A stretch of 64,000 bases of DNA from Halopelagius inordinatus (GTDB lineage Archaea; Halobacteriota; Halobacteria; Halobacteriales; Haloferacaceae). Under the pieces are notes generated by a model. The model ran no database searches, was not told the DNA's origin, and saw nothing but the letters and a program-made list of their open reading frames with translations. Position 1 is the first letter of the stretch; every line of letters starts with the position of its first letter. The position numbers were made by a program, and so were the translations under genes. The stretch spans positions 1-64,000 of the forward strand of contig NZ_FOOQ01000007.1 of assembly GCF_900113245.1 (NCBI RefSeq), in the 5' to 3' direction. Positions 1 through 64,000 of the stretch are shown here, in pieces.

Positions 1-1
1 G

Positions 2-154
2 AACACGCGCCTGATCAAGGCCGGAATCGCGACGATTCCCGATATGGAGACTCTTCAGGAGTGTGTTGCCTACGAGAACGCCCACCAGAACCGGACGCAG
101 ATTCTGCGCCGGCTCAAGTGGAAGGCTGAAGAGCTGCGTGAGGACGAAAAGTAA
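2..154 (+). CDS. C-terminal fragment of an unrecognised protein
   Basis: This is the last 50 codons of a gene that starts before the window; the frame is open from base 2 to a TAA at 152-154. The peptide is charged and probably helical, ending in KAEELREDEK, and I see no catalytic motif. It is followed after 9 bases by the first 42-bp inverted-arm element. Codon use and acidity fit the plasmid genes downstream. I do not recognise the family. Confidence 0.6.
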   Translation, partial: NTRLIKAGIATIPDMETLQECVAYENAHQNRTQILRRLKWKAEELREDEK

Positions 155-163
155 GCCCTATTC

Positions 164-205
164 TTAACCAACACACTCTGCGTGAGTTCCCCTATTGTTG
201 GTTAA
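164..205. repeat. 42-bp inverted-arm element, copy 1
   Basis: Left arm TTAACCAACA (164-173) and right arm TGTTGGTTAA (196-205) are perfect reverse complements separated by 22 bases of unique sequence. Three further copies lie at 2738, 4343 and 7081 with the same arms and a 21-22 base centre. This copy lies between the end of the first gene and the start of the gene at 278. The role is unknown; a recombination boundary or a regulator site are both possible. Confidence 0.8.
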
Positions 206-277
206 TCCGCTGTACTTCGGTTTTTCGGGCCCCTGAAAGGGTGCGGGGCAGCCAGCAGCGGCCTCGCGAGCCTAATC

Positions 278-1279
278 ATGTCCCTCAAGCTGAGCTCCAG
301 CGCCAGCACCGCCCGCGAAATCGCCGCCGCCAGACAAACAGAGTTCGTGGCGTTCCTCCACCGAGCTCCCTTTGCCGGCGATGCTCTCGCCCTCGGGTTT
401 CTCCCCGGGTTTCGGGAAGACTGTGGGTATCAGACGGATCAGTACCTGAACCTCGAGATTCCCGTTGGGATGCTCGACAACGATTTCCGGAATCCCGATC
501 TGGAGCGGTTCGTCGACCGCTTTTTCGAGTACAAACCAGAGGTCGGGGTCATCGGGGACGTCGACGATATCGACGACGTCGACGCCCACGTCGCTGCTGC
601 TCGTGAGATCCAAGCGAGCTATCCTGAGGCCGAGCTCATCGTCGTTCCGAAGTCACGGGCGGTGATCGACGCGATACCCGAGACCCTCGTCCTCGGGTAT
701 TCACACGGGTACGCCGACCGTCTAGCCCAAGAGTTCTCCGATCCGGCTGATTGGAGAGGACGGCGCGTCCACATCCTCGGCGGGAGTCCGCCCAAGCAGC
801 TCCACGCCATTCGACAGCTGACCAGGCCGACACTCACCGACGAGCCACCAGCCGACATCGTCGGCGTTGACTGGAACGGACTCCATCGTGGCGCACAGTT
901 CGGTGAGTTCTGGACGGCTGACGGCTGGGACGACAGCGGTCGCAACGCCGACCACGTCACCGTGCGAAAGACGGTGCGCCATAGTCTCGCTCGCATCCGC
1001 GAGTTCTGGCAGTCACATGGGATCTGGCCCGAGACGACACCAGAGGACGCTGGGTTACACTTCGAGTACGAGGGACCGAGTCCTGCCGATCTCGAAAAGG
1101 GAGCTTGCACCGAATGCGGAGCGAACGTCTGGCGAACACGTCGCGGCCCCTTCGTCGCTGAATACGATACCGGTGCAGTCTGTGGGTACTGCAGTTACGA
1201 GTGCTACTTCACCCATCGCCATCGGAAGGACCTCGAGGAGATCGCTGGCGAACAGAGTGTCTACATCCCCCCAGCGTGA
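278..1279 (+). CDS. DUF6610-like haloarchaeal protein with C-terminal zinc-binding cysteines
   Basis: A 333-residue soluble protein. The core has alternating beta-alpha character, with segments such as VGVIGDVDDI, LIVVPKSRA, LVLGYSHGY, VHILGGSPPKQ and DIVGVDWNG, which could form a barrel. The last 60 residues carry Cys277, Cys280, Cys302, Cys305 and Cys309, a likely zinc knuckle. I associate it with the DUF6610 group found on haloarchaeal plasmids and viruses. The LGGSP and DIVG segments recall tRNA-guanine transglycosylase/DpdA-type barrels, but that link is inference. It is the first gene of a plus-strand run after element copy 1. ATG at 278 is preferred because the protein starts cleanly there. 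Confidence 0.6.
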   Translation: MSLKLSSSASTAREIAAARQTEFVAFLHRAPFAGDALALGFLPGFREDCGYQTDQYLNLEIPVGMLDNDFRNPDLERFVDRFFEYKPEVGVIGDVDDIDDVDAHVAAAREIQASYPEAELIVVPKSRAVIDAIPETLVLGYSHGYADRLAQEFSDPADWRGRRVHILGGSPPKQLHAIRQLTRPTLTDEPPADIVGVDWNGLHRGAQFGEFWTADGWDDSGRNADHVTVRKTVRHSLARIREFWQSHGIWPETTPEDAGLHFEYEGPSPADLEKGACTECGANVWRTRRGPFVAEYDTGAVCGYCSYECYFTHRHRKDLEEIAGEQSVYIPPA

Positions 1280-1354
1280 CGCAGCGTGCTGTTTTTCGAG
1301 CCCGGGGAGGGGGCGGAGGCTCGGTCGTGAGCCTTCGTCCAGAGGTGACTTTCC

Positions 1355-1702
1355 GTGAGCCAGCAACAAACTGTAGACGACGTTTCAGTCGATGAGATCC
1401 CGATCGATATCTCGAACACCCAGTCCGGAGAGATAGAACCAGCCGACGTGCCCGGAGAAATCGAGTCGATAACCCGTGGTTTAGCAAGCGAACAGCCCCC
1501 GACGAACCCACTGGTCGTCCTCAAGGCGGGTCGCTGGTGGTACATTCACGGCAAGGGCGGAACAGATCCTGCCTTCCGGTGGGCTATCGAGTGGGCACGT
1601 CATCTGGCGACCGACACGCCTAACGACGTCGAGCGGTTCGACGAATTCCTCAAGTACCTCGTCACGGTCGGCTTCGCTGACGAGACCCACGAACTCCGAT
1701 AA
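1355..1702 (+). CDS. Small acidic hypothetical protein
   Basis: A 115-residue protein with GTG start at 1355. The first 50 residues are acidic and probably disordered. The remainder has a compact segment with KAGRWWYIHGKGG and RWAIEWARHLA, then a helical tail. No catalytic motif or membrane segment is seen. It sits 75 bases after the DUF6610-like gene and about 90 bases before the ArdC-like gene, on the same strand, so the three may be co-transcribed. I do not recognise the family. Confidence 0.5.
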   Translation: MSQQQTVDDVSVDEIPIDISNTQSGEIEPADVPGEIESITRGLASEQPPTNPLVVLKAGRWWYIHGKGGTDPAFRWAIEWARHLATDTPNDVERFDEFLKYLVTVGFADETHELR

Positions 1703-1789
1703 CCGAGAGGGTGGTTTTTGTTCGCCCCCGAAGGGGTGCGGCGCGTTCTGAACTGATGCAGTCCCGGTAAACTCGATTCGGTGAACACA

Positions 1790-2719
1790 ATGGCTACGAC
1801 CAGTAATTCGTCGGTTTCCTTCGAGGAGACCGACACGCGAGATGACGAGATGAACAGCACCATCGAACAGTGGATCGACGACCTCGCCGCCGGCGTCGAC
1901 GACGCGCAGGCTAGCGCGGAGTTCCAGGAGTGGCTTGACGTCCAGAGTCGATTCCACGACTACTCGTATCGGAACACGCTCCTCATCAAGCGCCAGTGTC
2001 CCGAGGCAACCCGCGTGGCGGGCTACAATACGTGGAGATCGGAGTTCGACCGGCACGTCCAAGAGGGCGAACAGGCGATCTGGATCTGGGCACCGATCAT
2101 CACCAAGCAATGTCCGGAGTGCGAGAATTCGCCGAGTTACCACGAGCAAAGCGACTGTGACTATGACGAGACGCCACCCGAGGAGTGGTCCAAAGGACTG
2201 GTTGGATTCAAACCAACAGCAGTCTTCGATGTGTCTCAAACCGAGGGCGAACCGCTCCCCGAGTTGGAAACCGAGGCCACTGGTAACGCCGACGACCTGG
2301 TGCCAGCGCTCCTTGATGCGGCAGCTACGCTCGATGTCGACGTCCGCGTCGTCGACGCTGCTGAGTGGGAGCATGGCGACGCGAAAGGCGTCTGCAAACA
2401 CCGGAATCTCCACGAGTTCCAACCCGTCGTCGAAGCGAAAGCCCGCTCGAATCAGGCCGATCTCGCCGTGACGCTGATTCACGAGTACGCCCACGCACTG
2501 CTCCATTTCGATGTCGACGACGAACCCGAGCGTGCAAAACGCGAGATCGAAGCCGAAGCTGTTGCGTACATCGTCGGGCGGTATTTCGACCTGGATACGA
2601 GCGGTTCAGCGTTCTATCTTGCCGCGTGGCAGGACGACGATGCGGAGAGCATTCAGGAGCGTCTCGGCCGGATCAGTTCGACCGCTCAGGAGATCATCGA
2701 CACAGTTGTAGAGGGCTGA
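1790..2719 (+). CDS. ArdC-like protein with HExxH metallopeptidase domain
   Basis: Residues about 25-110 (numbered from an alternative GTG at 1781) match the ArdC/DUF1738 N-terminal domain, with FHDYSYRNTLLI, VAGYNTW and IWIWAP. ArdC proteins of conjugative plasmids bind single-stranded DNA and can protect it from restriction. Residues about 215-275 carry HEYAH at 234-238 and a downstream EIEAEAVAYIVG helix, the zinc site of the ImmA/IrrE (M78) family. A CPEC...C cluster around residues 111-126 may hold another metal. An anti-restriction or establishment role on the plasmid is inferred. The ATG at 1790 is chosen over the GTG at 1781. Confidence 0.75.
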   Translation: MATTSNSSVSFEETDTRDDEMNSTIEQWIDDLAAGVDDAQASAEFQEWLDVQSRFHDYSYRNTLLIKRQCPEATRVAGYNTWRSEFDRHVQEGEQAIWIWAPIITKQCPECENSPSYHEQSDCDYDETPPEEWSKGLVGFKPTAVFDVSQTEGEPLPELETEATGNADDLVPALLDAAATLDVDVRVVDAAEWEHGDAKGVCKHRNLHEFQPVVEAKARSNQADLAVTLIHEYAHALLHFDVDDEPERAKREIEAEAVAYIVGRYFDLDTSGSAFYLAAWQDDDAESIQERLGRISSTAQEIIDTVVEG

Positions 2720-2737
2720 ACACCCCCTTCCCGGCTG

Positions 2738-2779
2738 TTAACCAACGCTGGAGGGTACTCTGTCGACATTGTTGGTTAA
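2738..2779. repeat. 42-bp inverted-arm element, copy 2
   Basis: Left arm TTAACCAACG (2738-2747) and right arm TGTTGGTTAA (2770-2779) are separated by 22 bases; one arm position differs from the other copies. It lies between two convergent genes (stops at 2719 and 2845), so it cannot simply be a promoter or operator. There is no T-run, which argues against a plain terminator. Confidence 0.8.
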
Positions 2780-2844
2780 TTCGTTCCGCGTCCCGATCCC
2801 GTGTGTTTCGATCGGTCCCGAGACATACCCATCGACAGTCGATG

Positions 2845-3540
2845 TTATCGTTCAGAATCGATTCGGCGCTGCTGGTCACGAAGGAACTCAACGACGGCAT
2901 CGATATCCTGTTCGGGAACCGTTTGCTGTTCGAAGACTCCTTTGAATGCATCTGCGAAATCCTCCGACGTGAGGCGGTTGAGGACAGTCTCGATGCGACC
3001 AGCGAGCTTCTCGGACTCTCCGCGATGCAGATGAGTCGCGATCCGGTCGAAATCTGCGCCAGCAGCCAGCACCACCAGATCCCGAGAGTCTGCCTTGCGG
3101 CCACTGTGGAGTTTCACCGCGAACAGCAACTCCCGTTCCGGAATCCTGGCTGTTACCGGGCGTCCGGTTCGCAGTTCCTCGGTGACAGAGTGCTGGGCCA
3201 GATAGCGATACGACCATTCAGCTTCCGTCTGGCGACAGCCCAGCGCGTCCACCATCGCGTCGAACTGAACCGGATTCCCGATATCTTTCGTAAACCGGAT
3301 AGTCCGGCCCTCGTAGAGTTCGTTTCGCTCGACATCGGCCGTTTTCTCGTAGCCGCGGTCGGTGAGAAGGTCCGTGTAGTCGTCGACCGCTTGGGCCGGA
3401 ATGACGACGTCGACGTCCGTGGTAAAGCGTTGATTGAACGCCGCGATCGCCCACCCACCGACGAGCACGTACGGCAGGTCAGCGTCGATGACTGCCTCCA
3501 GCGTATCCAGTAGTTCGTCTTCGCGTTCACCGAGGCTCAT
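2845..3540 (-). CDS. AbiEii-like nucleotidyltransferase toxin (pair 1)
   Basis: A 231-residue protein of the DNA polymerase beta-like nucleotidyltransferase superfamily. Residues 24-46 show the signature YVLVGGWA followed by DVDVV, giving GG at 28-29 and metal ligands Asp42 and Asp44. This matches DUF6036/AbiEii-type proteins, the toxin half of type IV-like AbiE systems, which can transfer nucleotides to tRNA. Its start overlaps the stop of the upstream regulator gene by 4 bases (3537-3540). A paralogous pair with the same lengths lies at 13661-15027. Toxicity here is inferred from family and gene pairing. Confidence 0.75.
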   Translation of the reverse strand: MSLGEREDELLDTLEAVIDADLPYVLVGGWAIAAFNQRFTTDVDVVIPAQAVDDYTDLLTDRGYEKTADVERNELYEGRTIRFTKDIGNPVQFDAMVDALGCRQTEAEWSYRYLAQHSVTEELRTGRPVTARIPERELLFAVKLHSGRKADSRDLVVLAAGADFDRIATHLHRGESEKLAGRIETVLNRLTSEDFADAFKGVFEQQTVPEQDIDAVVEFLRDQQRRIDSER

Positions 3541-4211
3541 GCATTGAGACGCGGATCCTCGTGGGACGCGTCGATATCGCGGTCGTACTCGTCGGCGATC
3601 ATCTCCAACGCCGGCTCGTAGTTCACCCGGTACTCCAACATGTGCTCGATTGCCTCATCTAACGGAATGACCGGATTGCCGTCGACCCACTCGCGAGTGA
3701 TCTCCCCACTCGTCGGGAACAACACGTACGAGACGGTGGCGTCGTAGTCGGTCGCGTCCGGCCGCTCTTCGATCCGGCTCGGAATCCCGAACTCATCAAA
3801 GAACGCCGTCCACCGTCCGATATCCCGGTCGGCGACCTGGATGAAGATCGGGTAGTCGTCGTGGCCGCGGGCGATCTGATAGCCGCCGTGGGTCCAGACG
3901 TAGACGGCGTCGATTTTCGTGTACGCAAAAGGCATCCCGGCGAAGTGCGGAATGACGTAGCCGTCGTCGATCGAGGGGGGAACAGCGCGAGAGATGGCCG
4001 CGACGAGATCGTAGTAGCGATCCCTGACAGCGTACTTCTTGATGTAGACGCCGTCCTCACGTCGGATGAAGCCTGCGTCCTCCAACCGCTCGATCCAGTC
4101 GTAGACCCACGAGTAGGAGCCGTCGATCTTCTGGGCGATTCGCCGGATCGAGTCGCCCGGCCGGGCCGCGACCATGATCTTCGCCGCGGTCTCGTCGACG
4201 TACTCCATCAT
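3537..4211 (-). CDS. Winged-helix AbiEi-like antitoxin/regulator (pair 1)
   Basis: A 224-residue protein. The first 60 residues form a winged helix (DSIRRIAQKIDGSYSWVYDW, then a wing near EDGVYIKK). The rest is an alpha/beta domain with the segments AYTKIDAVYVWTHGGYQIAR and YPIFIQV, shared with the second pair's regulator. It is the first gene of a two-gene operon with the nucleotidyltransferase and overlaps it by 4 bases, as antitoxin genes often do. AbiEi proteins repress their own promoter; an inverted repeat lies upstream at 4266-4281. Assignment as antitoxin rests on context. Confidence 0.7.
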   Translation of the reverse strand: MMEYVDETAAKIMVAARPGDSIRRIAQKIDGSYSWVYDWIERLEDAGFIRREDGVYIKKYAVRDRYYDLVAAISRAVPPSIDDGYVIPHFAGMPFAYTKIDAVYVWTHGGYQIARGHDDYPIFIQVADRDIGRWTAFFDEFGIPSRIEERPDATDYDATVSYVLFPTSGEITREWVDGNPVIPLDEAIEHMLEYRVNYEPALEMIADEYDRDIDASHEDPRLNA

Positions 4212-4265
4212 CGCTAGTTATCGGTATCGCATCTAACTGTATTAGTCTTGTCCCCCGTATTCCCG

Positions 4266-4281
4266 ATAGAGTTATCTCTAT
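4266..4281. promoter_or_regulatory. Inverted repeat upstream of AbiE-like pair 1
   Basis: ATAGAG-TTAT-CTCTAT is a perfect 6-base dyad located 55-70 bases upstream of the antitoxin start, in the AT-rich divergent region 4212-4436. It could be the autoregulatory operator of the pair. No direct evidence beyond position and symmetry. Confidence 0.35.
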
Positions 4282-4342
4282 ACAGATATACTATTCTTGG
4301 TTCCGGTAGTCCGATCCGGCGCAGCATTCGAGCAGAGAGGGG

Positions 4343-4384
4343 TTAACCAACAGAGGATACGATTGATCGGTATTTGTTGGTTAA
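4343..4384. repeat. 42-bp inverted-arm element, copy 3
   Basis: Perfect arms TTAACCAACA (4343-4352) and TGTTGGTTAA (4375-4384) with a 22-base unique centre. It lies in the divergent region between the AbiE-like pair and the SWIM gene, ending 52 bases before the ATG at 4437. Confidence 0.8.
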
Positions 4385-4436
4385 GTCTATCAGCGCCCGC
4401 CGAGGGGCGGAGGCGCACTCCCGTCTCCACCGACCC

Positions 4437-5258
4437 ATGACCGACCGATATCTAACGACTGTTCTCGACGAGGCAGAGCGAGTCGCAGAGCACCACGAGC
4501 AGGTCGCCCAATCTTCAGACAATCCGAATCACGAGTATCTCCGGTACGCCGTCCTTCGGCTGCTCGAAGACGAGGCTGACGAGACATCGGTGGAGATACC
4601 GCAGATCGACGGCCTGACCGTTGGATACGGGGAGGATAAGGCGATGTGCGAGAGCTGGGACGACGACGTCGAGTGGTGGGAGACGGTTCCGCCGCAGGCG
4701 GAATGTACTCGCTTTCGGATGTTCTACCCCGACAAGCACGAGGCTGTTCCGCGAGTCATCGTCGACGTGATGGCAGCACTCGGGGCGTGGCGTGTCTGGA
4801 CTGGGAGCGCTGCCGCCTGTGGCTCCTACGATCATCGCGAGCGCCGTGAGGTCCACTACCTGTGGCCGGAAGGCCATCCGGTGGAGGAAGTACTCCACGA
4901 GCGGCTCAGTGGCCCTGCGGAATCCGTCGCTCCGGACGGGGGCCGAACGGGCGACGTTCGCGACCGGCTGGTCGTCGACGAGAATACACAGTCGCAGGAC
5001 GATCTCGAGCCCCGCACGGCGCGTGCCGTCGCTGAAGCGATGGACGTCTCGCTCCTCTCGAAAGGTGGCCGCTACGAAGTACAGTCCGCGTCCGGAAACC
5101 GGTACGAAGTTGACGTCGTCGACGAGTCGTGTTCCTGTCCCGACTGGCAGCAGCGCTCACCCGAAGGCGGCTGTAAGCACCTGCGTCGCGTCGATCACGA
5201 GATCAAACAGGGTCGTGTTCCACGTCCGGATGGTCGGCTCCCAACGACCTCAGGGTAA
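4437..5258 (+). CDS. SWIM zinc-finger protein
   Basis: A 273-residue protein counted from ATG 4437; a longer frame begins at 4374 but would run into the repeat element. The C-terminal 70 residues hold a SWIM finger, CSCPDW...GCKHL (CxC then CxH), a zinc module that binds DNA or protein partners. The N-terminal 170 residues are an acidic domain of unknown function with a Trp-rich patch (ESWDDDVEWWETV). SWIM proteins of this size are frequent on haloarchaeal plasmids. No enzymatic motif is visible. Confidence 0.65.
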   Translation: MTDRYLTTVLDEAERVAEHHEQVAQSSDNPNHEYLRYAVLRLLEDEADETSVEIPQIDGLTVGYGEDKAMCESWDDDVEWWETVPPQAECTRFRMFYPDKHEAVPRVIVDVMAALGAWRVWTGSAAACGSYDHRERREVHYLWPEGHPVEEVLHERLSGPAESVAPDGGRTGDVRDRLVVDENTQSQDDLEPRTARAVAEAMDVSLLSKGGRYEVQSASGNRYEVDVVDESCSCPDWQQRSPEGGCKHLRRVDHEIKQGRVPRPDGRLPTTSG

Positions 5259-5349
5259 ATCGCCATCTTTCTCGTCGGAATCGCTCTTCTGATACTGGGT
5301 AGTGTGGCGGCACACTAGGCTTTTCACGGTCGGTCACATACCGGGAGGT

Positions 5350-5601
5350 ATGAGCAGCGACAGAATTGACGCCGAAAGCAAGGTGTCTGGAAACCAGGCA
5401 AATATCCCCGCCCGGATTCGGCGTGAACTCAATATCGACGATGGTGATCAGCTCCGTTGGCAGCTCGAGGACGACGGGAGCATCCGAGTCCACGTCATCC
5501 AACAGCAAACCGGCACGTTCGCCGACTTCGACGGCTATGCCGGTGAGGAGCCGACCGATGTCACGAGCGAGCACGACGCCTGGGGCGTCGACGTCGAGTA
5601 A
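5350..5601 (+). CDS. AbrB/SpoVT-type antitoxin
   Basis: An 83-residue protein with a swapped-hairpin AbrB domain in residues 8-45 (SKVSGNQANIPARIRRELNI, DGDQLRW). Such proteins bind DNA as dimers and neutralise the toxin encoded next to them. The start is set by a strong Shine-Dalgarno GGGAGG at 5342-5347, just before ATG 5350. The stop codon is followed immediately by the ATG of the PIN-domain gene, so the two are translated together. It probably represses its own promoter with the toxin. Confidence 0.85.
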   Translation: MSSDRIDAESKVSGNQANIPARIRRELNIDDGDQLRWQLEDDGSIRVHVIQQQTGTFADFDGYAGEEPTDVTSEHDAWGVDVE

Positions 5602-6036
5602 ATGCCCCGTGCACTGATCGATACGACAGTCCTCTTTGCCGCCGCATACCGGCGGGATGGATCCCACGATGCCGCGCTTCCCGTGCTCCAAGGCATTGAC
5701 AATGGAGCGCTCCCGGAGGCAGTCGTCCTCGACTACGTGCTCGCGGAAACGCTAAACGGCCTCACGACCCACGCCGGCCACGACGCAGCCGTCGATCTCC
5801 TCGATCGAATCGAAGAAAACGCCCGCTTCCACATCGATTCACTCACCACCGACGCCCTCGCGACCGGGAAGGCCCTCTTTCGCCAACACGAACCGCTCTC
5901 CTTCGTCGACGCCTGCATTATCGCGTATATGCAAACCGAGGGGCTCGGCTACCTGTATGCGTTTGACGACGATTTTGACGCTGTCGAGGATGTCTATCGG
6001 CTCGAGACAGCAACGAATCCCTACGACCCGAACTAA
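5602..6036 (+). CDS. PIN-domain (VapC-type) ribonuclease toxin
   Basis: A 144-residue PIN-domain protein. The acidic metal-site residues are visible: Asp7 in RALIDTTVL, Glu in LAETLNG, Asp in SFVDACIIAY and Asp in YAFDDDFD. VapC toxins cleave tRNA or rRNA when freed from the antitoxin. The start directly abuts the antitoxin stop, the usual antitoxin-first order. All four acidic positions look intact, so the toxin is probably functional. Confidence 0.85.
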   Translation: MPRALIDTTVLFAAAYRRDGSHDAALPVLQGIDNGALPEAVVLDYVLAETLNGLTTHAGHDAAVDLLDRIEENARFHIDSLTTDALATGKALFRQHEPLSFVDACIIAYMQTEGLGYLYAFDDDFDAVEDVYRLETATNPYDPN

Positions 6037-6073
6037 CCCTGGCAGACGCCACGGCTGGCGACAACGTTCGGTC

Positions 6074-6997
6074 TCAGGCTAGTCGCACCTCGTAGTCAGC
6101 CGCCAGCTCCTGGAACTCGTCCCACTCCGGGAGCCGCTCGTCGTCGACCTCGCCGTGCGTCTCGAGGTAGCGCAGCAAGGCGTCGATTTCGTCTTCGAGC
6201 CCATACTTCGCCGCCTGCGCTCGGAGGTCCGCCTCGTCGACGTCGACGTGGCTGAGCAGGAGGAGACAGTACGAGCGGTGGCGGCTACCGTCGTCAATCA
6301 AGAGGGTGTGACAACAGAGCTCCGCCGGCGAGACTTCGTCAAGTTCCTCGGAGTAGACGTAGTAGCTATGGCCGGTGAGCAGGAACTGGAGGTCGAAGAC
6401 CGCGAACCGAGCGAGGCCGGTTTCGTGGAACGCCTCCGCGTCGATCTCCGTCTCGGTCTGGACGAGGAATTCGTCGTAGTCCTCCCAGAGAATCGTGCCC
6501 TTCGGGGCAACGGCTTCGAGGCGTTGGCGATGCAGATGGTGTGCGAGTTCACGGGCGAACGCGTGGAGGCGGTCGAAGTTTGCATTAAAGTCATAGCGGC
6601 CGTCGTCCGTCCCGACGAGCCCACGGTCACGAAACCGCTTGAGGACCCGGTTGACCGTGTTGCGGTAGTTGTCGCTCCGGTCGGCGATCTCGGAGACGGT
6701 TCGCGGCTGGTCGAGGTAGTACAGCACCTCGAGTGCCTTGCCGGTCAGCAGCTCGGGGAAGTCGATATGGGAGTGCTGGCGGACAAGATCCTGGTAGCGT
6801 TCGACGGCACGAGCATCCGACGGGATGACTCGTTTTCGGCGGCCGTCGCGTTCCGTGTAGACGAGCCCCTTCTCGACGAGGTTGCCGACGGCACGAGAGA
6901 GGTAACTCTCGCTGTGGTCGAGCTTCGTCGCGAGCTCAGAGATCGTGTCGCCGCGGTCGACCGTGGCGAGGACCTCCAGTTCGATGCGCCGGAGCAC
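6074..6997 (-). CDS. Double winged-helix transcriptional regulator
   Basis: A 307-residue protein with two winged-helix domains in tandem. The first, residues 1-60, has DTISELATKLDHSESYLSRA and a basic wing (ERDGRRKRVI). The second, residues 85-140, has PRTVSEIADRSDNYRNTVNR. A C-terminal domain of about 150 residues follows, with no known motif (ILWEDYDEFLVQ, LTGHSYYVYS). Architecture recalls the regulators paired with AbiE-like genes, but no toxin partner adjoins it. Its promoter lies within a nested dyad at 7000-7049, which suggests autoregulation. Confidence 0.65.
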   Translation of the reverse strand: MLRRIELEVLATVDRGDTISELATKLDHSESYLSRAVGNLVEKGLVYTERDGRRKRVIPSDARAVERYQDLVRQHSHIDFPELLTGKALEVLYYLDQPRTVSEIADRSDNYRNTVNRVLKRFRDRGLVGTDDGRYDFNANFDRLHAFARELAHHLHRQRLEAVAPKGTILWEDYDEFLVQTETEIDAEAFHETGLARFAVFDLQFLLTGHSYYVYSEELDEVSPAELCCHTLLIDDGSRHRSYCLLLLSHVDVDEADLRAQAAKYGLEDEIDALLRYLETHGEVDDERLPEWDEFQELAADYEVRLA

Positions 6998-6999
6998 GG

Positions 7000-7049
7000 T
7001 GTAACATAGTACGAAACTTGTATATAAAGAAGTTTCGAGTAGTGTTACA
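7000..7049. promoter_or_regulatory. Nested double dyad over the regulator promoter
   Basis: Outer arms TGTAACA (7000-7006) and TGTTACA (7043-7049) and inner arms CGAAACTT (7012-7019) and AAGTTTCG (7030-7037) are all perfect reverse complements and share one centre. The 10-base centre (7020-7029) is the TATA-like sequence for the minus-strand regulator starting at 6997, about 25 bases away. This is the geometry of an operator for a dimer or tetramer blocking the promoter, probably bound by the regulator itself. Confidence 0.65.
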
Positions 7050-7080
7050 GTCAGCAGGCACGAGAGTCGTCTCCATCGTC

Positions 7081-7121
7081 TTAACCAACAAAACTATGGG
7101 CTCGTGGGTCGTGTTGGTTAA
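7081..7121. repeat. 41-bp inverted-arm element, copy 4
   Basis: Perfect arms TTAACCAACA (7081-7090) and TGTTGGTTAA (7112-7121) with a 21-base centre, one base shorter than in the other copies. It lies 14 bases before the start of the DUF6788 gene, close to the nested dyad. Confidence 0.8.
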
Positions 7122-7135
7122 CACGAGAGTAGCCG

Positions 7136-7459
7136 ATGTCCTACGAACCCCCGACCCCACCGGCGAACCTCCCGACGGAGATCGTCAACACGCTCAACGA
7201 GTCGGATCCGGAGCAGCTCCGAGATGTTGCGACGTACGCTGAAGCGCTCGCCGAGCACAAGGAACGGGAGGCCCGTCTCGAGGAGTCGGCAGATCAAGAA
7301 GAGGTCGAAGAGCGACCAGACGATCTTCCGGACGACGTCCCGGCCAAAGCAACGATCACGATCAAGGAGATCAACGACAATCGCTACTACTACTGGCAGT
7401 GGCGGGAGGGAGAGAAGATTCGTTCTCAGTACAAGGGCCCAGTCAACCCGGACGAGTAA
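7136..7459 (+). CDS. DUF6788-like small protein
   Basis: A 107-residue acidic protein. The C-terminal 40 residues (KATITIKEINDNRYYYWQWR, then a segment ending YKGPV) match the DUF6788 pattern common next to haloarchaeal plasmid replication genes. The N-terminal half is a Glu-rich helix. Function is unknown; position next to the origin hints at replicon biology. ATG 7136 follows element copy 4 closely, so the transcript is probably leaderless or nearly so. Confidence 0.65.
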   Translation: MSYEPPTPPANLPTEIVNTLNESDPEQLRDVATYAEALAEHKEREARLEESADQEEVEERPDDLPDDVPAKATITIKEINDNRYYYWQWREGEKIRSQYKGPVNPDE

Positions 7460-7480
7460 AACCCGGTGAGGGAGGACACC

Positions 7481-8040
7481 CACCCCACGTTTCCGTCGTA
7501 ACTGGATGTTGGTGGAGGGGGTGACGCTGATTTCGAAGGGACCACACCCCCACGTTTCCGTCGTTTCTCCACGACGGCGTAGGGAGAGGCTACGATAGTG
7601 CTATGCAGCCACTAATTCTGTTGACCTAGAACCAATCTAGAGATGAACTAACTTCTGCAACACATAGATTAAAGTAGTATAGCTGAGAAACGCTCATTAA
7701 GTGAACTTCGACCAACGAGGGGGCGAAGACTTCGCCCCCTCAGATGAAACGATCCTTTCCAGCTGCTTCTGTAGACGGCCAGTATTGGATGGCTAGGCCG
7801 CTCTCGTCTTTGGTATCTCGTCGTGGATGTCTTCTTCGAGTCCCCTCCCCACCTGTTCGGTGATTACGACGGAAACGTGGGGTGTGTGGGTTCGGGATTC
7901 GACATCGAGGCGATGCTTCCGTCTACGGGTTTCCTCTCTCACGTCGGAAACGCGGCTATATTGTCAGCAATCCAATTCCACCGAATGACGGCATTTTCCG
8001 GCTGATATCGGACAAGGAACGTCGGAAACGTGGGGTGGCG
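7481..8040. other. Replication origin region with origin recognition boxes
   Basis: Copies of an origin recognition box of consensus ACGWCGGAAACGTGGGGT occur here. Two copies on the minus strand sit at about 7481-7499 and 7545-7564. Three copies on the plus strand sit at about 7866-7886, 7941-7954 (weaker) and 8019-8040. The two groups face away from each other and flank an AT-rich stretch (about 7600-7715), the likely unwinding element. The last box abuts the orc1 TATA box. This inverted arrangement beside orc1/cdc6 is the standard haloarchaeal origin plan. No protein gene is seen in 7460-8087. Confidence 0.85.
7717..7741. other. GC-rich hairpin inside the origin
   Basis: GAGGGGGCGAA-GAC-TTCGCCCCCTC is a perfect 11-base stem with a 3-base loop, placed at the edge of the AT-rich unwinding stretch. 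It could end leftward or rightward transcription entering the origin, or be a structural element of it. There is no T-run after it. Confidence 0.6.
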
Positions 8041-8052
8041 TTCTCCACTAGA

Positions 8053-8058
8053 TTTATA
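8053..8058 (+). promoter_or_regulatory. TATA box of orc1/cdc6
   Basis: TTTATA sits 30 bases before the ATG at 8088, the spacing of a leaderless haloarchaeal transcript. An origin recognition box ends 13 bases upstream, so Orc1 bound there could repress its own gene. Confidence 0.55.
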
Positions 8059-8087
8059 CTCCCCCCGCTCACACCGTGTGATATTCA

Positions 8088-9320
8088 ATGACGCCCGACT
8101 CTTCACCCAGTTCTGTCGACGATCCACTCTTTGAATCTGGGCATCGCATCTTCGCGAACAAGGATCTCCTGAAAATCGGCCACGTGCCGGAGGCTGACCG
8201 GATTGTCGGTCGCGACGAGGAAATCTCAAAGCTCGCGAAACGTCTCAACGGTGCTGTCCACGGGTACTCCCCGGAAAACGTGATGATCTACGGGAAAACT
8301 GGGACCGGTAAATCTCTCGTTTCAAAACACGTCTGCCAGCGAGCTCAAAATGCCGCTCAGGATGGCGTCGAGATTGGAACAGCGTATATCGACTGTGCTG
8401 AAGACAACACGGAGACTCAGGCGATCTCCTCACTGGCCGCGAAGCTGAACGATGAACCTTCGACTGGAATCTCCGTCCCCCATACCGGCCTCAGTACGTC
8501 GAAATACTACAAACTCCTCTGGAAGACGCTCGACGCTCAATTCGATTCTGTGATCATCATCCTCGACGAGATCGATCTGATGAACGACGACAGCGTGTTG
8601 ATGAAGCTCTCGCGCGCTGAGGAGGCGGGGAAAATCGACTGTAGCGTCGGTGTCATCGCGATCAGCAACAAGATCCAGTACGTCGACAACGTGAACGAGC
8701 GCGTGAAAAGCAGCTTCCAGCACAAGGAGCTGTTCTTCAAGCCATACGACGCCAACCAGCTTCGGGAGATCATGTTCAACCGCGAGGACGCCTTCCAGGA
8801 CGGCGTCCTTTCCGAGGACGTGATTCCGCTCTCGGCGGCCTTCGCCGCGCAGGAACACGGCGATGCTCGGAAGGCGATCGACATTCTTCGTCACGCCGGG
8901 GAGGTCGCCTACGAGGCCGGGGCAGAGCAAGTGACGGAGGAACACGTCCGCCAGGCACAGCAGCACGCCGAAAAGGACCGGTTCAGAGAACTCGTGAACG
9001 GCGCACCCACGCAGGCGAAGGCGGCGTTGCTGGCGCTCACGGAACTGAGTGTCAACAGTAACGACGATGCGTTCCTCACGAGTCGGGTGTACGACCAGTA
9101 CGAACGCATCTGCAACCATCTCGATATGGATATCCTCTCAGTCCGTCGGTTCCGCGACATCCTGAAAGAGCAGGCCTTCCTCGGGGTTGTCGAAATCGAG
9201 AAGATCAACAAGGGGAGTGCGGGGGGCATCCACCTCCAGAATCGACTCATCGAAGATCCCCAGGTCGTCCGCGAAACGATCCTCGAGGACAGCCGGATGC
9301 AGGACTGGACTCGCGAGTAG
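8088..9320 (+). CDS. orc1: Orc1/Cdc6 replication initiator
   Basis: A 410-residue AAA+ initiator that binds the origin recognition boxes and loads the MCM helicase. Walker A is GKTGTGKS at residues 69-76; Walker B is IIILDEIDLM near residue 158-167; sensor 1 is VGVIAISNK. The C-terminal third is the winged-helix domain (SVNSNDDAFLTSRVYDQYE, SVRRFRDILKEQAFLG) that reads the boxes. Length is normal for the family. Boxes occur on both sides of the gene, so this is a self-contained replicon unit. Confidence 0.95.
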   Translation: MTPDSSPSSVDDPLFESGHRIFANKDLLKIGHVPEADRIVGRDEEISKLAKRLNGAVHGYSPENVMIYGKTGTGKSLVSKHVCQRAQNAAQDGVEIGTAYIDCAEDNTETQAISSLAAKLNDEPSTGISVPHTGLSTSKYYKLLWKTLDAQFDSVIIILDEIDLMNDDSVLMKLSRAEEAGKIDCSVGVIAISNKIQYVDNVNERVKSSFQHKELFFKPYDANQLREIMFNREDAFQDGVLSEDVIPLSAAFAAQEHGDARKAIDILRHAGEVAYEAGAEQVTEEHVRQAQQHAEKDRFRELVNGAPTQAKAALLALTELSVNSNDDAFLTSRVYDQYERICNHLDMDILSVRRFRDILKEQAFLGVVEIEKINKGSAGGIHLQNRLIEDPQVVRETILEDSRMQDWTRE

Positions 9321-9348
9321 TAACCCCCTACTACTGAGTGGGTGCGGA

Positions 9349-9454
9349 CGACGGAAATTTGGGGTGGGGCGTGAGGAAACGACGGAAACGAGGGGGGTCG
9401 AAAATTACGTCGGAAACGTGGGGTTGGATCGAAACGACGGAAACCAGGGGTGGG
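9349..9454 (+). repeat. Four origin recognition boxes downstream of orc1
   Basis: Four direct copies of the ACGWCGGAAACGnGGGG motif at about 9349-9370, 9379-9402, 9408-9426 and 9435-9454, all in plus orientation and spaced about 27-30 bases apart. They fill the space between orc1 and the polymerase remnant and continue the set upstream of orc1. Confidence 0.8.
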
Positions 9455-9458
9455 TCCA

Positions 9459-10970
9459 CTACGACAGTTCGTTGGAGGCTCCGAACGAGCTCAAAACGGC
9501 GTCCCTCTCACCGGAGAGCTCTCGACGAATATCGGTTCGGTCCCACCCGAGCGGTGAAAGCACGCTCTCGACCGCTCTGACCAGCTGCGTCTCGTAGTAC
9601 GAGGCGTCGTAGGTCTCGATCTCCTCGTGGGCGAGGGCGACCCGGTCTCGCGAGGATTTCTCGTCGTCGACGACCACGTACTCGATATCCTGGCCCGGAT
9701 GGACTGCCAGGTCCTGCTCGCGGGCTCGCTTCAAGGCCGCCACGTTCTGGGTATTCTGTGAGTAGCCTTCCAGCGGCTTGGAGACACGATTCCGCTCGAT
9801 GAGCCGCTCCACTGCTACGTTGCCCGCCTGCAGTTCATCGATTGCTCGTTCGAGACGCCCGAGCACCGCATCCGGTGACCGCGTGGTATCGAGCCGGTCG
9901 AGACAGTCCCGCTGGACGTCCTCGATGAACGGCGGGGTCGAGCGCTGCCGGGCTTCGATGCCTCTGATCTTGAAGTCGTCGTCGCCGGCGACCTTCCCGA
10001 AGTACTTGGTTAGCGCGCCGGCGTCGCTCTCGCGCTGCGGTACGAACGCGACCCAGTCGTACTGAGCTTCGTGTTCGAGCCGAATCTCGACGCGTTCCGT
10101 AATTTCCGTCGCGAGCGTCTGGAGGTCCTCGCGGTCCTCGTCGTTGACGTCGGGGTCCGGAGTCACCCAGATGGAGTCAACGATGCCGTGGACGACCCGC
10201 CAGCCGCCGGCTTCCAGCCGCTGTTTCGCCGTCAGGAGAATCTCGCGAGCGAATGCGTTGATCGCTTCGTGACACTCGATGCGGCCGAACTTCGCGTTGC
10301 TGAACCCCTGATAGCCGAAGCAGGCGACGAGGATCCACTTTAGCGCTCCCGACCGCCCTTCGAGTTCCGCCAGCCGGTCCTCGTCGGGGTCGTCCCGTTC
10401 CTTCTCGTGACGGATGGCCGCCTTGATCTCGTCGCGAGCGTCGATGATCGGCTGTAGCACGTCGACGAGGTAGCCTCGGTCGTCGCAGATCGAGTATCCG
10501 AGGCCGGGGACGTCGTCGCGGTCGCTGTGGCAGTCACACCGGATGACGTCCGGCGAGACGTTCCGGGTACAGATGATGTTTGGATACAACGAGGAGAAGT
10601 CAAGCTCGTGGACGTTCTCGTGGAGGCCGACCTCGGGCGCGAAGATGAACCCGCCGCGGTCGGCATCGTGGAGCGTCCCCATCGGCTTGTAGAACTCGTG
10701 GCGCCAGGAGTTCCACGGGACGAGGACACCGCGGTCGTGGGCCTCGCAGATCTGGATCGCCGTGAGCACGTTCCCGATCGACGCCCACGCGAGCTCCTGG
10801 ACGGGCTTTTTCGAGCGCGACACGAGGTCGAGGACGCCCTCGAGGTTCGTCTCCCCGTAGAAGAACGTGTTCGATTCGTCGATGATCACGCGGCCGGGCA
10901 CGTTGTACCGCGCCGGGAGTCGTGACACCGAATGTTTGTACCAGCCCTCACCGTCGTGGCCTACAAGTAG
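9459..10970 (-). pseudogene. 5'-truncated family B DNA polymerase
   Basis: The polymerase half of a PolB-family DNA polymerase, about 504 codons from a position near 10970. Motif A is ELDFSSLYPNIICTR, motif B lies in GALKWILVACFGYQG, and motif C reads HGIVDSIWV. The last keeps the second aspartate of the usual DTD but not the first. The N-terminal exonuclease domain is absent. Upstream of about 10970 the open frame (to 11072) no longer looks like polymerase and runs antisense into the start of the next gene. The loss is a clean junction, not scattered decay. It may be inactive, or a minimal polymerase if a start exists near the junction. Confidence 0.75.
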
Positions 10971-10992
10971 TGAACAGGATAACTCGAAGGAA

Positions 10993-12141
10993 ATGACATC
11001 AGGCGATTCCTCCCGCCGCCCGGTCACCGGCAAAAACACCGAGTGGATGATACCCTCAGACCAGATGATCATCCGGCGCTACAAACCCCTCCGACACTTC
11101 GCCGGCACACTCGAAAACGGGTTCCGCGCCGGCCAAGCCGAGGGATACGAAGAACGCGAGGGCCAGGCCTCTGAACCAGCCCGTGAACACGAGAAGCAGC
11201 GTTCGGAGCGAACCGAATCGATGATTCTCAACAACGGCGAGGAGATGGATCTTGCCAGCGGAATAGAACAGGCGCGTGAAGCGGCCCGTGAGAATTACTA
11301 CGCGAGCTGTTGGCGGCTCGGGACGGATGAGGACCCAGAGATCTGGGAGGCGTACGCAGATGGTCGAGGAGTAGCGATCGAGACCACATACCGGCAGATA
11401 GAGGAGTTCATCGCGCCCGATCAAGAGGATCTGTATATGGGTATCGTCCGGTACTTGGATTACGAGGAGGAATTTACGCCGACCGGGATTCCGTACGTCC
11501 TGTACTTCTACAAACATCGAACGTTCGACAGCGAGCAGGAGTTCCGGGTGCTCACGAACCGGGGCGGCAACCCGATAATCCGGACGGACGGCCAAGAGAT
11601 GCCACCCGAGAGCAGGCCGGACAATCCGTCGCACGTCAACCTGTCTGCGGATATGGATGCGCTGATCAATCGCGTCATCCTTTCGCTGGGAGCTGATGAT
11701 GAGCTCCGGGCAGAGGTCGAGGAGACATTAGATGAGCACGGTGTGTCGGCGCCGGTGGTGCCGTCTCGACTGGATGATCCGGCACCGCATCATGAGACGT
11801 ATGATACTGAACTCGGTGGGGCGGCTAACTACGAGGCCAGCGAAGGGTACCTGGACGACTTGATTGACCGTTTTGTTGAGGAGACGGACTGGGATGTCTG
11901 GAACACTGTGGACGTCATCCAGCTGAATCAGCGTGAGAAGCTGCATCCACGCACGGTCTTTGTTGAGTGTTTCCGGTACGTGGATGATCTGCCGGATCGG
12001 TCGGAGTACGGCCAGGAGCATCTGAACTACGAGGTCCGTGCGCACCGGGTCGTTGACGGTGAGTACCAGGACACGTTTCTGAATGATCCTGCGGAAGAGA
12101 CAGATGAGGAATTGGCTGAGGCGGATAATCCGTCTGAGTGA
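10993..12141 (+). CDS. DUF2971-like protein
   Basis: A 382-residue protein with a DUF2971-type core: RRYKPLRHF at the start, then YASCWRLGTDEDPEIWEAYA, GVAIETTYRQIEEFI, MGIVRYLDY and FDSEQEFRVL. Family members occur widely in accessory islands and often beside defence genes; biochemical function is not known to me. ATG codons at 10993, 11047 and 11065 are possible starts; the conserved part begins at the last. Its 5' end abuts the polymerase truncation on the opposite strand, so arrival of this gene may have caused that loss. Confidence 0.6.
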   Translation: MTSGDSSRRPVTGKNTEWMIPSDQMIIRRYKPLRHFAGTLENGFRAGQAEGYEEREGQASEPAREHEKQRSERTESMILNNGEEMDLASGIEQAREAARENYYASCWRLGTDEDPEIWEAYADGRGVAIETTYRQIEEFIAPDQEDLYMGIVRYLDYEEEFTPTGIPYVLYFYKHRTFDSEQEFRVLTNRGGNPIIRTDGQEMPPESRPDNPSHVNLSADMDALINRVILSLGADDELRAEVEETLDEHGVSAPVVPSRLDDPAPHHETYDTELGGAANYEASEGYLDDLIDRFVEETDWDVWNTVDVIQLNQREKLHPRTVFVECFRYVDDLPDRSEYGQEHLNYEVRAHRVVDGEYQDTFLNDPAEETDEELAEADNPSE

Positions 12142-12291
12142 TCTGCGGGACGGGTTCCCCCTTGAACCGAGGGGGTTAGACCTCCGAACGTTCGGAAGCT
12201 ACGACTGTTCGGCGGTCGGTGCTGTCTCAGCCAGCTCCTCAAACTTCTCGAATACAGATTCAAAGTACTCGTCTGTAATCAAGCCAGGAGA

Positions 12292-13068
12292 CTACTCGAA
12301 CAGCTCGGCCTCAGAACCGTTCAGAGCACTTCGAGCCTTCAGCGGGATTTCAATTAACGCTTTCTCATAATATTGCTCAACAGAGAACTGGACCAGCTCC
12401 CGACGAGCTTGCTCCGACACCACTCTGTCAACCTCTTGCCACGGTAGCTGCATCAACTCGTCAACCGTCATCTTTTCCGCCTCCTCCATCCGGCGATCTG
12501 CTCTATCTTCAAAACGGGCTAAAATCTGCTCCGCCTCCTCCTGAGAAATATCCACGTCCTTGGGTTGAGCTATCTCACCGATGACCTCCAGCACTTTCCC
12601 CATTTCCACATCCGTATCCATCTCTAAAACGTCCAATATTCCGTACTGATGCCTCATCACTCCGGCTATTGAATCCGCGTCCTGGTCCGGCTCCGGAAGA
12701 TGCACGAAATGATATACAAGCCCAGCAGCCCGTCGCACGTCGTGGAACACGTCTTCGCGAACCATCCGCCTCACTCCTGGAGGTGGGGTGTTGATCTTGG
12801 CATCCAAATCGGAAGCAACGGGAATCAGCTCCTCCACCTCACCCAGGTCAACTCCTGTCCGTTTCCTGACTTTGAGGCGGCGACCGACCGAAATCGATTC
12901 CGAGAACGCTTCCTGCATATCCCGATGCCAATCATGCACCCGTTGCCGTCGGGCCTTGACGCGGTCACGCCACCAATCCCACAGTTTAGATGCTCCCAGG
13001 GTTCCCGCGCCGCCTAGAACTCCGACCACCGTAATTTGTCCGAGAGTGATTCCGAACGGGAGTACCAT
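12292..13068 (-). CDS. Membrane-anchored helical protein, unknown
   Basis: A 258-residue protein. Residues 1-30 form one hydrophobic segment (ITLGQITVVGVLGGAGTLGA), followed by a basic helix (RDRVKARRQRVHDWHRD). The remaining 200 residues are charged, mostly helical and without recognisable motifs. The topology suggests a cytoplasmic helical domain tethered to the membrane. It is convergent with the DUF2971-like gene and has a lower GC third-position pattern than the ori genes, consistent with an acquired accessory gene. No function assigned. Confidence 0.5.
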   Translation of the reverse strand: MVLPFGITLGQITVVGVLGGAGTLGASKLWDWWRDRVKARRQRVHDWHRDMQEAFSESISVGRRLKVRKRTGVDLGEVEELIPVASDLDAKINTPPPGVRRMVREDVFHDVRRAAGLVYHFVHLPEPDQDADSIAGVMRHQYGILDVLEMDTDVEMGKVLEVIGEIAQPKDVDISQEEAEQILARFEDRADRRMEEAEKMTVDELMQLPWQEVDRVVSEQARRELVQFSVEQYYEKALIEIPLKARSALNGSEAELFE

Positions 13069-13176
13069 CTATATTGTGTTTACGCGGACTTTTCAGAAAG
13101 GATTACCCCTCACCAAGATCCTGTCCCTCCCCATGTATTTACTCGAATCAACACCTACTGGTGAGAGTGACAGTAT

Positions 13177-13548
13177 ATGCCGGCACCTGATGCTGGGGAT
13201 GCTTGGAGGCGCGTCGTCCAGATTATCGTTGTTCCCTCAGTAGCAGTACTCCTTGCAGTTGCAATAACCCAGGCCTTCTATGGATCGGTCGCAGCTGGGC
13301 TAGTTCTAAACGTGGCCACGCTTCTCATCCTTGTCGGCATCGCCATCAAGACGACTTATTGGAACACTGAATACACTGCTATGATCGCCGTCGGAGGTAC
13401 CTTCCTCTTCTTTATCGCTCCGGGAGTGTTCTCGGCTCTCGTGCACCCGGCCCTAGCAGCGTTGAGCCAGGTTTTCGTTTTAGGATTTCTCGGTTACGTT
13501 TGGCTCGTTCTCCTTGGGAAGCTGGGCTTTAATGGTCCATTATTGTGA
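13177..13548 (+). CDS. Small integral membrane protein, unknown
   Basis: A 123-residue protein with four predicted membrane segments: about residues 13-33, 36-57, 66-86 and 96-116. Short loops, no catalytic motif. It is divergent from the membrane-anchored gene at 12292-13068, with a 108-base shared upstream region, so the two could work together. I do not recognise the family. Confidence 0.45.
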   Translation: MPAPDAGDAWRRVVQIIVVPSVAVLLAVAITQAFYGSVAAGLVLNVATLLILVGIAIKTTYWNTEYTAMIAVGGTFLFFIAPGVFSALVHPALAALSQVFVLGFLGYVWLVLLGKLGFNGPLL

Positions 13549-13660
13549 GGTGGGGACTGCGTCAGTCGTGCTTCCAGCTTTGGCTAAGTTTAGGTGGCAA
13601 TCCAGCTCGGTGGGGGATGTCTGTATTGTCGACATCGACCAACGAGACCTCTACCCGTTG

Positions 13661-14356
13661 TCAACCCAGTTGATCAACTTGTGCAGACAGATACCCTTGG
13701 AGGGCTGTGACCGTCTCGGTCGAGACCGCTGAGGCCCCGAAGTCACTTCGATACCCGTGCTTGAGTTCGTCGCTCTCCAAAATCTCCAGACCACGCTCAA
13801 GTTGCTCCCGGAGCGCATCGTCGTCCCCTCGACGCAGGTGGGGCGTGACAGCGTCGAGGTCGATCTCTTCCGCGACCGCCAGGACATCCCGAAGATCTGT
13901 TTCCCGGCCACTGTGGAGCTTTGCCGCCACGAGGACGGCCCCATCGATCACTCTGGCCGCCGTCGTCACTGTACCCCCGCTCACCTCCTGTTGGTGGCTG
14001 TGGTCGTACAGGTAGTCGAACGACCACTGTGCCTCCGTCTGGCGACATCCGAGTCCGTTTACCAGGAGATCGAAGCCGATCGGCTGTTGCGGCGTAAGCC
14101 GCTTTTCGTATTCGATCACCTCAGTGTCGTAGAACCACTCCTTGGCGTGGCTGTCCGTTTCCTCGAAGTCCCGATGTTCGAGGAATTCGACGAAGTCAGC
14201 CTTGGAGTCCGGTGCGACGACGATATCGAGGTCCGTAGAGAAGCGTGCGTTGAACGCTGAGACAGCGTAGCCGCCAACAAGAACGTACTCGTGGCCTTCT
14301 TGCGTGAGCTCTTCGAGCAGTTCGATGAGTGCGTCACTTCGATTGTTGAAGCTCAT
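13661..14356 (-). CDS. AbiEii-like nucleotidyltransferase toxin (pair 2)
   Basis: A 231-residue paralogue of the protein at 2845-3540, identical in length. The site is at the same residues: YVLVGGYA with GG at 28-29, then DLDIVV with Asp42 and Asp44. The LGCRQTEAQWSF segment and the KLHSGRETDLRDVLA segment also match pair 1. The start overlaps the preceding regulator's stop by 4 bases (14353-14356). A nucleotidyltransferase toxin role is inferred from family and pairing. Confidence 0.75.
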   Translation of the reverse strand: MSFNNRSDALIELLEELTQEGHEYVLVGGYAVSAFNARFSTDLDIVVAPDSKADFVEFLEHRDFEETDSHAKEWFYDTEVIEYEKRLTPQQPIGFDLLVNGLGCRQTEAQWSFDYLYDHSHQQEVSGGTVTTAARVIDGAVLVAAKLHSGRETDLRDVLAVAEEIDLDAVTPHLRRGDDDALREQLERGLEILESDELKHGYRSDFGASAVSTETVTALQGYLSAQVDQLG

Positions 14357-15027
14357 GGCTGTGCCTGTTCGGTCTCTCGATACGTGACGCCGAGGTCGAG
14401 GTCCTCGTACATCCGGTCGAGCATTGCCAACGCCGACTGGAACTGGGCGTAGTTCTCGCGCATGTACTCGATCGTCTCTGCTCTCGGGATTACCGGGTAC
14501 CCTTCGACGTGCTCGATATCGAGTGACGCGCGTGGCTCGAGGACGATCTGCAGCGGTCCGTCCAGCTCATCTCGGGGCTGTCGTTCGAATGCGGTCGGGA
14601 GGTCGAACGATTCGAAAAACGTTTCCCAGGCGTCGACGTCCTGCTCACGAACAGCGAGGAATAGTGGATAGTCGTCGGGCTCGCGACCGACCTGGTAGCC
14701 GCCCTGAGTCCACACGTAGACGGCGTCGATCCGTGTGAACGCGAACGGCCAGTCACCGAATTGTGGGATGACGTACGTTTCCTCGATGGATGGTGGACTG
14801 ACGCCAGCGCTGGCAGCGACGAGCTCTCGTGCTGCGTCTCTCACGCGTTCGTCGACGACTGAGAGGCCGTCGTCATAGGTGACGTAGCCTGCGTCTTCGA
14901 GTCGGTTAACGGCCTGTCTCACCGTCTCGTACGGCGTGTGGAGGTGCTGGGCGACACGACGGATGGAGTCACCACTCTCGATCGCGAGGATGACCTGCGC
15001 CGCGGTGTCATCGAGTACCTCGTACAT
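14353..15027 (-). CDS. Winged-helix AbiEi-like antitoxin/regulator (pair 2)
   Basis: A 224-residue paralogue of the protein at 3537-4211, again identical in length. Winged helix in residues 1-60 (DSIRRVAQHLHTPYETVRQA). The second domain keeps PPSIEETYVIPQFGDWPF, FTRIDAVYVWTQGGYQV and YPLFLAV, equivalent to pair 1. Loop and tail sequences have diverged, so this is not a recent duplication. A dyad at 15034-15053, just upstream of the start, could be the autorepressor site. Confidence 0.7.
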   Translation of the reverse strand: MYEVLDDTAAQVILAIESGDSIRRVAQHLHTPYETVRQAVNRLEDAGYVTYDDGLSVVDERVRDAARELVAASAGVSPPSIEETYVIPQFGDWPFAFTRIDAVYVWTQGGYQVGREPDDYPLFLAVREQDVDAWETFFESFDLPTAFERQPRDELDGPLQIVLEPRASLDIEHVEGYPVIPRAETIEYMRENYAQFQSALAMLDRMYEDLDLGVTYRETEQAQP

Positions 15028-15033
15028 CTGCTG

Positions 15034-15053
15034 GTTACCAATAATCCGGTAAC
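15034..15053. promoter_or_regulatory. Dyad upstream of AbiE-like pair 2
   Basis: GTTACC (15034-15039) and GGTAAC (15048-15053) are perfect reverse complements with an 8-base AT-rich centre. The dyad begins 7 bases upstream of the antitoxin start, between it and the likely TATA region, a typical place for an operator. Confidence 0.45.
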
Positions 15054-15139
15054 AGTTAAAAGTCTTACTCGAATGGCCATGAAGCCACTATCTCTCCATA
15101 CTCTCGAAGGTAGTCCTGATTCCCGCTGAAAACACGTGG

Positions 15140-15432
15140 AACGACTATAACGAAATCAACGAACAAAACGAACAGAACGAGAAAAACGAATGAATTGAAC
15201 GCATTCTGAGGAACGAACTGGCACCCTCTACTCGATGAACAAAACGAAGAAAACGAACGTAACGAACAGAACGAATGAGTTGATGGCAACGAGTGCGTTT
15301 ACTTCAACGAGTGTAACGAACAGTTGGTTTTAACACCGTAGTAATCCTCTCACCGAGTGAAACACCCTCACCGAACGCACCGAACTAAACGACCAAAACG
15401 AACGAAACGAACACAACGAGAGAAACGAAGAT
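15140..15432 (+). repeat. 9-bp iteron arrays upstream of parA (putative centromere)
   Basis: Units of consensus AACGAANNN repeat head to tail with an exact 9-base period. There are six units at 15140-15193. From about 15234 to 15323 the same register is kept across ten positions, most of them matching. Seven units at 15370-15432 end one base before the parA ATG. There is no protein gene in 15028-15433. Regular iterons next to a parA gene are the usual form of a plasmid partition site; they may also act as the operator of the par operon. Confidence 0.75.
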
Positions 15433-15433
15433 A

Positions 15434-16252
15434 ATGACCGACACCAATACCGCACGAATCACGGTGGCGAATCAGAAGGGAGGCGCGGGGAAGACGACCG
15501 ACGTCATTCATACAGGCGGCGCACTCTCTGCCAGAGGCCACGACGTCCTCCTGGTCGATATCGACTACCACGGAGGACTCACCTGCTCGCTTGGCTACAA
15601 CGACCTGTACTATGATACCGACCGCACAACGCTGTTCGACGTCCTCGACTTCGATCAGATGGAGTCGGTGAACGACATCATCGTCGAGCACGAGGAATTC
15701 GACATCCTCCCCGCCAGTGAGAAGCTCGCGAACAACAAGAACATCCAGACGTTGCTTGAGGCGCCGAAGAGTCGCGAGCGTTTGGAGATGACACTCGACG
15801 AACTCGACAATGACTACGACTACATCATCGTCGACACGCCGCCATCCCTGAACGTTCTCACCGACAACGCCCTCGTCGCGACCGGCAACGTCGTCATCCC
15901 CGTCATCCCCGAGAAGCTCAACGCCAACAGCCTCCAAATTTTCGCAAAGCAGCTGAGTTCCCTCGAACAGGCGTACGGAGACATCAATCGGCTCGCCATC
16001 GTCTGTAACCGTGTCGAGCAGAACGCCGAGCACCGCGACACCATCGAGGAGATCAAGTCGGCGTACTCCCTCCCAGTGTTCGAGATCCCGAAGCGGACCG
16101 ACCTCTCCCAGTCGATTGGCGAGGGGGTGTCTGTCTTCGGCTTCGGCAAGGAGAACCAGCGCGTCGAGGATGCACGCGACCTGTTCAACGAGATCGCCGA
16201 CCTGTTCGACGAGACGTTTGAGAAGACCGCACCTGAGGAGGTGGAAGCATGA
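15434..16252 (+). CDS. parA: ParA-family partition ATPase
   Basis: A 272-residue Walker-type ATPase. The deviant Walker A is KGGAGKTT at residues 15-22. Walker A' is LLVDIDYHGGLT, where most relatives read DPQG. Walker B is YDYIIVDTPPS. ParA moves plasmid copies apart by ATP-driven binding to nucleoid DNA, guided by a centromere-binding partner. The iterons upstream and the overlapping partner gene complete the cassette. No N-terminal DNA-binding extension is present, so autoregulation would rest with the partner. Confidence 0.9.
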   Translation: MTDTNTARITVANQKGGAGKTTDVIHTGGALSARGHDVLLVDIDYHGGLTCSLGYNDLYYDTDRTTLFDVLDFDQMESVNDIIVEHEEFDILPASEKLANNKNIQTLLEAPKSRERLEMTLDELDNDYDYIIVDTPPSLNVLTDNALVATGNVVIPVIPEKLNANSLQIFAKQLSSLEQAYGDINRLAIVCNRVEQNAEHRDTIEEIKSAYSLPVFEIPKRTDLSQSIGEGVSVFGFGKENQRVEDARDLFNEIADLFDETFEKTAPEEVEA

Positions 16253-16656
16253 CCGACGGCTGGGGCGATGCATCCGGCATTGAGGGCAACTACGAAGAGG
16301 AGGACGACGAGGCTGATTCCAGCGAAACGAGCGAGGTGAGTGAAACGGTGGAAACCAGTTCATCGACCGAAACGACCGAATCGACTTCAACGAGTGAAAC
16401 GAACGAAACGAGCAAAACGAAGACAAACATCAAGGACGAGTGGAACGGGCGGACGATCTATATTCCCGACGATGTCCTCGACGAGATGGAGGATACCTAC
16501 CTCGAGTCCCAGCTGAAGCTCCGCAAGGCGGGGCAGGACGAGTTCAAGAAGAACCGCCACTTCTACCCGCTACTCGTCCAGTTCGGTGTTGAGGCGCTCT
16601 CTGATGCGGATGCTGAGGAAATTCAGGCTCGGCTTTCGGAACTCGGAGACGAATGA
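16249..16656 (+). CDS. ParA partner, putative centromere-binding protein with iteron-encoded linker
   Basis: A 135-residue protein whose ATG overlaps the parA stop (ATGA at 16249-16252). Residues 1-24 are acidic. Residues 25-60 are a Ser/Thr/Glu tripeptide-like repeat (SETSEVSETVET and onward). Residues 63-135 form a compact domain with the strand GRTIYIPDDVLDEME, which could be a ribbon-helix-helix start. Partners of this type bind the iterons and stimulate ParA. The repeat segment is encoded by the same 9-bp iteron found upstream of parA, so the gene carries its own putative binding sites. The DNA-binding role is inferred. Confidence 0.65.
   Translation: MTDGWGDASGIEGNYEEEDDEADSSETSEVSETVETSSSTETTESTSTSETNETSKTKTNIKDEWNGRTIYIPDDVLDEMEDTYLESQLKLRKAGQDEFKKNRHFYPLLVQFGVEALSDADAEEIQARLSELGDE
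16326..16424 (+). repeat. 9-bp iterons inside the ParA-partner gene
   Basis: Eleven consecutive 9-base units in strict register. Seven read AACGAnnnn or AACGGnnnn or ATCGAnnnn close to consensus (for example AACGACCGA, AACGAGTGA, AACGAACGA, AACGAGCAA, AACGAAGAC). They match the arrays at 15140-15432 and encode the three-residue Ser-Glu-Thr repeat of the partner protein. Confidence 0.7.
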
Positions 16657-16683
16657 CCTCGCGCAGAACGAGGACCGAGTTTT

Positions 16684-16706
16684 TGTATAGCGATATACGA
16701 TATACA
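16684..16706. promoter_or_regulatory. AT-rich alternating region after the par genes
   Basis: A TGTATAGCGATATACGATATACA segment (longer than a simple TATA box) with several overlapping imperfect dyads built from GTATA/TATAC. It follows the par genes by 28 bases. It could be an operator or a promoter for the recombinase gene. I cannot choose between these. Confidence 0.3.
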
Positions 16707-16779
16707 ATATTCTGAAGTGCGGAGTTCCGGCGCTAAGAGACTCTAGACCCCCGAATTCTCCCGATGGCTCGAAAACAAC

Positions 16780-16815
16780 AAGTGGTCATGATTATTCTGG
16801 TAATCACGACCACTT
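16780..16815. other. dif-like palindrome upstream of the tyrosine recombinase
   Basis: Two 15-base arms, 16780-16794 (AAGTGGTCATGATTA) and 16801-16815 (TAATCACGACCACTT), match at 14 of 15 positions around a 6-base centre TTCTGG. Two recombinase-binding arms around a 6-8 base strand-exchange region is the plan of Xer/dif and integrase core sites. It lies 115 bases upstream of the recombinase gene. Probable role: resolution of plasmid multimers, or attachment. The region 16657-16929 has no other gene. Confidence 0.6.
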
Positions 16816-16929
16816 TGAAGTACCTCGCCGCCGTCCGGTAAGCACGAATGCTGCAACCGCCTCACGACGGCGCTTCCCCCAGGGTAGAGGCACCGAGACC
16901 GGGCCCGCAGGACGGTGGAGGGCCGGTGG

Positions 16930-18165
16930 ATGCCTGATCGAGCGCTTTCGACGCCACTCGAAGACAGCTTCGAGCGCTACCTCCAGGACAAGGGGAAAGG
17001 CCGCGGTGGCGACGGCGGGAACTATCGACGAAACGCTGCACGCGAACTCGAGCGGTTCGCCGAGTGGACCGCCGGCGACCGTGGCAATGACGACTGGACT
17101 GGGATCGTCCCCGACGACGTCGACCGGGAGCCGAACTTCGACGATCTCGACGAACGCGTGTTCCGGGAGTACGCCCGGCATCTCGGTGGAGATCGGGGAC
17201 TCAAGCAGAACACGGTACAAACCTATTACCGCTATATCTCTGCGTGGTGCGGGTGGTGTGTCAACGAAGGGTATCTCGAGGCCCACTACGCGCAGAGGGC
17301 GAGTGCGATGGCGCCGCTGCCGGAGGACGACGGCCGCAAGCCCGGCGACCAACAGGCCTGGACGTCTGAACAGCGCCACGCCCTCACCCGCCACGTCGAC
17401 GAACGGGCCCGCGACGCCGTCGAGGCGTACACGACACTCTCACAGGATACTGACCCACTCGACAAGCAGCGAGCGCGCTACGCCGCGCTCAAAGCGGCTC
17501 GTGACCGGGCTCTGGTGTTCGTCCTCGCGTACACAGCTGTCCGCGTCGGGGAACTCCTCCGGGACCCGAACGACCCGCGCCGGCGCGGCGTCCGCTGGGA
17601 GGACCTCTCCCTCGACGATGGGAGTATGGACGTCTACCGGAAGAAACAGCAATGGGACGCCGCGAGTCTTCCCGACCCGGTGATCTCGCCGCTGCGAAGC
17701 TATCGCCAGCTGATGGACCCACCGACGGAGCGGTGGCCGGTGTTTCCAACGTTCGACCAACGGACGCTTGCAGGGCTCGTCCGGGAAGAGCTAGCCGAAC
17801 GAGGGGAACGCCCAGAAGCAATTACTGAGCGCCGTGAAGAATACGCTCGCGACCTCCTGCTGGCGCTCGATGGGGACATTCGGCCGCCGTCGATCACGAC
17901 CGATGGTGCACGGTCGATTCTCCAACGACTCTCCAAGGAGGGGGAGGTCGACATCGTCCACCCGAAACACGACTACCTCGCTCCTCACGGCGGTCGACGA
18001 GGCATGGGAGAGGTCCTCGTCAGAGCATTCGGCTACACGGTCGCAGCTCGATATCTCGACAACTCGGAGGAGATGGTTCGAGAGCGCTATTCCCACATCG
18101 AGGCAGGCGAACTTGGAGACGTGGCGACTGAAGCTCTCGACGAGGTTGACCATCTTGGGAAGTGA
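16930..18165 (+). CDS. Tyrosine recombinase (XerC/D-type integrase)
   Basis: About 411 residues from ATG 16930. Residues 1-130 form a SAM-like core-binding domain (NTVQTYYRYISAWCGWCVNE). The catalytic domain shows Arg in YTAVRVGELL, a basic strand DVYRKKQQW with the likely Lys, His-x-x-Arg in APHGGRRG, and the nucleophile Tyr in RERYSHIE. All key residues are present. Location next to parA and the dif-like palindrome points to multimer resolution or cassette recombination on the plasmid rather than a virus. A short insertion (PPTERWPVFPTFDQRT region) between the catalytic motifs is longer than in Xer proteins. Confidence 0.85.
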   Translation: MPDRALSTPLEDSFERYLQDKGKGRGGDGGNYRRNAARELERFAEWTAGDRGNDDWTGIVPDDVDREPNFDDLDERVFREYARHLGGDRGLKQNTVQTYYRYISAWCGWCVNEGYLEAHYAQRASAMAPLPEDDGRKPGDQQAWTSEQRHALTRHVDERARDAVEAYTTLSQDTDPLDKQRARYAALKAARDRALVFVLAYTAVRVGELLRDPNDPRRRGVRWEDLSLDDGSMDVYRKKQQWDAASLPDPVISPLRSYRQLMDPPTERWPVFPTFDQRTLAGLVREELAERGERPEAITERREEYARDLLLALDGDIRPPSITTDGARSILQRLSKEGEVDIVHPKHDYLAPHGGRRGMGEVLVRAFGYTVAARYLDNSEEMVRERYSHIEAGELGDVATEALDEVDHLGK

Positions 18166-18306
18166 TCGCCCTCTACAGTTGTTCTCGGTTGACGATGCGA
18201 GCGACACGTACGTTGATAGTGAGTGACTACGTTATTCACTAGCAGACCGACTGAACGATCCTGATCCCGAACCCATCCGTGAACCAGCCCTCAATTCAGC
18301 GTACCC

Positions 18307-18945
18307 ATGCCAGTTGACCCCGTGTGTGGGATGGAAATCCCACTCGAATCTGCCGAAGCGACTACCGAGTACGAAGGTGAGTCGTTCCACTTCTGCTCGA
18401 ACGACTGCCAAGCGTTGTTTGATAGCGCTCCCGAGAAGTACGTCGAGACGCCGCACCCCCATCTCATCGAGACAAGCGGTGCTATCATCCCTCGTCTGCC
18501 ATACGGCCGTGCGAAAGGTGAATTCGACATCGATATCGCAGATCCCACGTCGCTGCAGGAGGGCGACAGCGTCAATTTCTCGAAGGAGATTACGGACGAC
18601 GACGTCCGGAAGTTCGCCGAAGCGACCAGCGACACGAACGCCCTCCACCTCAACGACGCGTTCGCGGAGAAGACACGGTTCGGCCACCGAATCGTCCACG
18701 GGACACTCGTCTCGGGACTGATTAGCGCGGCACTGGCGTGCTTTCCCGGGCTGACCATCTACATCTCGCAGAACCTGGAGTTCCAACAGCCCGTGGACAT
18801 CGGCGAGACACTGACGGCTCGATGTAAAATCGTCGACGAACTCGACGGTGCCCGGTATCGCCTCACAACTCGAATCGAGAACGACGCCAACGAAATCGTG
18901 TTGGATGGAACGGCGACGGTTCTGATCGATCCTATCCCGGAGTGA
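18307..18945 (+). CDS. YHS domain fused to MaoC-like enoyl-CoA hydratase
   Basis: A 212-residue two-domain protein. Residues 1-45 are a YHS metal-binding domain (VDPVCGMEI, then FHFCSNDCQALF). Residues about 70-205 are a MaoC/hot-dog domain with the hydratase signature FAEATSDTNALHLNDAFA and FGHRIVHGTLVSGLISAAL. The Asp/His of D-x-N-x-x-H are present in altered form (DTNALH). MaoC enzymes hydrate enoyl-CoA to (R)-3-hydroxyacyl-CoA, the precursor of polyhydroxyalkanoate. It lies 21 bases before the PHA synthase gene, so it likely feeds it. The metal-binding YHS head on such an enzyme is unusual. Confidence 0.85.
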   Translation: MPVDPVCGMEIPLESAEATTEYEGESFHFCSNDCQALFDSAPEKYVETPHPHLIETSGAIIPRLPYGRAKGEFDIDIADPTSLQEGDSVNFSKEITDDDVRKFAEATSDTNALHLNDAFAEKTRFGHRIVHGTLVSGLISAALACFPGLTIYISQNLEFQQPVDIGETLTARCKIVDELDGARYRLTTRIENDANEIVLDGTATVLIDPIPE

Positions 18946-18966
18946 TCACCAGCACGTTCGACACCA

Positions 18967-20298
18967 GTGATGACAATGCACCCATTTACAGCGCCTCTCG
19001 AATTGCAGCGTCGAACGCTCGAACGAGGCGCAGATGCCGTCGAGACGATGCGTTTCCTTCCGGAGCGAATCGACGACCTCGCCTCAGTCGAGGTCGGCCA
19101 GACGCCAAGTGAGGTCATCCATTCGGAGAATAAACTCGACCTCCTGCACTACGAGGCCCTGACCGACGACCGACACGACGCGCCCCTGCTCGTCGTCTAC
19201 GCGTTGATCAACCGACCATATATCCTCGACCTCCAGCCGGACAAGAGCGTCGTACGACGGTTTCTTGAGGACGGCTTCGACGTCTATCTCATCGACTGGG
19301 GGGAACCGTCCCGACTCGACGCGTCGCTGACGCTGGGAGACTACGTGAATCGATACATCGACAACTGCGTCGATGTCGTCCGCAATCGAACTGAAACTGA
19401 CGAAATCAATGTCCTCGGTTACTGCATGGGTGGGACACTGAGTACGATGTACGCTGCGCTACACCCGGAGAAGGTCCGTAATCTCGGCCTCATGGCGACG
19501 GGATTGTATTTCGACGATACGGGTGGTATCCTCGAGCAGTGGGGAAGCGAGGAGTACTTCGATCCAGGAGCGATCACCGAGACGTACGGAAACGTCCCGG
19601 CGGAGTTTCTCGCGACGGGGTTCGCCCAGATGAATCCCATCGAGAATTACGCCGGGAAGTACACCATCCTGTTCGACAACCTCGAGGACAAGACTGCCGT
19701 CGAGAACTTCGGCCGAATGGAACGCTGGGTACGTGATGGGGTCGACGTCGCGGGGGAAGCCTATCGACAGTTCATCGAAGATATCTACCAGGAAAACGCC
19801 CTCTACCGGAACGAACTCGTGCTGGATGGCGACCCCGTCGACATCGAGAATCTCACGATGCCGGTCTTACAGATCATCGGCTCGTTCGACCATCTCATCC
19901 CGCCGGACGCGAGTAAACCATTCATGGACACTATCCCAAGCGAAGACACCGACATCTACGAGTTTCCGACCGGTCACGTCGGGATGGCCGTCTCGGGCAA
20001 GGCCCACGCGGAGCTGTGGCCCCGCGTGGCGACGTGGTTTCGAGAGCGGTCGGTGACATCGACCAAAGGAACGGATACACCCGGCGGGAACGATGTTCCA
20101 GAGGGAGCCGACCAGGAACAGTCGTTGCAGAAGCTCGACGGCATCGGACCAGCGTACGAGGAGCGTCTTCATGACGCCGGGATTTCTACGGTGAGTCAAC
20201 TCGCAGCCGCGGATCCGGCCGCGCTCGCTGAGCGACTGGGTATCAGTGGCTCACGAGTGTCGTCGTGGATCCAGCAAGCCCAACAGCTCTCCAGCTAG
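18967..20298 (+). CDS. phaC: Polyhydroxyalkanoate synthase with helix-hairpin-helix tail
   Basis: A 443-residue class III-type PhaC. The lipase-like box is GYCMGG at residues 151-156 with nucleophile Cys153; the catalytic Asp lies in IGSFDHLIPPD and His in FPTGHVGMAV. It polymerises (R)-3-hydroxyacyl-CoA into PHA granules. Residues about 385-443 add a helix-hairpin-helix module (LDGIGPAYEERLHDAGI, AERLGISGSRVSSWI), a DNA- or protein-binding fold absent from ordinary synthases. The PhaE subunit gene expected beside class III synthases is not next to it. Co-transcription with the YHS-MaoC gene is likely. Confidence 0.9.
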   Translation: MMTMHPFTAPLELQRRTLERGADAVETMRFLPERIDDLASVEVGQTPSEVIHSENKLDLLHYEALTDDRHDAPLLVVYALINRPYILDLQPDKSVVRRFLEDGFDVYLIDWGEPSRLDASLTLGDYVNRYIDNCVDVVRNRTETDEINVLGYCMGGTLSTMYAALHPEKVRNLGLMATGLYFDDTGGILEQWGSEEYFDPGAITETYGNVPAEFLATGFAQMNPIENYAGKYTILFDNLEDKTAVENFGRMERWVRDGVDVAGEAYRQFIEDIYQENALYRNELVLDGDPVDIENLTMPVLQIIGSFDHLIPPDASKPFMDTIPSEDTDIYEFPTGHVGMAVSGKAHAELWPRVATWFRERSVTSTKGTDTPGGNDVPEGADQEQSLQKLDGIGPAYEERLHDAGISTVSQLAAADPAALAERLGISGSRVSSWIQQAQQLSS

Positions 20299-20354
20299 TT
20301 CGCTCCCCACGCTGTTTCCCGGACAGTTTCCCCGGTGACATCTACGACGGATCC

Positions 20355-20945
20355 CTATGTGATGACGATGCCACCGTCGATTTCCATGTACGGGTGTCCA
20401 TAGCCACAGTAGGTCAGGCAACTCAGCGTGTAATCGCCCCGTTGCGTCGCCCCTAACTGTCGAACGATGGATCTGGTGGCATTTTGCGGAAGTGCAACCG
20501 GGTGCATCATCATTCCACCGCCCATGTGAACCTGTCCGGAGGGCATGATCGCGAGGCTATGATCTGGGTACTGCTCGTTCGCTTCTTCGAGTAGCTCGTG
20601 GAAGTCGCCGTCGGCCGGGGCCGGGATGCGTTCCTCGTTTCGTTCTTCGAGGGCCTCGTGGTCGGGAAGGGCGTCTCGAATCGACGCTGGGAGGGATTGG
20701 ACGGCCTGACTCGCGAGCGTGTTGAACGAAACGACACGGAGAACATCGTTCCGTTGCAGGCTGATACGGTCCTGTTCCTCGCCGGATTCGTCGACGATGA
20801 TGAACCCCCAGTGATACGCGCCGACGTAGATCGTTCGATCGACCCCGCCGCTGGTTCCCGGGAGATTGCCGACGCAGCCCGCTAGACCTGCGATGCCGGC
20901 TCCGAGCGCAGTGAGAAACTCACGTCGCTGTACTGTCGGGGACAT
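20355..20945 (-). CDS. CuA-type cupredoxin lipoprotein
   Basis: A 196-residue exported protein. Residues 8-28 are a Tat signal with lipobox (RREFLTALGAGIAGLAGCVG). The mature part is a cupredoxin with an upstream ligand His in GAYHWGFI and the C-terminal loop CLTYCGYGHPYM. That loop is Cys-x3-Cys-x3-His-x2-Met, the CuA site of cytochrome oxidase subunit II and N2O reductase. It lacks the two membrane helices of a true COX2. It is the distal gene of the minus-strand metal/redox run. An electron-transfer or copper-delivery role outside the cell is inferred. Confidence 0.8.
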   Translation of the reverse strand: MSPTVQRREFLTALGAGIAGLAGCVGNLPGTSGGVDRTIYVGAYHWGFIIVDESGEEQDRISLQRNDVLRVVSFNTLASQAVQSLPASIRDALPDHEALEERNEERIPAPADGDFHELLEEANEQYPDHSLAIMPSGQVHMGGGMMMHPVALPQNATRSIVRQLGATQRGDYTLSCLTYCGYGHPYMEIDGGIVIT

Positions 20946-20954
20946 GATTACAGA

Positions 20955-21323
20955 CTACTGCGACTCCTCGCGGGTGAGTTTCGCACGCCGTTCCTCGAAC
21001 TCCTCGTCGGAGAGATCGCCGCGTGCGTACGCCACTCGGAGCTCTTCGAGTGCCCTATCAGTGGTTAGCGACGACCCGACCCCACCGACGAGGCCGCGAT
21101 AGAGGAGGTAGCCGATGCCGACCAGGACGACGAGCCAAACGAGCATCATCCCGATGCCCCACAGTGGCGAGAGACCGCCGGCCGTGCCGCCGCCCCACCA
21201 CCAGCCCATCATCCCCATCATTGGAGCGGCGAAAACCATCATTAACATCGGAAACAGGACGATCACTGCGAGGACGATTAGGACGATGCGGAGCAGGCCG
21301 TCGGACGTGCGCTCTGTCGACAT
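20955..21323 (-). CDS. SHOCT-domain membrane protein (copy 1)
   Basis: A 122-residue protein with two membrane segments, about residues 10-40 and 50-75. The loop between them is Met/Gly/Trp-rich (MMGMMGWWWGGG). A C-terminal SHOCT motif follows (LEELRVAYARGDLSDEEFEE). SHOCT is a short helical module often attached to membrane anchors, with proposed oligomerisation roles. The gene is 9 bases upstream of the CuA lipoprotein start, so they are one unit. Two stand-alone paralogues and one fusion lie upstream. The Met-rich loop could bind Cu(I), which is inference. Confidence 0.75.
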   Translation of the reverse strand: MSTERTSDGLLRIVLIVLAVIVLFPMLMMVFAAPMMGMMGWWWGGGTAGGLSPLWGIGMMLVWLVVLVGIGYLLYRGLVGGVGSSLTTDRALEELRVAYARGDLSDEEFEERRAKLTREESQ

Positions 21324-21449
21324 GGGTACCCACTACTGACTTCGCCGGCTGCATTCATAAAGTTGGACGACCAGAACTGCTCCATTGGTAGTTCCTGGGC
21401 GGGGTGGCGGCCAATACGTTGCTCCGTGTCTTGCTTGGGGTGAGCGCAC

Positions 21450-21671
21450 TCAGCAGCAGTGGGGGTCGTCAGGCGACCACTCGCACGCGTCGCCAGCCGT
21501 CAAGTTGTGTTTGTCCACGTAGGTCGAGAGACACGCGTAGTTGCAGAAGTAGGTCGGCGACCCGCAGTCGTCGGTACAGTCGCGCACACAGATCGGGTCG
21601 TGGTCGAAGATATGCGATCCGCAGTAGGCGCACGTCTCATCAACGTTGGGGGGTTCGACGGTCGTAGACAT
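21450..21671 (-). CDS. Small cysteine-rich zinc-ribbon protein
   Basis: A 73-residue protein; ATG 21671 is chosen over an upstream in-frame ATG at 21719 because conserved-looking sequence starts there (MSTTVEPPNVDETCAYCG). It has about ten cysteines in pairs: CAYC, CVRDC, CDPTD-like CGSP, CNYAC and a terminal CC. This suggests one or two zinc sites. It resembles small haloarchaeal zinc-finger proteins thought to act in regulation or stress. A second small zinc protein lies next to it at 21771-21935. Confidence 0.6.
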   Translation of the reverse strand: MSTTVEPPNVDETCAYCGSHIFDHDPICVRDCTDDCGSPTYFCNYACLSTYVDKHNLTAGDACEWSPDDPHCC

Positions 21672-21770
21672 ACCTGTGCTACGGGCACGAGCCAAAAACG
21701 TATTTCGCCAGTCGAACATCCATATACTTCGACTCCGGGCTGTCCGCGGTGTAAGCGTGAGACGGAGCGA

Positions 21771-21935
21771 CTAGAACTCGATCGCTCCGATCATCGGCTC
21801 GCCGACACACTTCGGGCAGACCTCGGTGTCGTATTCCTCCATACAGTGCCGGTGGCAGGAGATCCCACAGTGCTCGCAGACGAACACCTCGCCGTCGCTA
21901 GCGCATTTCGAGCCACAGATATAGCACCGAACCAT
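21771..21935 (-). CDS. 54-residue zinc-finger protein
   Basis: A very small gene, ATG at 21935 and TAG at 21771-21773. The peptide begins MVRCYICGSKCAS and contains EHCGISCHRHCMEEYD and VCPKCVGEP: eight Cys plus two His arranged as two treble-clef or RING-like knuckles. Haloarchaeal micro-proteins of this kind regulate stress or metal responses. It is 100 bases upstream of the previous small zinc protein on the same strand. Its regular CxxC spacing and acidity make a chance frame unlikely. Confidence 0.6.
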   Translation of the reverse strand: MVRCYICGSKCASDGEVFVCEHCGISCHRHCMEEYDTEVCPKCVGEPMIGAIEF

Positions 21936-22016
21936 GGTTCGTAGAACGTACGGTGGCTATCGGCATAAATCGCTGTCCTCGGAATCTGGCACTCGGTTTC
22001 CCGCAAAGTGAGGTAC

Positions 22017-22337
22017 CTATGCGACGTGCTCCCCGTGGTGCTCACACATCGTTTCCGCGCTATGCTGGTGGTCTGGATGATGCGAGGGATGCTCGTCCAT
22101 GCGGATATCATCTCCGTGGTTCGAGTGGCCGTTCTCCCATCCCTGCTCGGAAACCGTAATCAATTGCGCATTGCTGGGGTTCCCTGCAGGAACGTGGCAA
22201 ACCTCGATGTTCTCTGTATCCCTACTCTGATGCTCTGCGCCTGCAACGGCTCCAATCATACCCGAAGTGAGCGTCGTTGCGACCGCGACGACGATCGCGA
22301 AGCGGATAACGGTCCGTGTCACTGTGTTCTTCCTCAT
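22017..22337 (-). CDS. Secreted His-rich protein with CHVPxGNPxNA motif
   Basis: About 106 residues from ATG 22337 (an alternative start lies 24 bases upstream). Residues 1-34 are a signal peptide or anchor (RFAIVVAVATTLTSGMIGAV). The mature part contains EVCHVPAGNPSNAQLITVSE and WENGHSNHGDD. This motif is widely seen in exported bacterial and archaeal proteins of unknown function. A histidine-rich tail (HPSHHPDHQHSAETMCEHHG) follows. The tail would bind Cu, Zn or Ni. Placed inside the metal/redox run, it may be an external metal buffer. Confidence 0.65.
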   Translation of the reverse strand: MRKNTVTRTVIRFAIVVAVATTLTSGMIGAVAGAEHQSRDTENIEVCHVPAGNPSNAQLITVSEQGWENGHSNHGDDIRMDEHPSHHPDHQHSAETMCEHHGEHVA

Positions 22338-22507
22338 CGTATTACGTGGTTTATCGGTCAATTTCGCACCTCAAACTGTGGTGTCTGGTCAATCGGTACT
22401 GTTCATTATTCGTGGTCAGGAAATGGCTGTCCTACCTAGAGTATATTCTACGGCATCAACTATCAAAGTAATTGGGTAAGCAATCGTCGTCGAGTAGGGA
22501 CAACTTT

Positions 22508-22740
22508 TCAGTTTGACGTTGGTGATTCGCCGTGGTCGACATCGGTGAGACTTTCGAGTTGCGCGGCTACGTGTGCACTCTCACCCCTCCAGATGAACGA
22601 CGAGGTCGTCGGTATCGGTGGCGATAACGTCACCCCCCGTCTGTGCGATGTTACCGACCGTTGTCTCGTGGGATGCATTCACTACGACCTCGCGCGCAAT
22701 TCATCTCCGTTCGGTGTCGACCAGGCGAGAGCGCTGGAGA
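22508..22740 (-). pseudogene. Frameshifted gene relic, unknown
   Basis: Reading the minus strand, one frame gives VNASHETTVGNIAQTGGDVI and then DDLVVHLEG before a stop. The adjacent frame continues with ESAHVAAQLESLTDVDHGES to a TGA at 22508-22510. Both halves have haloarchaeal acidic composition, so a gene split by a frameshift is more likely than noise. I do not recognise the family. Its 5' limit is uncertain. The rest of 22338-22897 shows no other gene. Confidence 0.35.
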
Positions 22741-22897
22741 CGTAGAACGTGACGGATCACAATGACATCGACGCATTCGGACTGGTGCGGTCGGACTTGC
22801 TGTCCGTAGAAGAGTACCTAGGCGTAAGAGGAGGTCCTCAAAGGATTCCCGGGCGAGTGACTTCACACGTGTAGAGATCTACCACCAACACTGTGCC

Positions 22898-23662
22898 TTA
22901 CAGAGATGCGTCGTCTCCCCCAGTCTCCAACCGTTCACGGCGCCGTTGGAACTCCGCTTCGTCGATTTCGCCCCGTGCGTATCGGCGTTGGAGTGTTTCC
23001 ATCGCAGAATCGCCAGTCTCGGGAGGGGCGTCATTTCGACCCAGTGCCCAGTAGAGCAATCCGCCAACTAGGCCGAGCATTCCAACTGCCCCGCCGACGA
23101 TCGGCAGCCCGCCACCCCAGCCGCCGTTTCGGCCGTTCATCATTCCCGGGCCAGACCCCATCCCGGGACCCATCATTCCGCCATCGGAGTTCCAACCACC
23201 TCCGGTGCTGGACCCATACGCTATCGCGCCCTGTTCGACGATCGCGTCACTCTCTGGCACGTCACCGTCCGGAATTGGACTCGCTTCGGCTGGCCCACCA
23301 GGGCTGTCAACGACAATACGACCAACCATCCCGACTGACTTGTGCGGGATGCAGTAGTAGTCGTACGTGCCCGGTTCCTCAAACGTGTACTCGAAGGCTC
23401 CCGACGAGATGGTTCCACTGTCGAATGTGCTGGCGTCGGCCGGAATCCGGTTCTCGTAGGCCGTCGCCGAGTGGGCTCCGGCTGCTATCTCGAAGCGAAC
23501 GGTCGTGCCTGGGTCGACGTGAAGGCCGATCGGGTCGAAGTAATTGTTGCCCATCCTGACGACGGGCGTCTCCTGTGCGGCGACTGGCTGGGTGAGTCCC
23601 GCACTTGCGACTGTGCCGGCACCGAGTGCTCCTAGGAACTGGCGTCTACTGTAGTCTGTCAT
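22898..23662 (-). CDS. Halocyanin fused to membrane segment and SHOCT domain
   Basis: A 254-residue exported protein. Residues 5-30 are a Tat signal (SRRQFLGALGAGTVASAG). Residues about 33-118 are a cupredoxin with type 1 copper ligands: His in GAHSATAYE, and Cys, His, Met in YYCIPHKSVGM. A Met/Gly-rich linker (GGMMGPGMGSGPGMMNG) and one membrane segment (LPIVGGAVGMLGLVGGLLYW) follow. A C-terminal SHOCT motif (METLQRRYARGEIDEAEFQR) ends it. The copper domain would face out and SHOCT inward, so it could link external electron transfer to an internal partner. The combination is unusual. Confidence 0.85.
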   Translation of the reverse strand: MTDYSRRQFLGALGAGTVASAGLTQPVAAQETPVVRMGNNYFDPIGLHVDPGTTVRFEIAAGAHSATAYENRIPADASTFDSGTISSGAFEYTFEEPGTYDYYCIPHKSVGMVGRIVVDSPGGPAEASPIPDGDVPESDAIVEQGAIAYGSSTGGGWNSDGGMMGPGMGSGPGMMNGRNGGWGGGLPIVGGAVGMLGLVGGLLYWALGRNDAPPETGDSAMETLQRRYARGEIDEAEFQRRRERLETGGDDASL

Positions 23663-23681
23663 TGTTGTTGTTTTACTGCAG

Positions 23682-23990
23682 TTATCCGCGGATGATGCTA
23701 GCGAGCCGTTGTGTGAGTCCGGTCACTTGCTGGTCTGCACGTTCGATAGCCGCCTCCAGTTGGTCCCGGTCGACGATGCCGATGAACTCGTCAGTCCGCT
23801 CCCCGTTCGCATACACGAGCGTCGTTGGTGTCTTTCGAACGCCGTACTCCTCGGCCGTCTCCAGATCGGTCTGGATGTCGACCTCGCGAAATTCGACACC
23901 CGGATACGCATCTTCGATGCCTTCGTTTTTCTCTCGTTGCGTTGCGCACGCCCCACACGTCTCCTGTGTGAACAGGATTACTTCCGTCAT
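23682..23990 (-). CDS. Thioredoxin-fold protein
   Basis: A 102-residue thioredoxin-like protein with active site CGAC (TQETCGACATQ) near residue 12 and the cis-Pro segment VRKTPTTLVYANGER. The final 20 residues form an extra helix. No signal peptide, so it is cytoplasmic. It sits 19 bases upstream of the halocyanin fusion on the same strand. It probably keeps thiols reduced in cluster proteins or passes electrons within the redox run. Confidence 0.8.
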   Translation of the reverse strand: MTEVILFTQETCGACATQREKNEGIEDAYPGVEFREVDIQTDLETAEEYGVRKTPTTLVYANGERTDEFIGIVDRDQLEAAIERADQQVTGLTQRLASIIRG

Positions 23991-24114
23991 AGTAGCTAGT
24001 ATGGTCTTGTACCTTTAGCACATTTCTATTCACATCCGAAAGCTGTGAGGGTCACAGATTTCAGAATCCAAGGGAAGCGGACGTGGGTAACGCGGGAGTT
24101 GGTGGTCGAGACGA

Positions 24115-24468
24115 TTACTCCGACCGTTCGAGTCTCTCGCGGCGGGCTTCGAACTCTTCGTCAGTGAGGTCACCACGAGCGTATGCCGTGCGGAGTTCCT
24201 CCATCGCGGGATTTCGAGACGTCTGCGCTTCGTTCATACGCTGGAAGACGAGGTAGCCACCGCCGAGGAGAATAAGGAGGAAGATGAGCGGGACGAGCAT
24301 CCCGACGAGCGGCCACCACCCACCAGTACCGCCATACTGACCCATCATCCCACCGTACCCCATCATCCCGCCGAATCCCATCCCCATCGTGAGCAACGGG
24401 AGCAAGATGATAGCTCCGAGGATCAGGAGCACGATGGTCGTGGTGTCGAGCTGGTTCGATGAAGACAT
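24115..24468 (-). CDS. SHOCT-domain membrane protein (copy 2)
   Basis: A 117-residue protein with two membrane segments: about residues 8-28 (TIVLLILGAIILLPLL) and 50-72. The loop between is rich in Met and Gly (GMGFGGMMGYGGMMGQYGG). A C-terminal SHOCT motif follows (MEELRTAYARGDLTDEEFEA). Same plan as the copy at 20955. It lies 5 bases downstream of the DUF302 gene, so co-translation is probable. The Met-rich external loop may bind Cu(I), by inference. Confidence 0.75.
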   Translation of the reverse strand: MSSSNQLDTTTIVLLILGAIILLPLLTMGMGFGGMMGYGGMMGQYGGTGGWWPLVGMLVPLIFLLILLGGGYLVFQRMNEAQTSRNPAMEELRTAYARGDLTDEEFEARRERLERSE

Positions 24469-24473
24469 CGAGA

Positions 24474-24890
24474 TCAGGCCTCCGACTTGGAGCCTAGCTC
24501 GTCGGTGACTGCAGAGAGAACACGCTCAAAACGCTCGTTGACCTCGGTCGCGATTGAATCAAGCGCGTCGTTGTCTGCGATGCCGACCAGCTGTTGCGGA
24601 TCGACGGCACTCACCATGACCTCGCCGTCGTCGGTTTCGTAGACGATGACGTTACACGGGAGGAGTGCGCCGAGTTCGATTTCTTCGGTCAGTCCCTCGT
24701 ATGCCAGCGGGGGATTGCATGCACCGAGAATGCGGTACTGACGGAACTCTTCGCCGAGTTTCTCCTTGAGCGTCGCCTGGATATCGATGTCACAGAGGAC
24801 CCCGAATCCTTCGTCTTCGAGCGCAGCAATCGTCGTGTCGACGACGTCGTCGAACTCACCGGTGACTGAAGTCTGTATTGTGTATTCCAT
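24474..24890 (-). CDS. DUF302 protein
   Basis: A 138-residue soluble DUF302 protein. Typical features: an N-terminal TIAALEDEGFGVLCDIDIQA strand-helix unit, then RILGACNPPLAYEGL, LLPCNVIVYE and VSAVDPQQLVGI. DUF302 proteins occur next to copper, cytochrome and sulfur genes and may bind heme or metal through the conserved GACNP cysteine. The gene is translationally close to the SHOCT gene at 24115. The biochemical role is not known to me. Confidence 0.85.
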   Translation of the reverse strand: MEYTIQTSVTGEFDDVVDTTIAALEDEGFGVLCDIDIQATLKEKLGEEFRQYRILGACNPPLAYEGLTEEIELGALLPCNVIVYETDDGEVMVSAVDPQQLVGIADNDALDSIATEVNERFERVLSAVTDELGSKSEA

Positions 24891-24985
24891 GGAATATCAT
24901 ACCCCGTCCACGGGGTTAACGGTTGGGTGCCACAACGACGGGCGTTGGGAGTGTAATGTGTTGGCTGGAACAGCACTGGATCCGA

Positions 24986-25339
24986 TCATCCGGTACGTTC
25001 GAGCTGTTTTCGCCGTCGATCGAATTCATCGTCCGAGAGCTCACCGCGGGCGTAGCGCTCACGGAGAACCGACAGCGACTGCGCATCGTTCCCGTCGGAT
25101 CCTCGGTTGAGGAGCGCATAGACGAGGTAGAGTGGGACGGCGATGAGGAGCCCCATCCAGAGGAGTCCCCAGAGCCCCATCGCTCCGCCGAAGAGGCCCC
25201 AGCCGCCGCCCATCATGCCCCCGCCGTAGCTCCCACTACCGTGGGCGGCAGCCGTTCCAGTCGTCGCGACCAGCAGCGGGACGGCGAGGATCGCGAGTCG
25301 CCGAGCAGTGCGTCCGATGTGAGTGGTGAGTTGCGTCAT
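24986..25339 (-). CDS. SHOCT-domain membrane protein (copy 3)
   Basis: A 117-residue protein. It has an N-terminal signal or membrane segment (RLAILAVPLLVATTGTAAAH), a Gly/Met loop (GGGMMGGGWGLFGG), and a second segment (LLWMGLLIAVPLYLVYALL). It ends with a SHOCT motif (LRERYARGELSDDEFDRRRK). The order of parts equals the other copies, but the first segment here looks like a cleavable signal, so orientation may differ. It is 57 bases downstream of the secreted gene at 25397. Confidence 0.75.
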   Translation of the reverse strand: MTQLTTHIGRTARRLAILAVPLLVATTGTAAAHGSGSYGGGMMGGGWGLFGGAMGLWGLLWMGLLIAVPLYLVYALLNRGSDGNDAQSLSVLRERYARGELSDDEFDRRRKQLERTG

Positions 25340-25396
25340 TATCTTGAGTTGGTGGATCGTGGTATTCGGTTGAAGCGATCGAAACGGTCAGGGCCG

Positions 25397-25717
25397 TCAG
25401 CAGTGGCCCTGCCCGTACATCCCGCCGTTGTAGTCGTCGTTAGCCCCGTCGTGGTATTCCTCGTCAGCCATGTCCTGGGCCATCTCGTCGACGGTCACAC
25501 CCATGTGCGACTCCATCCACTCGACAGCACCGGGACCCATGTGTTCGGTCATCTGTGCCTCCATCCAAGTGGCCCATTCATCTGCGGTGGTATTGTCCGT
25601 GGGCGCGTCGTCAGCGGCCGTTTCGTCGCCGTGTGCGCTGACAACGGGGGCGGCGAACACGAGTCCGACGATCGCGAGCGCCACGAGCAGCCAGCGGCCC
25701 AGTTTGAAGTTGGTCAT
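25397..25717 (-). CDS. Small secreted Met/Trp-rich acidic protein
   Basis: A 106-residue exported protein with signal peptide in residues 8-28 (WLLVALAIVGLVFAAPVVSA). The mature part is acidic with repeated Met and Trp (WATWMEAQMTEHMGPGAVEW, MESHMGVTVDEMAQDM). It ends in GGMYGQGHC with a terminal cysteine. Met and His spacing suits Cu(I) binding. It heads the sub-run of SHOCT genes. No family recognised. Its upstream region 25718-25945 likely holds the promoter, but I cannot place the box with confidence. Confidence 0.55.
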   Translation of the reverse strand: MTNFKLGRWLLVALAIVGLVFAAPVVSAHGDETAADDAPTDNTTADEWATWMEAQMTEHMGPGAVEWMESHMGVTVDEMAQDMADEEYHDGANDDYNGGMYGQGHC

Positions 25718-25945
25718 TGTCTTTCTCCTCGGTTAGCCGTAGGACTGCTCGGGAGTTATCGACGAGGGTGTGAATCCACACAGGAGAACGTTCGAGAACG
25801 TGTATAGGGCGTTCTAATCGTTTTTCATAACTGGGATCGTTCATCTGTACCGAATACGATGGATTTGGGCGAGACACGTGTTCTCCAAGAAGAGGACCGG
25901 AACCGCACACGAGTACAAATAGCCACAAACCAGAAGCACCAGTGG

Positions 25946-27373
25946 TCACTCGACGTATCTCACGACACGCGCCATTCCTGCATCGAGATGGTAGAGGTTG
26001 TGGCAGTGGAATAACCACCGGCCGGGATTGTCCGCGTGGAAGTCGATCGTCACCTGCCCTCTATGTCCGGGGACGATGACGGTGTCTTTGACTGCGTTAC
26101 CGACCTGAAAGAAGTGGCCGTGAAGGTGCATCGGGTGAACGACCGGGCTCTGATTGGTCATCCGAATCCGGACGTGTTCCCCGGGTCGAATATTTAGTGG
26201 ATCGGCATCCGGATAGGTCTGTCCGTCAATCGTCCACACGTACTCACCCCTGCCGCGAGACAGCGTCAAGTCGAACGTCCGGTCGGGATCGTCGCTCACA
26301 CCGTCGAGCGAGGAGAGTGCTCGAAGGTCGCCGTACTGCAATCGGTTACTCGAGGACGATGGGGTCTGGGGGGTGCCCGAACCACCTGTGGATTCGTACT
26401 CGACGGCGGCTCTAGCTGGTGGTTCGTTCCCGTCAAGTGCGTCCGCCTGAACGAACCATCTTCCCGGATTCGTCGCTTCGACCACGACGTCGTACCGCTC
26501 GCCGGCTCCGAAGACGAAAGAGTCTGCGTCGACGGGTTCGACGGGTCGGCCATCGGTGTGGGTCACCGTCATCTCGTGACCGGCGATCCGCACCCCAAAG
26601 ACCGTCGCACTGGAAGCATTCACGAACCGGAAGCGAACCCGCTCTCCCTCAGTGACGTCGAATGTCTGGGGGTTCTCGGGCAGTCGACCATTGATCAGGA
26701 GCCCCTCGTACGGTGGCCGAACATCGCCCATCATCCCGCCTCTCCCACCCATTCCGCCACCCCTGCCTCCGTCCGAAGGAAGCTTCGGCTCTCCGGGGAG
26801 GTAATCATCGACGACCACGACGTACTCGCGATCGTACTCGACATGTGGCTCACGTTCTTCGACGATCAGTGGCCCCAGCAATCCCCGGTCGAGTTGGAGT
26901 CCGACGTGGCTGTGATAGAAGTACGTCCCGGCGGGTTCGGCGCGGAACGTGTAGGTGAACGTGTTGCCGGAAGCGATCGGGTCCTGAGTCACATTTGGCA
27001 CGCCATCGACCGGATTCGGAACCGGGACCCCGTGCCAGTGAATCGTCGTCTCCTCCTGGAGGTCGTTGGTCAGTTCGACGCTGAGCACGTCGCCCTCCTG
27101 AACGCGTAGCTCCGGTCCAGGGAATTGCCCCTCGTACATCCAGTTGGTCGTCGATGTATCGGGGGTTGGTCGAATCGTCCCGGACGCCGCGGTGAGGCTG
27201 ACGGATGTATCTGGCTCGGCCGTCACTGTCGGGCGGGGCGACACCTCACGACCCCCACCATCGTCGGTGCCCGGTAGCTGACCGGCACAACCCGCGAGCG
27301 CTCCCAGGGTGGTTGTCCCAGTCAGTTGGAGGAGCCTGCGGCGCGAGAGCGACCGTTGTTCTCTATGCGGCAC
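25946..27373 (-). CDS. Multicopper oxidase
   Basis: A 475-residue three-domain multicopper oxidase from GTG 27373, which overlaps the upstream gene's stop by 11 bases; a longer open frame to 27484 is unlikely. It has a Tat lipoprotein signal (SRRRLLQLTGTTTLGALAGC). The four copper motifs are TIHWHG, YFYHSHVG, HPMHLHGHFF and LFHCHNLYHLDAGM. It oxidises Cu(I), Fe(II), Mn(II) or phenols with O2 outside the membrane. A Gly/Met-rich insert (GGRGGGMGGRGGMMG) in domain 2 recalls CueO-type methionine inserts that bind Cu(I), so a cuprous oxidase role in copper tolerance is likely. Confidence 0.9.
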   Translation of the reverse strand: MPHREQRSLSRRRLLQLTGTTTLGALAGCAGQLPGTDDGGGREVSPRPTVTAEPDTSVSLTAASGTIRPTPDTSTTNWMYEGQFPGPELRVQEGDVLSVELTNDLQEETTIHWHGVPVPNPVDGVPNVTQDPIASGNTFTYTFRAEPAGTYFYHSHVGLQLDRGLLGPLIVEEREPHVEYDREYVVVVDDYLPGEPKLPSDGGRGGGMGGRGGMMGDVRPPYEGLLINGRLPENPQTFDVTEGERVRFRFVNASSATVFGVRIAGHEMTVTHTDGRPVEPVDADSFVFGAGERYDVVVEATNPGRWFVQADALDGNEPPARAAVEYESTGGSGTPQTPSSSSNRLQYGDLRALSSLDGVSDDPDRTFDLTLSRGRGEYVWTIDGQTYPDADPLNIRPGEHVRIRMTNQSPVVHPMHLHGHFFQVGNAVKDTVIVPGHRGQVTIDFHADNPGRWLFHCHNLYHLDAGMARVVRYVE

Positions 27374-28511
27374 AGTTGTTCGGACCCAGTTCGAGTTCTG
27401 TCGCCTCGCCCTCGTCGTCGACGGTCTCTTTGCCGGTGTTGATGGCGATGACCCGCTCGTAGTTCGGGGGCTTCTCCGGGGCATCCTCGGTTAATCGCTC
27501 GACGAACGCGTCGCGGTCGAGCCCGAGGAAGCTGAGTTCTTTGCGGAGATCCCCGAGACGGGCCTTGAGGGATTCGCCTGGCGAGCCGTGTTCGTAGCGG
27601 CCGTCGCTCGTGACGGTGAGGTGGCCCGGCAGAATCATCGTGTCGTCCGGGAGGTCGAGAATCGTCTCGTGGAGCGAGTCGTATAGCAGTTCGGCCCCAC
27701 GCGAGGCATCGTCCTCACCGAACTGAAGTTCCGTCCGCCCGACGGAGTCGACGAACAGCGTATCGCCCGTCAACAGGAGTTCGCCGTCGACGAGGTAATT
27801 CATCATCTCCGAGGTGTGCCCGGGCGTGTGCAGCGCCTCGATCTCGACGTCGCCGACCTCGACGATGTCGCCGTCCGACAGCGCCTCGTACTCGTACTCG
27901 ACACTGCGCTCGCTGGCTGCGTCACCGAGGTGGTAGGGCACACCGATCTCGTCGGCGAGTGCCGGACTGCCTGAGATGTGGTCGGCGTGGACGTGCGTAT
28001 CGAGCACCCGCGAAATGGAGAGCCCGGCGTCCTGGGCGGCGACTTTGAACTGGTTGGTCTGTCTGGTCGCGTCGACCACGATGGCCTCTTCTGCCTCCTT
28101 CGATCCGACGATATAGCCGAGACAACCCTTCGCACGGCGCTGGACCTGCCGAACGACGAGGTCGTCGCTGGCTGTCTCGATGGGGACGGCCTCGTAGAGT
28201 TTGCTCCACTCTTCCATTCCACCGGTGACGACCGAGACGTCCTCGTAGCCGTGTTCGTCGAGCTCGAACCCGAACGGCGTTGACGTCAGACCCTTCCCAC
28301 AGATAGCGACGACCGGCCGGCCGTCGACCAGTGCGTTCACCTCGTTCAGTTGGTCCTCGCTCAACCCCTGGTCGGGGTCGTACGGAACGTTCTCCGCATC
28401 ACGCACGTGCCAGGCCTCGAAACTATCTTCCGGGCGCACGTCGATGAGCGTGAACTGGTCGCCGGCGTCTATCCTGTCCGCGAGTTGTTCCGCGGTAATG
28501 TTCTTGACCAT
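27363..28511 (-). CDS. Rhodanese/metallo-beta-lactamase fusion (persulfide dioxygenase-like)
   Basis: A 382-residue protein. Residues 1-110 are a rhodanese domain (TLIDVRPEDSFEAWHV, active-loop cysteine in VAICGKGLTS). Residues about 125-350 are a metallo-beta-lactamase domain with THVHADH, HTPGHTSEMM and LLTGDTLFVDSVGR, as in ETHE1/persulfide dioxygenases. In related enzymes these domains pass sulfane sulfur and oxidise it to sulfite. Order is reversed relative to many bacterial fusions, where rhodanese is C-terminal. With the SoxB-like gene and TauE-type exporter nearby, a role in sulfur oxidation is inferred. Confidence 0.85.
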   Translation of the reverse strand: MVKNITAEQLADRIDAGDQFTLIDVRPEDSFEAWHVRDAENVPYDPDQGLSEDQLNEVNALVDGRPVVAICGKGLTSTPFGFELDEHGYEDVSVVTGGMEEWSKLYEAVPIETASDDLVVRQVQRRAKGCLGYIVGSKEAEEAIVVDATRQTNQFKVAAQDAGLSISRVLDTHVHADHISGSPALADEIGVPYHLGDAASERSVEYEYEALSDGDIVEVGDVEIEALHTPGHTSEMMNYLVDGELLLTGDTLFVDSVGRTELQFGEDDASRGAELLYDSLHETILDLPDDTMILPGHLTVTSDGRYEHGSPGESLKARLGDLRKELSFLGLDRDAFVERLTEDAPEKPPNYERVIAINTGKETVDDEGEATELELGPNNCAA

Positions 28512-28574
28512 CGTATCTCACCTGTATAGTGTCCGTTCGCCGTTCGTTGGATCTGTCGCGTGTACCGTCGCTAT

Positions 28575-30359
28575 CTAGCGCGTTCGATTACGCCCTTCTT
28601 CAGGGAAAGCGTTCCCACGGGGAATCATGGACGTCTCGCAGTAGGCCTCTCCGTCCCGGTAGTCGACGCCCGGTTGGATGAACGGATACGGCCCGTCGGC
28701 GGGCGTGTTCTGTGCCCGACCGCCGTCGTCTGCAGTCTCGACCAGCCCCATCACCTCGTAGTCGACTGGTGAGTGCTCTTCGAGGTACTCGACGATGACG
28801 TCGACAGGTATCGTCCCGTCGTCGACCTCGACGTCCTGGAACGGGAACCCGCAGTTGCCGAGGTCACGTTCTGGGTCGCCAGGACGGCGGAACGTCGCCA
28901 CCGAGTACGTTTCCTCCGGGTCGACCAGCTCGCCGTCGATACGCATCTCGACGAGGCGACGGCCGCGCTTGGCGGTCGGGTCGACGGTCACCTCGACATT
29001 CGAGGAGAAATTTCGGACGCGGCCGTCCTCCTGGTCGTAGGGGTACGGCGTGAAGTTGTCCTCGAGGAACTCCTCCATGTGGCTCGTGAGTTGCTGGCCG
29101 TACGCGACGCCGCGGGCAACGGGCGTCGCCATCGGGAAGAACGTGTACAGTTCGCCGAGCGTGATGTCGCCGGGCGGGATAGCGGTCCCGTAACGGAACC
29201 CGTGTGAGACGGCGAGGTCGGTGTCGAAGTGTGCCTGCAGTGCGTCATTGAACAGCGTGTTCCAGGCGCTTTCGAGGAACGACTGCCGGTAGAGCGGCGT
29301 CTCCGTTTGTCCGACGATCGTGTCCAGGGGGCGTTCGAGCGTGCCGGCTCCACGCTCGAATTCTGAATTTCCTTCGAAGAATGGTGCACGCACCGACTCG
29401 ACGGTTTCCTGTGCATCGGCGTCCGGGTCCGGCGTGTACTCGCCGTCCTCGGTGAGGCAGTAGAGGTGGTGTCTGAACTGTATCTCCCCGTTTCGAATTC
29501 GGAGGTCGACACGGCCGAGCGCTTCGCCCATGCCGGACTCGACGACCACGGTTTCGGTCTCCTCGACGACGATTGGTTCGTACGTATACTCGTGGGTGTG
29601 CGCGCTGAACATCACGTCCACGCTCGCACAGTCTTTCGCAGCCTGGACCATCCACGGCAGGCCGATTTCGGTGACTGCGACTACGACATCCGCGCCGTCA
29701 TCGCGGGCGGCCTGTGCGGACTCTTCGAGGAGCGCGGGATGCTTCCCGAAGCGGTACTTCCCTTCCCAGAACGAAGGAGCCATCCGGTCGACGTAGACGT
29801 TCGTCATGCCGACGACGCCTACAGAGAGTCCACCGACCTCGAGGATGCTGTACGCGTCGTACAGCCGCTTGTCAGTCTCCCAGTCGTAGAGGTTGTTCGC
29901 GAGGACCGGGGCGTCAAGGTCATCCATGAGTTCCACGAAGTTGCCGTCCTCGACGGCCTCGTTCGAGTAATCCCAGTTCCCGGGGACATAGACGTCGGGC
30001 GCGACGTGCTCGTTGATGGGCTCGAGCATTGCCCGCCCGTCGGTGTAGGTGGTTACGGCGGAGCCGTGGAATGTATCACCACTCATCAGGGTACAGACCT
30101 CGTCGTCCTCGCGGAGTTCGTCCAGTTTGGCCGCGAGCAGGGGAACCCCGCCACTGCGCTTGATGACGCGGTCGTCGTCTCTGAACTCGAAGTTCGGTTT
30201 CGACGTTGGGTTGTCGTAGTAGACCTGGTGGCGTGGCGTGAGCTGTCCGTGGAGGTCGCTGACGTGCGCGAAGACGACGTCTGGGTCGCCTGTGCTGTCA
30301 CGCGCAGGGTCACCGTCTAGGGATTGCCACTCGCCGACGGATGTCTCGTCCTGGTTCAT
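28575..30359 (-). CDS. SoxB-like/5'-nucleotidase family metallophosphoesterase
   Basis: A 594-residue protein of the UshA/SoxB family. Metal-site motifs: HVSDLHGQL, GDTFHGSA, GNWDYSNE (relatives read GNHE or GHWE) and SAHTHEY. The C-terminal half has SHGFRYGTAIPPGDITLGEL, close to SoxB rather than nucleotidases, and YPYDQEDG. SoxB releases sulfate from a protein-bound cysteine S-thiosulfonate. Bacterial SoxB is periplasmic, but no signal peptide is seen here and no SoxYZ carrier gene is nearby. Thiosulfohydrolase or nucleotidase activity both remain possible. It is transcribed ahead of the rhodanese fusion on the same strand. Confidence 0.75.
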   Translation of the reverse strand: MNQDETSVGEWQSLDGDPARDSTGDPDVVFAHVSDLHGQLTPRHQVYYDNPTSKPNFEFRDDDRVIKRSGGVPLLAAKLDELREDDEVCTLMSGDTFHGSAVTTYTDGRAMLEPINEHVAPDVYVPGNWDYSNEAVEDGNFVELMDDLDAPVLANNLYDWETDKRLYDAYSILEVGGLSVGVVGMTNVYVDRMAPSFWEGKYRFGKHPALLEESAQAARDDGADVVVAVTEIGLPWMVQAAKDCASVDVMFSAHTHEYTYEPIVVEETETVVVESGMGEALGRVDLRIRNGEIQFRHHLYCLTEDGEYTPDPDADAQETVESVRAPFFEGNSEFERGAGTLERPLDTIVGQTETPLYRQSFLESAWNTLFNDALQAHFDTDLAVSHGFRYGTAIPPGDITLGELYTFFPMATPVARGVAYGQQLTSHMEEFLEDNFTPYPYDQEDGRVRNFSSNVEVTVDPTAKRGRRLVEMRIDGELVDPEETYSVATFRRPGDPERDLGNCGFPFQDVEVDDGTIPVDVIVEYLEEHSPVDYEVMGLVETADDGGRAQNTPADGPYPFIQPGVDYRDGEAYCETSMIPRGNAFPEEGRNRTR

Positions 30360-30648
30360 CGTGACGCGACTGTAGATACGACCGTTGGCTGTTCATACGT
30401 TGTGGTTGAAATTCGAAAGACCGAACAAGACCACGTATGGGTTCGCTATCGGCTACATATTCGATTGAACGCCGAGACCGGTCGAGTTCGGTTTGCAAAA
30501 CAGTCTCGTAGTGCGTTCTAGTGGCAGGTGCGAAGGATGAGTGAGACACTGGCCTTTCGCTTCCTAGGGAGAACTTGCCTAAGGGAGAAGGCCGTAGTAT
30601 TGGCCGAGCAGAGATGTACGCGCTTGTTCGAACGTCGAGGTGGTCTCG

Positions 30649-31434
30649 ATGACAGCTAATTGGGTAACGACGGGGTTGTCTGCGGTCGTCATCCTCGTTG
30701 CGTCCGTTGTTCACGGGATCGCCGGGTTCGGCTTCGCGCAGGTGTCGATGGGTCTGATGCCGCTGTTCCGGTCGCCTTCGAGTGCCTCGATCATTTTCAC
30801 CGCGACGGCAGTCGTGAGTAACGCCCGCGTTTGGTGGAGCGTCCGGGACGCGTTCGACTGGCGCAAGTGGATCGTTCCAGTCGGCGGACTCGTCGTCGGG
30901 ATGCCGCTTGGCATCTACGTGTTCAGCCAGTTCAACAAGGCACAGATGCGCGTCGCTATCGGGGCGGTTCTCGTGCTCGCGGTCATCATCGTCGGGGCGA
31001 CCCAGCAACTCGACGTCGTCACTGACTGGATCGAAGCACGGGACTACCGACCGGGGAAGATCGTCGGCGCGACGGCCGGTCTCCTCGCGGGGATTTTCGG
31101 CGGTGCCGTCGCCGTCCCCGGCCCGCCGATGATCGTTTACGGCGCGTTCATGTCCGCCAGCGGATTCTGGAGCGGTGAAGAGATGAAGGCGACGTTCACC
31201 GCCTTCTTCGGCACGCTCATGCTGTATCGTCTAGGGAGCCTCACGTACACGGGGGCCGTGACGACGCCGCTGATGATTGAGGCCGCAATAGCCGTTCCGA
31301 TGGTGTTCCTCGGTGCGTGGGTCGGCGTCTACATCTTCGACCACATACCCGAGCGTATCTTCCAGTGGGTCGTGCTGGCGCTTCTGACTGTGAACGCGTT
31401 TGTCCTCCTGTTTACAGCAGTTCCGGAACTCTAA
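30649..31434 (+). CDS. TauE/SafE-family anion exporter
   Basis: About 261 residues with eight membrane segments in two homologous halves. Family motifs are present: VHGIAGFGFAQVSMGLMP near the start and AGIFGGAVAVPGPPMIVYGA in the second half. TauE/SafE proteins export sulfite, sulfoacetate or related anions, or import sulfate-like ions. It is divergent from the SoxB-like gene (289-base spacer), so the pair may share regulation. The product sulfite of the sulfur enzymes would be its natural substrate, by inference. ATG 30649 is preferred over GTG 30640. Confidence 0.85.
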   Translation: MTANWVTTGLSAVVILVASVVHGIAGFGFAQVSMGLMPLFRSPSSASIIFTATAVVSNARVWWSVRDAFDWRKWIVPVGGLVVGMPLGIYVFSQFNKAQMRVAIGAVLVLAVIIVGATQQLDVVTDWIEARDYRPGKIVGATAGLLAGIFGGAVAVPGPPMIVYGAFMSASGFWSGEEMKATFTAFFGTLMLYRLGSLTYTGAVTTPLMIEAAIAVPMVFLGAWVGVYIFDHIPERIFQWVVLALLTVNAFVLLFTAVPEL

Positions 31435-31768
31435 CCGTGTCTCTCTGTCCCCGTTCAGGGGTCCGGTGTCTCCTTACCGAACTGGTTTCACTCGCTAAAT
31501 TCAGAATTCAACGAGACGTACTCGCTGGGCAGTCTAGCCCGAGCTAACTAGTGACTTTCCGGCTTGAAGACGAAGGTACATTTCACCTCTATCGACCGGA
31601 GCACTAACGATCAACTGTGAATGCCGCTTCGAGAAACAGAGACACTACTACGATGAGACTGCTCAGAACGACACCATTCAGGACGCGATTAGCGACGGAA
31701 AGTGAAAATCGAACAACCAGCACATCGACGTCCCAGGTAACCCAGCCGACACGACGAGGGGAGAGACG
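31435..31768. other. Intergenic region without recognised gene
   Basis: No open frame with haloarchaeal composition and no clear repeat in this 334-base stretch. It must hold the terminator of the exporter and the promoter of the next gene, but I cannot place either with confidence. Confidence 0.5.
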
Positions 31769-32770
31769 ATGAATCTCATTCCATTGGTCCTGGGTATCGT
31801 CTTCCTCGTCGTCGCGGTCGGTGACCTCCTCTGGACGACGCTTTGGGTAGAGGGTGGAGCAGGCCCCTTGACATCCCGAGTGATGGAGGGGGCGTGGCGA
31901 ACGATTCGAAAGCTCGGCGGTCGGCGCTCTCGAGTTCTAACCCTCGCCGGCCCTGTCACTCTCCTCCTCGGTCTAACGGTATGGATCGGACTCCTTTGGT
32001 CGGGATGGGCCCTTGTCTTCGCGGGGGCCGAGAATTCGCTCATCGACACTCGGGACCCCGGTCCTATCTCCTGGGTCGAGCGCTTCTACTTCGCCGGCTA
32101 CTCGTTATTCACAATGGGGAATGGGGACTTCACGCCGAAAGACGGCATCTGGCAGATCGTGACTAGTCTCACGACTGCAAGCGGGATGCTCTTTGTCACG
32201 CTGATCGTCAGCTACGTGATCTCTGTCCTCGAGGCCGTCACGCAAAAACGGGCGTTCGCCAGCAACGTCAGTGGCCTGGGACAGCGAGGTGAGGCGATCG
32301 TTCGGACCGCGTGGGATGGTGAGCGGTTCCAGGGTCTCGAACTGCCATTGAACTCGTTCACGAGCGAGATCAACGAACTCACGACGAACCACCAGGCCTA
32401 CCCAGTCTTACACTACTTCTACACCGACCAGCGTGAGTACGCCACCGTCCTCAGTATCGTCGCCCTCGATGAGGCCTTGACACTCCTGCGATTCGGCGTG
32501 CCGGAGGACGAGCGGCCGAGTAAAGCCATCCTCGAAAACGCCCGTGCAAGCGTTGGGAATTACCTCGAATTGGTCACGTCGTCGTTCGGTCATACCGCCG
32601 CGCAGACGCCGCCTTCTCCCGATCTCGATATTGTTCGTGAAGCAGATGTCCCAACAGTCTCTGACGAAATGTTTTCCCAGTCACTTAGCGAGTCGGAGAA
32701 ACGGCGAAAGGGATTGCTTGGGCTCGTAGAGGCCGATGCTCGTGACTGGCCCATCTCGGACGGGGAATGA
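31769..32770 (+). CDS. Two-pore-helix ion channel-like protein
   Basis: A 333-residue protein with an N-terminal membrane segment (residues 3-25), a second near 55-80, a pore loop and a third near 130-160. The filter-like sequence is SLFTMGNGDFTPKDGIW; potassium channels read TVGYGD, so TMGNGD keeps the outer T, G, G and D but changes two positions. The 170-residue C-terminal part is cytoplasmic and helical without RCK motifs. Haloarchaeal relatives exist with a similar filter. An ion channel is probable; selectivity is open. Confidence 0.65.
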   Translation: MNLIPLVLGIVFLVVAVGDLLWTTLWVEGGAGPLTSRVMEGAWRTIRKLGGRRSRVLTLAGPVTLLLGLTVWIGLLWSGWALVFAGAENSLIDTRDPGPISWVERFYFAGYSLFTMGNGDFTPKDGIWQIVTSLTTASGMLFVTLIVSYVISVLEAVTQKRAFASNVSGLGQRGEAIVRTAWDGERFQGLELPLNSFTSEINELTTNHQAYPVLHYFYTDQREYATVLSIVALDEALTLLRFGVPEDERPSKAILENARASVGNYLELVTSSFGHTAAQTPPSPDLDIVREADVPTVSDEMFSQSLSESEKRRKGLLGLVEADARDWPISDGE

Positions 32771-32835
32771 CTGACACCAAACACTGGTCCCTCCATGGGT
32801 CTCATCAAGCGGAACACCGTCGTGTTTCCGTGAAT

Positions 32836-33722
32836 TCACGCTGCTCCAGAGCGTTCGTAGTGGTAGAGATAGGTCTGGGCGTACCCAGCGTACTTTCCGA
32901 ATCGATCCCGGAATGCAGTGGCCGTCGTCTCGTAGGAATCTCCTGCGATATCAGGGAAGTAGCGTTCGATGAACCGACGCGTCCACGTATCTATCGGCAC
33001 AGCCTCCAAGTGACCGAGTGCGAACAGCGAGACGCAATCGGCGATCTTCGGACCGACTCCCGCGAAGGACTGGAGTTTCCCGTGAGCGTCGGAGTACGAG
33101 ACGTCCTGAAAGTCGTCCGCGGTCAACTCGCCGGACGAAACCATTCGCGCCGCTCCACTACGTAGGGCGCCCGGAATCCGAGACCGAGCTGGCGGAGATC
33201 TGTTTCCGATGCCGTCTCGAGTTGTTCGGGCCGTGGGAAGGCATGATAGGTGGACCCCTCGTCAGTAACGGTGTCTCCGAGCTCCCGTGCGAGGTGCGTG
33301 GTGAGGTCATGAATCCGGTCGACGGTCGTCCGAGCCGAACAGATGAACGAAACCAGACATGGGAAGAACGGATCGCTGACGACTCGGAGCCCGGGAAACG
33401 CTCGTCGGGCCGCATACAGCGGTGAGTCGTCGGGGAAGGTGGCGAAGATGTCGTCAAGATCGTCGTTAAGCCGGAGCCTCTCGTGGAGTGTGTCGACGGC
33501 GTCCGTCGTGGCTCGCCATTCCAACTGCCCGGATTGCTGGCGGACGAAGACGGCGTCGTCTCCTGTGACCGTGTAGTACCACCAGTCACTCCCATGCGGC
33601 GTGGCTTCCTCGTACATTCGTCCGTCGGTCCGTCGCCACAGAAACGACTGAGCGCTTTCGAGCGTCGACTGAAGGTCGATATTGCTTGCAACGTCCGAAA
33701 CCCGGATGGTACCCGAGTTCAT
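32836..33722 (-). pseudogene. Frameshifted OGG-type DNA glycosylase
   Basis: Two overlapping frames encode one glycosylase. The 5' part (33722 to about 33165) gives the OGG N-terminal domain and helices, ending at LGLGFRAPYVVE. The 3' part resumes in the next frame near 33160 with GAARMVSSGEL and runs to 32836. The 3' part includes the helix-hairpin-helix FAGVGPKIADCVSLFALG with the catalytic Lys and VPIDTWTRRF with the catalytic Asp. A single-base indel near 33160 explains everything. Intact, it would excise 8-oxoguanine. It may be a true pseudogene or a sequencing error. Confidence 0.8.
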
Positions 33723-33789
33723 GGATCTGGCTCGAAAGACAACGATTTGGCGGTGCGTTCTCTACGAGGTGAGACTGCGTCCACACCTC

Positions 33790-34092
33790 TCACGTTACTT
33801 CTCGAACGTCAGTCGTTTCCATCGCCTCGTCACTCCTCTCACGCTGTACCCGGAGTCGAATCCCACTCTGGGTATCACTCGCTTCGACCTCGTCGACCAC
33901 TTTCGGTGTCGCCTCCGAATCCAGCACGGTTAGTCGGTCGTCTTCGGTCACGATGCCGTACCCACTTTCGATACAATGGCCCATCAGGGCGCACTCTCGC
34001 GTGTGAGTCCGGGCCTTCTCGAGGAGTTCGCCGCGGGAGTTCTTCCGGATACACCCGACGTCGATGACGTATCCTTCGAGCGTTTCAGACAT
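33790..34092 (-). CDS. Small cysteine-containing protein, unknown
   Basis: A 100-residue protein. The core pattern is YVIDVGCIRKNSRGELLEKA, then HTRECALMGHCIESGYGIV and a strand DDRLTVLDSEAT. The three cysteines and the HTRECALMGHC block look like a metal or thiol site. Similar small proteins follow halocyanin or oxidoreductase genes, which fits the decaying halocyanin just downstream on the other strand. No signal peptide or membrane segment is seen. Confidence 0.5.
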   Translation of the reverse strand: MSETLEGYVIDVGCIRKNSRGELLEKARTHTRECALMGHCIESGYGIVTEDDRLTVLDSEATPKVVDEVEASDTQSGIRLRVQRERSDEAMETTDVREVT

Positions 34093-34285
34093 GGTGGCCC
34101 CTCTAGGGACTCCACTCCTTTGTGTGTTCGGTCGTCGCCAGTCGTTGCTCCAGCGGGAGGCTGTCCGCCGGACAGCTCAGTACAGGCCTGCCGTCAAATC
34201 AGAAACCGTGGTAGGGACACTCCCAATACTGCTCATCGCTGCCCCGGAGATGACAGTTCATACTGCTGAACCGCGTTTCTCCCGT

Positions 34286-34594
34286 ATGGGACGAGCCACC
34301 GTCGAGATGGACGACTGAGCGTTCGATCCCGTTCGAAAGCAGGTCCCAACGGGGACCACGGTCGTCTGGAAAAACACTGGGTCAGCCGACCACGTAGTTG
34401 ATAGCGTCCAGTTTCACGACATTGCAGACCAGTGGCAGTTCCGGACCCAGGCCCTCCGCTCCGGCGATAGTGCCGTCTACACGTTCGACCAAGAGGGGAT
34501 CTACGAGTACTACTGCGGACTCCAAGGAGAGACCATGTGTGGAGTGATCCTCGTCGGCGACGTCTCGCTGCCCGAGTCACTTCCTTGCGAGTGA
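34286..34594 (+). pseudogene. Decayed halocyanin with in-frame TGA
   Basis: From ATG 34286 the frame reads GRATVEMDD, then TGA at 34316-34318. It continues with AFDPVRKQVPTGTTVVWKNT, SADHVVDS and GIYEYYCGLQGETMCGV to a TGA at 34592. This is a halocyanin (blue copper) domain. The ligand Cys is kept, but the His expected three or so residues later is Gln (CGLQGE). There is no Tat signal at the front. With a nonsense codon and a lost ligand, it is most simply a pseudogene. Confidence 0.7.
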
Positions 34595-34768
34595 CAGCCT
34601 GAGACGAGCCGGCGTGGCCCCGCCGGAGGGAACTCGCACACTGAGGAGTTACTCGCAGCGTCCATCGGGCTCAGCGCCAGGAATTACTCTGTAAGCGTAC
34701 GCGGTCCGGAGTTCTACGAGCCCCGGATGGGTTCGTGTCGACGATCCGAAGCCACCGAACCGTCTCGA

Positions 34769-35047
34769 CTATCGTTCGAGCAGGTCAGAGGCCTTCTCAC
34801 GCAACTCACGATCCGATAGCTCTCCCTCGGAGAGGTCACGGAGCGTCGAATCACACTGTGGTGTCGCCAGGGCCTCGAGCGCTTGGTGACGAAACCGTTC
34901 GTCAAGACTCTCCGTTTGGACGAGGTCCGCCAGCTCGTCGCACTCGTTCGCCTGTTTGAGCGCGTGGATCGCGTCTTTCCGATCTTCGTCACTCGCCGAC
35001 GAGTTGGTCGCGAGTTCGACGCACTCTGTCGGTGTCCGTGAGCTCAT
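34769..35047 (-). CDS. Small HEAT-like helical protein
   Basis: A 92-residue, entirely helical protein with repeated helix pairs (EDRKDAIHALKQANECDELA, ERFRHQALEALATPQCD), similar to two HEAT or armadillo units. Such small proteins act as protein-binding adaptors. It stands alone between decayed genes. No further function can be assigned. Confidence 0.55.
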   Translation of the reverse strand: MSSRTPTECVELATNSSASDEDRKDAIHALKQANECDELADLVQTESLDERFRHQALEALATPQCDSTLRDLSEGELSDRELREKASDLLER

Positions 35048-35099
35048 AGGTTTCGTTGGTCTTCCAAACGGATAATCCTAAATCCAAACCGTGCTTTTC

Positions 35100-35330
35100 T
35101 CACTGGCCACCGTGATGCGTTATTACATCGTCGACTGTCGAAGCACCATGGTCATGCAGACGATATTTGACGTCGTCGACGTGTGCATCGGACAGTCCGA
35201 CAGCAATGCGTGGTCCCGTGGGTTCGAGAACTTCTTTGAGGATTCCCCAGATGCTCCAATGAAGCCGCCCACGGCGGTGCTGACGGTGAATCCAGAGGTG
35301 ATGAGGGCGAGACAACCCGTGGATATAAGC
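35100..35330 (-). pseudogene. Frameshifted remnant of a glycine-zipper membrane protein
   Basis: One frame gives ITSGFTVSTAVGGFIGASGE and KKFSNPRD. The next frame continues with GPRIAVGLSDAHVDDVKYRL and STVDDVITHHGG. Together they match the C-terminal half of the intact gene at 35453-35962 (GLGLGAAIGGFIGGVIG, KPRVAVTVPD, TTVEGAVTHHEH). The N-terminal half is gone. It is a decayed paralogue lying 120 bases downstream of the intact copy. Confidence 0.65.
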
Positions 35331-35452
35331 CGACAAGAGACTACTCTCTCAAATCGTCCAGTATCTGGTGAGACAAGTCCAAAGTTGCAATATGCAGGAT
35401 TATCGTTGAGCGAATGCCAATAAATCGGTGTATGTGGATAGCGATCGGATAG

Positions 35453-35962
35453 CTAGCCAGAGGACGTCTCCGACTCTGTGACCTCCATTCGTTGTGGATG
35501 TTCGTGATGAGTTACAGCGCCCTCGACTGTCGTTGCCCCGAGTGAGCGGAGAAGCGACTCCACCTCACCCGTTCGGTGATCTGGAACAGTAACAGCAACT
35601 CGCGGCTTATCCAGCTCAGGAGTCCGTCGAACTACCCCAATTACTCCACCAATAAATCCACCAATCGCTGCACCAAGACCAAATCCAAGAAAGATGAGTT
35701 CGTATCGTCCAGCAGTCATAATCGGGCTCAGACGGGGGATCGAGAAGATATGCTCATTCCAGGCGAACAAGAGTATAGCACCGATCAGGCCACCGATAAG
35801 GCCGCCCCATAGAAGCCCTCGGCCTTCGGGCATCTTCGTCGACGGATCGAAGAAGGGATTGTCGATACTCGGTTCCCTTGATTCCAGATCTTCCTCGCGG
35901 AGAGCCTGTCTGGCCTCCCCAGCTTCGTCCGCGTTCTCGAAGGCCGCGACGATCCGTTTCAT
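35453..35962 (-). CDS. Glycine-zipper membrane protein
   Basis: A 169-residue protein: a soluble N-terminal part with MKRIVAAFENADEAGEARQA (ferredoxin-like fold of general stress proteins). Two Gly-rich membrane segments follow (LLWGGLIGGLIGAILLFAW and LIFLGFGLGAAIGGFIGG). The C-terminal domain has KPRVAVTVPDHRTGEVESLL. It overlaps the stop of the upstream cell-wall-binding-repeat gene by 4 bases (35959-35962), so it is translated with it. Function is unknown; the fold suggests a stress or membrane-integrity role. Confidence 0.65.
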   Translation of the reverse strand: MKRIVAAFENADEAGEARQALREEDLESREPSIDNPFFDPSTKMPEGRGLLWGGLIGGLIGAILLFAWNEHIFSIPRLSPIMTAGRYELIFLGFGLGAAIGGFIGGVIGVVRRTPELDKPRVAVTVPDHRTGEVESLLRSLGATTVEGAVTHHEHPQRMEVTESETSSG

Positions 35963-37194
35963 TGTCCACCTACGGGTTCTTGGAGCATTGCGTGGAGTTG
36001 TGCCTGGACTCGCTGACTGATCTGCTCAGTGTCGCCAACAATCCAGCCGTGGTTGTATTTCCGGTCGTACGGTGCGGCCTCGTGTGGTCGCGTGAGATTG
36101 GTTAGATAGTTCCCGACCGTTTCCGGGATTGTGTCCTGCCGGACGTGGAGCATCGGGCCGTGTTTCCCTCTGTGGCTTTCGACGCTTGCTGGGAGTGCTG
36201 TCTGCCAGTTCTCGGGGTTCGTGAAGATGAAGTTGTGGCCGGATTCGGCGATGCCCCAGCCGAGGTTCCGGGGCCACTCGCCGAAGATCCAACCCTGATT
36301 TCGACCGATGTCCTTGTAGCCAGCAAAGCCGACGCTGACCTTGTACGGATTGGAGCCCTGCGGGATCCGCTGAACGTGTCCGAACCGTCCGAGTTCGCGG
36401 GCTACTCGAGAACTGATTTTACTCTCGTCACCGAAGAGGTACATGTACGCTTCGTCGAACCGAGCCTCAAGCTGGCGCTGCGTGACTTCAGGGATGCGAT
36501 CGCTGTCGACGTAGAGGAAGCCGTCACCGCCGTGAGCGTTCCAGGATTGGGCTGGGATTGCAGTTTGGGCGTTTTCAATGTCTGCAATGAAGGCTGTGTC
36601 TCGGTGGTTCGCGTGGATCGTGCTGAGGTACTGGTCAACGTTCGCCGCAACCTCTGCGGGTGAATCTCCGCCGATCCGGTTCGTCTTCAGGCCCATCTGT
36701 TTGACCGTTTCCTCGACATCGCGGCTGATGTACCGTTCACCGCCCACGATGTATACCTGGACGTCGCCATCGACGTGGACGCCTTCGGGGTGGAGTCGTT
36801 CGATCTCCTCTCGTGTCGCATCAGGTAGTGAGTCCTGCGCTGTCAGGAGGACAGCACCATCTATCGGATGGTGGATAACGGCCACGCCCGGGAGCGCTGC
36901 GGCGAGGTTGCTGTCGTTGATGAGGATCGCAGCTCCTGGTCGAGTGTGGTCGTTAATGGCCTGGTAGACGTTCTGTGTGAACGCCGTCGCCGTCTCGTAG
37001 TCGTTCGCGCCGGCGAGTCTGGTCGTCATAGTCGTAACAGTTTCGTCGTCGAAGTCGGCAGACTCTGGCCCTCGGTGTGGACCCTGGCTGGACGAACTCA
37101 CCTCTCGGTAGGTTAGCGCGGCACCGCCGAGGGTCGCCCCGGCCGGCAGTGCAGCGAGGTCGCGCAGGAACTTCCGGCGACTACGGTCGCTCAT
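35959..37194 (-). CDS. Tat-exported cell-wall-binding-repeat-like protein
   Basis: A 411-residue exported protein with Tat signal (RSRRKFLRDLAALPAGATLG). The mature part contains repeats of the CWB2 type: a strand-loop-helix unit around GAAILINDSNLAAALPGVAV, VQVYIVGGERYISRDVEETV, TAFIADIENAQTAIPAQSWN and EAYMYLFGDESKISS. CWB2 modules anchor proteins to cell envelope polymers in bacteria. Its start overlaps the stop of the DUF4396 fusion upstream by 4 bases, and it shares related repeats with it, so the two probably form a complex outside the membrane. Confidence 0.7.
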   Translation of the reverse strand: MSDRSRRKFLRDLAALPAGATLGGAALTYREVSSSSQGPHRGPESADFDDETVTTMTTRLAGANDYETATAFTQNVYQAINDHTRPGAAILINDSNLAAALPGVAVIHHPIDGAVLLTAQDSLPDATREEIERLHPEGVHVDGDVQVYIVGGERYISRDVEETVKQMGLKTNRIGGDSPAEVAANVDQYLSTIHANHRDTAFIADIENAQTAIPAQSWNAHGGDGFLYVDSDRIPEVTQRQLEARFDEAYMYLFGDESKISSRVARELGRFGHVQRIPQGSNPYKVSVGFAGYKDIGRNQGWIFGEWPRNLGWGIAESGHNFIFTNPENWQTALPASVESHRGKHGPMLHVRQDTIPETVGNYLTNLTRPHEAAPYDRKYNHGWIVGDTEQISQRVQAQLHAMLQEPVGGQ

Positions 37195-38978
37195 AGTGCA
37201 CCACCCGGTTTGAGGTTCTTTCGGACGAGTAGGCCGTTCACCGGCCAGGCGATGACGAACCCGACGAGGGTGGCGAACGTCATCACGCCGAACCAGAGGA
37301 TGTTATCGTCCCCCGGCATCATCGGGAGGTTGAGCATCATCAGTACCCACATACCACCCATCATGCCGACGGAAACGCTGGTCATACTCACCGCAACGAT
37401 CTTTGCGCCTTTCTTCGCTGCCGCACTCGTGTCGAGGGCCTGTGTATCCTTGAGCATGGGTATGTGGAAGACGAGCCAGGAGACGAGGAACGCGACGACG
37501 TACACGATGGCGATGAGGACCGTCATCGCGTTGCCGAGCCAGAATAGCGGGCCGTTGAGGACGAACATCGGGATTCCGAAGTAATTGAGCAGGAACCCGG
37601 TCGCGATCATGGTACTGCCTGCAAATCCGATGCCAATCGCGGTCGCCGTCGCCGCTCGTAGCCAGTACGGTCGTAAGACGCGTGGACCTTGCTCTGTGCT
37701 AACGATCTGACGTCCCCGATAGGAGAGCCAGTACAGCGCCAATCCGAACGGGCCCAGTACTAGGGTAAAGAGTGACCAGGCCATCGTCGTCCAGTCGTTC
37801 ATCTCCGGGAGTCGCTGGCGGGTATGAGCGAAGACGAACGACGCGCCGAGAAGACTGAACGCGACCCAAATAGCCGCGAGGGACTCTAAGGGGCTCAGCC
37901 CGGCACCTTGGTGACGATACTGCGTAATCTCGACGGCATAGTCGAGTCGTCCCTGGGATACCCAGGACACGTCGTCCGTTGGCCCCATAGCGAAGAGATG
38001 ATTGAACGGTCCTTCTGCCGGTGACGAGAACCACGCCGGCTGGCTCTGCCAGGCGTAGTCCTCCGTAACCGCTGGCAGGCTTCCGTCCTCGTGAACGAGC
38101 AGGATTGGCCCTGCCTTCCCCCACTGGAGGTTCGTCGTTGCGACCGCATCCCGAGGTTGACTCGGGTTGACGAGCATGAAGTTGTAGTACCCGACCTTGT
38201 CGCGCTCGTGAATCCCCCAGCCGAAGTCACGCGATTCGTCGCGGAACTCCGCGATCTCAACGGCGTGAGCCTGCGGCGTATCTCCCGACACACGCGTCGA
38301 CTCGACGTTCAGTTCAGAGAGTGCGCTGTCGCTCACGAGATCAGGGGGTGCGAGGACGTAGGCGTGAGAGGCATTCAGGTCCTCGATCGCTTGCTGTGTA
38401 GCGTCCGGGACACCATCCTCGTTCGCATACAGGATCGGATCGCCAGAATAGGCACTCCACGCAGCGGCCGGGAGCGCCCACTGCGGCTCCTCAGCACCCA
38501 CGATGATGACGTTGTTCGGGCTCGTTTGGTCGGACCCGCTCTGCCGGGTAGCGATGGATGCAGCCGCCTCAGCGGGATTGCCGCCGGAGATATTCACTGT
38601 CGATACGTTAGCAGGGGTCGTCGTATTCGAGCTATTCGGGCGGCTTGCGTTTCCGAAGAGCAATACTGCATCCTCACTCTCCCGAAGGGACGACGCTGCG
38701 AGTGCAGCCTGCCAGTCGTTCTCAGGAACCCGAACGACTGTCGAATAGTTCAGGCCGGACTGTGGCGGCCGCGCGGCGCTCGCAGTGAGCTCGCTCTGGC
38801 GTACCGGATCGTCGGCGGGGAACCGGCTGACGTCTTTCGTCTGCATCGTCGAGTACGATTGACTTGGGACGTCACCGTAGTCGAATATCGTGAGCCCAAG
38901 GACGTACACGGGTTGCGTCGCGACGAGGATGGCCACGATGGCGGCGACACCAATTGCGACGACCTTCCAGACATTCAT
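37191..38978 (-). CDS. CWB2-like exodomain fused to DUF4396 membrane domain
   Basis: About 595 residues from ATG 38978 (an upstream in-frame start at 39017 is less likely). Residues 1-30 form a membrane anchor. Residues 40-370 carry CWB2-like units (NNVIIVGAEEPQWALPAAAW, SHAYVLAPPDLVSDSALSEL). Residues 380-595 hold about six membrane segments ending in the DUF4396 signature GMMGGMWVLMMLNLPMMPG and FVIAWPVNGLLVRKNLK. DUF4396 often accompanies copper genes. The Met-rich segments in the membrane could handle Cu(I). A decayed piece of a paralogue lies at 41212-41614. Confidence 0.75.
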   Translation of the reverse strand: MNVWKVVAIGVAAIVAILVATQPVYVLGLTIFDYGDVPSQSYSTMQTKDVSRFPADDPVRQSELTASAARPPQSGLNYSTVVRVPENDWQAALAASSLRESEDAVLLFGNASRPNSSNTTTPANVSTVNISGGNPAEAAASIATRQSGSDQTSPNNVIIVGAEEPQWALPAAAWSAYSGDPILYANEDGVPDATQQAIEDLNASHAYVLAPPDLVSDSALSELNVESTRVSGDTPQAHAVEIAEFRDESRDFGWGIHERDKVGYYNFMLVNPSQPRDAVATTNLQWGKAGPILLVHEDGSLPAVTEDYAWQSQPAWFSSPAEGPFNHLFAMGPTDDVSWVSQGRLDYAVEITQYRHQGAGLSPLESLAAIWVAFSLLGASFVFAHTRQRLPEMNDWTTMAWSLFTLVLGPFGLALYWLSYRGRQIVSTEQGPRVLRPYWLRAATATAIGIGFAGSTMIATGFLLNYFGIPMFVLNGPLFWLGNAMTVLIAIVYVVAFLVSWLVFHIPMLKDTQALDTSAAAKKGAKIVAVSMTSVSVGMMGGMWVLMMLNLPMMPGDDNILWFGVMTFATLVGFVIAWPVNGLLVRKNLKPGGAL

Positions 38979-39071
38979 ACGACTATCCCCTCCATAGCCG
39001 TTGCCCGATACTACCAAACTTCCCGGAACTCTGCTGTTGAATCGTACTGGTATGTGTTTTCATTTTCATAA

Positions 39072-39470
39072 TTATAATTCATCTGTTGGCGTGTGGTGCC
39101 TCGTCTGTTCAATGAGCTGTGCGGCATACGCGCTATAACCAGCAAGTGCCGTCACTAGCACGGCGACGACGACGTCGTTCCACAGGAGGAGACCAGAGAC
39201 ACCGACGAGAAATGGAACGAAGAACAGCCACACGCCGAGTAGGATAAGAATGCCCGCTATCCATTGACTCGGTTTGCCCTGCTCTCGTTCACTAGCGTAA
39301 TTGTGGCCGGCAAGAAGGGAAAGTGCACCACCGACAATTACGTCGTTCCAAGTATCGACCATCGGGGCACCGAGAACAAACGGAGCTGCCATAAGCCAGA
39401 TCCCTAGCCCCCCAAGGGCAACTGCGACCCAGCGAGTTGGGGATACCATACGAAGAATTAGAGAATTCAT
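39072..39470 (-). CDS. SPW-repeat membrane protein
   Basis: About 132 residues from ATG 39470. It has four membrane segments in two SPW repeats: SPTRWVAVALGGLGIWLMAA with a following WNDVIVGG, and SQWIAGILILLGVWLFFVPF with WNDVVVAV. SPW proteins are small membrane proteins of unknown function common near stress and Csp genes. The open frame extends further upstream, but that part overlaps the Csp gene antisense-like in composition and is not used. It lies 16 bases after the Csp gene. Confidence 0.75.
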   Translation of the reverse strand: MNSLILRMVSPTRWVAVALGGLGIWLMAAPFVLGAPMVDTWNDVIVGGALSLLAGHNYASEREQGKPSQWIAGILILLGVWLFFVPFLVGVSGLLLWNDVVVAVLVTALAGYSAYAAQLIEQTRHHTPTDEL

Positions 39471-39486
39471 TTCTGGGTTGGTCCTA

Positions 39487-39834
39487 CTAGGAGGCCATCT
39501 CGCGACAGGTCTCGGCGCAGTCACGAAGCACTTCGGCACAGACCTGACAGTGTTCGGCATCATGGCGTTCGCACTCCTCGGCACACTCCTCACACGCCCC
39601 CGCGCAGGCTTGGGCGAGTTGGGGACTGTAGTTCGAGTTCCGGGCCATGAACCGCGCGTGCATTGCCGTCAGGTCGGCGACATCCCGACAGAGCCGCGCG
39701 CACTTCTCCATGTCCGGGTCGCCCAGACACTCGTCAGCACACCACTCGCAAGCTTGGACGGCTGCGAGGCAATTGTCGATACACTCGGCCATTAGGTCGT
39801 TCTCGCTTACGTGGTCGATTTGGGTTAGCGCCAT
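39487..39834 (-). CDS. Csp-type four-helix-bundle copper storage protein
   Basis: About 115 residues from ATG 39834. It has fifteen cysteines in regular helical spacing (MAECIDNCLAAVQACEWCAD, CAGACEECAEEC, CQVCAEVLRDCAETC). This matches the copper storage protein (Csp/DUF326) family, in which a four-helix bundle holds many Cu(I) ions on Cys pointing inward. It lacks a signal peptide, so it is the cytosolic type. It sits upstream of the SPW and DUF4396 genes on the same strand. A truncated copy is fused into the relic at 41212-41614. Confidence 0.85.
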   Translation of the reverse strand: MALTQIDHVSENDLMAECIDNCLAAVQACEWCADECLGDPDMEKCARLCRDVADLTAMHARFMARNSNYSPQLAQACAGACEECAEECERHDAEHCQVCAEVLRDCAETCREMAS

Positions 39835-40127
39835 CAATCTCAACCACGACGGCATCGGACTTTGTTATTAACTCACCCCGTCTGGACTGGAAACTAGTGA
39901 GACGGCTCAACAGCTGTACCCTCTCGTACGTCTAATAGATGAGATGGAGTGTAACGGTGTATTTCATCCAAGGGAGAACTGCCGATATTAGGGAATACAG
40001 GCGGCAACAGGCCAGTTTAGCGCGTAATCATTCCTTATGTGACTATTAGAGATGCGACCAGTAATTCTCATAAGGTGGTCTTTGGCTCTGCAAATGGACT
40101 AAAGAGGGTCAGGACCGTATTCTACTT

Positions 40128-40430
40128 ATGGTCGATACGCCCGTCCATATCCTGAGTGCGCTCTTTGCAGTGATCACTGCAACAGGAGCTGGGTTTCTCT
40201 CCATCCTCTACTGGCACACACTCCGGGAATCTCCGTTTGGGACGGTTATTGCGTTGCTCACTCTCACAATGTCGGCTATGATTCTGTACCACATTATGCT
40301 ATTTCTCGTTGAACCGAATACCCTGTTCCTCGATACGCTTCAGAGCGCACTCTATACCGTCGTCGCGATCTTCCTCTGGCTTGTGGTCGCAACCCACCAA
40401 CGGATCAAAAATAGTGCAGCAGAGGGGTAA
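40128..40430 (+). CDS. Small membrane protein upstream of a membrane winged-helix protein
   Basis: A 100-residue protein with three membrane segments, about residues 8-26, 38-60 and 70-90. The stop is followed at once by the ATG of the next gene (40431), so the two are translated as a pair. The plan, a small membrane protein beside a winged-helix protein, resembles 46921-47841 but sequence similarity is weak. No family recognised. Confidence 0.55.
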   Translation: MVDTPVHILSALFAVITATGAGFLSILYWHTLRESPFGTVIALLTLTMSAMILYHIMLFLVEPNTLFLDTLQSALYTVVAIFLWLVVATHQRIKNSAAEG

Positions 40431-41033
40431 ATGGCTGTGTTCAACGCTTCACTCTTCGTTTATTACAATCTCACAATTGGGCTTGTGACTGGGATCGGTA
40501 TCTGTTATTTCCTCTTTTTCAAACAGTCTGTTGTAGACTACCAACGATACCTTCTGCTCACAGTCGCTGGTCTGCTGTTGTTCCTCATTGGCGGCCCGAT
40601 TACAGAATTACTCTTTCCTGAACTCGTTCACTGGACACATGGCCTTGCCGCGCTCCTCGTCATTCTCGGGCTCTACGATCCTCTGGAAAACGATCTGCGT
40701 CGTGATGCGTGGGCGGACGTCCTTCTTAAGGAGCCGGTCCAAGTCAGGCGACAAGCAGATTGGATGTTACCGGTTGACGACACAATCCTCGAACTCTTCC
40801 ACTCGAAAGACCTGATCCTGACACCGACGATTATCGCCTACAACATCGAGTACAGCCGTGGGGAGGTGAACCGTCGCTTAAGCGTTCTGGAGGATCATGG
40901 CTTCGTCACGAAGGTAGAGCGTGGAAAATATAGGATAACGGCCATCGGACGGCAATACGTCACAGGAGTTGTTTCTCATGGTGTTGTTGCCCGTCTGAGG
41001 CATTTCTGGAGAGAGTATCGGAAGGCACGATAG
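40431..41033 (+). CDS. Membrane-anchored winged-helix protein
   Basis: A 200-residue protein. Residues 1-85 hold three membrane segments (NLTIGLVTGIGICYFLFF and others). Residues 115-180 are a winged helix: HSKDLILTPTIIAYNIEYSR, then GEVNRRLSVLEDHGFVTKVE and a wing. It looks like a membrane-located regulator, perhaps sensing a membrane or redox signal through its partner at 40128. Haloarchaea have many such proteins. Confidence 0.65.
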   Translation: MAVFNASLFVYYNLTIGLVTGIGICYFLFFKQSVVDYQRYLLLTVAGLLLFLIGGPITELLFPELVHWTHGLAALLVILGLYDPLENDLRRDAWADVLLKEPVQVRRQADWMLPVDDTILELFHSKDLILTPTIIAYNIEYSRGEVNRRLSVLEDHGFVTKVERGKYRITAIGRQYVTGVVSHGVVARLRHFWREYRKAR

Positions 41034-41211
41034 CTGACTATCAGACTGTGTTCAAACCTTGAGCTTTAAATAGAACACTTCCGGTTGCTTGTGACGGTAC
41101 CGGACGCAGGTGACACATAGCTCGTGATTTAATCTGTTGGCCCTAGGTCGTTCCGATGGTGAGAGTCCTGTAAGACTCGGTACCGAGAGGTCAATTCTCC
41201 GGAGTAGTTGC

Positions 41212-41614
41212 TAAAGTCACGCGACCTGTCGCGATTCTCCGCGATCTCGACGGCGTAGTCCTGCAGTGTCAACTCGGGGACACGCGTCCACTCGACGTTG
41301 AGCGCCTAGAGTGCGTCCTGACTGACGAGGTTGGGCGGGACGAGAACGTACACGTGCGATACGTTTAGCTCCACGATAGCTAACTGTGTCGCCTCCAGAA
41401 CCTCATTTTCGCTGGCGTAGAGGATCAGGTCGCTACTGTAGGCGCTCCACGCTGCGGCGGGGAGCGCCCACTCGGGCGAGTCACTATCCTCGTCACTGAG
41501 GCACTCATCAACAAACTACTCACAGACCTCAGCTGCCTCGTTATAGATCTCTATACACTCGCATTGTTCGTCGTCCAGGTGGTTGATCTTAGAGACCGTT
41601 TCTGCAAGGGACAT
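41212..41614 (-). pseudogene. Chimeric relic: Csp start fused to DUF4396-protein exodomain
   Basis: From ATG 41614 one frame reads as a Csp N-terminus (MSLAETVSKINHLDDEQCEC, ...FVDECLSDEDSDS). It then passes in frame into CWB2 sequence of the 37191-38978 type (EWALPAAAWSAYSSD, LNVSHVYVLVPPNLVSQDAL). Only two stops interrupt it, both TAG, at 41516-41518 and 41306-41308. The join removes the Csp 3' part, the SPW gene and the start of the DUF4396 gene. It is therefore a deletion product of a second copy of the 37-40 kb locus. Bases 41034-41211 and 41615-41672 hold nothing recognisable. Confidence 0.75.
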
Positions 41615-41672
41615 CACACGCTATCGTACGATGTCCTTCGAGTACACCATCTTGTTTGGCCTTGCGGGGTCC

Positions 41673-42332
41673 CTACGTTCTATGTCGGCCATAGGCATCG
41701 ACGAGGGTAGGTACACCGAGCGGGAACGCGAGGACTCCGAACGTCGCCAGCGCGTGTTTTGCATACGATGAGTCGCGATAGGCGAGGTACATCGCACCGA
41801 CGCCGAAGGCAGCGACCACGTAGGCAAGATTACTCCAGAGTGGATCGTACGTCGAGCAGTAGCCCCAGCAGACGAGCGTGTATGAGGGGGCGTTCCACGT
41901 CGGCGGCTGTAACTTGGGCCAGAAGAACCGGCAGTACGTGGTGAAGGCGAACATCACCGTTACGGGAAGGCCAGCGAGCCACGTACTCGAGCGAAGCGAG
42001 ACTCGTGACCCGTATCGGTCGAAGGCGCTTAACAGCACGAGCGGGAGCGTGAAGACCACCAGCCACAGGCCGACGGTGTAGGTGACCGGCCAGTGTTCGA
42101 TCCGCGCCTGGGTGTATCCGACTCTGAGTGACTCTGGGAGCGTCGCCCACGGGAAGGAGGGATCAGGGATAGGATTCGTGAGAAAGGATAGTCCCATGAG
42201 GAGGACACCGGCGACGAGTGCGTACACACCTATTGTCGTCACTCGTGCAATCGAGGCGGGTAACGGCTGGTGGCGCGAATTGTCACCGCCATCATCGTCG
42301 AACCGATCGGAATGGAGGGCATCCGCTCTCAT
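41673..42332 (-). CDS. Polytopic membrane protein, unknown
   Basis: A 219-residue protein with five or six membrane segments after a 28-residue His/Asp-rich cytoplasmic tail. A central Trp/Cys-rich loop (CRFFWPKLQPPTWNAPSY, LVCWGYCSTYDPLW) carries three cysteines that may form a disulfide or metal site on the outer face. It lies just upstream, on the opposite flank, of the copper relic and may be part of the same module. No family recognised. Confidence 0.6.
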   Translation of the reverse strand: MRADALHSDRFDDDGGDNSRHQPLPASIARVTTIGVYALVAGVLLMGLSFLTNPIPDPSFPWATLPESLRVGYTQARIEHWPVTYTVGLWLVVFTLPLVLLSAFDRYGSRVSLRSSTWLAGLPVTVMFAFTTYCRFFWPKLQPPTWNAPSYTLVCWGYCSTYDPLWSNLAYVVAAFGVGAMYLAYRDSSYAKHALATFGVLAFPLGVPTLVDAYGRHRT

Positions 42333-42454
42333 ACGACAAGTTACGCTAGAATGATTGATTGCAGTTATCCTTTCAAATCCGAAGTCGTCGGCTTCGAACG
42401 GGTACCTCCCTAACCCAGCCTTCGAGACAGGAGAGAGGTCGACGTGGCCAGTGA

Positions 42455-42616
42455 TTATCGAGCGAGGCGACGTCTGAGAGTCGCCAGCAATCCTGACTGA
42501 TCCCCCGTCGGCTGTTCCGCATCGCGAGACTCGGACTTGTCACTCTCCTCCTCGTCTTCGTCGAGCCTCGCCGCTTCGTAGTCCGCAATCATGTGAGCGA
42601 CGTGGCGATTACACAT
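42455..42616 (-). CDS. 53-residue acidic micro-protein
   Basis: ATG at 42616, TAA at 42455-42457. The peptide begins MCNRHVAHMIADYEAARLDE, goes through a Glu/Asp/Ser-rich middle and ends LLATLRRRLAR. The start resembles small haloarchaeal proteins encoded next to metal-transport genes. Cys2 and His5 could be metal ligands. The composition is strongly haloarchaeal, which supports it as real despite its size. The rest of 42333-42669 has no gene. Confidence 0.45.
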   Translation of the reverse strand: MCNRHVAHMIADYEAARLDEDEEESDKSESRDAEQPTGDQSGLLATLRRRLAR

Positions 42617-42669
42617 GAGAGAGGATACGACGTCCAGCTACAAAACTGTTCGACAGATGCTAGCAGATG

Positions 42670-43272
42670 CTAGCTCTGCGTCTGCTTCAGGTCGTCACTC
42701 GGATAGATCCGGTACGTCCGGCCCTGACGTTCGCGGTATAGCAGGCCACGTTTCTCGAGGGCACTGACCGTCTGGCTCACCTTGCTCTTCGAGAAGTCCG
42801 ACCGATCCCGGAGTTCGATTTGTGTGATCCCTGGTGAGGAGAGAACCGGTTCGAGGATGCGGCGTTCGTCGTCCGGCAACAGGTCCAGCACACGGGCTTG
42901 AGGTTGGGTCTCTGGATTGATGCCATCACTCGGTTGAGTGGTCTGGGTCGATGGTTCGGATTCGAATTCAGAGCGGTCCTGGTCGGTTTGCTCCGAGGCT
43001 TCACTCTCTTGTCGCTTGACCGCCTCCGTGTTGGTGACGTCGTCGCGAATCATCAGATATCCCCCGCCGATGACAACCGAGACGAGGATGGTTCCGAGGA
43101 CGTACCAGAGCGGATTCGTGCCATGAACTGCTCCCATCGACGTCCCCATCATCGATCCCATCTGCTCGAACGCCTGCTGTTGCTGGTACGCTTGCCAGCT
43201 GAGTGCTCCACCGATGATAACGACGGCAGTGACGATGAGACCGACGATTGCATCGGCTCGCCGTCGATTCAT
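42670..43272 (-). CDS. Membrane-bound winged-helix regulator with Met-rich loop
   Basis: About 200 residues from ATG 43272, which has GAGGTG upstream; a GTG start lies 9 bases further. Residues 8-25 and 55-72 are membrane segments. The loop between them is Met-rich (QQQQAFEQMGSMMGTSMGAV). After an acidic linker, residues 125-195 are a winged helix (ITQIELRDRSDFSKSKVSQT, LEKRGLLYRERQGRTYRIY). The layout suggests an outward-facing metal-sensing loop tied to a DNA-binding domain. It sits beside the YHS permease on the same strand and may regulate it. Confidence 0.7.
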   Translation of the reverse strand: MNRRRADAIVGLIVTAVVIIGGALSWQAYQQQQAFEQMGSMMGTSMGAVHGTNPLWYVLGTILVSVVIGGGYLMIRDDVTNTEAVKRQESEASEQTDQDRSEFESEPSTQTTQPSDGINPETQPQARVLDLLPDDERRILEPVLSSPGITQIELRDRSDFSKSKVSQTVSALEKRGLLYRERQGRTYRIYPSDDLKQTQS

Positions 43273-43401
43273 CCATCCCACCTCGAGTTGCTCTGATACT
43301 CGTTCATGCCTGTGAATTGGCCAGACATCGCTGTACCAGTTGTGATTGGGCTCGCAGGACCCCAGACGCCGCGCACGCTCTTCGGAGTCGAGACGCAGTG
43401 C

Positions 43402-44805
43402 TCAGTGATGCTCATGGCTCTGTGAAGACTCCGCCCCTGCAACCCCTGGGTGTTGCTGAGCGAACTCGTTGGGATGGTTCTCGAACGAGCGTTTGCACCG
43501 CTTCGAGCAGAAGTAGTAGATTTCGCCGTCGTGGGTGAGACTCGGCCCGCTATTGTCAGTTCGCATTCCGCAGACCGGGTCGCGGTACTGACCGGGTGCA
43601 CCGAGCCCGCGCCGGTAGACGTAGAGAAGGAACCCAGAGAGGGCGAACGCGATGATGTTTAGATAGAACGTGTAGTTCAGCTCGAAGTACGTCTGTTCGG
43701 AGGCTGTCTGCCCGCCAGCGAGGTTCGGGATTATGTCAAGCGCCGCGAACAGTTCCTCCATGAGGAAGCCCGTGAACGCCATCGTCACGAAGAAGATGCC
43801 GAGGATGTACAGCATGACCTTCCAGCCGTAGTACTTCCGGTAGACGTTCAGGACGGGGATGGTGATGAGGTCGGCGTAGACGAACGCGATGACTCCCGCA
43901 AAGCTGATGCCCCCGCCCCAGAGCGCGACGGCGAACGGGACATTCCCCATGCTCCCCACGAAGCTGATGACCGCGATCGCTACCCCCATAATCGCGTTCT
44001 CGGCACTCACGAGCAGCCCATCGCCTCGGAGGAAGAGCGTGTTCCACACCCACTGCGGGACGAACACGATGACGAATCCCGAGATAAGAAAGCCCGCGAT
44101 GACGTCTTTCCAGATCATCGACCACTCCTTCCGATACTGGTTCCCGATCTTGTACCAGCCGCCCCACGAAAGGAGTTCGTCGCGCCAGCCGCCGCTGCTA
44201 GCGGCCTCCTGCTGGTAGGTCTCCATGCACCCCTCCGAACAGAACTTCAACGTCTCGCCGCCATCGGTCGTGATCGAGTACTCGTCTTTGCCTTCCATCC
44301 CACACGTCGGATCCTCGGTGATGCCATGTTCCTGATCGCGCTGATTCAGCTCCTGTCGGACCTCATCAAAGAGATTCTCCGGGAGGGTCAGATGGACGAG
44401 GAGTGCCATGACAGCGATAAGGATGACCCCACCGAGGAGTTCGGCAACTAGAAACTCCCAGCCAAGGAGGATCAGGATCATCAGCCCGAGTTCGACGATG
44501 AGGTTCGTCGAGGCGAACATGAACGCGAGGAAATTCACCGTATGTGCTCCCTTCTTGAACAGCCCCTTCCCGATGGCGACCGCGCCGAAGCTACAACCAC
44601 TACTCGCGGCGCCGAACACTGTTGCCTTCGTGAGACCACTCAAGTTTCCCTCTCCGAGAACCTGAGCCATCCGCTCTTTGGAGACGTAGACCTGGACGAG
44701 ACTCGTGATGACGAGCCCCATGATGATCGCCCAAGCCGCTGTCCAGAGGAACCCAACGCCGATCCGTAGCGACTCGAGAATTCCGTCGACGAGGGCGGCT
44801 TGCAT
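43402..44805 (-). CDS. PF03773-type permease with two YHS domains
   Basis: About 467 residues from ATG 44805; an upstream in-frame ATG at 44886 is not used. It has about eight membrane segments of the DUF318/P-permease family (FGAASSGCSFGAVAIGKGLF, GSMGNVPFAVALWGGGISFAG). One YHS domain is inserted between the halves (EDPTCGMEG, KFCSEGCMETY) and a second is at the C-terminus (RDPVCGMRTD, YFCSKRCKRSF). A His-rich tail ends the protein. Relatives move organoarsenicals or other thiol-reactive metals; YHS domains bind metal. Probable metal or metalloid efflux. Confidence 0.8.
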   Translation of the reverse strand: MQAALVDGILESLRIGVGFLWTAAWAIIMGLVITSLVQVYVSKERMAQVLGEGNLSGLTKATVFGAASSGCSFGAVAIGKGLFKKGAHTVNFLAFMFASTNLIVELGLMILILLGWEFLVAELLGGVILIAVMALLVHLTLPENLFDEVRQELNQRDQEHGITEDPTCGMEGKDEYSITTDGGETLKFCSEGCMETYQQEAASSGGWRDELLSWGGWYKIGNQYRKEWSMIWKDVIAGFLISGFVIVFVPQWVWNTLFLRGDGLLVSAENAIMGVAIAVISFVGSMGNVPFAVALWGGGISFAGVIAFVYADLITIPVLNVYRKYYGWKVMLYILGIFFVTMAFTGFLMEELFAALDIIPNLAGGQTASEQTYFELNYTFYLNIIAFALSGFLLYVYRRGLGAPGQYRDPVCGMRTDNSGPSLTHDGEIYYFCSKRCKRSFENHPNEFAQQHPGVAGAESSQSHEHH

Positions 44806-45126
44806 ATCTAAACTATCACAGCCATCTGTTTTGTTAGTTGTTCTTAAGAAACGGTGGTAGTTCGGTGGAGTAATTCTTGGATTCAAAGGTACTCCGTGCT
44901 ATCAGCTGCGGTAAACCGTTCGAGGACTGCGTTCGTGCTCGACAGTTGCTGCGCGTCATTGATTCAGTTCGCTGGTTGTTGCTTATTCTTTCGTAAGGGG
45001 GTTCCACAGAGGTAAGCGTAGCACCACTGTTTCCCCCACCATATTCCCATGCCGTGTTGACAGAGTGACTCTCCCTTTCGAATTGTAAGAGAAACCCGAA
45101 TGAAGGAGTCGAGCGTATCTCTAGGC
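44806..45126. promoter_or_regulatory. Divergent promoter region with TTCTTAAGAA palindrome
   Basis: This 321-base region separates the YHS permease (minus) from the DUF5676-like gene (plus). A perfect 10-base palindrome TTCTTAAGAA lies at 44841-44850, 36 bases upstream of the permease start, a plausible operator. No gene is seen in the rest. Confidence 0.35.
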
Positions 45127-45426
45127 ATGAGCACGACTACCACAAACCAAGACGCGTACGAACCGGAATCCACGACCAGTGTGATGCACCTCGATGCGCT
45201 GGCATTGGCAGGCGCAGCAGCAGTCGTCTCTGCCATCGCGATGCTCCTGCTCGGTGTGTTCGGAGCGATCGGCGTCTACGAGGGGGCAGTCGAAGCGATG
45301 GAGCAGTGGCACCTGTTCTTCGAACCGACCGTCGTCGGGACTGTGGCGGGGATGGTCGAGGCAGCGGTGATCAGCTTTGTCCTCGTGTACGCCTTCGCGT
45401 GGCTGTACAACGTCTTCGCGCGGTAG
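45127..45426 (+). CDS. DUF5676-like small membrane protein
   Basis: A 99-residue protein from ATG 45127. After a 25-residue Thr-rich tail it has two long membrane segments, LDALALAGAAAVVSAIAMLL and AGMVEAAVISFVLVYAFAWL, separated by a short outward loop with FFEPTVVG. This resembles the DUF5676 group found near copper and stress genes. It begins a plus-strand run with the SRPBCC protein and the UspA protein. Confidence 0.65.
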   Translation: MSTTTTNQDAYEPESTTSVMHLDALALAGAAAVVSAIAMLLLGVFGAIGVYEGAVEAMEQWHLFFEPTVVGTVAGMVEAAVISFVLVYAFAWLYNVFAR

Positions 45427-45444
45427 GAGGCGCTGGAGACACCA

Positions 45445-45978
45445 ATGTACGTCACCGACAAAGCCGAAATCGTCATCGACGCATCACCCGAAGAGATCTG
45501 GGAGTACGTAACCGATCCAGTCCATTGGACGGCGTCGAACCCCGAGGAACACCATGGGCTCGAATACGACACGCCCGATAATCGTCCCCGGGAGGGCGCA
45601 ACGTTCCACCAGGCCGAAGAGGTCGCCGGGATGTACGCCGACCTGCATGGCCGATTCCAGTATATCGATCATCCACACGTGGCGGTCTGGGCGGGGACGG
45701 CGTACTATCCGCTCCTTCGCGGACTCGTCACCGTTCGGATCCCCGAAGGAGGTACTATTCGACTTGAAGAGACTGAAGACGGGACTCGCATGTCACACGC
45801 CGTCTGGATGGACTTCCCGAACAACCGACGGGGACGGGCGCTGAAATGGGTGTTCACGACCGCTCTCAATGGGAAGGCGAAACTCTACGACCACACGAAC
45901 AAGGAACTCGTCTTCTTCAAGGAACGCTTCGAGTCGACAGCCCCTGAGTCGCCCAAACCGACGGATGAGAGTCCGTAG
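45445..45978 (+). CDS. SRPBCC-fold (START-like) protein
   Basis: A 177-residue soluble protein of the SRPBCC/polyketide-cyclase superfamily. The start is typical: VTDKAEIVIDASPEEIWEYV, then DPVHWTASNP; the final helix is LNGKAKLYDHTNKELVFFKE. Members bind hydrophobic ligands in a deep cavity. It lies 18 bases after the DUF5676-like gene and 24 bases before the UspA gene. The ligand is unknown. Confidence 0.8.
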   Translation: MYVTDKAEIVIDASPEEIWEYVTDPVHWTASNPEEHHGLEYDTPDNRPREGATFHQAEEVAGMYADLHGRFQYIDHPHVAVWAGTAYYPLLRGLVTVRIPEGGTIRLEETEDGTRMSHAVWMDFPNNRRGRALKWVFTTALNGKAKLYDHTNKELVFFKERFESTAPESPKPTDESP

Positions 45979-46002
45979 CGAAATCAACGCACACATCCAA
46001 TC

Positions 46003-46908
46003 ATGTACACCGACATCCTCATTCCAACTGATGGCAGTGATAACGTCGAGCCCGCAGTCCAGTACGGACTTGACCTCGCTGGCCGATACGACGCAACCGT
46101 CCACGCTCTCCACATCGTGGACAGTTCACCGATCGAACGGAAGCTAGAACTGACCGCGCTGGAAATCGACCTGGAGACGCTCCCGGACACGTGGTATGAC
46201 GCTGGTGATGCCGCCACCCAGCAGATCGCAACTCGAGCCGCAGAACATGGCCTCGAAGCGGTAACTGAGGTTCGCCGTGGTTTTCCAGCGCGTGAAATTC
46301 GTTCCTACATCACCGATACCGGGATCGACCTTGTCTGTATGGGAACCCGAGGACACTCGGGTCTCGACCGATTCCTGCTCGGCAGTGTAACGACCCGAAT
46401 CGTTCGTACTGTCGATATCCCCGTGCTCAGTGTCAAATCGAAGCTGACGGAGGCGCTATCAGAATCCGAGAAGCGGGGAGGCTTTGAGGATATCCTCGTC
46501 CCGACTGACGGGAGTAAGCCCGCACGAGAGGCAGTCACTCACGCTCTTGATTTGGCTCGGACGTACGATGCGACACTTCATGCCCTCTACGTTGTCGATA
46601 GAGGTGCCTACGCGTCTCGTCCGGGATGGACATGGGACGAACTGCAGCAAGTACTGGAGCAAAACGGGGATACTGTCGTAGAAGATGTCCAATCCCGGGC
46701 AGCTGCCGACGGTGTTTCAGTCGCTGCTGAGATCACCCACGGCGTTCCTCATCAGGCAATAGGGGAGTACTGCGATCAACACGGAATCGACCTCATCGTG
46801 ATGGGAACACACGGACGGTCCGGCATTTCACGACGGCTCATCGGAAGTGTGACCGAACGAGTTCTCCGGAACTCGGATGAGCCAGTTTTGACCATTCGAG
46901 GAGTGTAG
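46003..46908 (+). CDS. Universal stress protein with two UspA domains
   Basis: A 301-residue tandem UspA protein. Domain 1 (1-150) and domain 2 (160-301) each start with a DILIPTDGS/DILVPTDGS strand. Each ends with the ATP-binding pattern: MGTRGHSGLDRFLLGSVT and MGTHGRSGISRRLIGSVT. Both sites look complete, so it should bind ATP. It is the last gene of the run beginning at 45127. UspA proteins promote survival under energy and oxidative stress. Confidence 0.9.
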   Translation: MYTDILIPTDGSDNVEPAVQYGLDLAGRYDATVHALHIVDSSPIERKLELTALEIDLETLPDTWYDAGDAATQQIATRAAEHGLEAVTEVRRGFPAREIRSYITDTGIDLVCMGTRGHSGLDRFLLGSVTTRIVRTVDIPVLSVKSKLTEALSESEKRGGFEDILVPTDGSKPAREAVTHALDLARTYDATLHALYVVDRGAYASRPGWTWDELQQVLEQNGDTVVEDVQSRAAADGVSVAAEITHGVPHQAIGEYCDQHGIDLIVMGTHGRSGISRRLIGSVTERVLRNSDEPVLTIRGV

Positions 46909-46920
46909 ACGCGGCTTGGG

Positions 46921-47196
46921 CTACCGGCGAAGCGAGATGAGAAGGACAATGAATCCGAGACCGATGGCGACCGATTCGATGATGTGGACAAGAGCGAGAT
47001 CGAGCCCTCCGAACTCAAACAGTACTCCTTCGATGAACACACCGAGTGTGATGATTCCAAAGCCAATTGCAGCGTTTCGCATATAGTACGTACCAGTTCG
47101 TCGATACGCCTCGAAACTGTAGTACGTGATCAGAATACCGAGTGCGAGTACGAGCGTGCGGACGACCAGGAGAATTGCTGTTGTCGCATCTACCAT
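46921..47196 (-). CDS. DUF7521-like small membrane protein (copy 1)
   Basis: A 91-residue protein with three membrane segments (VVRTLVLALGILITYYSFEA, NAAIGFGIITLGVFIEGVLF, SVAIGLGFIVLLISLRR). It is a paralogue of the next gene: the plan TYYMRNAAIGFGI / GVFIEGVLFEFGG is shared. The two lie 4 bases apart and end a minus-strand operon headed by the winged-helix regulator at 47491. Function unknown. The family resembles a haloarchaeal group I know as DUF7521. Confidence 0.65.
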   Translation of the reverse strand: MVDATTAILLVVRTLVLALGILITYYSFEAYRRTGTYYMRNAAIGFGIITLGVFIEGVLFEFGGLDLALVHIIESVAIGLGFIVLLISLRR

Positions 47197-47200
47197 TCAC

Positions 47201-47488
47201 TTAGTCCTCCATTTTCTTCGAGTCGCGTCCGTATAGAGCGTACAGGATCGTGAGCATACCAATTGCGACGATGGTTGTTGCCACCGTTCCCGCATTATGA
47301 AAGGTCAGGCCAACCACGTCGAACAAGATTCCTTCGACGATCGCGCCGAAGCTGATGATGGCGAAACCAACCGCAAGGTACAGCATCGATTGGCTGTTAC
47401 TACGCCGATATCCTCGATAGGCCTGATATGCGATCAGGAATCCCAGAACCATTGTAACGAGTTTTGCGACGATGAGTCCGGGGTGCAT
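47201..47488 (-). CDS. DUF7521-like small membrane protein (copy 2)
   Basis: A 95-residue protein with three membrane segments (KLVTMVLGFLIAYQAYRGYR, LAVGFAIISFGAIVEGILFD, VAIGMLTILYALYG). It is a paralogue of the downstream copy, with YRGYRRSNSQ and GAIVEGILFDVVG equivalent to EAYRRTGTYY and GVFIEGVLFEFGG. It starts 2 bases after the stop of the regulator. The pair may form a hetero-oligomer. Confidence 0.65.
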   Translation of the reverse strand: MHPGLIVAKLVTMVLGFLIAYQAYRGYRRSNSQSMLYLAVGFAIISFGAIVEGILFDVVGLTFHNAGTVATTIVAIGMLTILYALYGRDSKKMED

Positions 47489-47490
47489 GG

Positions 47491-47841
47491 TTATTCGTTC
47501 CTCATTGTGTCCCAGATACGCGTAAAGCGGTCGGCGGCGTCTTCCCGAAGTTCGATACGGACGTCGAAGCCAGACTCGAGGAGTCGGACGTCAACGCGAT
47601 CGAGCTGGGCTTCGTATTCGCTGTAATGATGACCGTCGGGATCAACGTGCGTTCGCTCGATAAGCAGGTCGTACTCCAGTAACGTGTTGACCCGTCTGGA
47701 AACTGTTGAGACTGACATGTCACACTCTTCGCTAAGTTCCTTGGCGGACATCTGTTTCTGGCGAGTCGCCTCGAGGATTGCGCGTGCATAGTCGTCGTCA
47801 AGGATTTCGAGGATCCCCGAGATGTCTCGCTCCTCACTCAC
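47491..47841 (-). CDS. Winged-helix transcriptional regulator
   Basis: A 116-residue single-domain regulator. The winged helix spans residues 10-75: YARAILEATRQKQMSAKELS, CDMSVSTVSRRVNTLLEYDL, and wing HVDPDGHHYSEYE. There is no membrane segment. It heads an operon with two DUF7521-like genes. A TATA-like stretch (TATATAAATAAA, about 47863-47874) lies 25-30 bases upstream, followed by a 21-bp perfect dyad (47880-47900). The dyad is between this gene and the divergent halocyanin gene, so the protein may control both. Confidence 0.75.
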   Translation of the reverse strand: MSEERDISGILEILDDDYARAILEATRQKQMSAKELSEECDMSVSTVSRRVNTLLEYDLLIERTHVDPDGHHYSEYEAQLDRVDVRLLESGFDVRIELREDAADRFTRIWDTMRNE

Positions 47842-47879
47842 AGGCTACGTTTCTGCGGAAGGGTATATAAATAAACGCC

Positions 47880-47900
47880 GATTTGCTGACCCAGCAAATC
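47880..47900. promoter_or_regulatory. 21-bp perfect dyad between regulator and halocyanin genes
   Basis: GATTTGCTG (47880-47888) and CAGCAAATC (47892-47900) are exact reverse complements around a 3-base centre ACC. It is located between the TATA-like box of the minus-strand regulator and the start region of the plus-strand halocyanin. A second weaker pair, GGTTCACC / GGTGACC, lies at about 47932-47952. This is the best operator candidate in the window. Confidence 0.7.
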
Positions 47901-47957
47901 TGCTTTCCGGACTATATCCCCTGAGCGTGTAGGTTCACCTGTAAGGTGACCGATTCC

Positions 47958-48593
47958 ATGACCGATTCACTCACGCGTCGACGGATGCTCCAGCTGACTG
48001 GCGGTACGGCAGTCGTTGGGCTTGCCGGGTGCACTGGAACGCAGAACAACGACGGCGGAGCGACGAACGGAACGCCGACCGAGAGTGGCCACGACGACGG
48101 TGGCACGGAGACCGGTCACAGCGACGACGAGGATGACCACGACGAAGCAGTCGGGGCACCGTCCGATACGGCCGAGGTGCGGATGATCACCGAGGACGGC
48201 GGCTACCACTTCGAGCCCCACGTCGTGCGGGTGAACGTCGGTGGAACCGTGACTTGGCACAACGAGAGCGGGAGTCACTCGACGACCGCCTACCACCCCG
48301 ACAACGACCAGCCCCAGCTCGTCCCCGACGGCGCAGCGGCCTGGGACAGCGGCATCCTCTCCGAGCAGGGCGCGACGTTCGAGCACACGTTCGAAACCGA
48401 GGGGGTCTACCACTACTACTGTACGCCCCACGAGAGCCTCGGCATGATTGGGAGCGTCATCGTCGGCGAACCGGATCCCCACGAGCAGGTCGCCTTGGAA
48501 GACCCGCCGGCTGACAAGCCCGAGCGCGTTCGCGAGAAGCTCGAAGAACTGAACGGGATGGTCAGCACAGCTCTCGGCGACGACCACGAGTGA
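47958..48593 (+). CDS. Halocyanin-type blue copper lipoprotein
   Basis: About 211 residues from ATG 47958; an in-frame GTG at 47946 is possible. Tat lipoprotein signal: TRRRMLQLTGGTAVVGLAGC. An acidic Asp/Glu/His linker (HDDGGTETGHSDDEDDHDEA) precedes the cupredoxin domain. Type 1 ligands are His in ESGSHSTTAYH and Cys, His, Met in YYCTPHESLGM. A 35-residue C-terminal extension follows. It carries electrons on the outer face of the membrane. The upstream dyad suggests control by the adjacent winged-helix protein. Confidence 0.9.
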   Translation: MTDSLTRRRMLQLTGGTAVVGLAGCTGTQNNDGGATNGTPTESGHDDGGTETGHSDDEDDHDEAVGAPSDTAEVRMITEDGGYHFEPHVVRVNVGGTVTWHNESGSHSTTAYHPDNDQPQLVPDGAAAWDSGILSEQGATFEHTFETEGVYHYYCTPHESLGMIGSVIVGEPDPHEQVALEDPPADKPERVREKLEELNGMVSTALGDDHE

Positions 48594-48678
48594 ACACGCG
48601 TCGTTCCGTCGATGAGTGATCGGTAGCTGACACGCGATTTTCGTCCCCTAAATCCTCCTCGTGTTTCTGTTTGTACGA

Positions 48679-49212
48679 CTAGGCGAGTATATTGTAGCCG
48701 ACGTGTGCAAGTGCGAGGCCGAGATAGCCGAGGACGAGCAGCGCCACGGTTCGCCGAGAGAGCGACGGGATTCCAATCGGTTCGTTTCCGTGAATCCGTT
48801 CTCCGAGCGCGTACACGAACCGCCCGGCGAGCAGCGCAAACGGGATATGTACGAACACCAGCGGAAGGAATAGCGAATCGAACCGGACCGTCGCCTCTAG
48901 CTGCGCCAAGTACTCGAGTTTGAGCAGTACTTCGAGTCCAGCGACAGTGAATCCGGACGCCACGGTAGCAAGCAATCCCTCGGTTTTCGAGAGGAGTCGT
49001 CCCCGCCAGTAACTCCAGCCGTAGAACGTGAGAATCAGTGGGAGGAAGCGAACGAGTGCTTCCTCGATGAGCCCAACCAGTAGTGGCCACGTCATGTTCG
49101 TCGTCGCCTGAAGCAGAGCGAGTTCGAGCAGATAGGCGAGCCAGACGCCGACACCGGTCACGATAGCACTCACGACTGTAATGCCAAGGAGTGACCGATA
49201 TCGATACGTCAT
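48679..49212 (-). CDS. CPBP/PrsW-like membrane protease candidate
   Basis: A 177-residue protein with five or six membrane segments. A conserved-looking EExxxR motif lies in LLVGLIEEALVRFLPLIL. A final HVGYN is at the C-terminus (LALAHVGYNILA), matching CPBP motif 3 (HxxxN). The FxxxH motif of CPBP is only partly kept (LVFVHIPF). An intramembrane protease or a catalytically altered relative is possible; PrsW is the alternative. No regulated target is evident nearby. Confidence 0.5.
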   Translation of the reverse strand: MTYRYRSLLGITVVSAIVTGVGVWLAYLLELALLQATTNMTWPLLVGLIEEALVRFLPLILTFYGWSYWRGRLLSKTEGLLATVASGFTVAGLEVLLKLEYLAQLEATVRFDSLFLPLVFVHIPFALLAGRFVYALGERIHGNEPIGIPSLSRRTVALLVLGYLGLALAHVGYNILA

Positions 49213-49358
49213 ATTTCACGAGAGGCGTATTCTGATACTCGGGGAGCAATCGGCATAGGCGTACCCGTTCTGGGAGGACATTGTTCCTCGAAGAGGCTTT
49301 ATTACTGTGTGACTGTTAATCAATACCACGACGTTCGATAGGCCCATAGTACAGTATC

Positions 49359-50093
49359 ATGGCTTCCGATGACTCCACCGCGACCCAGCTCCCTTCCGAT
49401 TCGGAAAGCGATGTCATTGGTCGGATCGAAGACGAGATTCTGTCACGGCGCGGATTCCTTGTCGGACTCGCCACCGGTGGTGTCGGAGGTGCTGGAGCAG
49501 TTCTCGGTCTCACACACTCCGGCGAGGGGTTTCAATCGCTGGCGACTCTTGCCGGTGGGGCGACGCTTCCCGCCATGGTACAGTATTATCTTCCAGCAGT
49601 CGATTCGTCTGGCGAGGGCCTCATACTCCCGGTCAAGTTTGTTTTTTCGAAGGGAGATGGTGAGTTGTTTGTCGATGTGGGCGACGTTGAGGTCCGTCAC
49701 GATTTACAGCTCGCACTCCGGGAGGCGACGGAGACGGCGACGCGTCTCACTGGCAGTTCGCTCGCGGGAACGGCGATACGAGTCACGTTCGATCCTCCTG
49801 ATTCAGACGTACTCGCTCTCGGCGGGAAAAGCTGGGAAGCTGGCCTCACGGTCGCACTAATCGCTAGTCTTCGGAGACAGTCCCTTCCACGAACGAAGCT
49901 GATAACCGGCGTTGTGAACGACGAAGGAGTGTTGCTTCCTGTCGGTAAAATCGAAGCGAAGGCCCGTGCAGCACGAGCATTGGGAGCGACGGAACTGATC
50001 GTTTCTGACGACACACCGTCAGACGTGACGGTTCAGGGGATTCGAGTCGTTGAAGTCGCGTCAATCTGGGATGCACTCGATCGTATTTTGTAA
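49359..50093 (+). CDS. Exported Lon-like (S16) peptidase domain protein
   Basis: A 244-residue protein. Residues 28-50 look like a Tat signal (LSRRGFLVGLATGGVGGAGA). Residues about 145-240 resemble the Lon proteolytic domain: GGKSWEAGLTVALIASL around the candidate Ser, TGVVNDEGVLLPVGKIEAKA with the candidate Lys, and GATELIVSDD. There is no AAA+ domain. An ATP-independent S16 peptidase outside the membrane would be unusual. Whether the Ser-Lys dyad is intact cannot be judged by eye alone. Confidence 0.55.
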   Translation: MASDDSTATQLPSDSESDVIGRIEDEILSRRGFLVGLATGGVGGAGAVLGLTHSGEGFQSLATLAGGATLPAMVQYYLPAVDSSGEGLILPVKFVFSKGDGELFVDVGDVEVRHDLQLALREATETATRLTGSSLAGTAIRVTFDPPDSDVLALGGKSWEAGLTVALIASLRRQSLPRTKLITGVVNDEGVLLPVGKIEAKARAARALGATELIVSDDTPSDVTVQGIRVVEVASIWDALDRIL

Positions 50094-50159
50094 CCTTCCA
50101 CATCGTCACCCCGTCCAAGGAGGAGACAATTCAAGAGCCAGGTCACCGTAGCACGAGGT

Positions 50160-52940
<2,781 letters not shown>

Positions 52941-52971
52941 GTGCGACGTTTCAGTTTATTATTTCGAACGT

Positions 52972-52987
52972 GCGACGATTTCGTCGC
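52972..52987. terminator. Possible hairpin after aconitase
   Basis: GCGACGA-TT-TCGTCGC is a perfect 7-base stem 32 bases after the acnA stop. No T-run follows directly, so the terminator call is weak. Confidence 0.3.
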
Positions 52988-53099
52988 TCTTGGAAGAGTG
53001 GCCTTCGTAGCGAACTATTGGTTTTCGAGGGGTCGTCCGTTCCACCAGGATCGGCGGGGAACGCGTAGATTTATTTGACATACACGAATCAGTCTGTGT

Positions 53100-53654
53100 A
53101 TGTCATCACAGGAAGTAACGCTAGAAAGCACAATTGGTGGCTTCACGGTGAGCGGGAAGCTCCATACGTTAAGTGTCTGGTTTATCCTCGCACTTAGACT
53201 GATGATGGGGATCGCGTTCTTCCAGAGTGGATTTGATAAGATTCTCTCGGGGAGTTTTAGTGCCGGTGGATATCTCACCGGAGCGGTTCCAAACAATGGG
53301 AGTCCGCTTGCAGATTTGTTCATCGCTATGGGGAACACACCGTGGTTCGTCGACTTCGTAAACGTTGCAGTGCCGTGGGGTGAGGTGCTTATCGGACTCG
53401 GGTTGTTCTTCGGCGCGCTCACTCGACTCGCTGCATTCTGGGGGGCGTTTATGATGCTCATGTTCTACTTCGGCAACTGGGACATCGCGCACGGCTACAT
53501 CAACGGGGATTTCGCGTACATGCTCGTATTCCTCTCTGTTGCCGCATTCGGGGCGGGACGGATACTCGGCCTCGACGCGTACATCGAACAGTACGAGGTT
53601 GGTGGGGTGCCGCTCGTTGAACGGTATCCCTGGACTCGGTATCTTCTCGGGTAG
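53100..53654 (+). CDS. DoxX-family membrane protein
   Basis: A 184-residue protein with four membrane segments and the DoxX pattern LRLMMGIAFFQSGFDKIL near residue 35, then PWGEVLIGLGLFFGALTRLA. DoxX proteins are linked to quinone-dependent oxidation of thiosulfate or to redox stress complexes. Here it precedes a methyltransferase-like membrane gene. Given the SoxB-like and rhodanese genes elsewhere in the window, a thiosulfate link is possible but not shown. Confidence 0.8.
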   Translation: MSSQEVTLESTIGGFTVSGKLHTLSVWFILALRLMMGIAFFQSGFDKILSGSFSAGGYLTGAVPNNGSPLADLFIAMGNTPWFVDFVNVAVPWGEVLIGLGLFFGALTRLAAFWGAFMMLMFYFGNWDIAHGYINGDFAYMLVFLSVAAFGAGRILGLDAYIEQYEVGGVPLVERYPWTRYLLG

Positions 53655-53678
53655 GCTGGTGACGTGAATCACTACAGC

Positions 53679-54380
53679 ATGCCTCGAAGCATCTATGCCA
53701 CGACAACAATAGACGCTTCTCTCACGAACCCTGCAGCTTGGGGTCTCGCGCTTATCGTCATCGTCGTTGTTTCCTGGTTCTTCTATCGGTACTTCGCTCC
53801 TGATAGCTGGCGGGAATGGGTTGGCGCAGGAGTTGTACAGGCGTTCATCATCGCACTTTATGCGGAGATGTACGGCTTTCCACTCACGATCTATTTGCTG
53901 GTCCGGTTTTTCGGCCTGGATCGCGAGTACGTCAGTACCAATCTCTGGTCTACACTGGTCGGGTTCGGCGAGACGGGTATGTTCGTATCAATGCTGCTCG
54001 GCTATGCGGTAGCGTTTGTCGGCATTGGCCTGTTTGCACAAGGGTGGCGACAGGTCTATCGAGCTCGACAGGACGATCAACTGGTCACAGATGGGCTTTA
54101 CAGGTACGTCCGTCATCCACAGTACACTGGTCTATTCATCGCGCTGTTCGGCGAGGGGATTATTCACTGGCCGACGATCTTTTCTGTCGGTCTATTTCCG
54201 CTCGTCGTCGTGGTCTTCACGTGGCTTGCACGGAGAGAAGAGCGTGATATGATCGACCAATTCGGTGAGGGCTATCGAACGTATCAGCGTAGGGTACCGA
54301 TGTTTATCCCCCGCTGGGAGCAGTGGCGCAGTCTCGTGGCAGAGTCTCGTAGCGGCGGTGATGATTTTGAAGACTCTTAA
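53679..54380 (+). CDS. Isoprenylcysteine carboxyl methyltransferase-like membrane protein
   Basis: About 233 residues from ATG 53679 (GTG 53664 also possible) with five membrane segments. The ICMT/PEMT signature is LVTDGLYRYVRHPQYTGLFI, then REERDMIDQFGEGYRTYQRR and VPMFIPRW. These enzymes methylate lipids, isoprenoid cysteines or other membrane substrates using S-adenosylmethionine. The substrate here is unknown. It begins 24 bases after the DoxX gene stop, so they are probably one transcript. Confidence 0.75.
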   Translation: MPRSIYATTTIDASLTNPAAWGLALIVIVVVSWFFYRYFAPDSWREWVGAGVVQAFIIALYAEMYGFPLTIYLLVRFFGLDREYVSTNLWSTLVGFGETGMFVSMLLGYAVAFVGIGLFAQGWRQVYRARQDDQLVTDGLYRYVRHPQYTGLFIALFGEGIIHWPTIFSVGLFPLVVVVFTWLARREERDMIDQFGEGYRTYQRRVPMFIPRWEQWRSLVAESRSGGDDFEDS

Positions 54381-54497
54381 TTAATCTTCTCCCATAGGAG
54401 GATTCGAAGCCCAAACCATCAGTAACTACCACGTGAGCGATCAGAGATTGAGTACATAGCTTCATCTGTCACACTCCGATTTTCTGTGTATACAACA

Positions 54498-54992
54498 TTA
54501 TACTTCTGTGTACTCGGTTTCGGCTCTATCCTCGCCAATAGCATATATCGTCAAAGATCCATCTTTCTCTCCACCCATCCCCGGTGTCCCAGGTGGCATA
54601 TCAGGGAGTGCAATTCCATCTATCGGTGGGTTTTCATCGAGAAGCTGGTCGATCACTTCTACAGGGACGTGTCCTTCTACAACGTAATCTGTGAGGACGA
54701 GTGTGTGACAACTCTGGAGGTCTTCGGGAATTCCGTATTCCTGCTTTACTGCTTGGATATCATCCGGTACTGTCTCTGAAAGGTCGCCAGTGATATTCTC
54801 ACGAAGATATGATGCATATTGCTCGCAACAGCTACATTCTGGTGAGTTATATTGTTTCGCTGATGCCACTGTTATTGGTTCATCAATATCCCATGAATTC
54901 GTGCTTGAGCCACCTATACAACCTGTAAGACCTAGTATTCCGATTGTTCCACTAAGTCGAAGAAGCCGTCGACGATTCCACTGTTGGGGCAT
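54498..54992 (-). CDS. DUF411 metal-binding lipoprotein
   Basis: About 164 residues from ATG 54992 (an upstream start is at 55007). Tat lipoprotein signal: RRRLLRLSGTIGILGLTGC. The DUF411 core follows: SPECSCCEQYASYLRENI, LQSCHTLVLTDYVVEGHVPV, then LPDMPPGTPGMGG. DUF411 proteins are exported copper- or cadmium-binding proteins found with copper-resistance genes. Base composition here is lower in GC than its neighbours, which suggests separate acquisition. Confidence 0.85.
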   Translation of the reverse strand: MPQQWNRRRLLRLSGTIGILGLTGCIGGSSTNSWDIDEPITVASAKQYNSPECSCCEQYASYLRENITGDLSETVPDDIQAVKQEYGIPEDLQSCHTLVLTDYVVEGHVPVEVIDQLLDENPPIDGIALPDMPPGTPGMGGEKDGSLTIYAIGEDRAETEYTEV

Positions 54993-55254
54993 TATCGGAC
55001 GATACAACAGTACATCCCATACGCTTTATCCCCGTTACTGACAACCAGGAATGTGAGTTCAGTCACCTTCGATAGGATTGCCTATACTAGGACACATCAG
55101 TCCCACACTCTCGCCCCCTGTATTCTTTCGAAACGGGAGTGATCCAGAAAGGGCTACACGCGATGAACCCCTCAATTCACTATCCCAGAGACCATTCGGC
55201 CGGTTTCGATTCTTAACAGAAATCGCAGTAAACCGTCGTTGCGTATAGATATGT

Positions 55255-56253
55255 ATGAAATCCCCCAGTCGTCTAGAAGTTCGAGAAGGCACGGATATCA
55301 ACCTGTATAACCAGGTCCTCCTTCCACTATACGGAACTGATGCAGTGGAGTCAGTAGTCCAATACAGTTTATCACTTGCAGAAACATATGATGCGGCTCT
55401 CCACGTACTATCTATTCAAGATGAGGGCCACACGGGATTGGAATCCGACCAGGTCACTACACAAGAGGAGTGGAACGCAGCAGCAGAAATTGAACCCGTG
55501 GTGGAACAGGCCCACGCGCTCGGACTCAATGTGATACCAGCAGTGGATAGTGGGCACCCTCCAAGTGTTATTCGGCAGTACGCTGAAGAGAACGATATTG
55601 ATCTGCTGGTCCACCAGAAACCTAAACAGAATAGATTAGCAAGAGTTCTTCGGAGAGACATCTCCAGTCGCATCATTCAAACTGCCCCTCTTCCTGTCTT
55701 GACGATACCTGATAGGAGCCCCTTTAATCCGGTTGGAAGTTCAGCTACCAGCCAGTTCACGGATGTTCTCGTGCCCACGAATGGGTATGATGAGGCGTCT
55801 GTTGCTTTCAAACATGGGCTACAAATTGCCAAACGGCATGATGCGACCCTGCATGGACTTCTTGTTGTTGATGAGCAGTCCTATTCGAGTCGGCCTGGAT
55901 ACACGTGGAGAGAGGTTACTGACTCTTGGGAACAGCGGGGGAAGAGGCTCTTAGAAGACATTACGGAGAAGACAGCGAGTTTCGACGTTCCTGTCCGAAC
56001 TACGTTGAGTTATGGTCAAGCTCAGCAGGAGATTCTCGAATATACTGAGGTGAATGACATCGACCTTGTTACAATGGGGACACGAGGATTGACTGGTATT
56101 CGCCGACTGTTACAGAGGAGTGTCGCAGCTCACGTAATCGAGGAAGCAGACTGCCCCGTTCTAACGATCAATCGCACAACAGCGGAATTGAAGAAGCACC
56201 CGTACACATTTCTTCGAAAGGCAAATCAGAATCGGATGTCAAGGCTCTGTTGA
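55255..56253 (+). CDS. Two-domain UspA protein with IS-derived end
   Basis: A 332-residue tandem UspA protein. Domain 2 has the ATP site MGTRGLTGIRRLLQRSVA. Domain 1 lacks it (QKPKQNRLARVLRRD), so only one site is likely. GC content is low for this genome. The last codons (SRLC, TGA) come from an insertion-sequence end that begins at 56243. The natural C-terminus was probably a few residues longer or different. The tail after CPVLTINR is not typical of UspA. Confidence 0.75.
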   Translation: MKSPSRLEVREGTDINLYNQVLLPLYGTDAVESVVQYSLSLAETYDAALHVLSIQDEGHTGLESDQVTTQEEWNAAAEIEPVVEQAHALGLNVIPAVDSGHPPSVIRQYAEENDIDLLVHQKPKQNRLARVLRRDISSRIIQTAPLPVLTIPDRSPFNPVGSSATSQFTDVLVPTNGYDEASVAFKHGLQIAKRHDATLHGLLVVDEQSYSSRPGYTWREVTDSWEQRGKRLLEDITEKTASFDVPVRTTLSYGQAQQEILEYTEVNDIDLVTMGTRGLTGIRRLLQRSVAAHVIEEADCPVLTINRTTAELKKHPYTFLRKANQNRMSRLC

Positions 56254-56259
56254 AATCCT
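56243..56259. repeat. Solo insertion-sequence end
   Basis: GGCTCTGTTGAAATCCT, identical to the terminal repeat of the element at 56505-58007; the next 13 bases also nearly match that element's left end. No matching right end exists before 56505. It is the remnant of an earlier insertion of the same or a related element, which cut into the UspA gene. Between it and 56504 there is no gene. Confidence 0.75.
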
Positions 56260-56604
56260 ATTTGTTAGACACTATTTGTGGTGAAATATCCGGTAAGTGG
56301 GATTGCGTATTGACCGCCGAGAAGTCTACCAGTTTAAATATATGTTCCATTAGCTCTGCAAGATACTACGTGCTTCTCCTACCGCGGATTGGCCGGAACG
56401 CATACCACTTAGGATTCACTGGGCCTTCCAGAGTTGTTGGAACTATTGTGGAGGATCCTCTCGATAGAGTAAAGCGATCCCCGTCCTAAGATACAATATG
56501 GGTCGGCTCTGTTGAAATCCTATTCTTCAGACACAAAATGGGCTGAAACAGCTGATCGCTGAAGAATACGTATGTAGCACGACTGTTAGTGGCCTGCCCG
56601 GTAT

Positions 56605-57039
56605 TCATGCGACCGGACGGGATTTTCTGGCAACGAATCGGTGTCCCCAACGGAGGATGACGCCGGCCCCAAACGCGATGACGCCAAGTAATAGCGCCAA
56701 CGGAACCCACATCTCCCACGCTCCGACTCCACCGAACGATAGTGGAAGCGCTACGGGGGATGGCTGGTCGAGGTAGAGCCACCAATAGTACGTCAGTCTG
56801 GCGACCACCGGTGCCAGCATGAGGGTCATGCTGACTGCGAGCCCACTATTGTCATAGGCCCACCAGCTCGCCAGTCCGAACCCGATAATGACGAGTCCTG
56901 GTTCAACGATTGCACCCGCAGTAAGCGGCAAGAGCGAAATGACCAAAACGAGCGCGGACACTCCTGCCGCCACGAGAACCCCCTCTAACGACCGCTTCCG
57001 GTCGCTTCCGACCAGTGCGGTGCGGAGGTCAATTTCCAT
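56605..57039 (-). CDS. Passenger membrane protein of the insertion element
   Basis: A 144-residue protein from ATG 57039 with four membrane segments (VLVAAGVSALVLVISLLPLT, PGLVIIGFGLASWWAYDNSG, SMTLMLAPVVARLTYYWWLY, MWVPLALLLGVIAFGAGVIL). It is entirely inside the element's terminal repeats and co-oriented with the transposase, 94 bases downstream of its stop. It has no transposition motif. Codon use is host-like, suggesting capture from a haloarchaeon. Function unknown. Confidence 0.65.
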   Translation of the reverse strand: MEIDLRTALVGSDRKRSLEGVLVAAGVSALVLVISLLPLTAGAIVEPGLVIIGFGLASWWAYDNSGLAVSMTLMLAPVVARLTYYWWLYLDQPSPVALPLSFGGVGAWEMWVPLALLLGVIAFGAGVILRWGHRFVARKSRPVA

Positions 57040-57133
57040 ACACCCTCTCCGATTGTGAAGGGTAAATATCTTGTTCAGACCAGATGTACGGTAATGCCGA
57101 CGACTTGCTGTATCCACTCTCTGTATTGGCCGT

Positions 57134-57955
57134 TCAGAGTGATCGGTCTACATTATGAATGAGACAGGCGATGGTGATCTCACGGAACTGTTTCCACCAG
57201 CGTCGTGAGCGGACGAACGCACCGTATTTTCGCTTGAGCGTTGAGTTGACAGTCTCGGATTGACTCCGCTGGCCGTAGAGATCAGTGTCTAAGCGTGCGT
57301 TCCATGCCTTGTGGAGCGATGTGAACTCACGATGCTTGATCAGTGGACGAACCTCGTGTTGCCGGGCAAGCCGTCTGATCTTCTGGTCGTCGTAGCCCTT
57401 GTCACCGAGCAGAATGCCAATATCTTCGGGGTTGCGCTTGATCAACGACGGCGCAATCTGGCTATCGTGTTTCCGCGTCGTCGTCACGTGTAGATCGAGG
57501 ATTGCGTTCACTTTCGTATCGACCAGCAGCGTCACTTTGAGCTGTTGAATGGTGAGTTCTGCTCGTTTCGTGTAGTGTTTCGAGGCGTGACTACGGTCAA
57601 ACCCTGACGCATCAACTCCAACGACACCGCTCGTCGGAAGTAGTGTCGTTGAGAGGGTCAATATGACACGCCATACGGCCATATCAAGTCGGTTGAACGC
57701 CTTACAGAGCGTTGATGGCGTAGGAAGTTCGGCTAGTCCAAGAGCTCGGCGGATGCGTGGCATCTCGATTAATTCGTCAAGCAGACCACGGTAGGTCGTG
57801 TTCTTCCGAACTTTGAGACACAGCAGAACAACGTGCTGGGGAAGTGTGTAGCGGTGTTTGGAGAATTTCGAGGAGTATCGAGAGACCACTCGGCGTGCTA
57901 GATGGATCGCCTTCTCAGTAAACCGTAGAATCTGCGACTTCGGGAGGGCCTTCAT
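57134..57955 (-). CDS. IS5-family transposase
   Basis: A 273-residue DDE transposase. Catalytic acids: Asp in GVVGVDASGFDRS, Asp in GILLGDKGYDDQK, and Glu in GQRSQSETVNSTLKRKYGAF. The N-terminal part is a helix-turn-helix region (TYRGLLDELIEMPRIRRALG). The order and the YREK-like segment (SETVNSTLKRK) fit the IS5 family, and the 8-bp target duplication fits its ISH1-like branch. No frameshift or stop, so it is probably active. Confidence 0.9.
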   Translation of the reverse strand: MKALPKSQILRFTEKAIHLARRVVSRYSSKFSKHRYTLPQHVVLLCLKVRKNTTYRGLLDELIEMPRIRRALGLAELPTPSTLCKAFNRLDMAVWRVILTLSTTLLPTSGVVGVDASGFDRSHASKHYTKRAELTIQQLKVTLLVDTKVNAILDLHVTTTRKHDSQIAPSLIKRNPEDIGILLGDKGYDDQKIRRLARQHEVRPLIKHREFTSLHKAWNARLDTDLYGQRSQSETVNSTLKRKYGAFVRSRRWWKQFREITIACLIHNVDRSL

Positions 57956-58008
57956 CTCGTGGAATCATACGGCGAACATGTAACTCTCTGAGGATTTCAA
58001 CAGAGCCT

Positions 58009-58350
58009 ATGGGTCAGGAATCGTTGAACGTGTATCGTGGCTGCACACCAGTAGTGGATGCTGAGTACGAGTTCGAGAGCGAAGGGTCGCCCACGGAAGT
58101 CATCGTCGAGGCTCTAGCAGAAGCTGCCGAGATTGACCCGCTTGATCTTCCACCACTGTACGAGTTCGTCGATCCTGACGCCCTCGATCAGCTCTTCGGA
58201 GAGCACGTCGGCGCAGCCCACGCGGATGCGCTCCTCAGTTTTCAGGTCGAGACCTGGAACGTGTTCGTCCGGGCCGACGGCCGCATTCGGGTCTGTGATG
58301 CCACCCGACCCACCGACCCGGAACCAGTCTTCGAATCCACCCCCGCCTAA
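58009..58350 (+). CDS. HalOD1-domain protein
   Basis: A 113-residue protein with a HalOD1 output domain (SPTEVIVEALAEAAEIDPLD, LPPLYEFVDPDALDQLFG, then FQVETWNVFVRADGRIRVC). HalOD1 is a haloarchaeal signalling output module, usually after a receiver domain, here alone. The insertion element ends 1 base before the ATG. The start codon survives only because it is part of the 8-bp target duplication, but the native promoter is now 1.5 kb away. Expression would need a promoter at the element's end. Confidence 0.75.
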   Translation: MGQESLNVYRGCTPVVDAEYEFESEGSPTEVIVEALAEAAEIDPLDLPPLYEFVDPDALDQLFGEHVGAAHADALLSFQVETWNVFVRADGRIRVCDATRPTDPEPVFESTPA

Positions 58351-58503
58351 TTCGACTCTTTCAGACTCTAACTCCAACAATCTCTATCACGGCGTTCTTG
58401 ATCGATATCGAGCGGTTCAATGGACCAATCTGCACATAAGTTCCCTGTACTTACTGATCCTCTCAGAATCTGTTAGCTACTGAGAATTTAACCCGAGTAG
58501 ATG

Positions 58504-59679
58504 TCAATCAATTAACTCCCACTGGTTGGTCATTCCTCCATAGACACGCTTTAAAACTCGCCGTCTCGAGAAAATTCGGGCGAACAAGACAGGGTGGCGG
58601 AGGAGACGGGGTAGAACTGTGCTCGGAGAGCGGTCAACATCTTCAATATCGATTCCGGCGGCGGCACGAATTGCTGCTCCCAAAATCTGTGGATCACGAG
58701 TTTCAAGGAAATATCTCACAACTGTTGCGAATATATACTCCATTTTCATCCTCTGATATAATTTATCGGGGTATCTGTGTAATTGATTGCCTTTAGCTAG
58801 CTCTGCGGCCAAAAATCCTGATTCAACGGCCTGTGAAATCCCCTTCCCGGTGAGTCGATTTGCGATACCTGCAGCATCACCAACCCGTACGACAGAGTGC
58901 TCCGGTAGATAGGTTCTGTCAGGATCGAGGCTTGGTCCCTCAGGAATGATTGCGACGTTCGTCCGTTGCTGCGACGGGACTGGCCACCCATTCCGCTTAC
59001 AGGCTTCCCTCAATGCCTTCATATAATCACTAGGCCGATCACTGACCGTCCAGCCGATACCAACGTTGGCTCGTTGCGGTGTCTTCGGGAATGCCCATGA
59101 GTACCCAGTATAATTCTCTAGAACAATCCGGCTGTTCGGATACAACTCGGTGAAATCTCCTTCAACGTCACTGTTGAGCGCTATCATATACCCTGAATAC
59201 TCGTTAGTTGTTCCGAGTGCTTTGCTAGAGAGTGATGGCTGACCAGTTGCATCAATGACGAGATCGTACTCTTTAGTGAGCTCGTGGAAATCTGTCCGTG
59301 TGATAGACTGTTTTTCGTGGATGTCAACACCCTTCTCTGAGAGTTGTTCTGCCCAAGACTGCTCAACGGTATTTCGGTCCGTTATATATGTGTTTGCAGC
59401 AGGGAAAGTGCCGGCTCCAGTGCGTCGGCGACCGGCGTCAATACTGTCATATACCTCAACTTCCATCGCTGGCAGCGAATTTAGAAAGCCGTTCTCTACA
59501 GTCGGCTCGAGTGGTATCTTCGATACCGCTGTCATCGCTTCTCCGCAATTAACGCGTTTGCTCTCGAAGGACTGACGCTCATACAGTTCGACGTCGAATT
59601 CAGCGTCGTCGAATCCTGTAGCTGCTGCAAGTCCGGCCATCCCACCCCCTACTATCGCAATTCTGGATGTTCGAGTCAT
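58504..59679 (-). CDS. FAD-dependent geranylgeranyl reductase-like oxidoreductase
   Basis: A 391-residue flavoprotein. FAD-binding Rossmann motif GGGMAGLAAA at residues 11-20, the DATGQPSLSSK segment in the middle, and GDAAGIANRLTGKGISQAVE near 285 as in geranylgeranyl and lycopene-cyclase-type reductases. These reduce double bonds of isoprenoid lipid chains or similar substrates. GC is lower than typical. It is separated from DUF63 by 29 bases on the same strand. The substrate is unknown. Confidence 0.75.
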   Translation of the reverse strand: MTRTSRIAIVGGGMAGLAAATGFDDAEFDVELYERQSFESKRVNCGEAMTAVSKIPLEPTVENGFLNSLPAMEVEVYDSIDAGRRRTGAGTFPAANTYITDRNTVEQSWAEQLSEKGVDIHEKQSITRTDFHELTKEYDLVIDATGQPSLSSKALGTTNEYSGYMIALNSDVEGDFTELYPNSRIVLENYTGYSWAFPKTPQRANVGIGWTVSDRPSDYMKALREACKRNGWPVPSQQRTNVAIIPEGPSLDPDRTYLPEHSVVRVGDAAGIANRLTGKGISQAVESGFLAAELAKGNQLHRYPDKLYQRMKMEYIFATVVRYFLETRDPQILGAAIRAAAGIDIEDVDRSPSTVLPRLLRHPVLFARIFSRRRVLKRVYGGMTNQWELID

Positions 59680-59708
59680 CGGTTAGGTACCAAGTATTGA
59701 GGCCATTA

Positions 59709-60710
59709 TTAGGCCCCCAGCAGCATCCGAAGTGACCCGCGAACGCCCATCGGGAGTCCGATCGCTCCGATGAAGAACGTCATAAGCCACCACCACGTGT
59801 GATTCATCTCCTCTTTCGCATCAGCGAGATACCATACGATGCCGACAGTCACGACAAGTTTCAGCACGAACGTCGACCCAGAGAAGCCGGTGGCCTGGTA
59901 CACGAGATTCGTGACGACCAGTTTGGGGGAGTAGCCGAGGAACGTCACACCGATGAGATTCTGCGCAGCGTCCCACAGCTGGCCAAAGACGGCCAGCAGA
60001 ATTAGCGGGTGTCGAAGGTGTGTGACATTGACGAAACTCGCGCTCCAGTAGTAGAGCGCGGTCACGCCGAGAGCTATTCCCGTCGTCGCGACAGGAACCC
60101 ATAGGCGGAGTGGGGTCGACGTCGAAAGGCCGTGCCAAACTGCCCATCCGACAGCACCGACAGCCCACACCGACCCGACAAGCCCGACTATTAGCGGGAT
60201 AGAACCGATATTTTGGTCACGCACAAGTGCGCCGACGCCGAGCGCGAGGACGGTAATCGCGGTGACGACGAAGTAAATCGATGGCGTGATGAACCACACC
60301 GCGTAGTCGCCGAGCAGTCCGATATCCTCGAGGGCGCGCATCGCCCCACCAGCGATGATGATCGGAGCGAACCCGTAGGCCAGTCGTGCGTCGGTCGTGA
60401 ACTCGAGTTGGTCAAGATACGCCCGTAGTCCGGGAAGGCTGTATACGGCCGCCGCGAGGTAGGTCACCGTATTCACCGCGTTGTAGCCCCGGACAGCACG
60501 AATCCCCTCGTGCGTGACTGGTTGACCGGCCGCATCGGCGACGACTGGTCCCCAGAGATACTGCCAGATGAACCGGTCGTATATCAGCGTCGAGAACACG
60601 AGGAGGCCCCCACCGATGAGGACGAGCGGGGCCAGCAGGTACAGCGCCCACCACTCGCGTGAGCCGGTCTCCGGAAGGGCAGTCTCGACGCGCCGGGTGA
60701 CAGTACTCAC
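59709..60710 (-). CDS. DUF63 membrane protein
   Basis: About 333 residues from GTG 60710, which overlaps the stop of the upstream small regulator (GTGA, 60707-60710). An ATG at 60734 would overlap further. It has eight or so membrane segments and the DUF63 pattern YAVWFITPSIYFVVTAITV, FGQLWDAAQNLIGVTFLGY, KEEMNHTWWWLMTFFIGAIG. Function of DUF63 is unknown. The gene is coupled to the winged-helix protein and sits beside copA. Confidence 0.8.
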   Translation of the reverse strand: MSTVTRRVETALPETGSREWWALYLLAPLVLIGGGLLVFSTLIYDRFIWQYLWGPVVADAAGQPVTHEGIRAVRGYNAVNTVTYLAAAVYSLPGLRAYLDQLEFTTDARLAYGFAPIIIAGGAMRALEDIGLLGDYAVWFITPSIYFVVTAITVLALGVGALVRDQNIGSIPLIVGLVGSVWAVGAVGWAVWHGLSTSTPLRLWVPVATTGIALGVTALYYWSASFVNVTHLRHPLILLAVFGQLWDAAQNLIGVTFLGYSPKLVVTNLVYQATGFSGSTFVLKLVVTVGIVWYLADAKEEMNHTWWWLMTFFIGAIGLPMGVRGSLRMLLGA

Positions 60711-60931
60711 GACTCGTTCACCTCTAAGCGCCACGTCGTGCTCTTAGAGCGCCCCCACTGTTCCAGTGAGACGACTGCGAGGTCGTCCTGAAGTTGGCTG
60801 AGGTATTGCGCGACGGCCTTTGGGGATACGTCGAGATCGCTGGCAATCTCGCGAGCCCGGAGGTATGTCGGCTCACTATCGGCTGTCTCGACGAGGTACC
60901 TTCGAACCGATTGTCGGGAAATATTCGACAT
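60707..60931 (-). CDS. Small winged-helix DNA-binding protein
   Basis: A 74-residue protein from ATG 60931. Winged helix: REIASDLDVSPKAVAQYLSQ, then LAVVSLEQWGRSKSTTWRLE as the wing. The family resembles DUF7123-type haloarchaeal regulators. It lies 17 bases after the copA stop and overlaps the DUF63 start, so all three may be one transcript (copA, regulator, DUF63). Confidence 0.7.
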   Translation of the reverse strand: MSNISRQSVRRYLVETADSEPTYLRAREIASDLDVSPKAVAQYLSQLQDDLAVVSLEQWGRSKSTTWRLEVNES

Positions 60932-60948
60932 TGATATAGAGGTGACGG

Positions 60949-63555
60949 TTAGCGAAGAAACCCGAACAGCTTGTAGTCGTGATCGGGGGTGTACCGCCGG
61001 AACAGGAGACTGTTCGTCAGCACCGACACCGACGAGAACGCCATTGCTGCTGCAGCGAGCACGGGCTGTAGGAGGCCGAGCGACGCTAACGGAATCATCG
61101 CCGTGTTGTACCCCAGCGCCCACACAAGGTTCTGCTTGATCTTCTGGAGTGTCGCATCCGAGATGCGGATCGCCTTTACTACGTCGAGCGGGTCGTCGCG
61201 CATCAGCGTGACGTCCGCAGCCTCGATAGCGACGTCGGTGCCGGAGCCGATTGCTGTCCCGACGTGGGCCACTGCGAGCGCCGGTGCGTCGTTGACCCCG
61301 TCACCAACCATCATCGCCTGCCGGCCCTCGTCTTGAATACTGTCGACCGCGTTAGACTTGTCCTCAGGAAGGACTCCTGCCCGGACGTTCTTCGGGTCGA
61401 TACCAACCTGTTTAGCGACCGCACGGGCAGTTCGTTCGTTGTCGCCCGTAATCATCATCACGTCAACGCCCCGCTCCTGGAGTGCTGTGACAGCCTGTTT
61501 GGAGCTTTCCTTCACTGTGTCAGCGTCGGCGACCATACCCACGAGCTCACCCTCGTAGGCGACTAGCATCGCCGTCTTCCCCTCGTTTTCGAGGCGTTCC
61601 ATCGTCTCTTCGGCGGGAGACGGGTCGATGTCGTTGTCTCGCAGCAACTTGCGGTTGCCGACCAGCACCTCACTGTCACCAATGACCGCTTTGATCCCGT
61701 GGCCCGGAACGTTCTCGAAGTTGTCAGGCTCAGTCACGTCCAGCCCGCGCTCTTCAGCCCCTTCGACGATTGCCCGGGCGAGGGGGTGTTCGCTCCCGCT
61801 TTCGGCTATCGCCGCCAGCCGAAGCACGTCATCCTCGGAGAGACGCTCACGAGTACTGAGTTGTCCACCATCTGGTGTCGGCTCACCTCCATCAGCCACT
61901 GAATTCCCATCGCTATCGAAGATGACCACGTCGGTGAGTTCCATTTCACCCTCCGTGAGCGTCCCCGTCTTGTCGAAGACGACCGTGTCGACGTCCTTTG
62001 CGCGTTCGAGGATGTCACCGCCCTTGAACAGAACGCCGTTCTGGGCACCAATCGTCGTCCCGACCATCGTGGCTGCGGGCGTCGCCAGCCCCAGCGCACA
62101 GGGACAGGCGATAAGGATCGAGGACGCGAAGACAATTATCGCGAACTCGAAGACGGAAACGGTCCCACCGACCGGGGCCGGGCCGCCAGCGACCTGACCC
62201 CACAGCGGGAGCCAGTCGACAAAGCCAGCCAGTAGCTCCGGGAACAAGAACCAGACCATAGCCCAGAGGATAGCGTTCGCGATGACCGCAGGCACGAAGT
62301 ACGCGGAGATACGGTCCGCGAGGTTCTGGATGTCGGGCTGGCGCGACTGCGCCTCCTTGACAGTCTGAACGATCTGTTGAAGAGCCGTATCTTCTCCGAC
62401 CTTCGTCGCCTCCACGACAAGGACGCCGTTCTCGTTAATCGTCGAGCCGACGACCTCATCGCCCTCCTCTTTCTCTACAGGCACAGATTCCCCAGTGACC
62501 ATCGACTCGTCGACGGCGGACTGACCGTCGACAACGACACCGTCTGTGGGGATCTTCTCACCTGGACGGATTTTCATCCGGTCACCCGTTGTGACCTCTT
62601 CAAGCGCGATTTCTTCTTCACTGCCGTCCTCGTGGACAATGGTCGCCGTTTCGGCTTCCATTTCGAGGAGCTTCCGGAGGGCCTCGCCCGCTTGACCCTT
62701 CGACCGAGCTTCAAGGTAGTTACCCAGGGTGATGAACACGAGGATGAGGGCTGCCGTGTCGAAGTAGAGCCCACCCGCGATGAGTTCAGCAAGGACTGCC
62801 ACAGAGTATAGATAGGCCGTAGTTGAACCGATCGCGATCAGCACGTCCATATTGGCGCGGCCATTCTTCACGATCGCCTTGTACGAGTTCTTATAGAACG
62901 GCCAGCCGAGGATCGCCTGCACCGGCGTGGCGAGAAGGAACTCAACCCAGCCGAGTTCCACGCCGAAGACGGCTTCAGGGACGATCGCGCCACCGAGCAA
63001 ATAATTGTCGATGAGGAAGAAGAGCAACGGTGCAGACAACACTGCCCCAAAGAGAGTCAGCCTGAGTTGCTTCCGGGTCTCAGCCTGTCGTGCGGCATCT
63101 CGTGCGTCTTGGCCCGACTCTCCGTCGTCCCCATCTTCGCGGACGGGCGAGTAGCCAGCGTCCTCGATGGCATCGTACAGCGCATCGAGCGACACCTCTG
63201 CCGGATTGTAGGTGACCTGTCCTTCATCGGTGGCGTAGTTGACCTTCGCGTTAACGACACCCGGTGTGCTCTCGAGAGCGGTTTCATTGGTCTCGGCGCA
63301 GTTGGCACAGGTCATATCCGAGATGGCAATCGTCACCGTCTCCGAGAGCGCGCCGTAGCCGGACTCGTCGATAGCGTCGTAGATTTCTTGGAGCGATACC
63401 TCCTCGGGGTCATAGGTTACGGATCCCTCGTCGGTGGCGAAATTCGCGTTCGCCTCCGATACCCCGTCGAGGGATTCCAGAGTGTCCTGAATCGTCGCCG
63501 AACAGTTGGCGCAGGACATCCCCGTGATATCGAAATGGGTTGTTCGGCTTGTCAT
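60949..63555 (-). CDS. copA: CopA-type Cu(I)-exporting P1B ATPase
   Basis: An 868-residue P1B-type ATPase. Two heavy-metal domains at the N-terminus carry GMSCANC (12-18) and DMTCANC (about 80). The membrane copper motif is CPC in [20 protein letters not shown]. The phosphorylation site is DKTGT, the nucleotide domain has [11 protein letters not shown], and the hinge has MITGDNERT and [12 protein letters not shown]. It uses ATP to pump Cu(I) out of the cytoplasm. A small dyad lies before the start (63575-63588), and a TRASH-domain protein is encoded upstream. Confidence 0.9.
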
Positions 63556-63574
63556 GATCGTTCTACTATACGGG

Positions 63575-63588
63575 GCCTATGTTTAGGC
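63575..63588. promoter_or_regulatory. Small dyad upstream of copA
   Basis: GCCTA-TGTT-TAGGC is a perfect 5-base dyad located 20-33 bases before the copA start, in the region expected to contain the basal promoter. A copper-responsive regulator could bind here; the TRASH-domain protein encoded upstream is the obvious candidate. Confidence 0.35.
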
Positions 63589-63649
63589 GGTTTACTGTTT
63601 CGAGAGGGTGGTTATTGGCCTCGAGAAATTTTGGAATCTAAAGTGTATA

Positions 63650-64000
63650 CTACACCCCTTCTTCGAGTCGCTGATAGCGGTCTTCGAACCGCGCCAAACA
63701 GGACGGACAACAAAAGTGGTAGACCTCGCCGTCAATCCGAGTTGTCTCTCCTTCAGTATCGACGGTATTGTTACATTCAGCACAAGTAAGGGCAAACTCC
63801 GCACCATCAACGGATGGCGTCCATTCGATTGCGTCGATTAGCGTGACCGTATAATCTGCTATATTGATCTCATCGAAGAGCCCATTTATCCACTGACGAA
63901 CGTTATGAGCTTCGACACGTGCGTAAAACCAGAGATCCCCCTCAGAGGTCGTGAAGACGTGTTCGACACCATCGGACTCCCGGGCCTGCTTGCGGGCTGA
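63650..64000 (-). CDS. C-terminal part of a TRASH-domain protein (partial)
   Basis: The last 116 codons of a minus-strand gene whose start lies beyond the window. The frame ends with TAG at 63650-63652. The final 40 residues are a TRASH-type metal-sensing domain: FALTCAECNNTVDTEGETTR, then VYHFCCPSCLARFEDRYQRL. In haloarchaea such domains end winged-helix or Lrp-type regulators that sense copper and control the neighbouring copA. The N-terminal DNA-binding part is not visible here, so the regulator call is inference. Confidence 0.7.
   Translation of the reverse strand, partial: SARKQARESDGVEHVFTTSEGDLWFYARVEAHNVRQWINGLFDEINIADYTVTLIDAIEWTPSVDGAEFALTCAECNNTVDTEGETTRIDGEVYHFCCPSCLARFEDRYQRLEEGV

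Follow-up and report, generated by a model that had tools for sequence, protein, structure and literature searches.

Repeats upstream of parA recur as linker codons of the partner gene in a putative haloarchaeal plasmid partition module

Introduction

Type Ib partition systems with ribbon-helix-helix (RHH) centromere-binding proteins (pSM19035 delta/omega; TP228 ParF/ParG) combine a small ParA that lacks an N-terminal DNA-binding extension with a small DNA-binding partner and short direct iterons in the promoter region; the iterons of pSM19035 are 7 bp long and its sites overlap promoters (PMC9499535). The RepA_N initiator of pSK41 has Rep boxes within the part of rep that codes for a dispensable interdomain linker (PMC5703833), and repABC plasmids of some Rhizobiales carry parS at the 5' end of repB (PMC9040568). 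In the SegAB system of Sulfolobales, a ParA-like ATPase is paired with a partner that is disordered at its N-terminus, ends in an RHH domain and has its binding sites upstream of the operon (PMC12284271).

The locus described here lies in a window of 64,000 nucleotides from Halopelagius inordinatus, which is part of contig C7 (NZ_FOOQ01000007.1) in a 3.5-Mb haloarchaeal assembly. We infer that it functions in the manner of a type Ib partition system that has an iteron centromere; the fold of the partner is unconfirmed, and iteron binding, stimulation of ParA and plasmid stabilization are themselves inferences. Like type Ib systems, it has a small ParA that carries no N-terminal DNA-binding extension, a small partner (whose DNA binding we infer) and short direct iterons in the promoter region. 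Unlike in pSM19035, the unit is 9 bp and a co-varying array is present additionally inside the partner coding sequence; a profile search revealed no sequence relationship between the partner and solved RHH partition proteins. The locus shares with pSK41 the position of a protein's binding sites (here inferred) in the linker-coding part of its own gene, so the principle that sites encode a linker is not wholly unprecedented (PMC5703833). However, pSK41 is a replication origin with four Rep boxes and a winged-HTH initiator, whereas the present gene encodes a ParA partner and contains a tandem of 9-bp units, and in many families the coding array co-varies with the upstream one. As in the repABC plasmids, a partition site (again inferred here) falls within a partition-protein gene (PMC9040568), but repABC parS sites are single 16-bp palindromes read by an HTH-type ParB/RepB and not tandem iterons forming a disordered tail. 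SegAB is likewise an archaeal ParA-like ATPase with a partner whose N-terminus is disordered (RHH is only probable in our case); it is, however, chromosomal, uses imperfect palindromes and has no reported intragenic site array.

A preliminary description of this DNA knew of no archaeal partition site that is also a protein-coding linker. We too found no description of the arrangement in archaea in the open-access literature (most subscription papers were outside the scope), but a linker-encoding site array is known from the bacterial pSK41 origin (PMC5703833). Within the literature that could be searched, neither the partition form of this arrangement in archaea nor the parallel changes of sites, codons and linker sequence over dozens of families appear to have been described.

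Results

The par locus and its iteron arrays

The features of the locus are collected in Table 1. ParA carries a deviant Walker A motif (KGGAGKTT) near its N-terminus, the AAA_31 match spans residues 9-179, and there is no N-terminal DNA-binding extension or domain. The partner gene follows directly 3' of parA with an ATGA overlap (4 nt); in most loci compared the overlap is -4 or -8 nt and the order is typically parA, then partner. The TATA-like element, which lies between arrays 2 and 3, is a candidate parA promoter by inference from the sequence only. The upstream arrays (15140-15432) overlap this candidate promoter region, as in type Ib systems, their function as sites being inferred.

Table 1. 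Features of the par locus (positions in the window).
Feature	Position	Strand	Description
Upstream iteron array 1	15140..15193	+	AACGAANNN, 9-bp period, 6 units
Upstream iteron array 2	15234..15323	+	5 contiguous units at 15234-15278, then isolated units up to 15323
TATA-like element	15324..15334	+	TTGGTTTTAAC; read from the sequence; kept in homologous upstream regions
Upstream iteron array 3	15370..15432	+	reaches the parA start codon
parA	15434..16252	+	272-aa Walker-type ParA ATPase; Pfam AAA_31, 1.8e-35
Partner gene	16249..16656	+	135 aa; putative centromere-binding protein (no binding data)
Intragenic iteron array	16324..16422	+	11 in-frame 9-bp units in the partner gene, consensus GAA ACG ANN
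C-terminal folded domain	16441..16653	+	predicted extended segment, then helices; AlphaFold2 pLDDT ~90-95 over the helical part
Putative DNA-contacting strand	16444..16467	+	NGRTIYIP (alignment A3); strand residues correlate with shared motif

The 9-bp repeats that had been reported upstream of parA and inside the partner gene are indeed present. AACGAANNNAACGAA (at most one mismatch) matches 18 times in the window versus 0.35 expected from shuffles, and 16 of these 18 matches fall at 15140-16421. A search of the whole 3.5-Mb assembly for the triple pattern (at most two mismatches) gave 13 matches, confined to C7:15140-15429 and C7:16389-16421; the reversed-pattern control gave none in the whole assembly. 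The upstream units had been thought to repeat in exact register. A 9-bp register holds inside each array, but the arrays are out of register with one another (starts 15140, 15243 and 15388). The coding array, previously placed at 16326-16424, exists at the corrected coordinates of Table 1. Its units are consecutive, keep a single codon phase (GAA ACG NNN) and encode the Glu-Thr-Ser/Asn linker of the partner; they are also degenerate, with AACG kept in 7 of 11. Chance or composition as the source of the arrays was ruled out by the shuffles, the whole-assembly search and the parA controls given below.

A tyrosine integrase gene (16915-18165) follows the par module, as one also does in Haloarcula marismortui pNG600 and one Halobacterium noricense plasmid; the par-integrase block thus travels together. 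The source assembly (G000) contains at least four ParA/partner modules, on contigs C3 (L090), C5 (L054), C7 (the window) and C10 (L062). They differ in upstream sequences and linkers, which is expected if every plasmid has its own specificity.

Synonymous codons of the array are constrained

Synonymous differences were determined by pairwise comparison of 25 window-type homologues at conserved residues only. The values are 0.055 for array codons 36-58 and 0.011 for codons 46-54, versus 0.187 for parA and 0.212 for the C-terminal domain; the synonymous codons of the array are ~ 4 times more constrained than those of either (nominal p = 1.6e-7). For Thr, Glu and Ser, which had enough sites for a comparison amino acid by amino acid, the contrast persists. 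Codon choice in the linker is shifted (GAA 61% versus 27%, AAA 57% versus 16%, ACG 61% versus 30%), and such shifts track the motif of each family: for Lys, AAA is raised in F1 (57% versus 16%) and AAG in F5 (85% versus 66%), while GCA reaches 88% versus 8% in F6, following the F6 motif. The base after AACG is A in 87% of the coding and 85% of the upstream units of window-type loci, but in only 50% and 41%, respectively, in the MGGIADRF family, which has the same AACG core. All window-type homologues that have upstream sequence carry 9-bp AACGAA repeats there.

According to the preliminary description, a DNA site array could double as the code for a linker, an idea that homologues keeping the linker with unrelated codons would refute. 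The homologues gave the opposite result, conserved array codons, and the idea is supported by this synonymous constraint together with linker repeats that track the upstream motif (see below); binding to the array remains an inference. It could be argued that the resemblance is a matter of protein or composition only, a low-complexity Ser/Thr/Glu linker acquiring a chance likeness to the upstream repeats through biased codons and slippage. Disordered acidic linkers are common in haloarchaea, and the N-terminal region of the partner is predicted to be disordered, with very low model confidence for residues 18-55. This account was already disfavoured and we regard it as highly improbable in view of the synonymous constraint, the codon preferences that run in opposite directions between families, the co-variation with non-coding upstream DNA despite different amino acids and frames, and the absence of the effect in the MPRGMDERF family.

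Upstream motif and linker codons change together

Across 119 ParA/partner loci the parA-proximal upstream motif and the linker-coding repeats change together, family by family. The test statistic was the share of linker 6-mers that also occur, in either orientation, within the 100 bp preceding parA. With families redefined (25 units), sharing is 11.75% within a locus versus 6.10% between loci (sd 0.67, 0/2000 permutations); a first run had given 12.3% versus 6.0% for permuted loci (0/20000). Similar values are obtained when the window family is excluded (11.2 versus 6.05) and for the minor families alone (10.3 versus 5.8). A validation set of 44 loci of other families (13 clusters), fetched once the test had been fixed, yielded 12.01% versus 5.96% (sd 0.98, 0/2000). 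In the control comparison of upstream DNA with parA segments the difference is 0.1-1.0 points, versus 5.8 for the linker, and the motif-by-family table is largely diagonal. The 100-bp stretch and the 6-mer size were picked after examples had been inspected, but the result is stable for 60 and 100 bp and for k = 5-7. The single-linkage clusters are not fully independent.

Synonymous shuffles that keep the protein, pooled over loci, lower the sharing from 11.82 to 8.99 in the main set (sd 0.31, 0/500) and from 11.75 to 8.85 in the validation set (sd 0.53, 0/300). What sharing is left reflects the choice of amino acids, and this choice in turn tracks the motif. The test is weak for some single families (F4 42/500, F6 35/500, F8 37/500). 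Codon bias of Ser/Thr/Glu linkers was ruled out as an explanation by these shuffles, by the codon conservation at matched residues and by the opposite codon shifts in other families. No 6-mer signal was detected for MPRGMDERF (20 loci), the singletons L087, L096 and L126, or the L090 group; because MPRGMDERF and several small families lack it, the arrangement is common but not universal.

Between distant families (30-45% identity) the upstream motif differs, the coding repeats differ likewise and the linker amino acids change. The MGGIADRF family has CGTTTCnnnCGTTTC upstream and GAA ACG NNN (Glu-Thr-x) as coding repeat; in the RADRLRRRR family, AGCAAAACT repeats upstream go with GCA AAA CCG codons, and in the RYD family CTTTG repeats go with TCA AAG ANN (Ser-Lys). 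Upstream GAACG in the RLSRRFGG families is matched in a different frame, by GAG AAC GCA or ATG AAC GCA (Asn). L192 and L198 have TCACAGAACGCACAGAACG upstream, and the linker of L192 is encoded by TCA CAG AAC GCA CAG. In L212, a 17-bp segment of the upstream DNA reappears, as its reverse complement (CAGATAATCTGGATAAT), in the codons for a DNTDNLDN linker. GAT-AAT-CCA (Asp-Asn) is a further coding repeat that matches its own upstream motif.

The coding motif is found almost only on the coding strand and array 3 may fall in the 5' leader, as would suit repeats that act in the mRNA. Such an RNA-level element seems to us very doubtful: two families, MGGIADRF and RYD, have their upstream copies in inverted orientation, and arrays 1 and 2 of the window precede the TATA-like element and so are probably not part of the parA transcript.

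The promoters of many distant parA homologues share a conserved octamer, GTCTGACG, ~ 30-60 bp before parA and a few bases before a TTTAT/TTAA box (L048, L052, L056, L059, L065, L066, L068, L075, L079, L081, L083, L089 and others). It is absent from the window family. As a driver of the 6-mer signal the octamer was rejected, since with it masked the sharing is still 10.9 versus 5.3.

Position of the contiguous sites in two families

In the window family long contiguous arrays (runs of 3-8 sites) are present both upstream and in the coding sequence. The MGGIADRF family has only two contiguous upstream sites, an inverted pair just before the parA start, but its partner linker holds runs of 4-16 sites and its first parA codons add another 3-4. 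These parA codons encode an extra ETxETxET N-terminal tail of ParA by the same 9-bp sites (L047, L048, L050, L057, L059, L063, L071). Of the triple GAAACG arrays (exact or with one mismatch) in seven MGGIADRF genomes, most fall in the partner linker and the first parA codons; the remaining ones are mainly window-type par arrays. The best-studied RHH system, pSM19035, needs at least four contiguous repeats to activate ParA (PMC9499535). As the MGGIADRF upstream region holds two, we infer by analogy that its coding arrays are the only centromere candidates found with sufficient length.

The same data bear on a purely regulatory role, in which the partner on the upstream and coding arrays would repress the operon or act as a road-block to its transcription, with the true centromere at another place or missing. 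The motif copies are nearest to the parA start and promoter, with the strongest upstream signal at -100 to -1, and the MGGIADRF inverted pair immediately precedes the parA start. We nevertheless consider regulation alone unlikely, because the arrays of the window family are longer and more contiguous than a simple operator needs, the RHH-type pSM19035 system requires at least four contiguous repeats for ParA activation (PMC9499535), and the source assembly has no further triple array.

The partner protein and its putative recognition strand

The folded C-terminal domain is probably, but no more than probably, an RHH domain, an assignment suggested by its sequence and by the order of its predicted elements. 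Foldseek searches of the PDB with two models gave no significant match (best E 3.2 and 4.9) and no structure search confirmed the fold, which is why we leave it as probable. Pfam RHH_5 reaches only E = 0.12, in two alignment members. The partner itself has no significant family match in Pfam or NCBIfam, hence none to a replication initiator domain, and its PHROGs matches are of unknown function. Among the matches listed for any alignment member there is no ParB/Srx CTPase or HTH family, and a profile search of solved structures, which covers solved relatives only, returned no SegB or RHH partition protein.

Loci with the same first two residues of the putative strand triad share more of the motif at equal overall identity (8.64 versus 5.80 at 35-45%, 8.37 versus 6.34 at 45-55%). 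Locus pairs are not independent, and the correlation is therefore supportive only. F1 and the MGGIADRF family have NGRTIY and the AACG core in common and differ elsewhere.

Origins within initiator genes exist in pSK41 and pT181 (PMC5703833), as does an oriV within repC of repABC plasmids (PMC9040568), and the repeats could in principle be origin iterons that a different protein reads and that merely happen to overlap the partner gene. Such a role in replication control appears improbable, given that the motif tracks the strand residues of the partner, that it adjoins parA in the families showing it, and that no initiator gene adjoins the window locus.

Distribution and relatives

Window-type partners (62-99% identity) were found in 45 plasmid records at a coverage of at least 80%, among 81 records with any match. 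With a profile of the C-terminal domain, relatives were detected in 138 of 295 genomes and 55 of the 88 genera of the order; the whole-genome search covered haloarchaea only. Two contigs (G169:C2, G262:C4) carry a second, equal-scoring partner gene, suggesting replicon fusion or a large duplication. Decayed-looking partner genes for which no full-length parA was found occur in L045, L046 and L064, and some still have part of the repeats in the linker. The L segment of phage phiH (L131:2923-3324) has a partner relative beside a parA-like gene. GAACG recurs every 18 bp in its linker codons, and three further copies follow one another every 9 bp in the codons of the C-terminal helix. The annotated start of transcript T7, 5 nt before parA, puts the octamer at the BRE position or just above.

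Discussion

The arrays, the co-variation, the synonymous constraint and the strand-residue correlation are direct observations. In our best reading of them, the partner binds a centromere, and some of its site array, in one family almost the whole of it, is located in the partner gene itself; that the partner binds these sites and that the module acts in partition are inferences. The plasmid location of the homologues and the ParA assignment count for a partition module, and it is very likely that the partner helps to share out plasmid copies at cell division, although this role is itself inferred. The explanation as a whole, a haloarchaeal plasmid partition module with sites both upstream and coding and the partner as their reader, we hold to be probable; it includes binding, a centromere and operator role, and a fold that have all been inferred. 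Somewhat less firmly, we favour the view that the gene is a self-contained unit of reader and sites, in which a change of the recognition residues is followed by rewritten codons and thereby a rewritten linker, and that the centromere of some families is essentially inside the par genes.

We propose that the C-terminal domain, probably RHH, reads a short motif repeated every 9 bp. The sites upstream of parA would serve as operator and centromere, and each 9-bp site of the coding array would at the same time supply three codons of the disordered N-terminal linker. Partner molecules bound along the arrays would form a partition complex that is pulled on by ParA, and would also repress the operon. 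If the specificity of the domain shifted, the upstream and coding arrays would shift with it, and the amino-acid sequence of the linker would for the most part be a side effect of the DNA site. Almost all contiguous sites of the MGGIADRF family would lie in coding sequence, in the partner linker and the first parA codons.

If this proposal is true, it would be a widespread and naturally repeated case of one stretch of DNA that is bound by a protein at an array of sites and also encodes the disordered tail of that protein, with site/tail pairs diverging in parallel in dozens of families. To our knowledge, plasmid segregation in haloarchaea has been little studied, and the loci would provide candidate centromeres and partition proteins for many haloarchaeal plasmids. 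They would also amount to a natural collection of reader/site pairs that could be used to predict plasmid compatibility. Finally, they would be a warning that the function of the DNA, and not that of the protein, can dictate how a disordered region reads.
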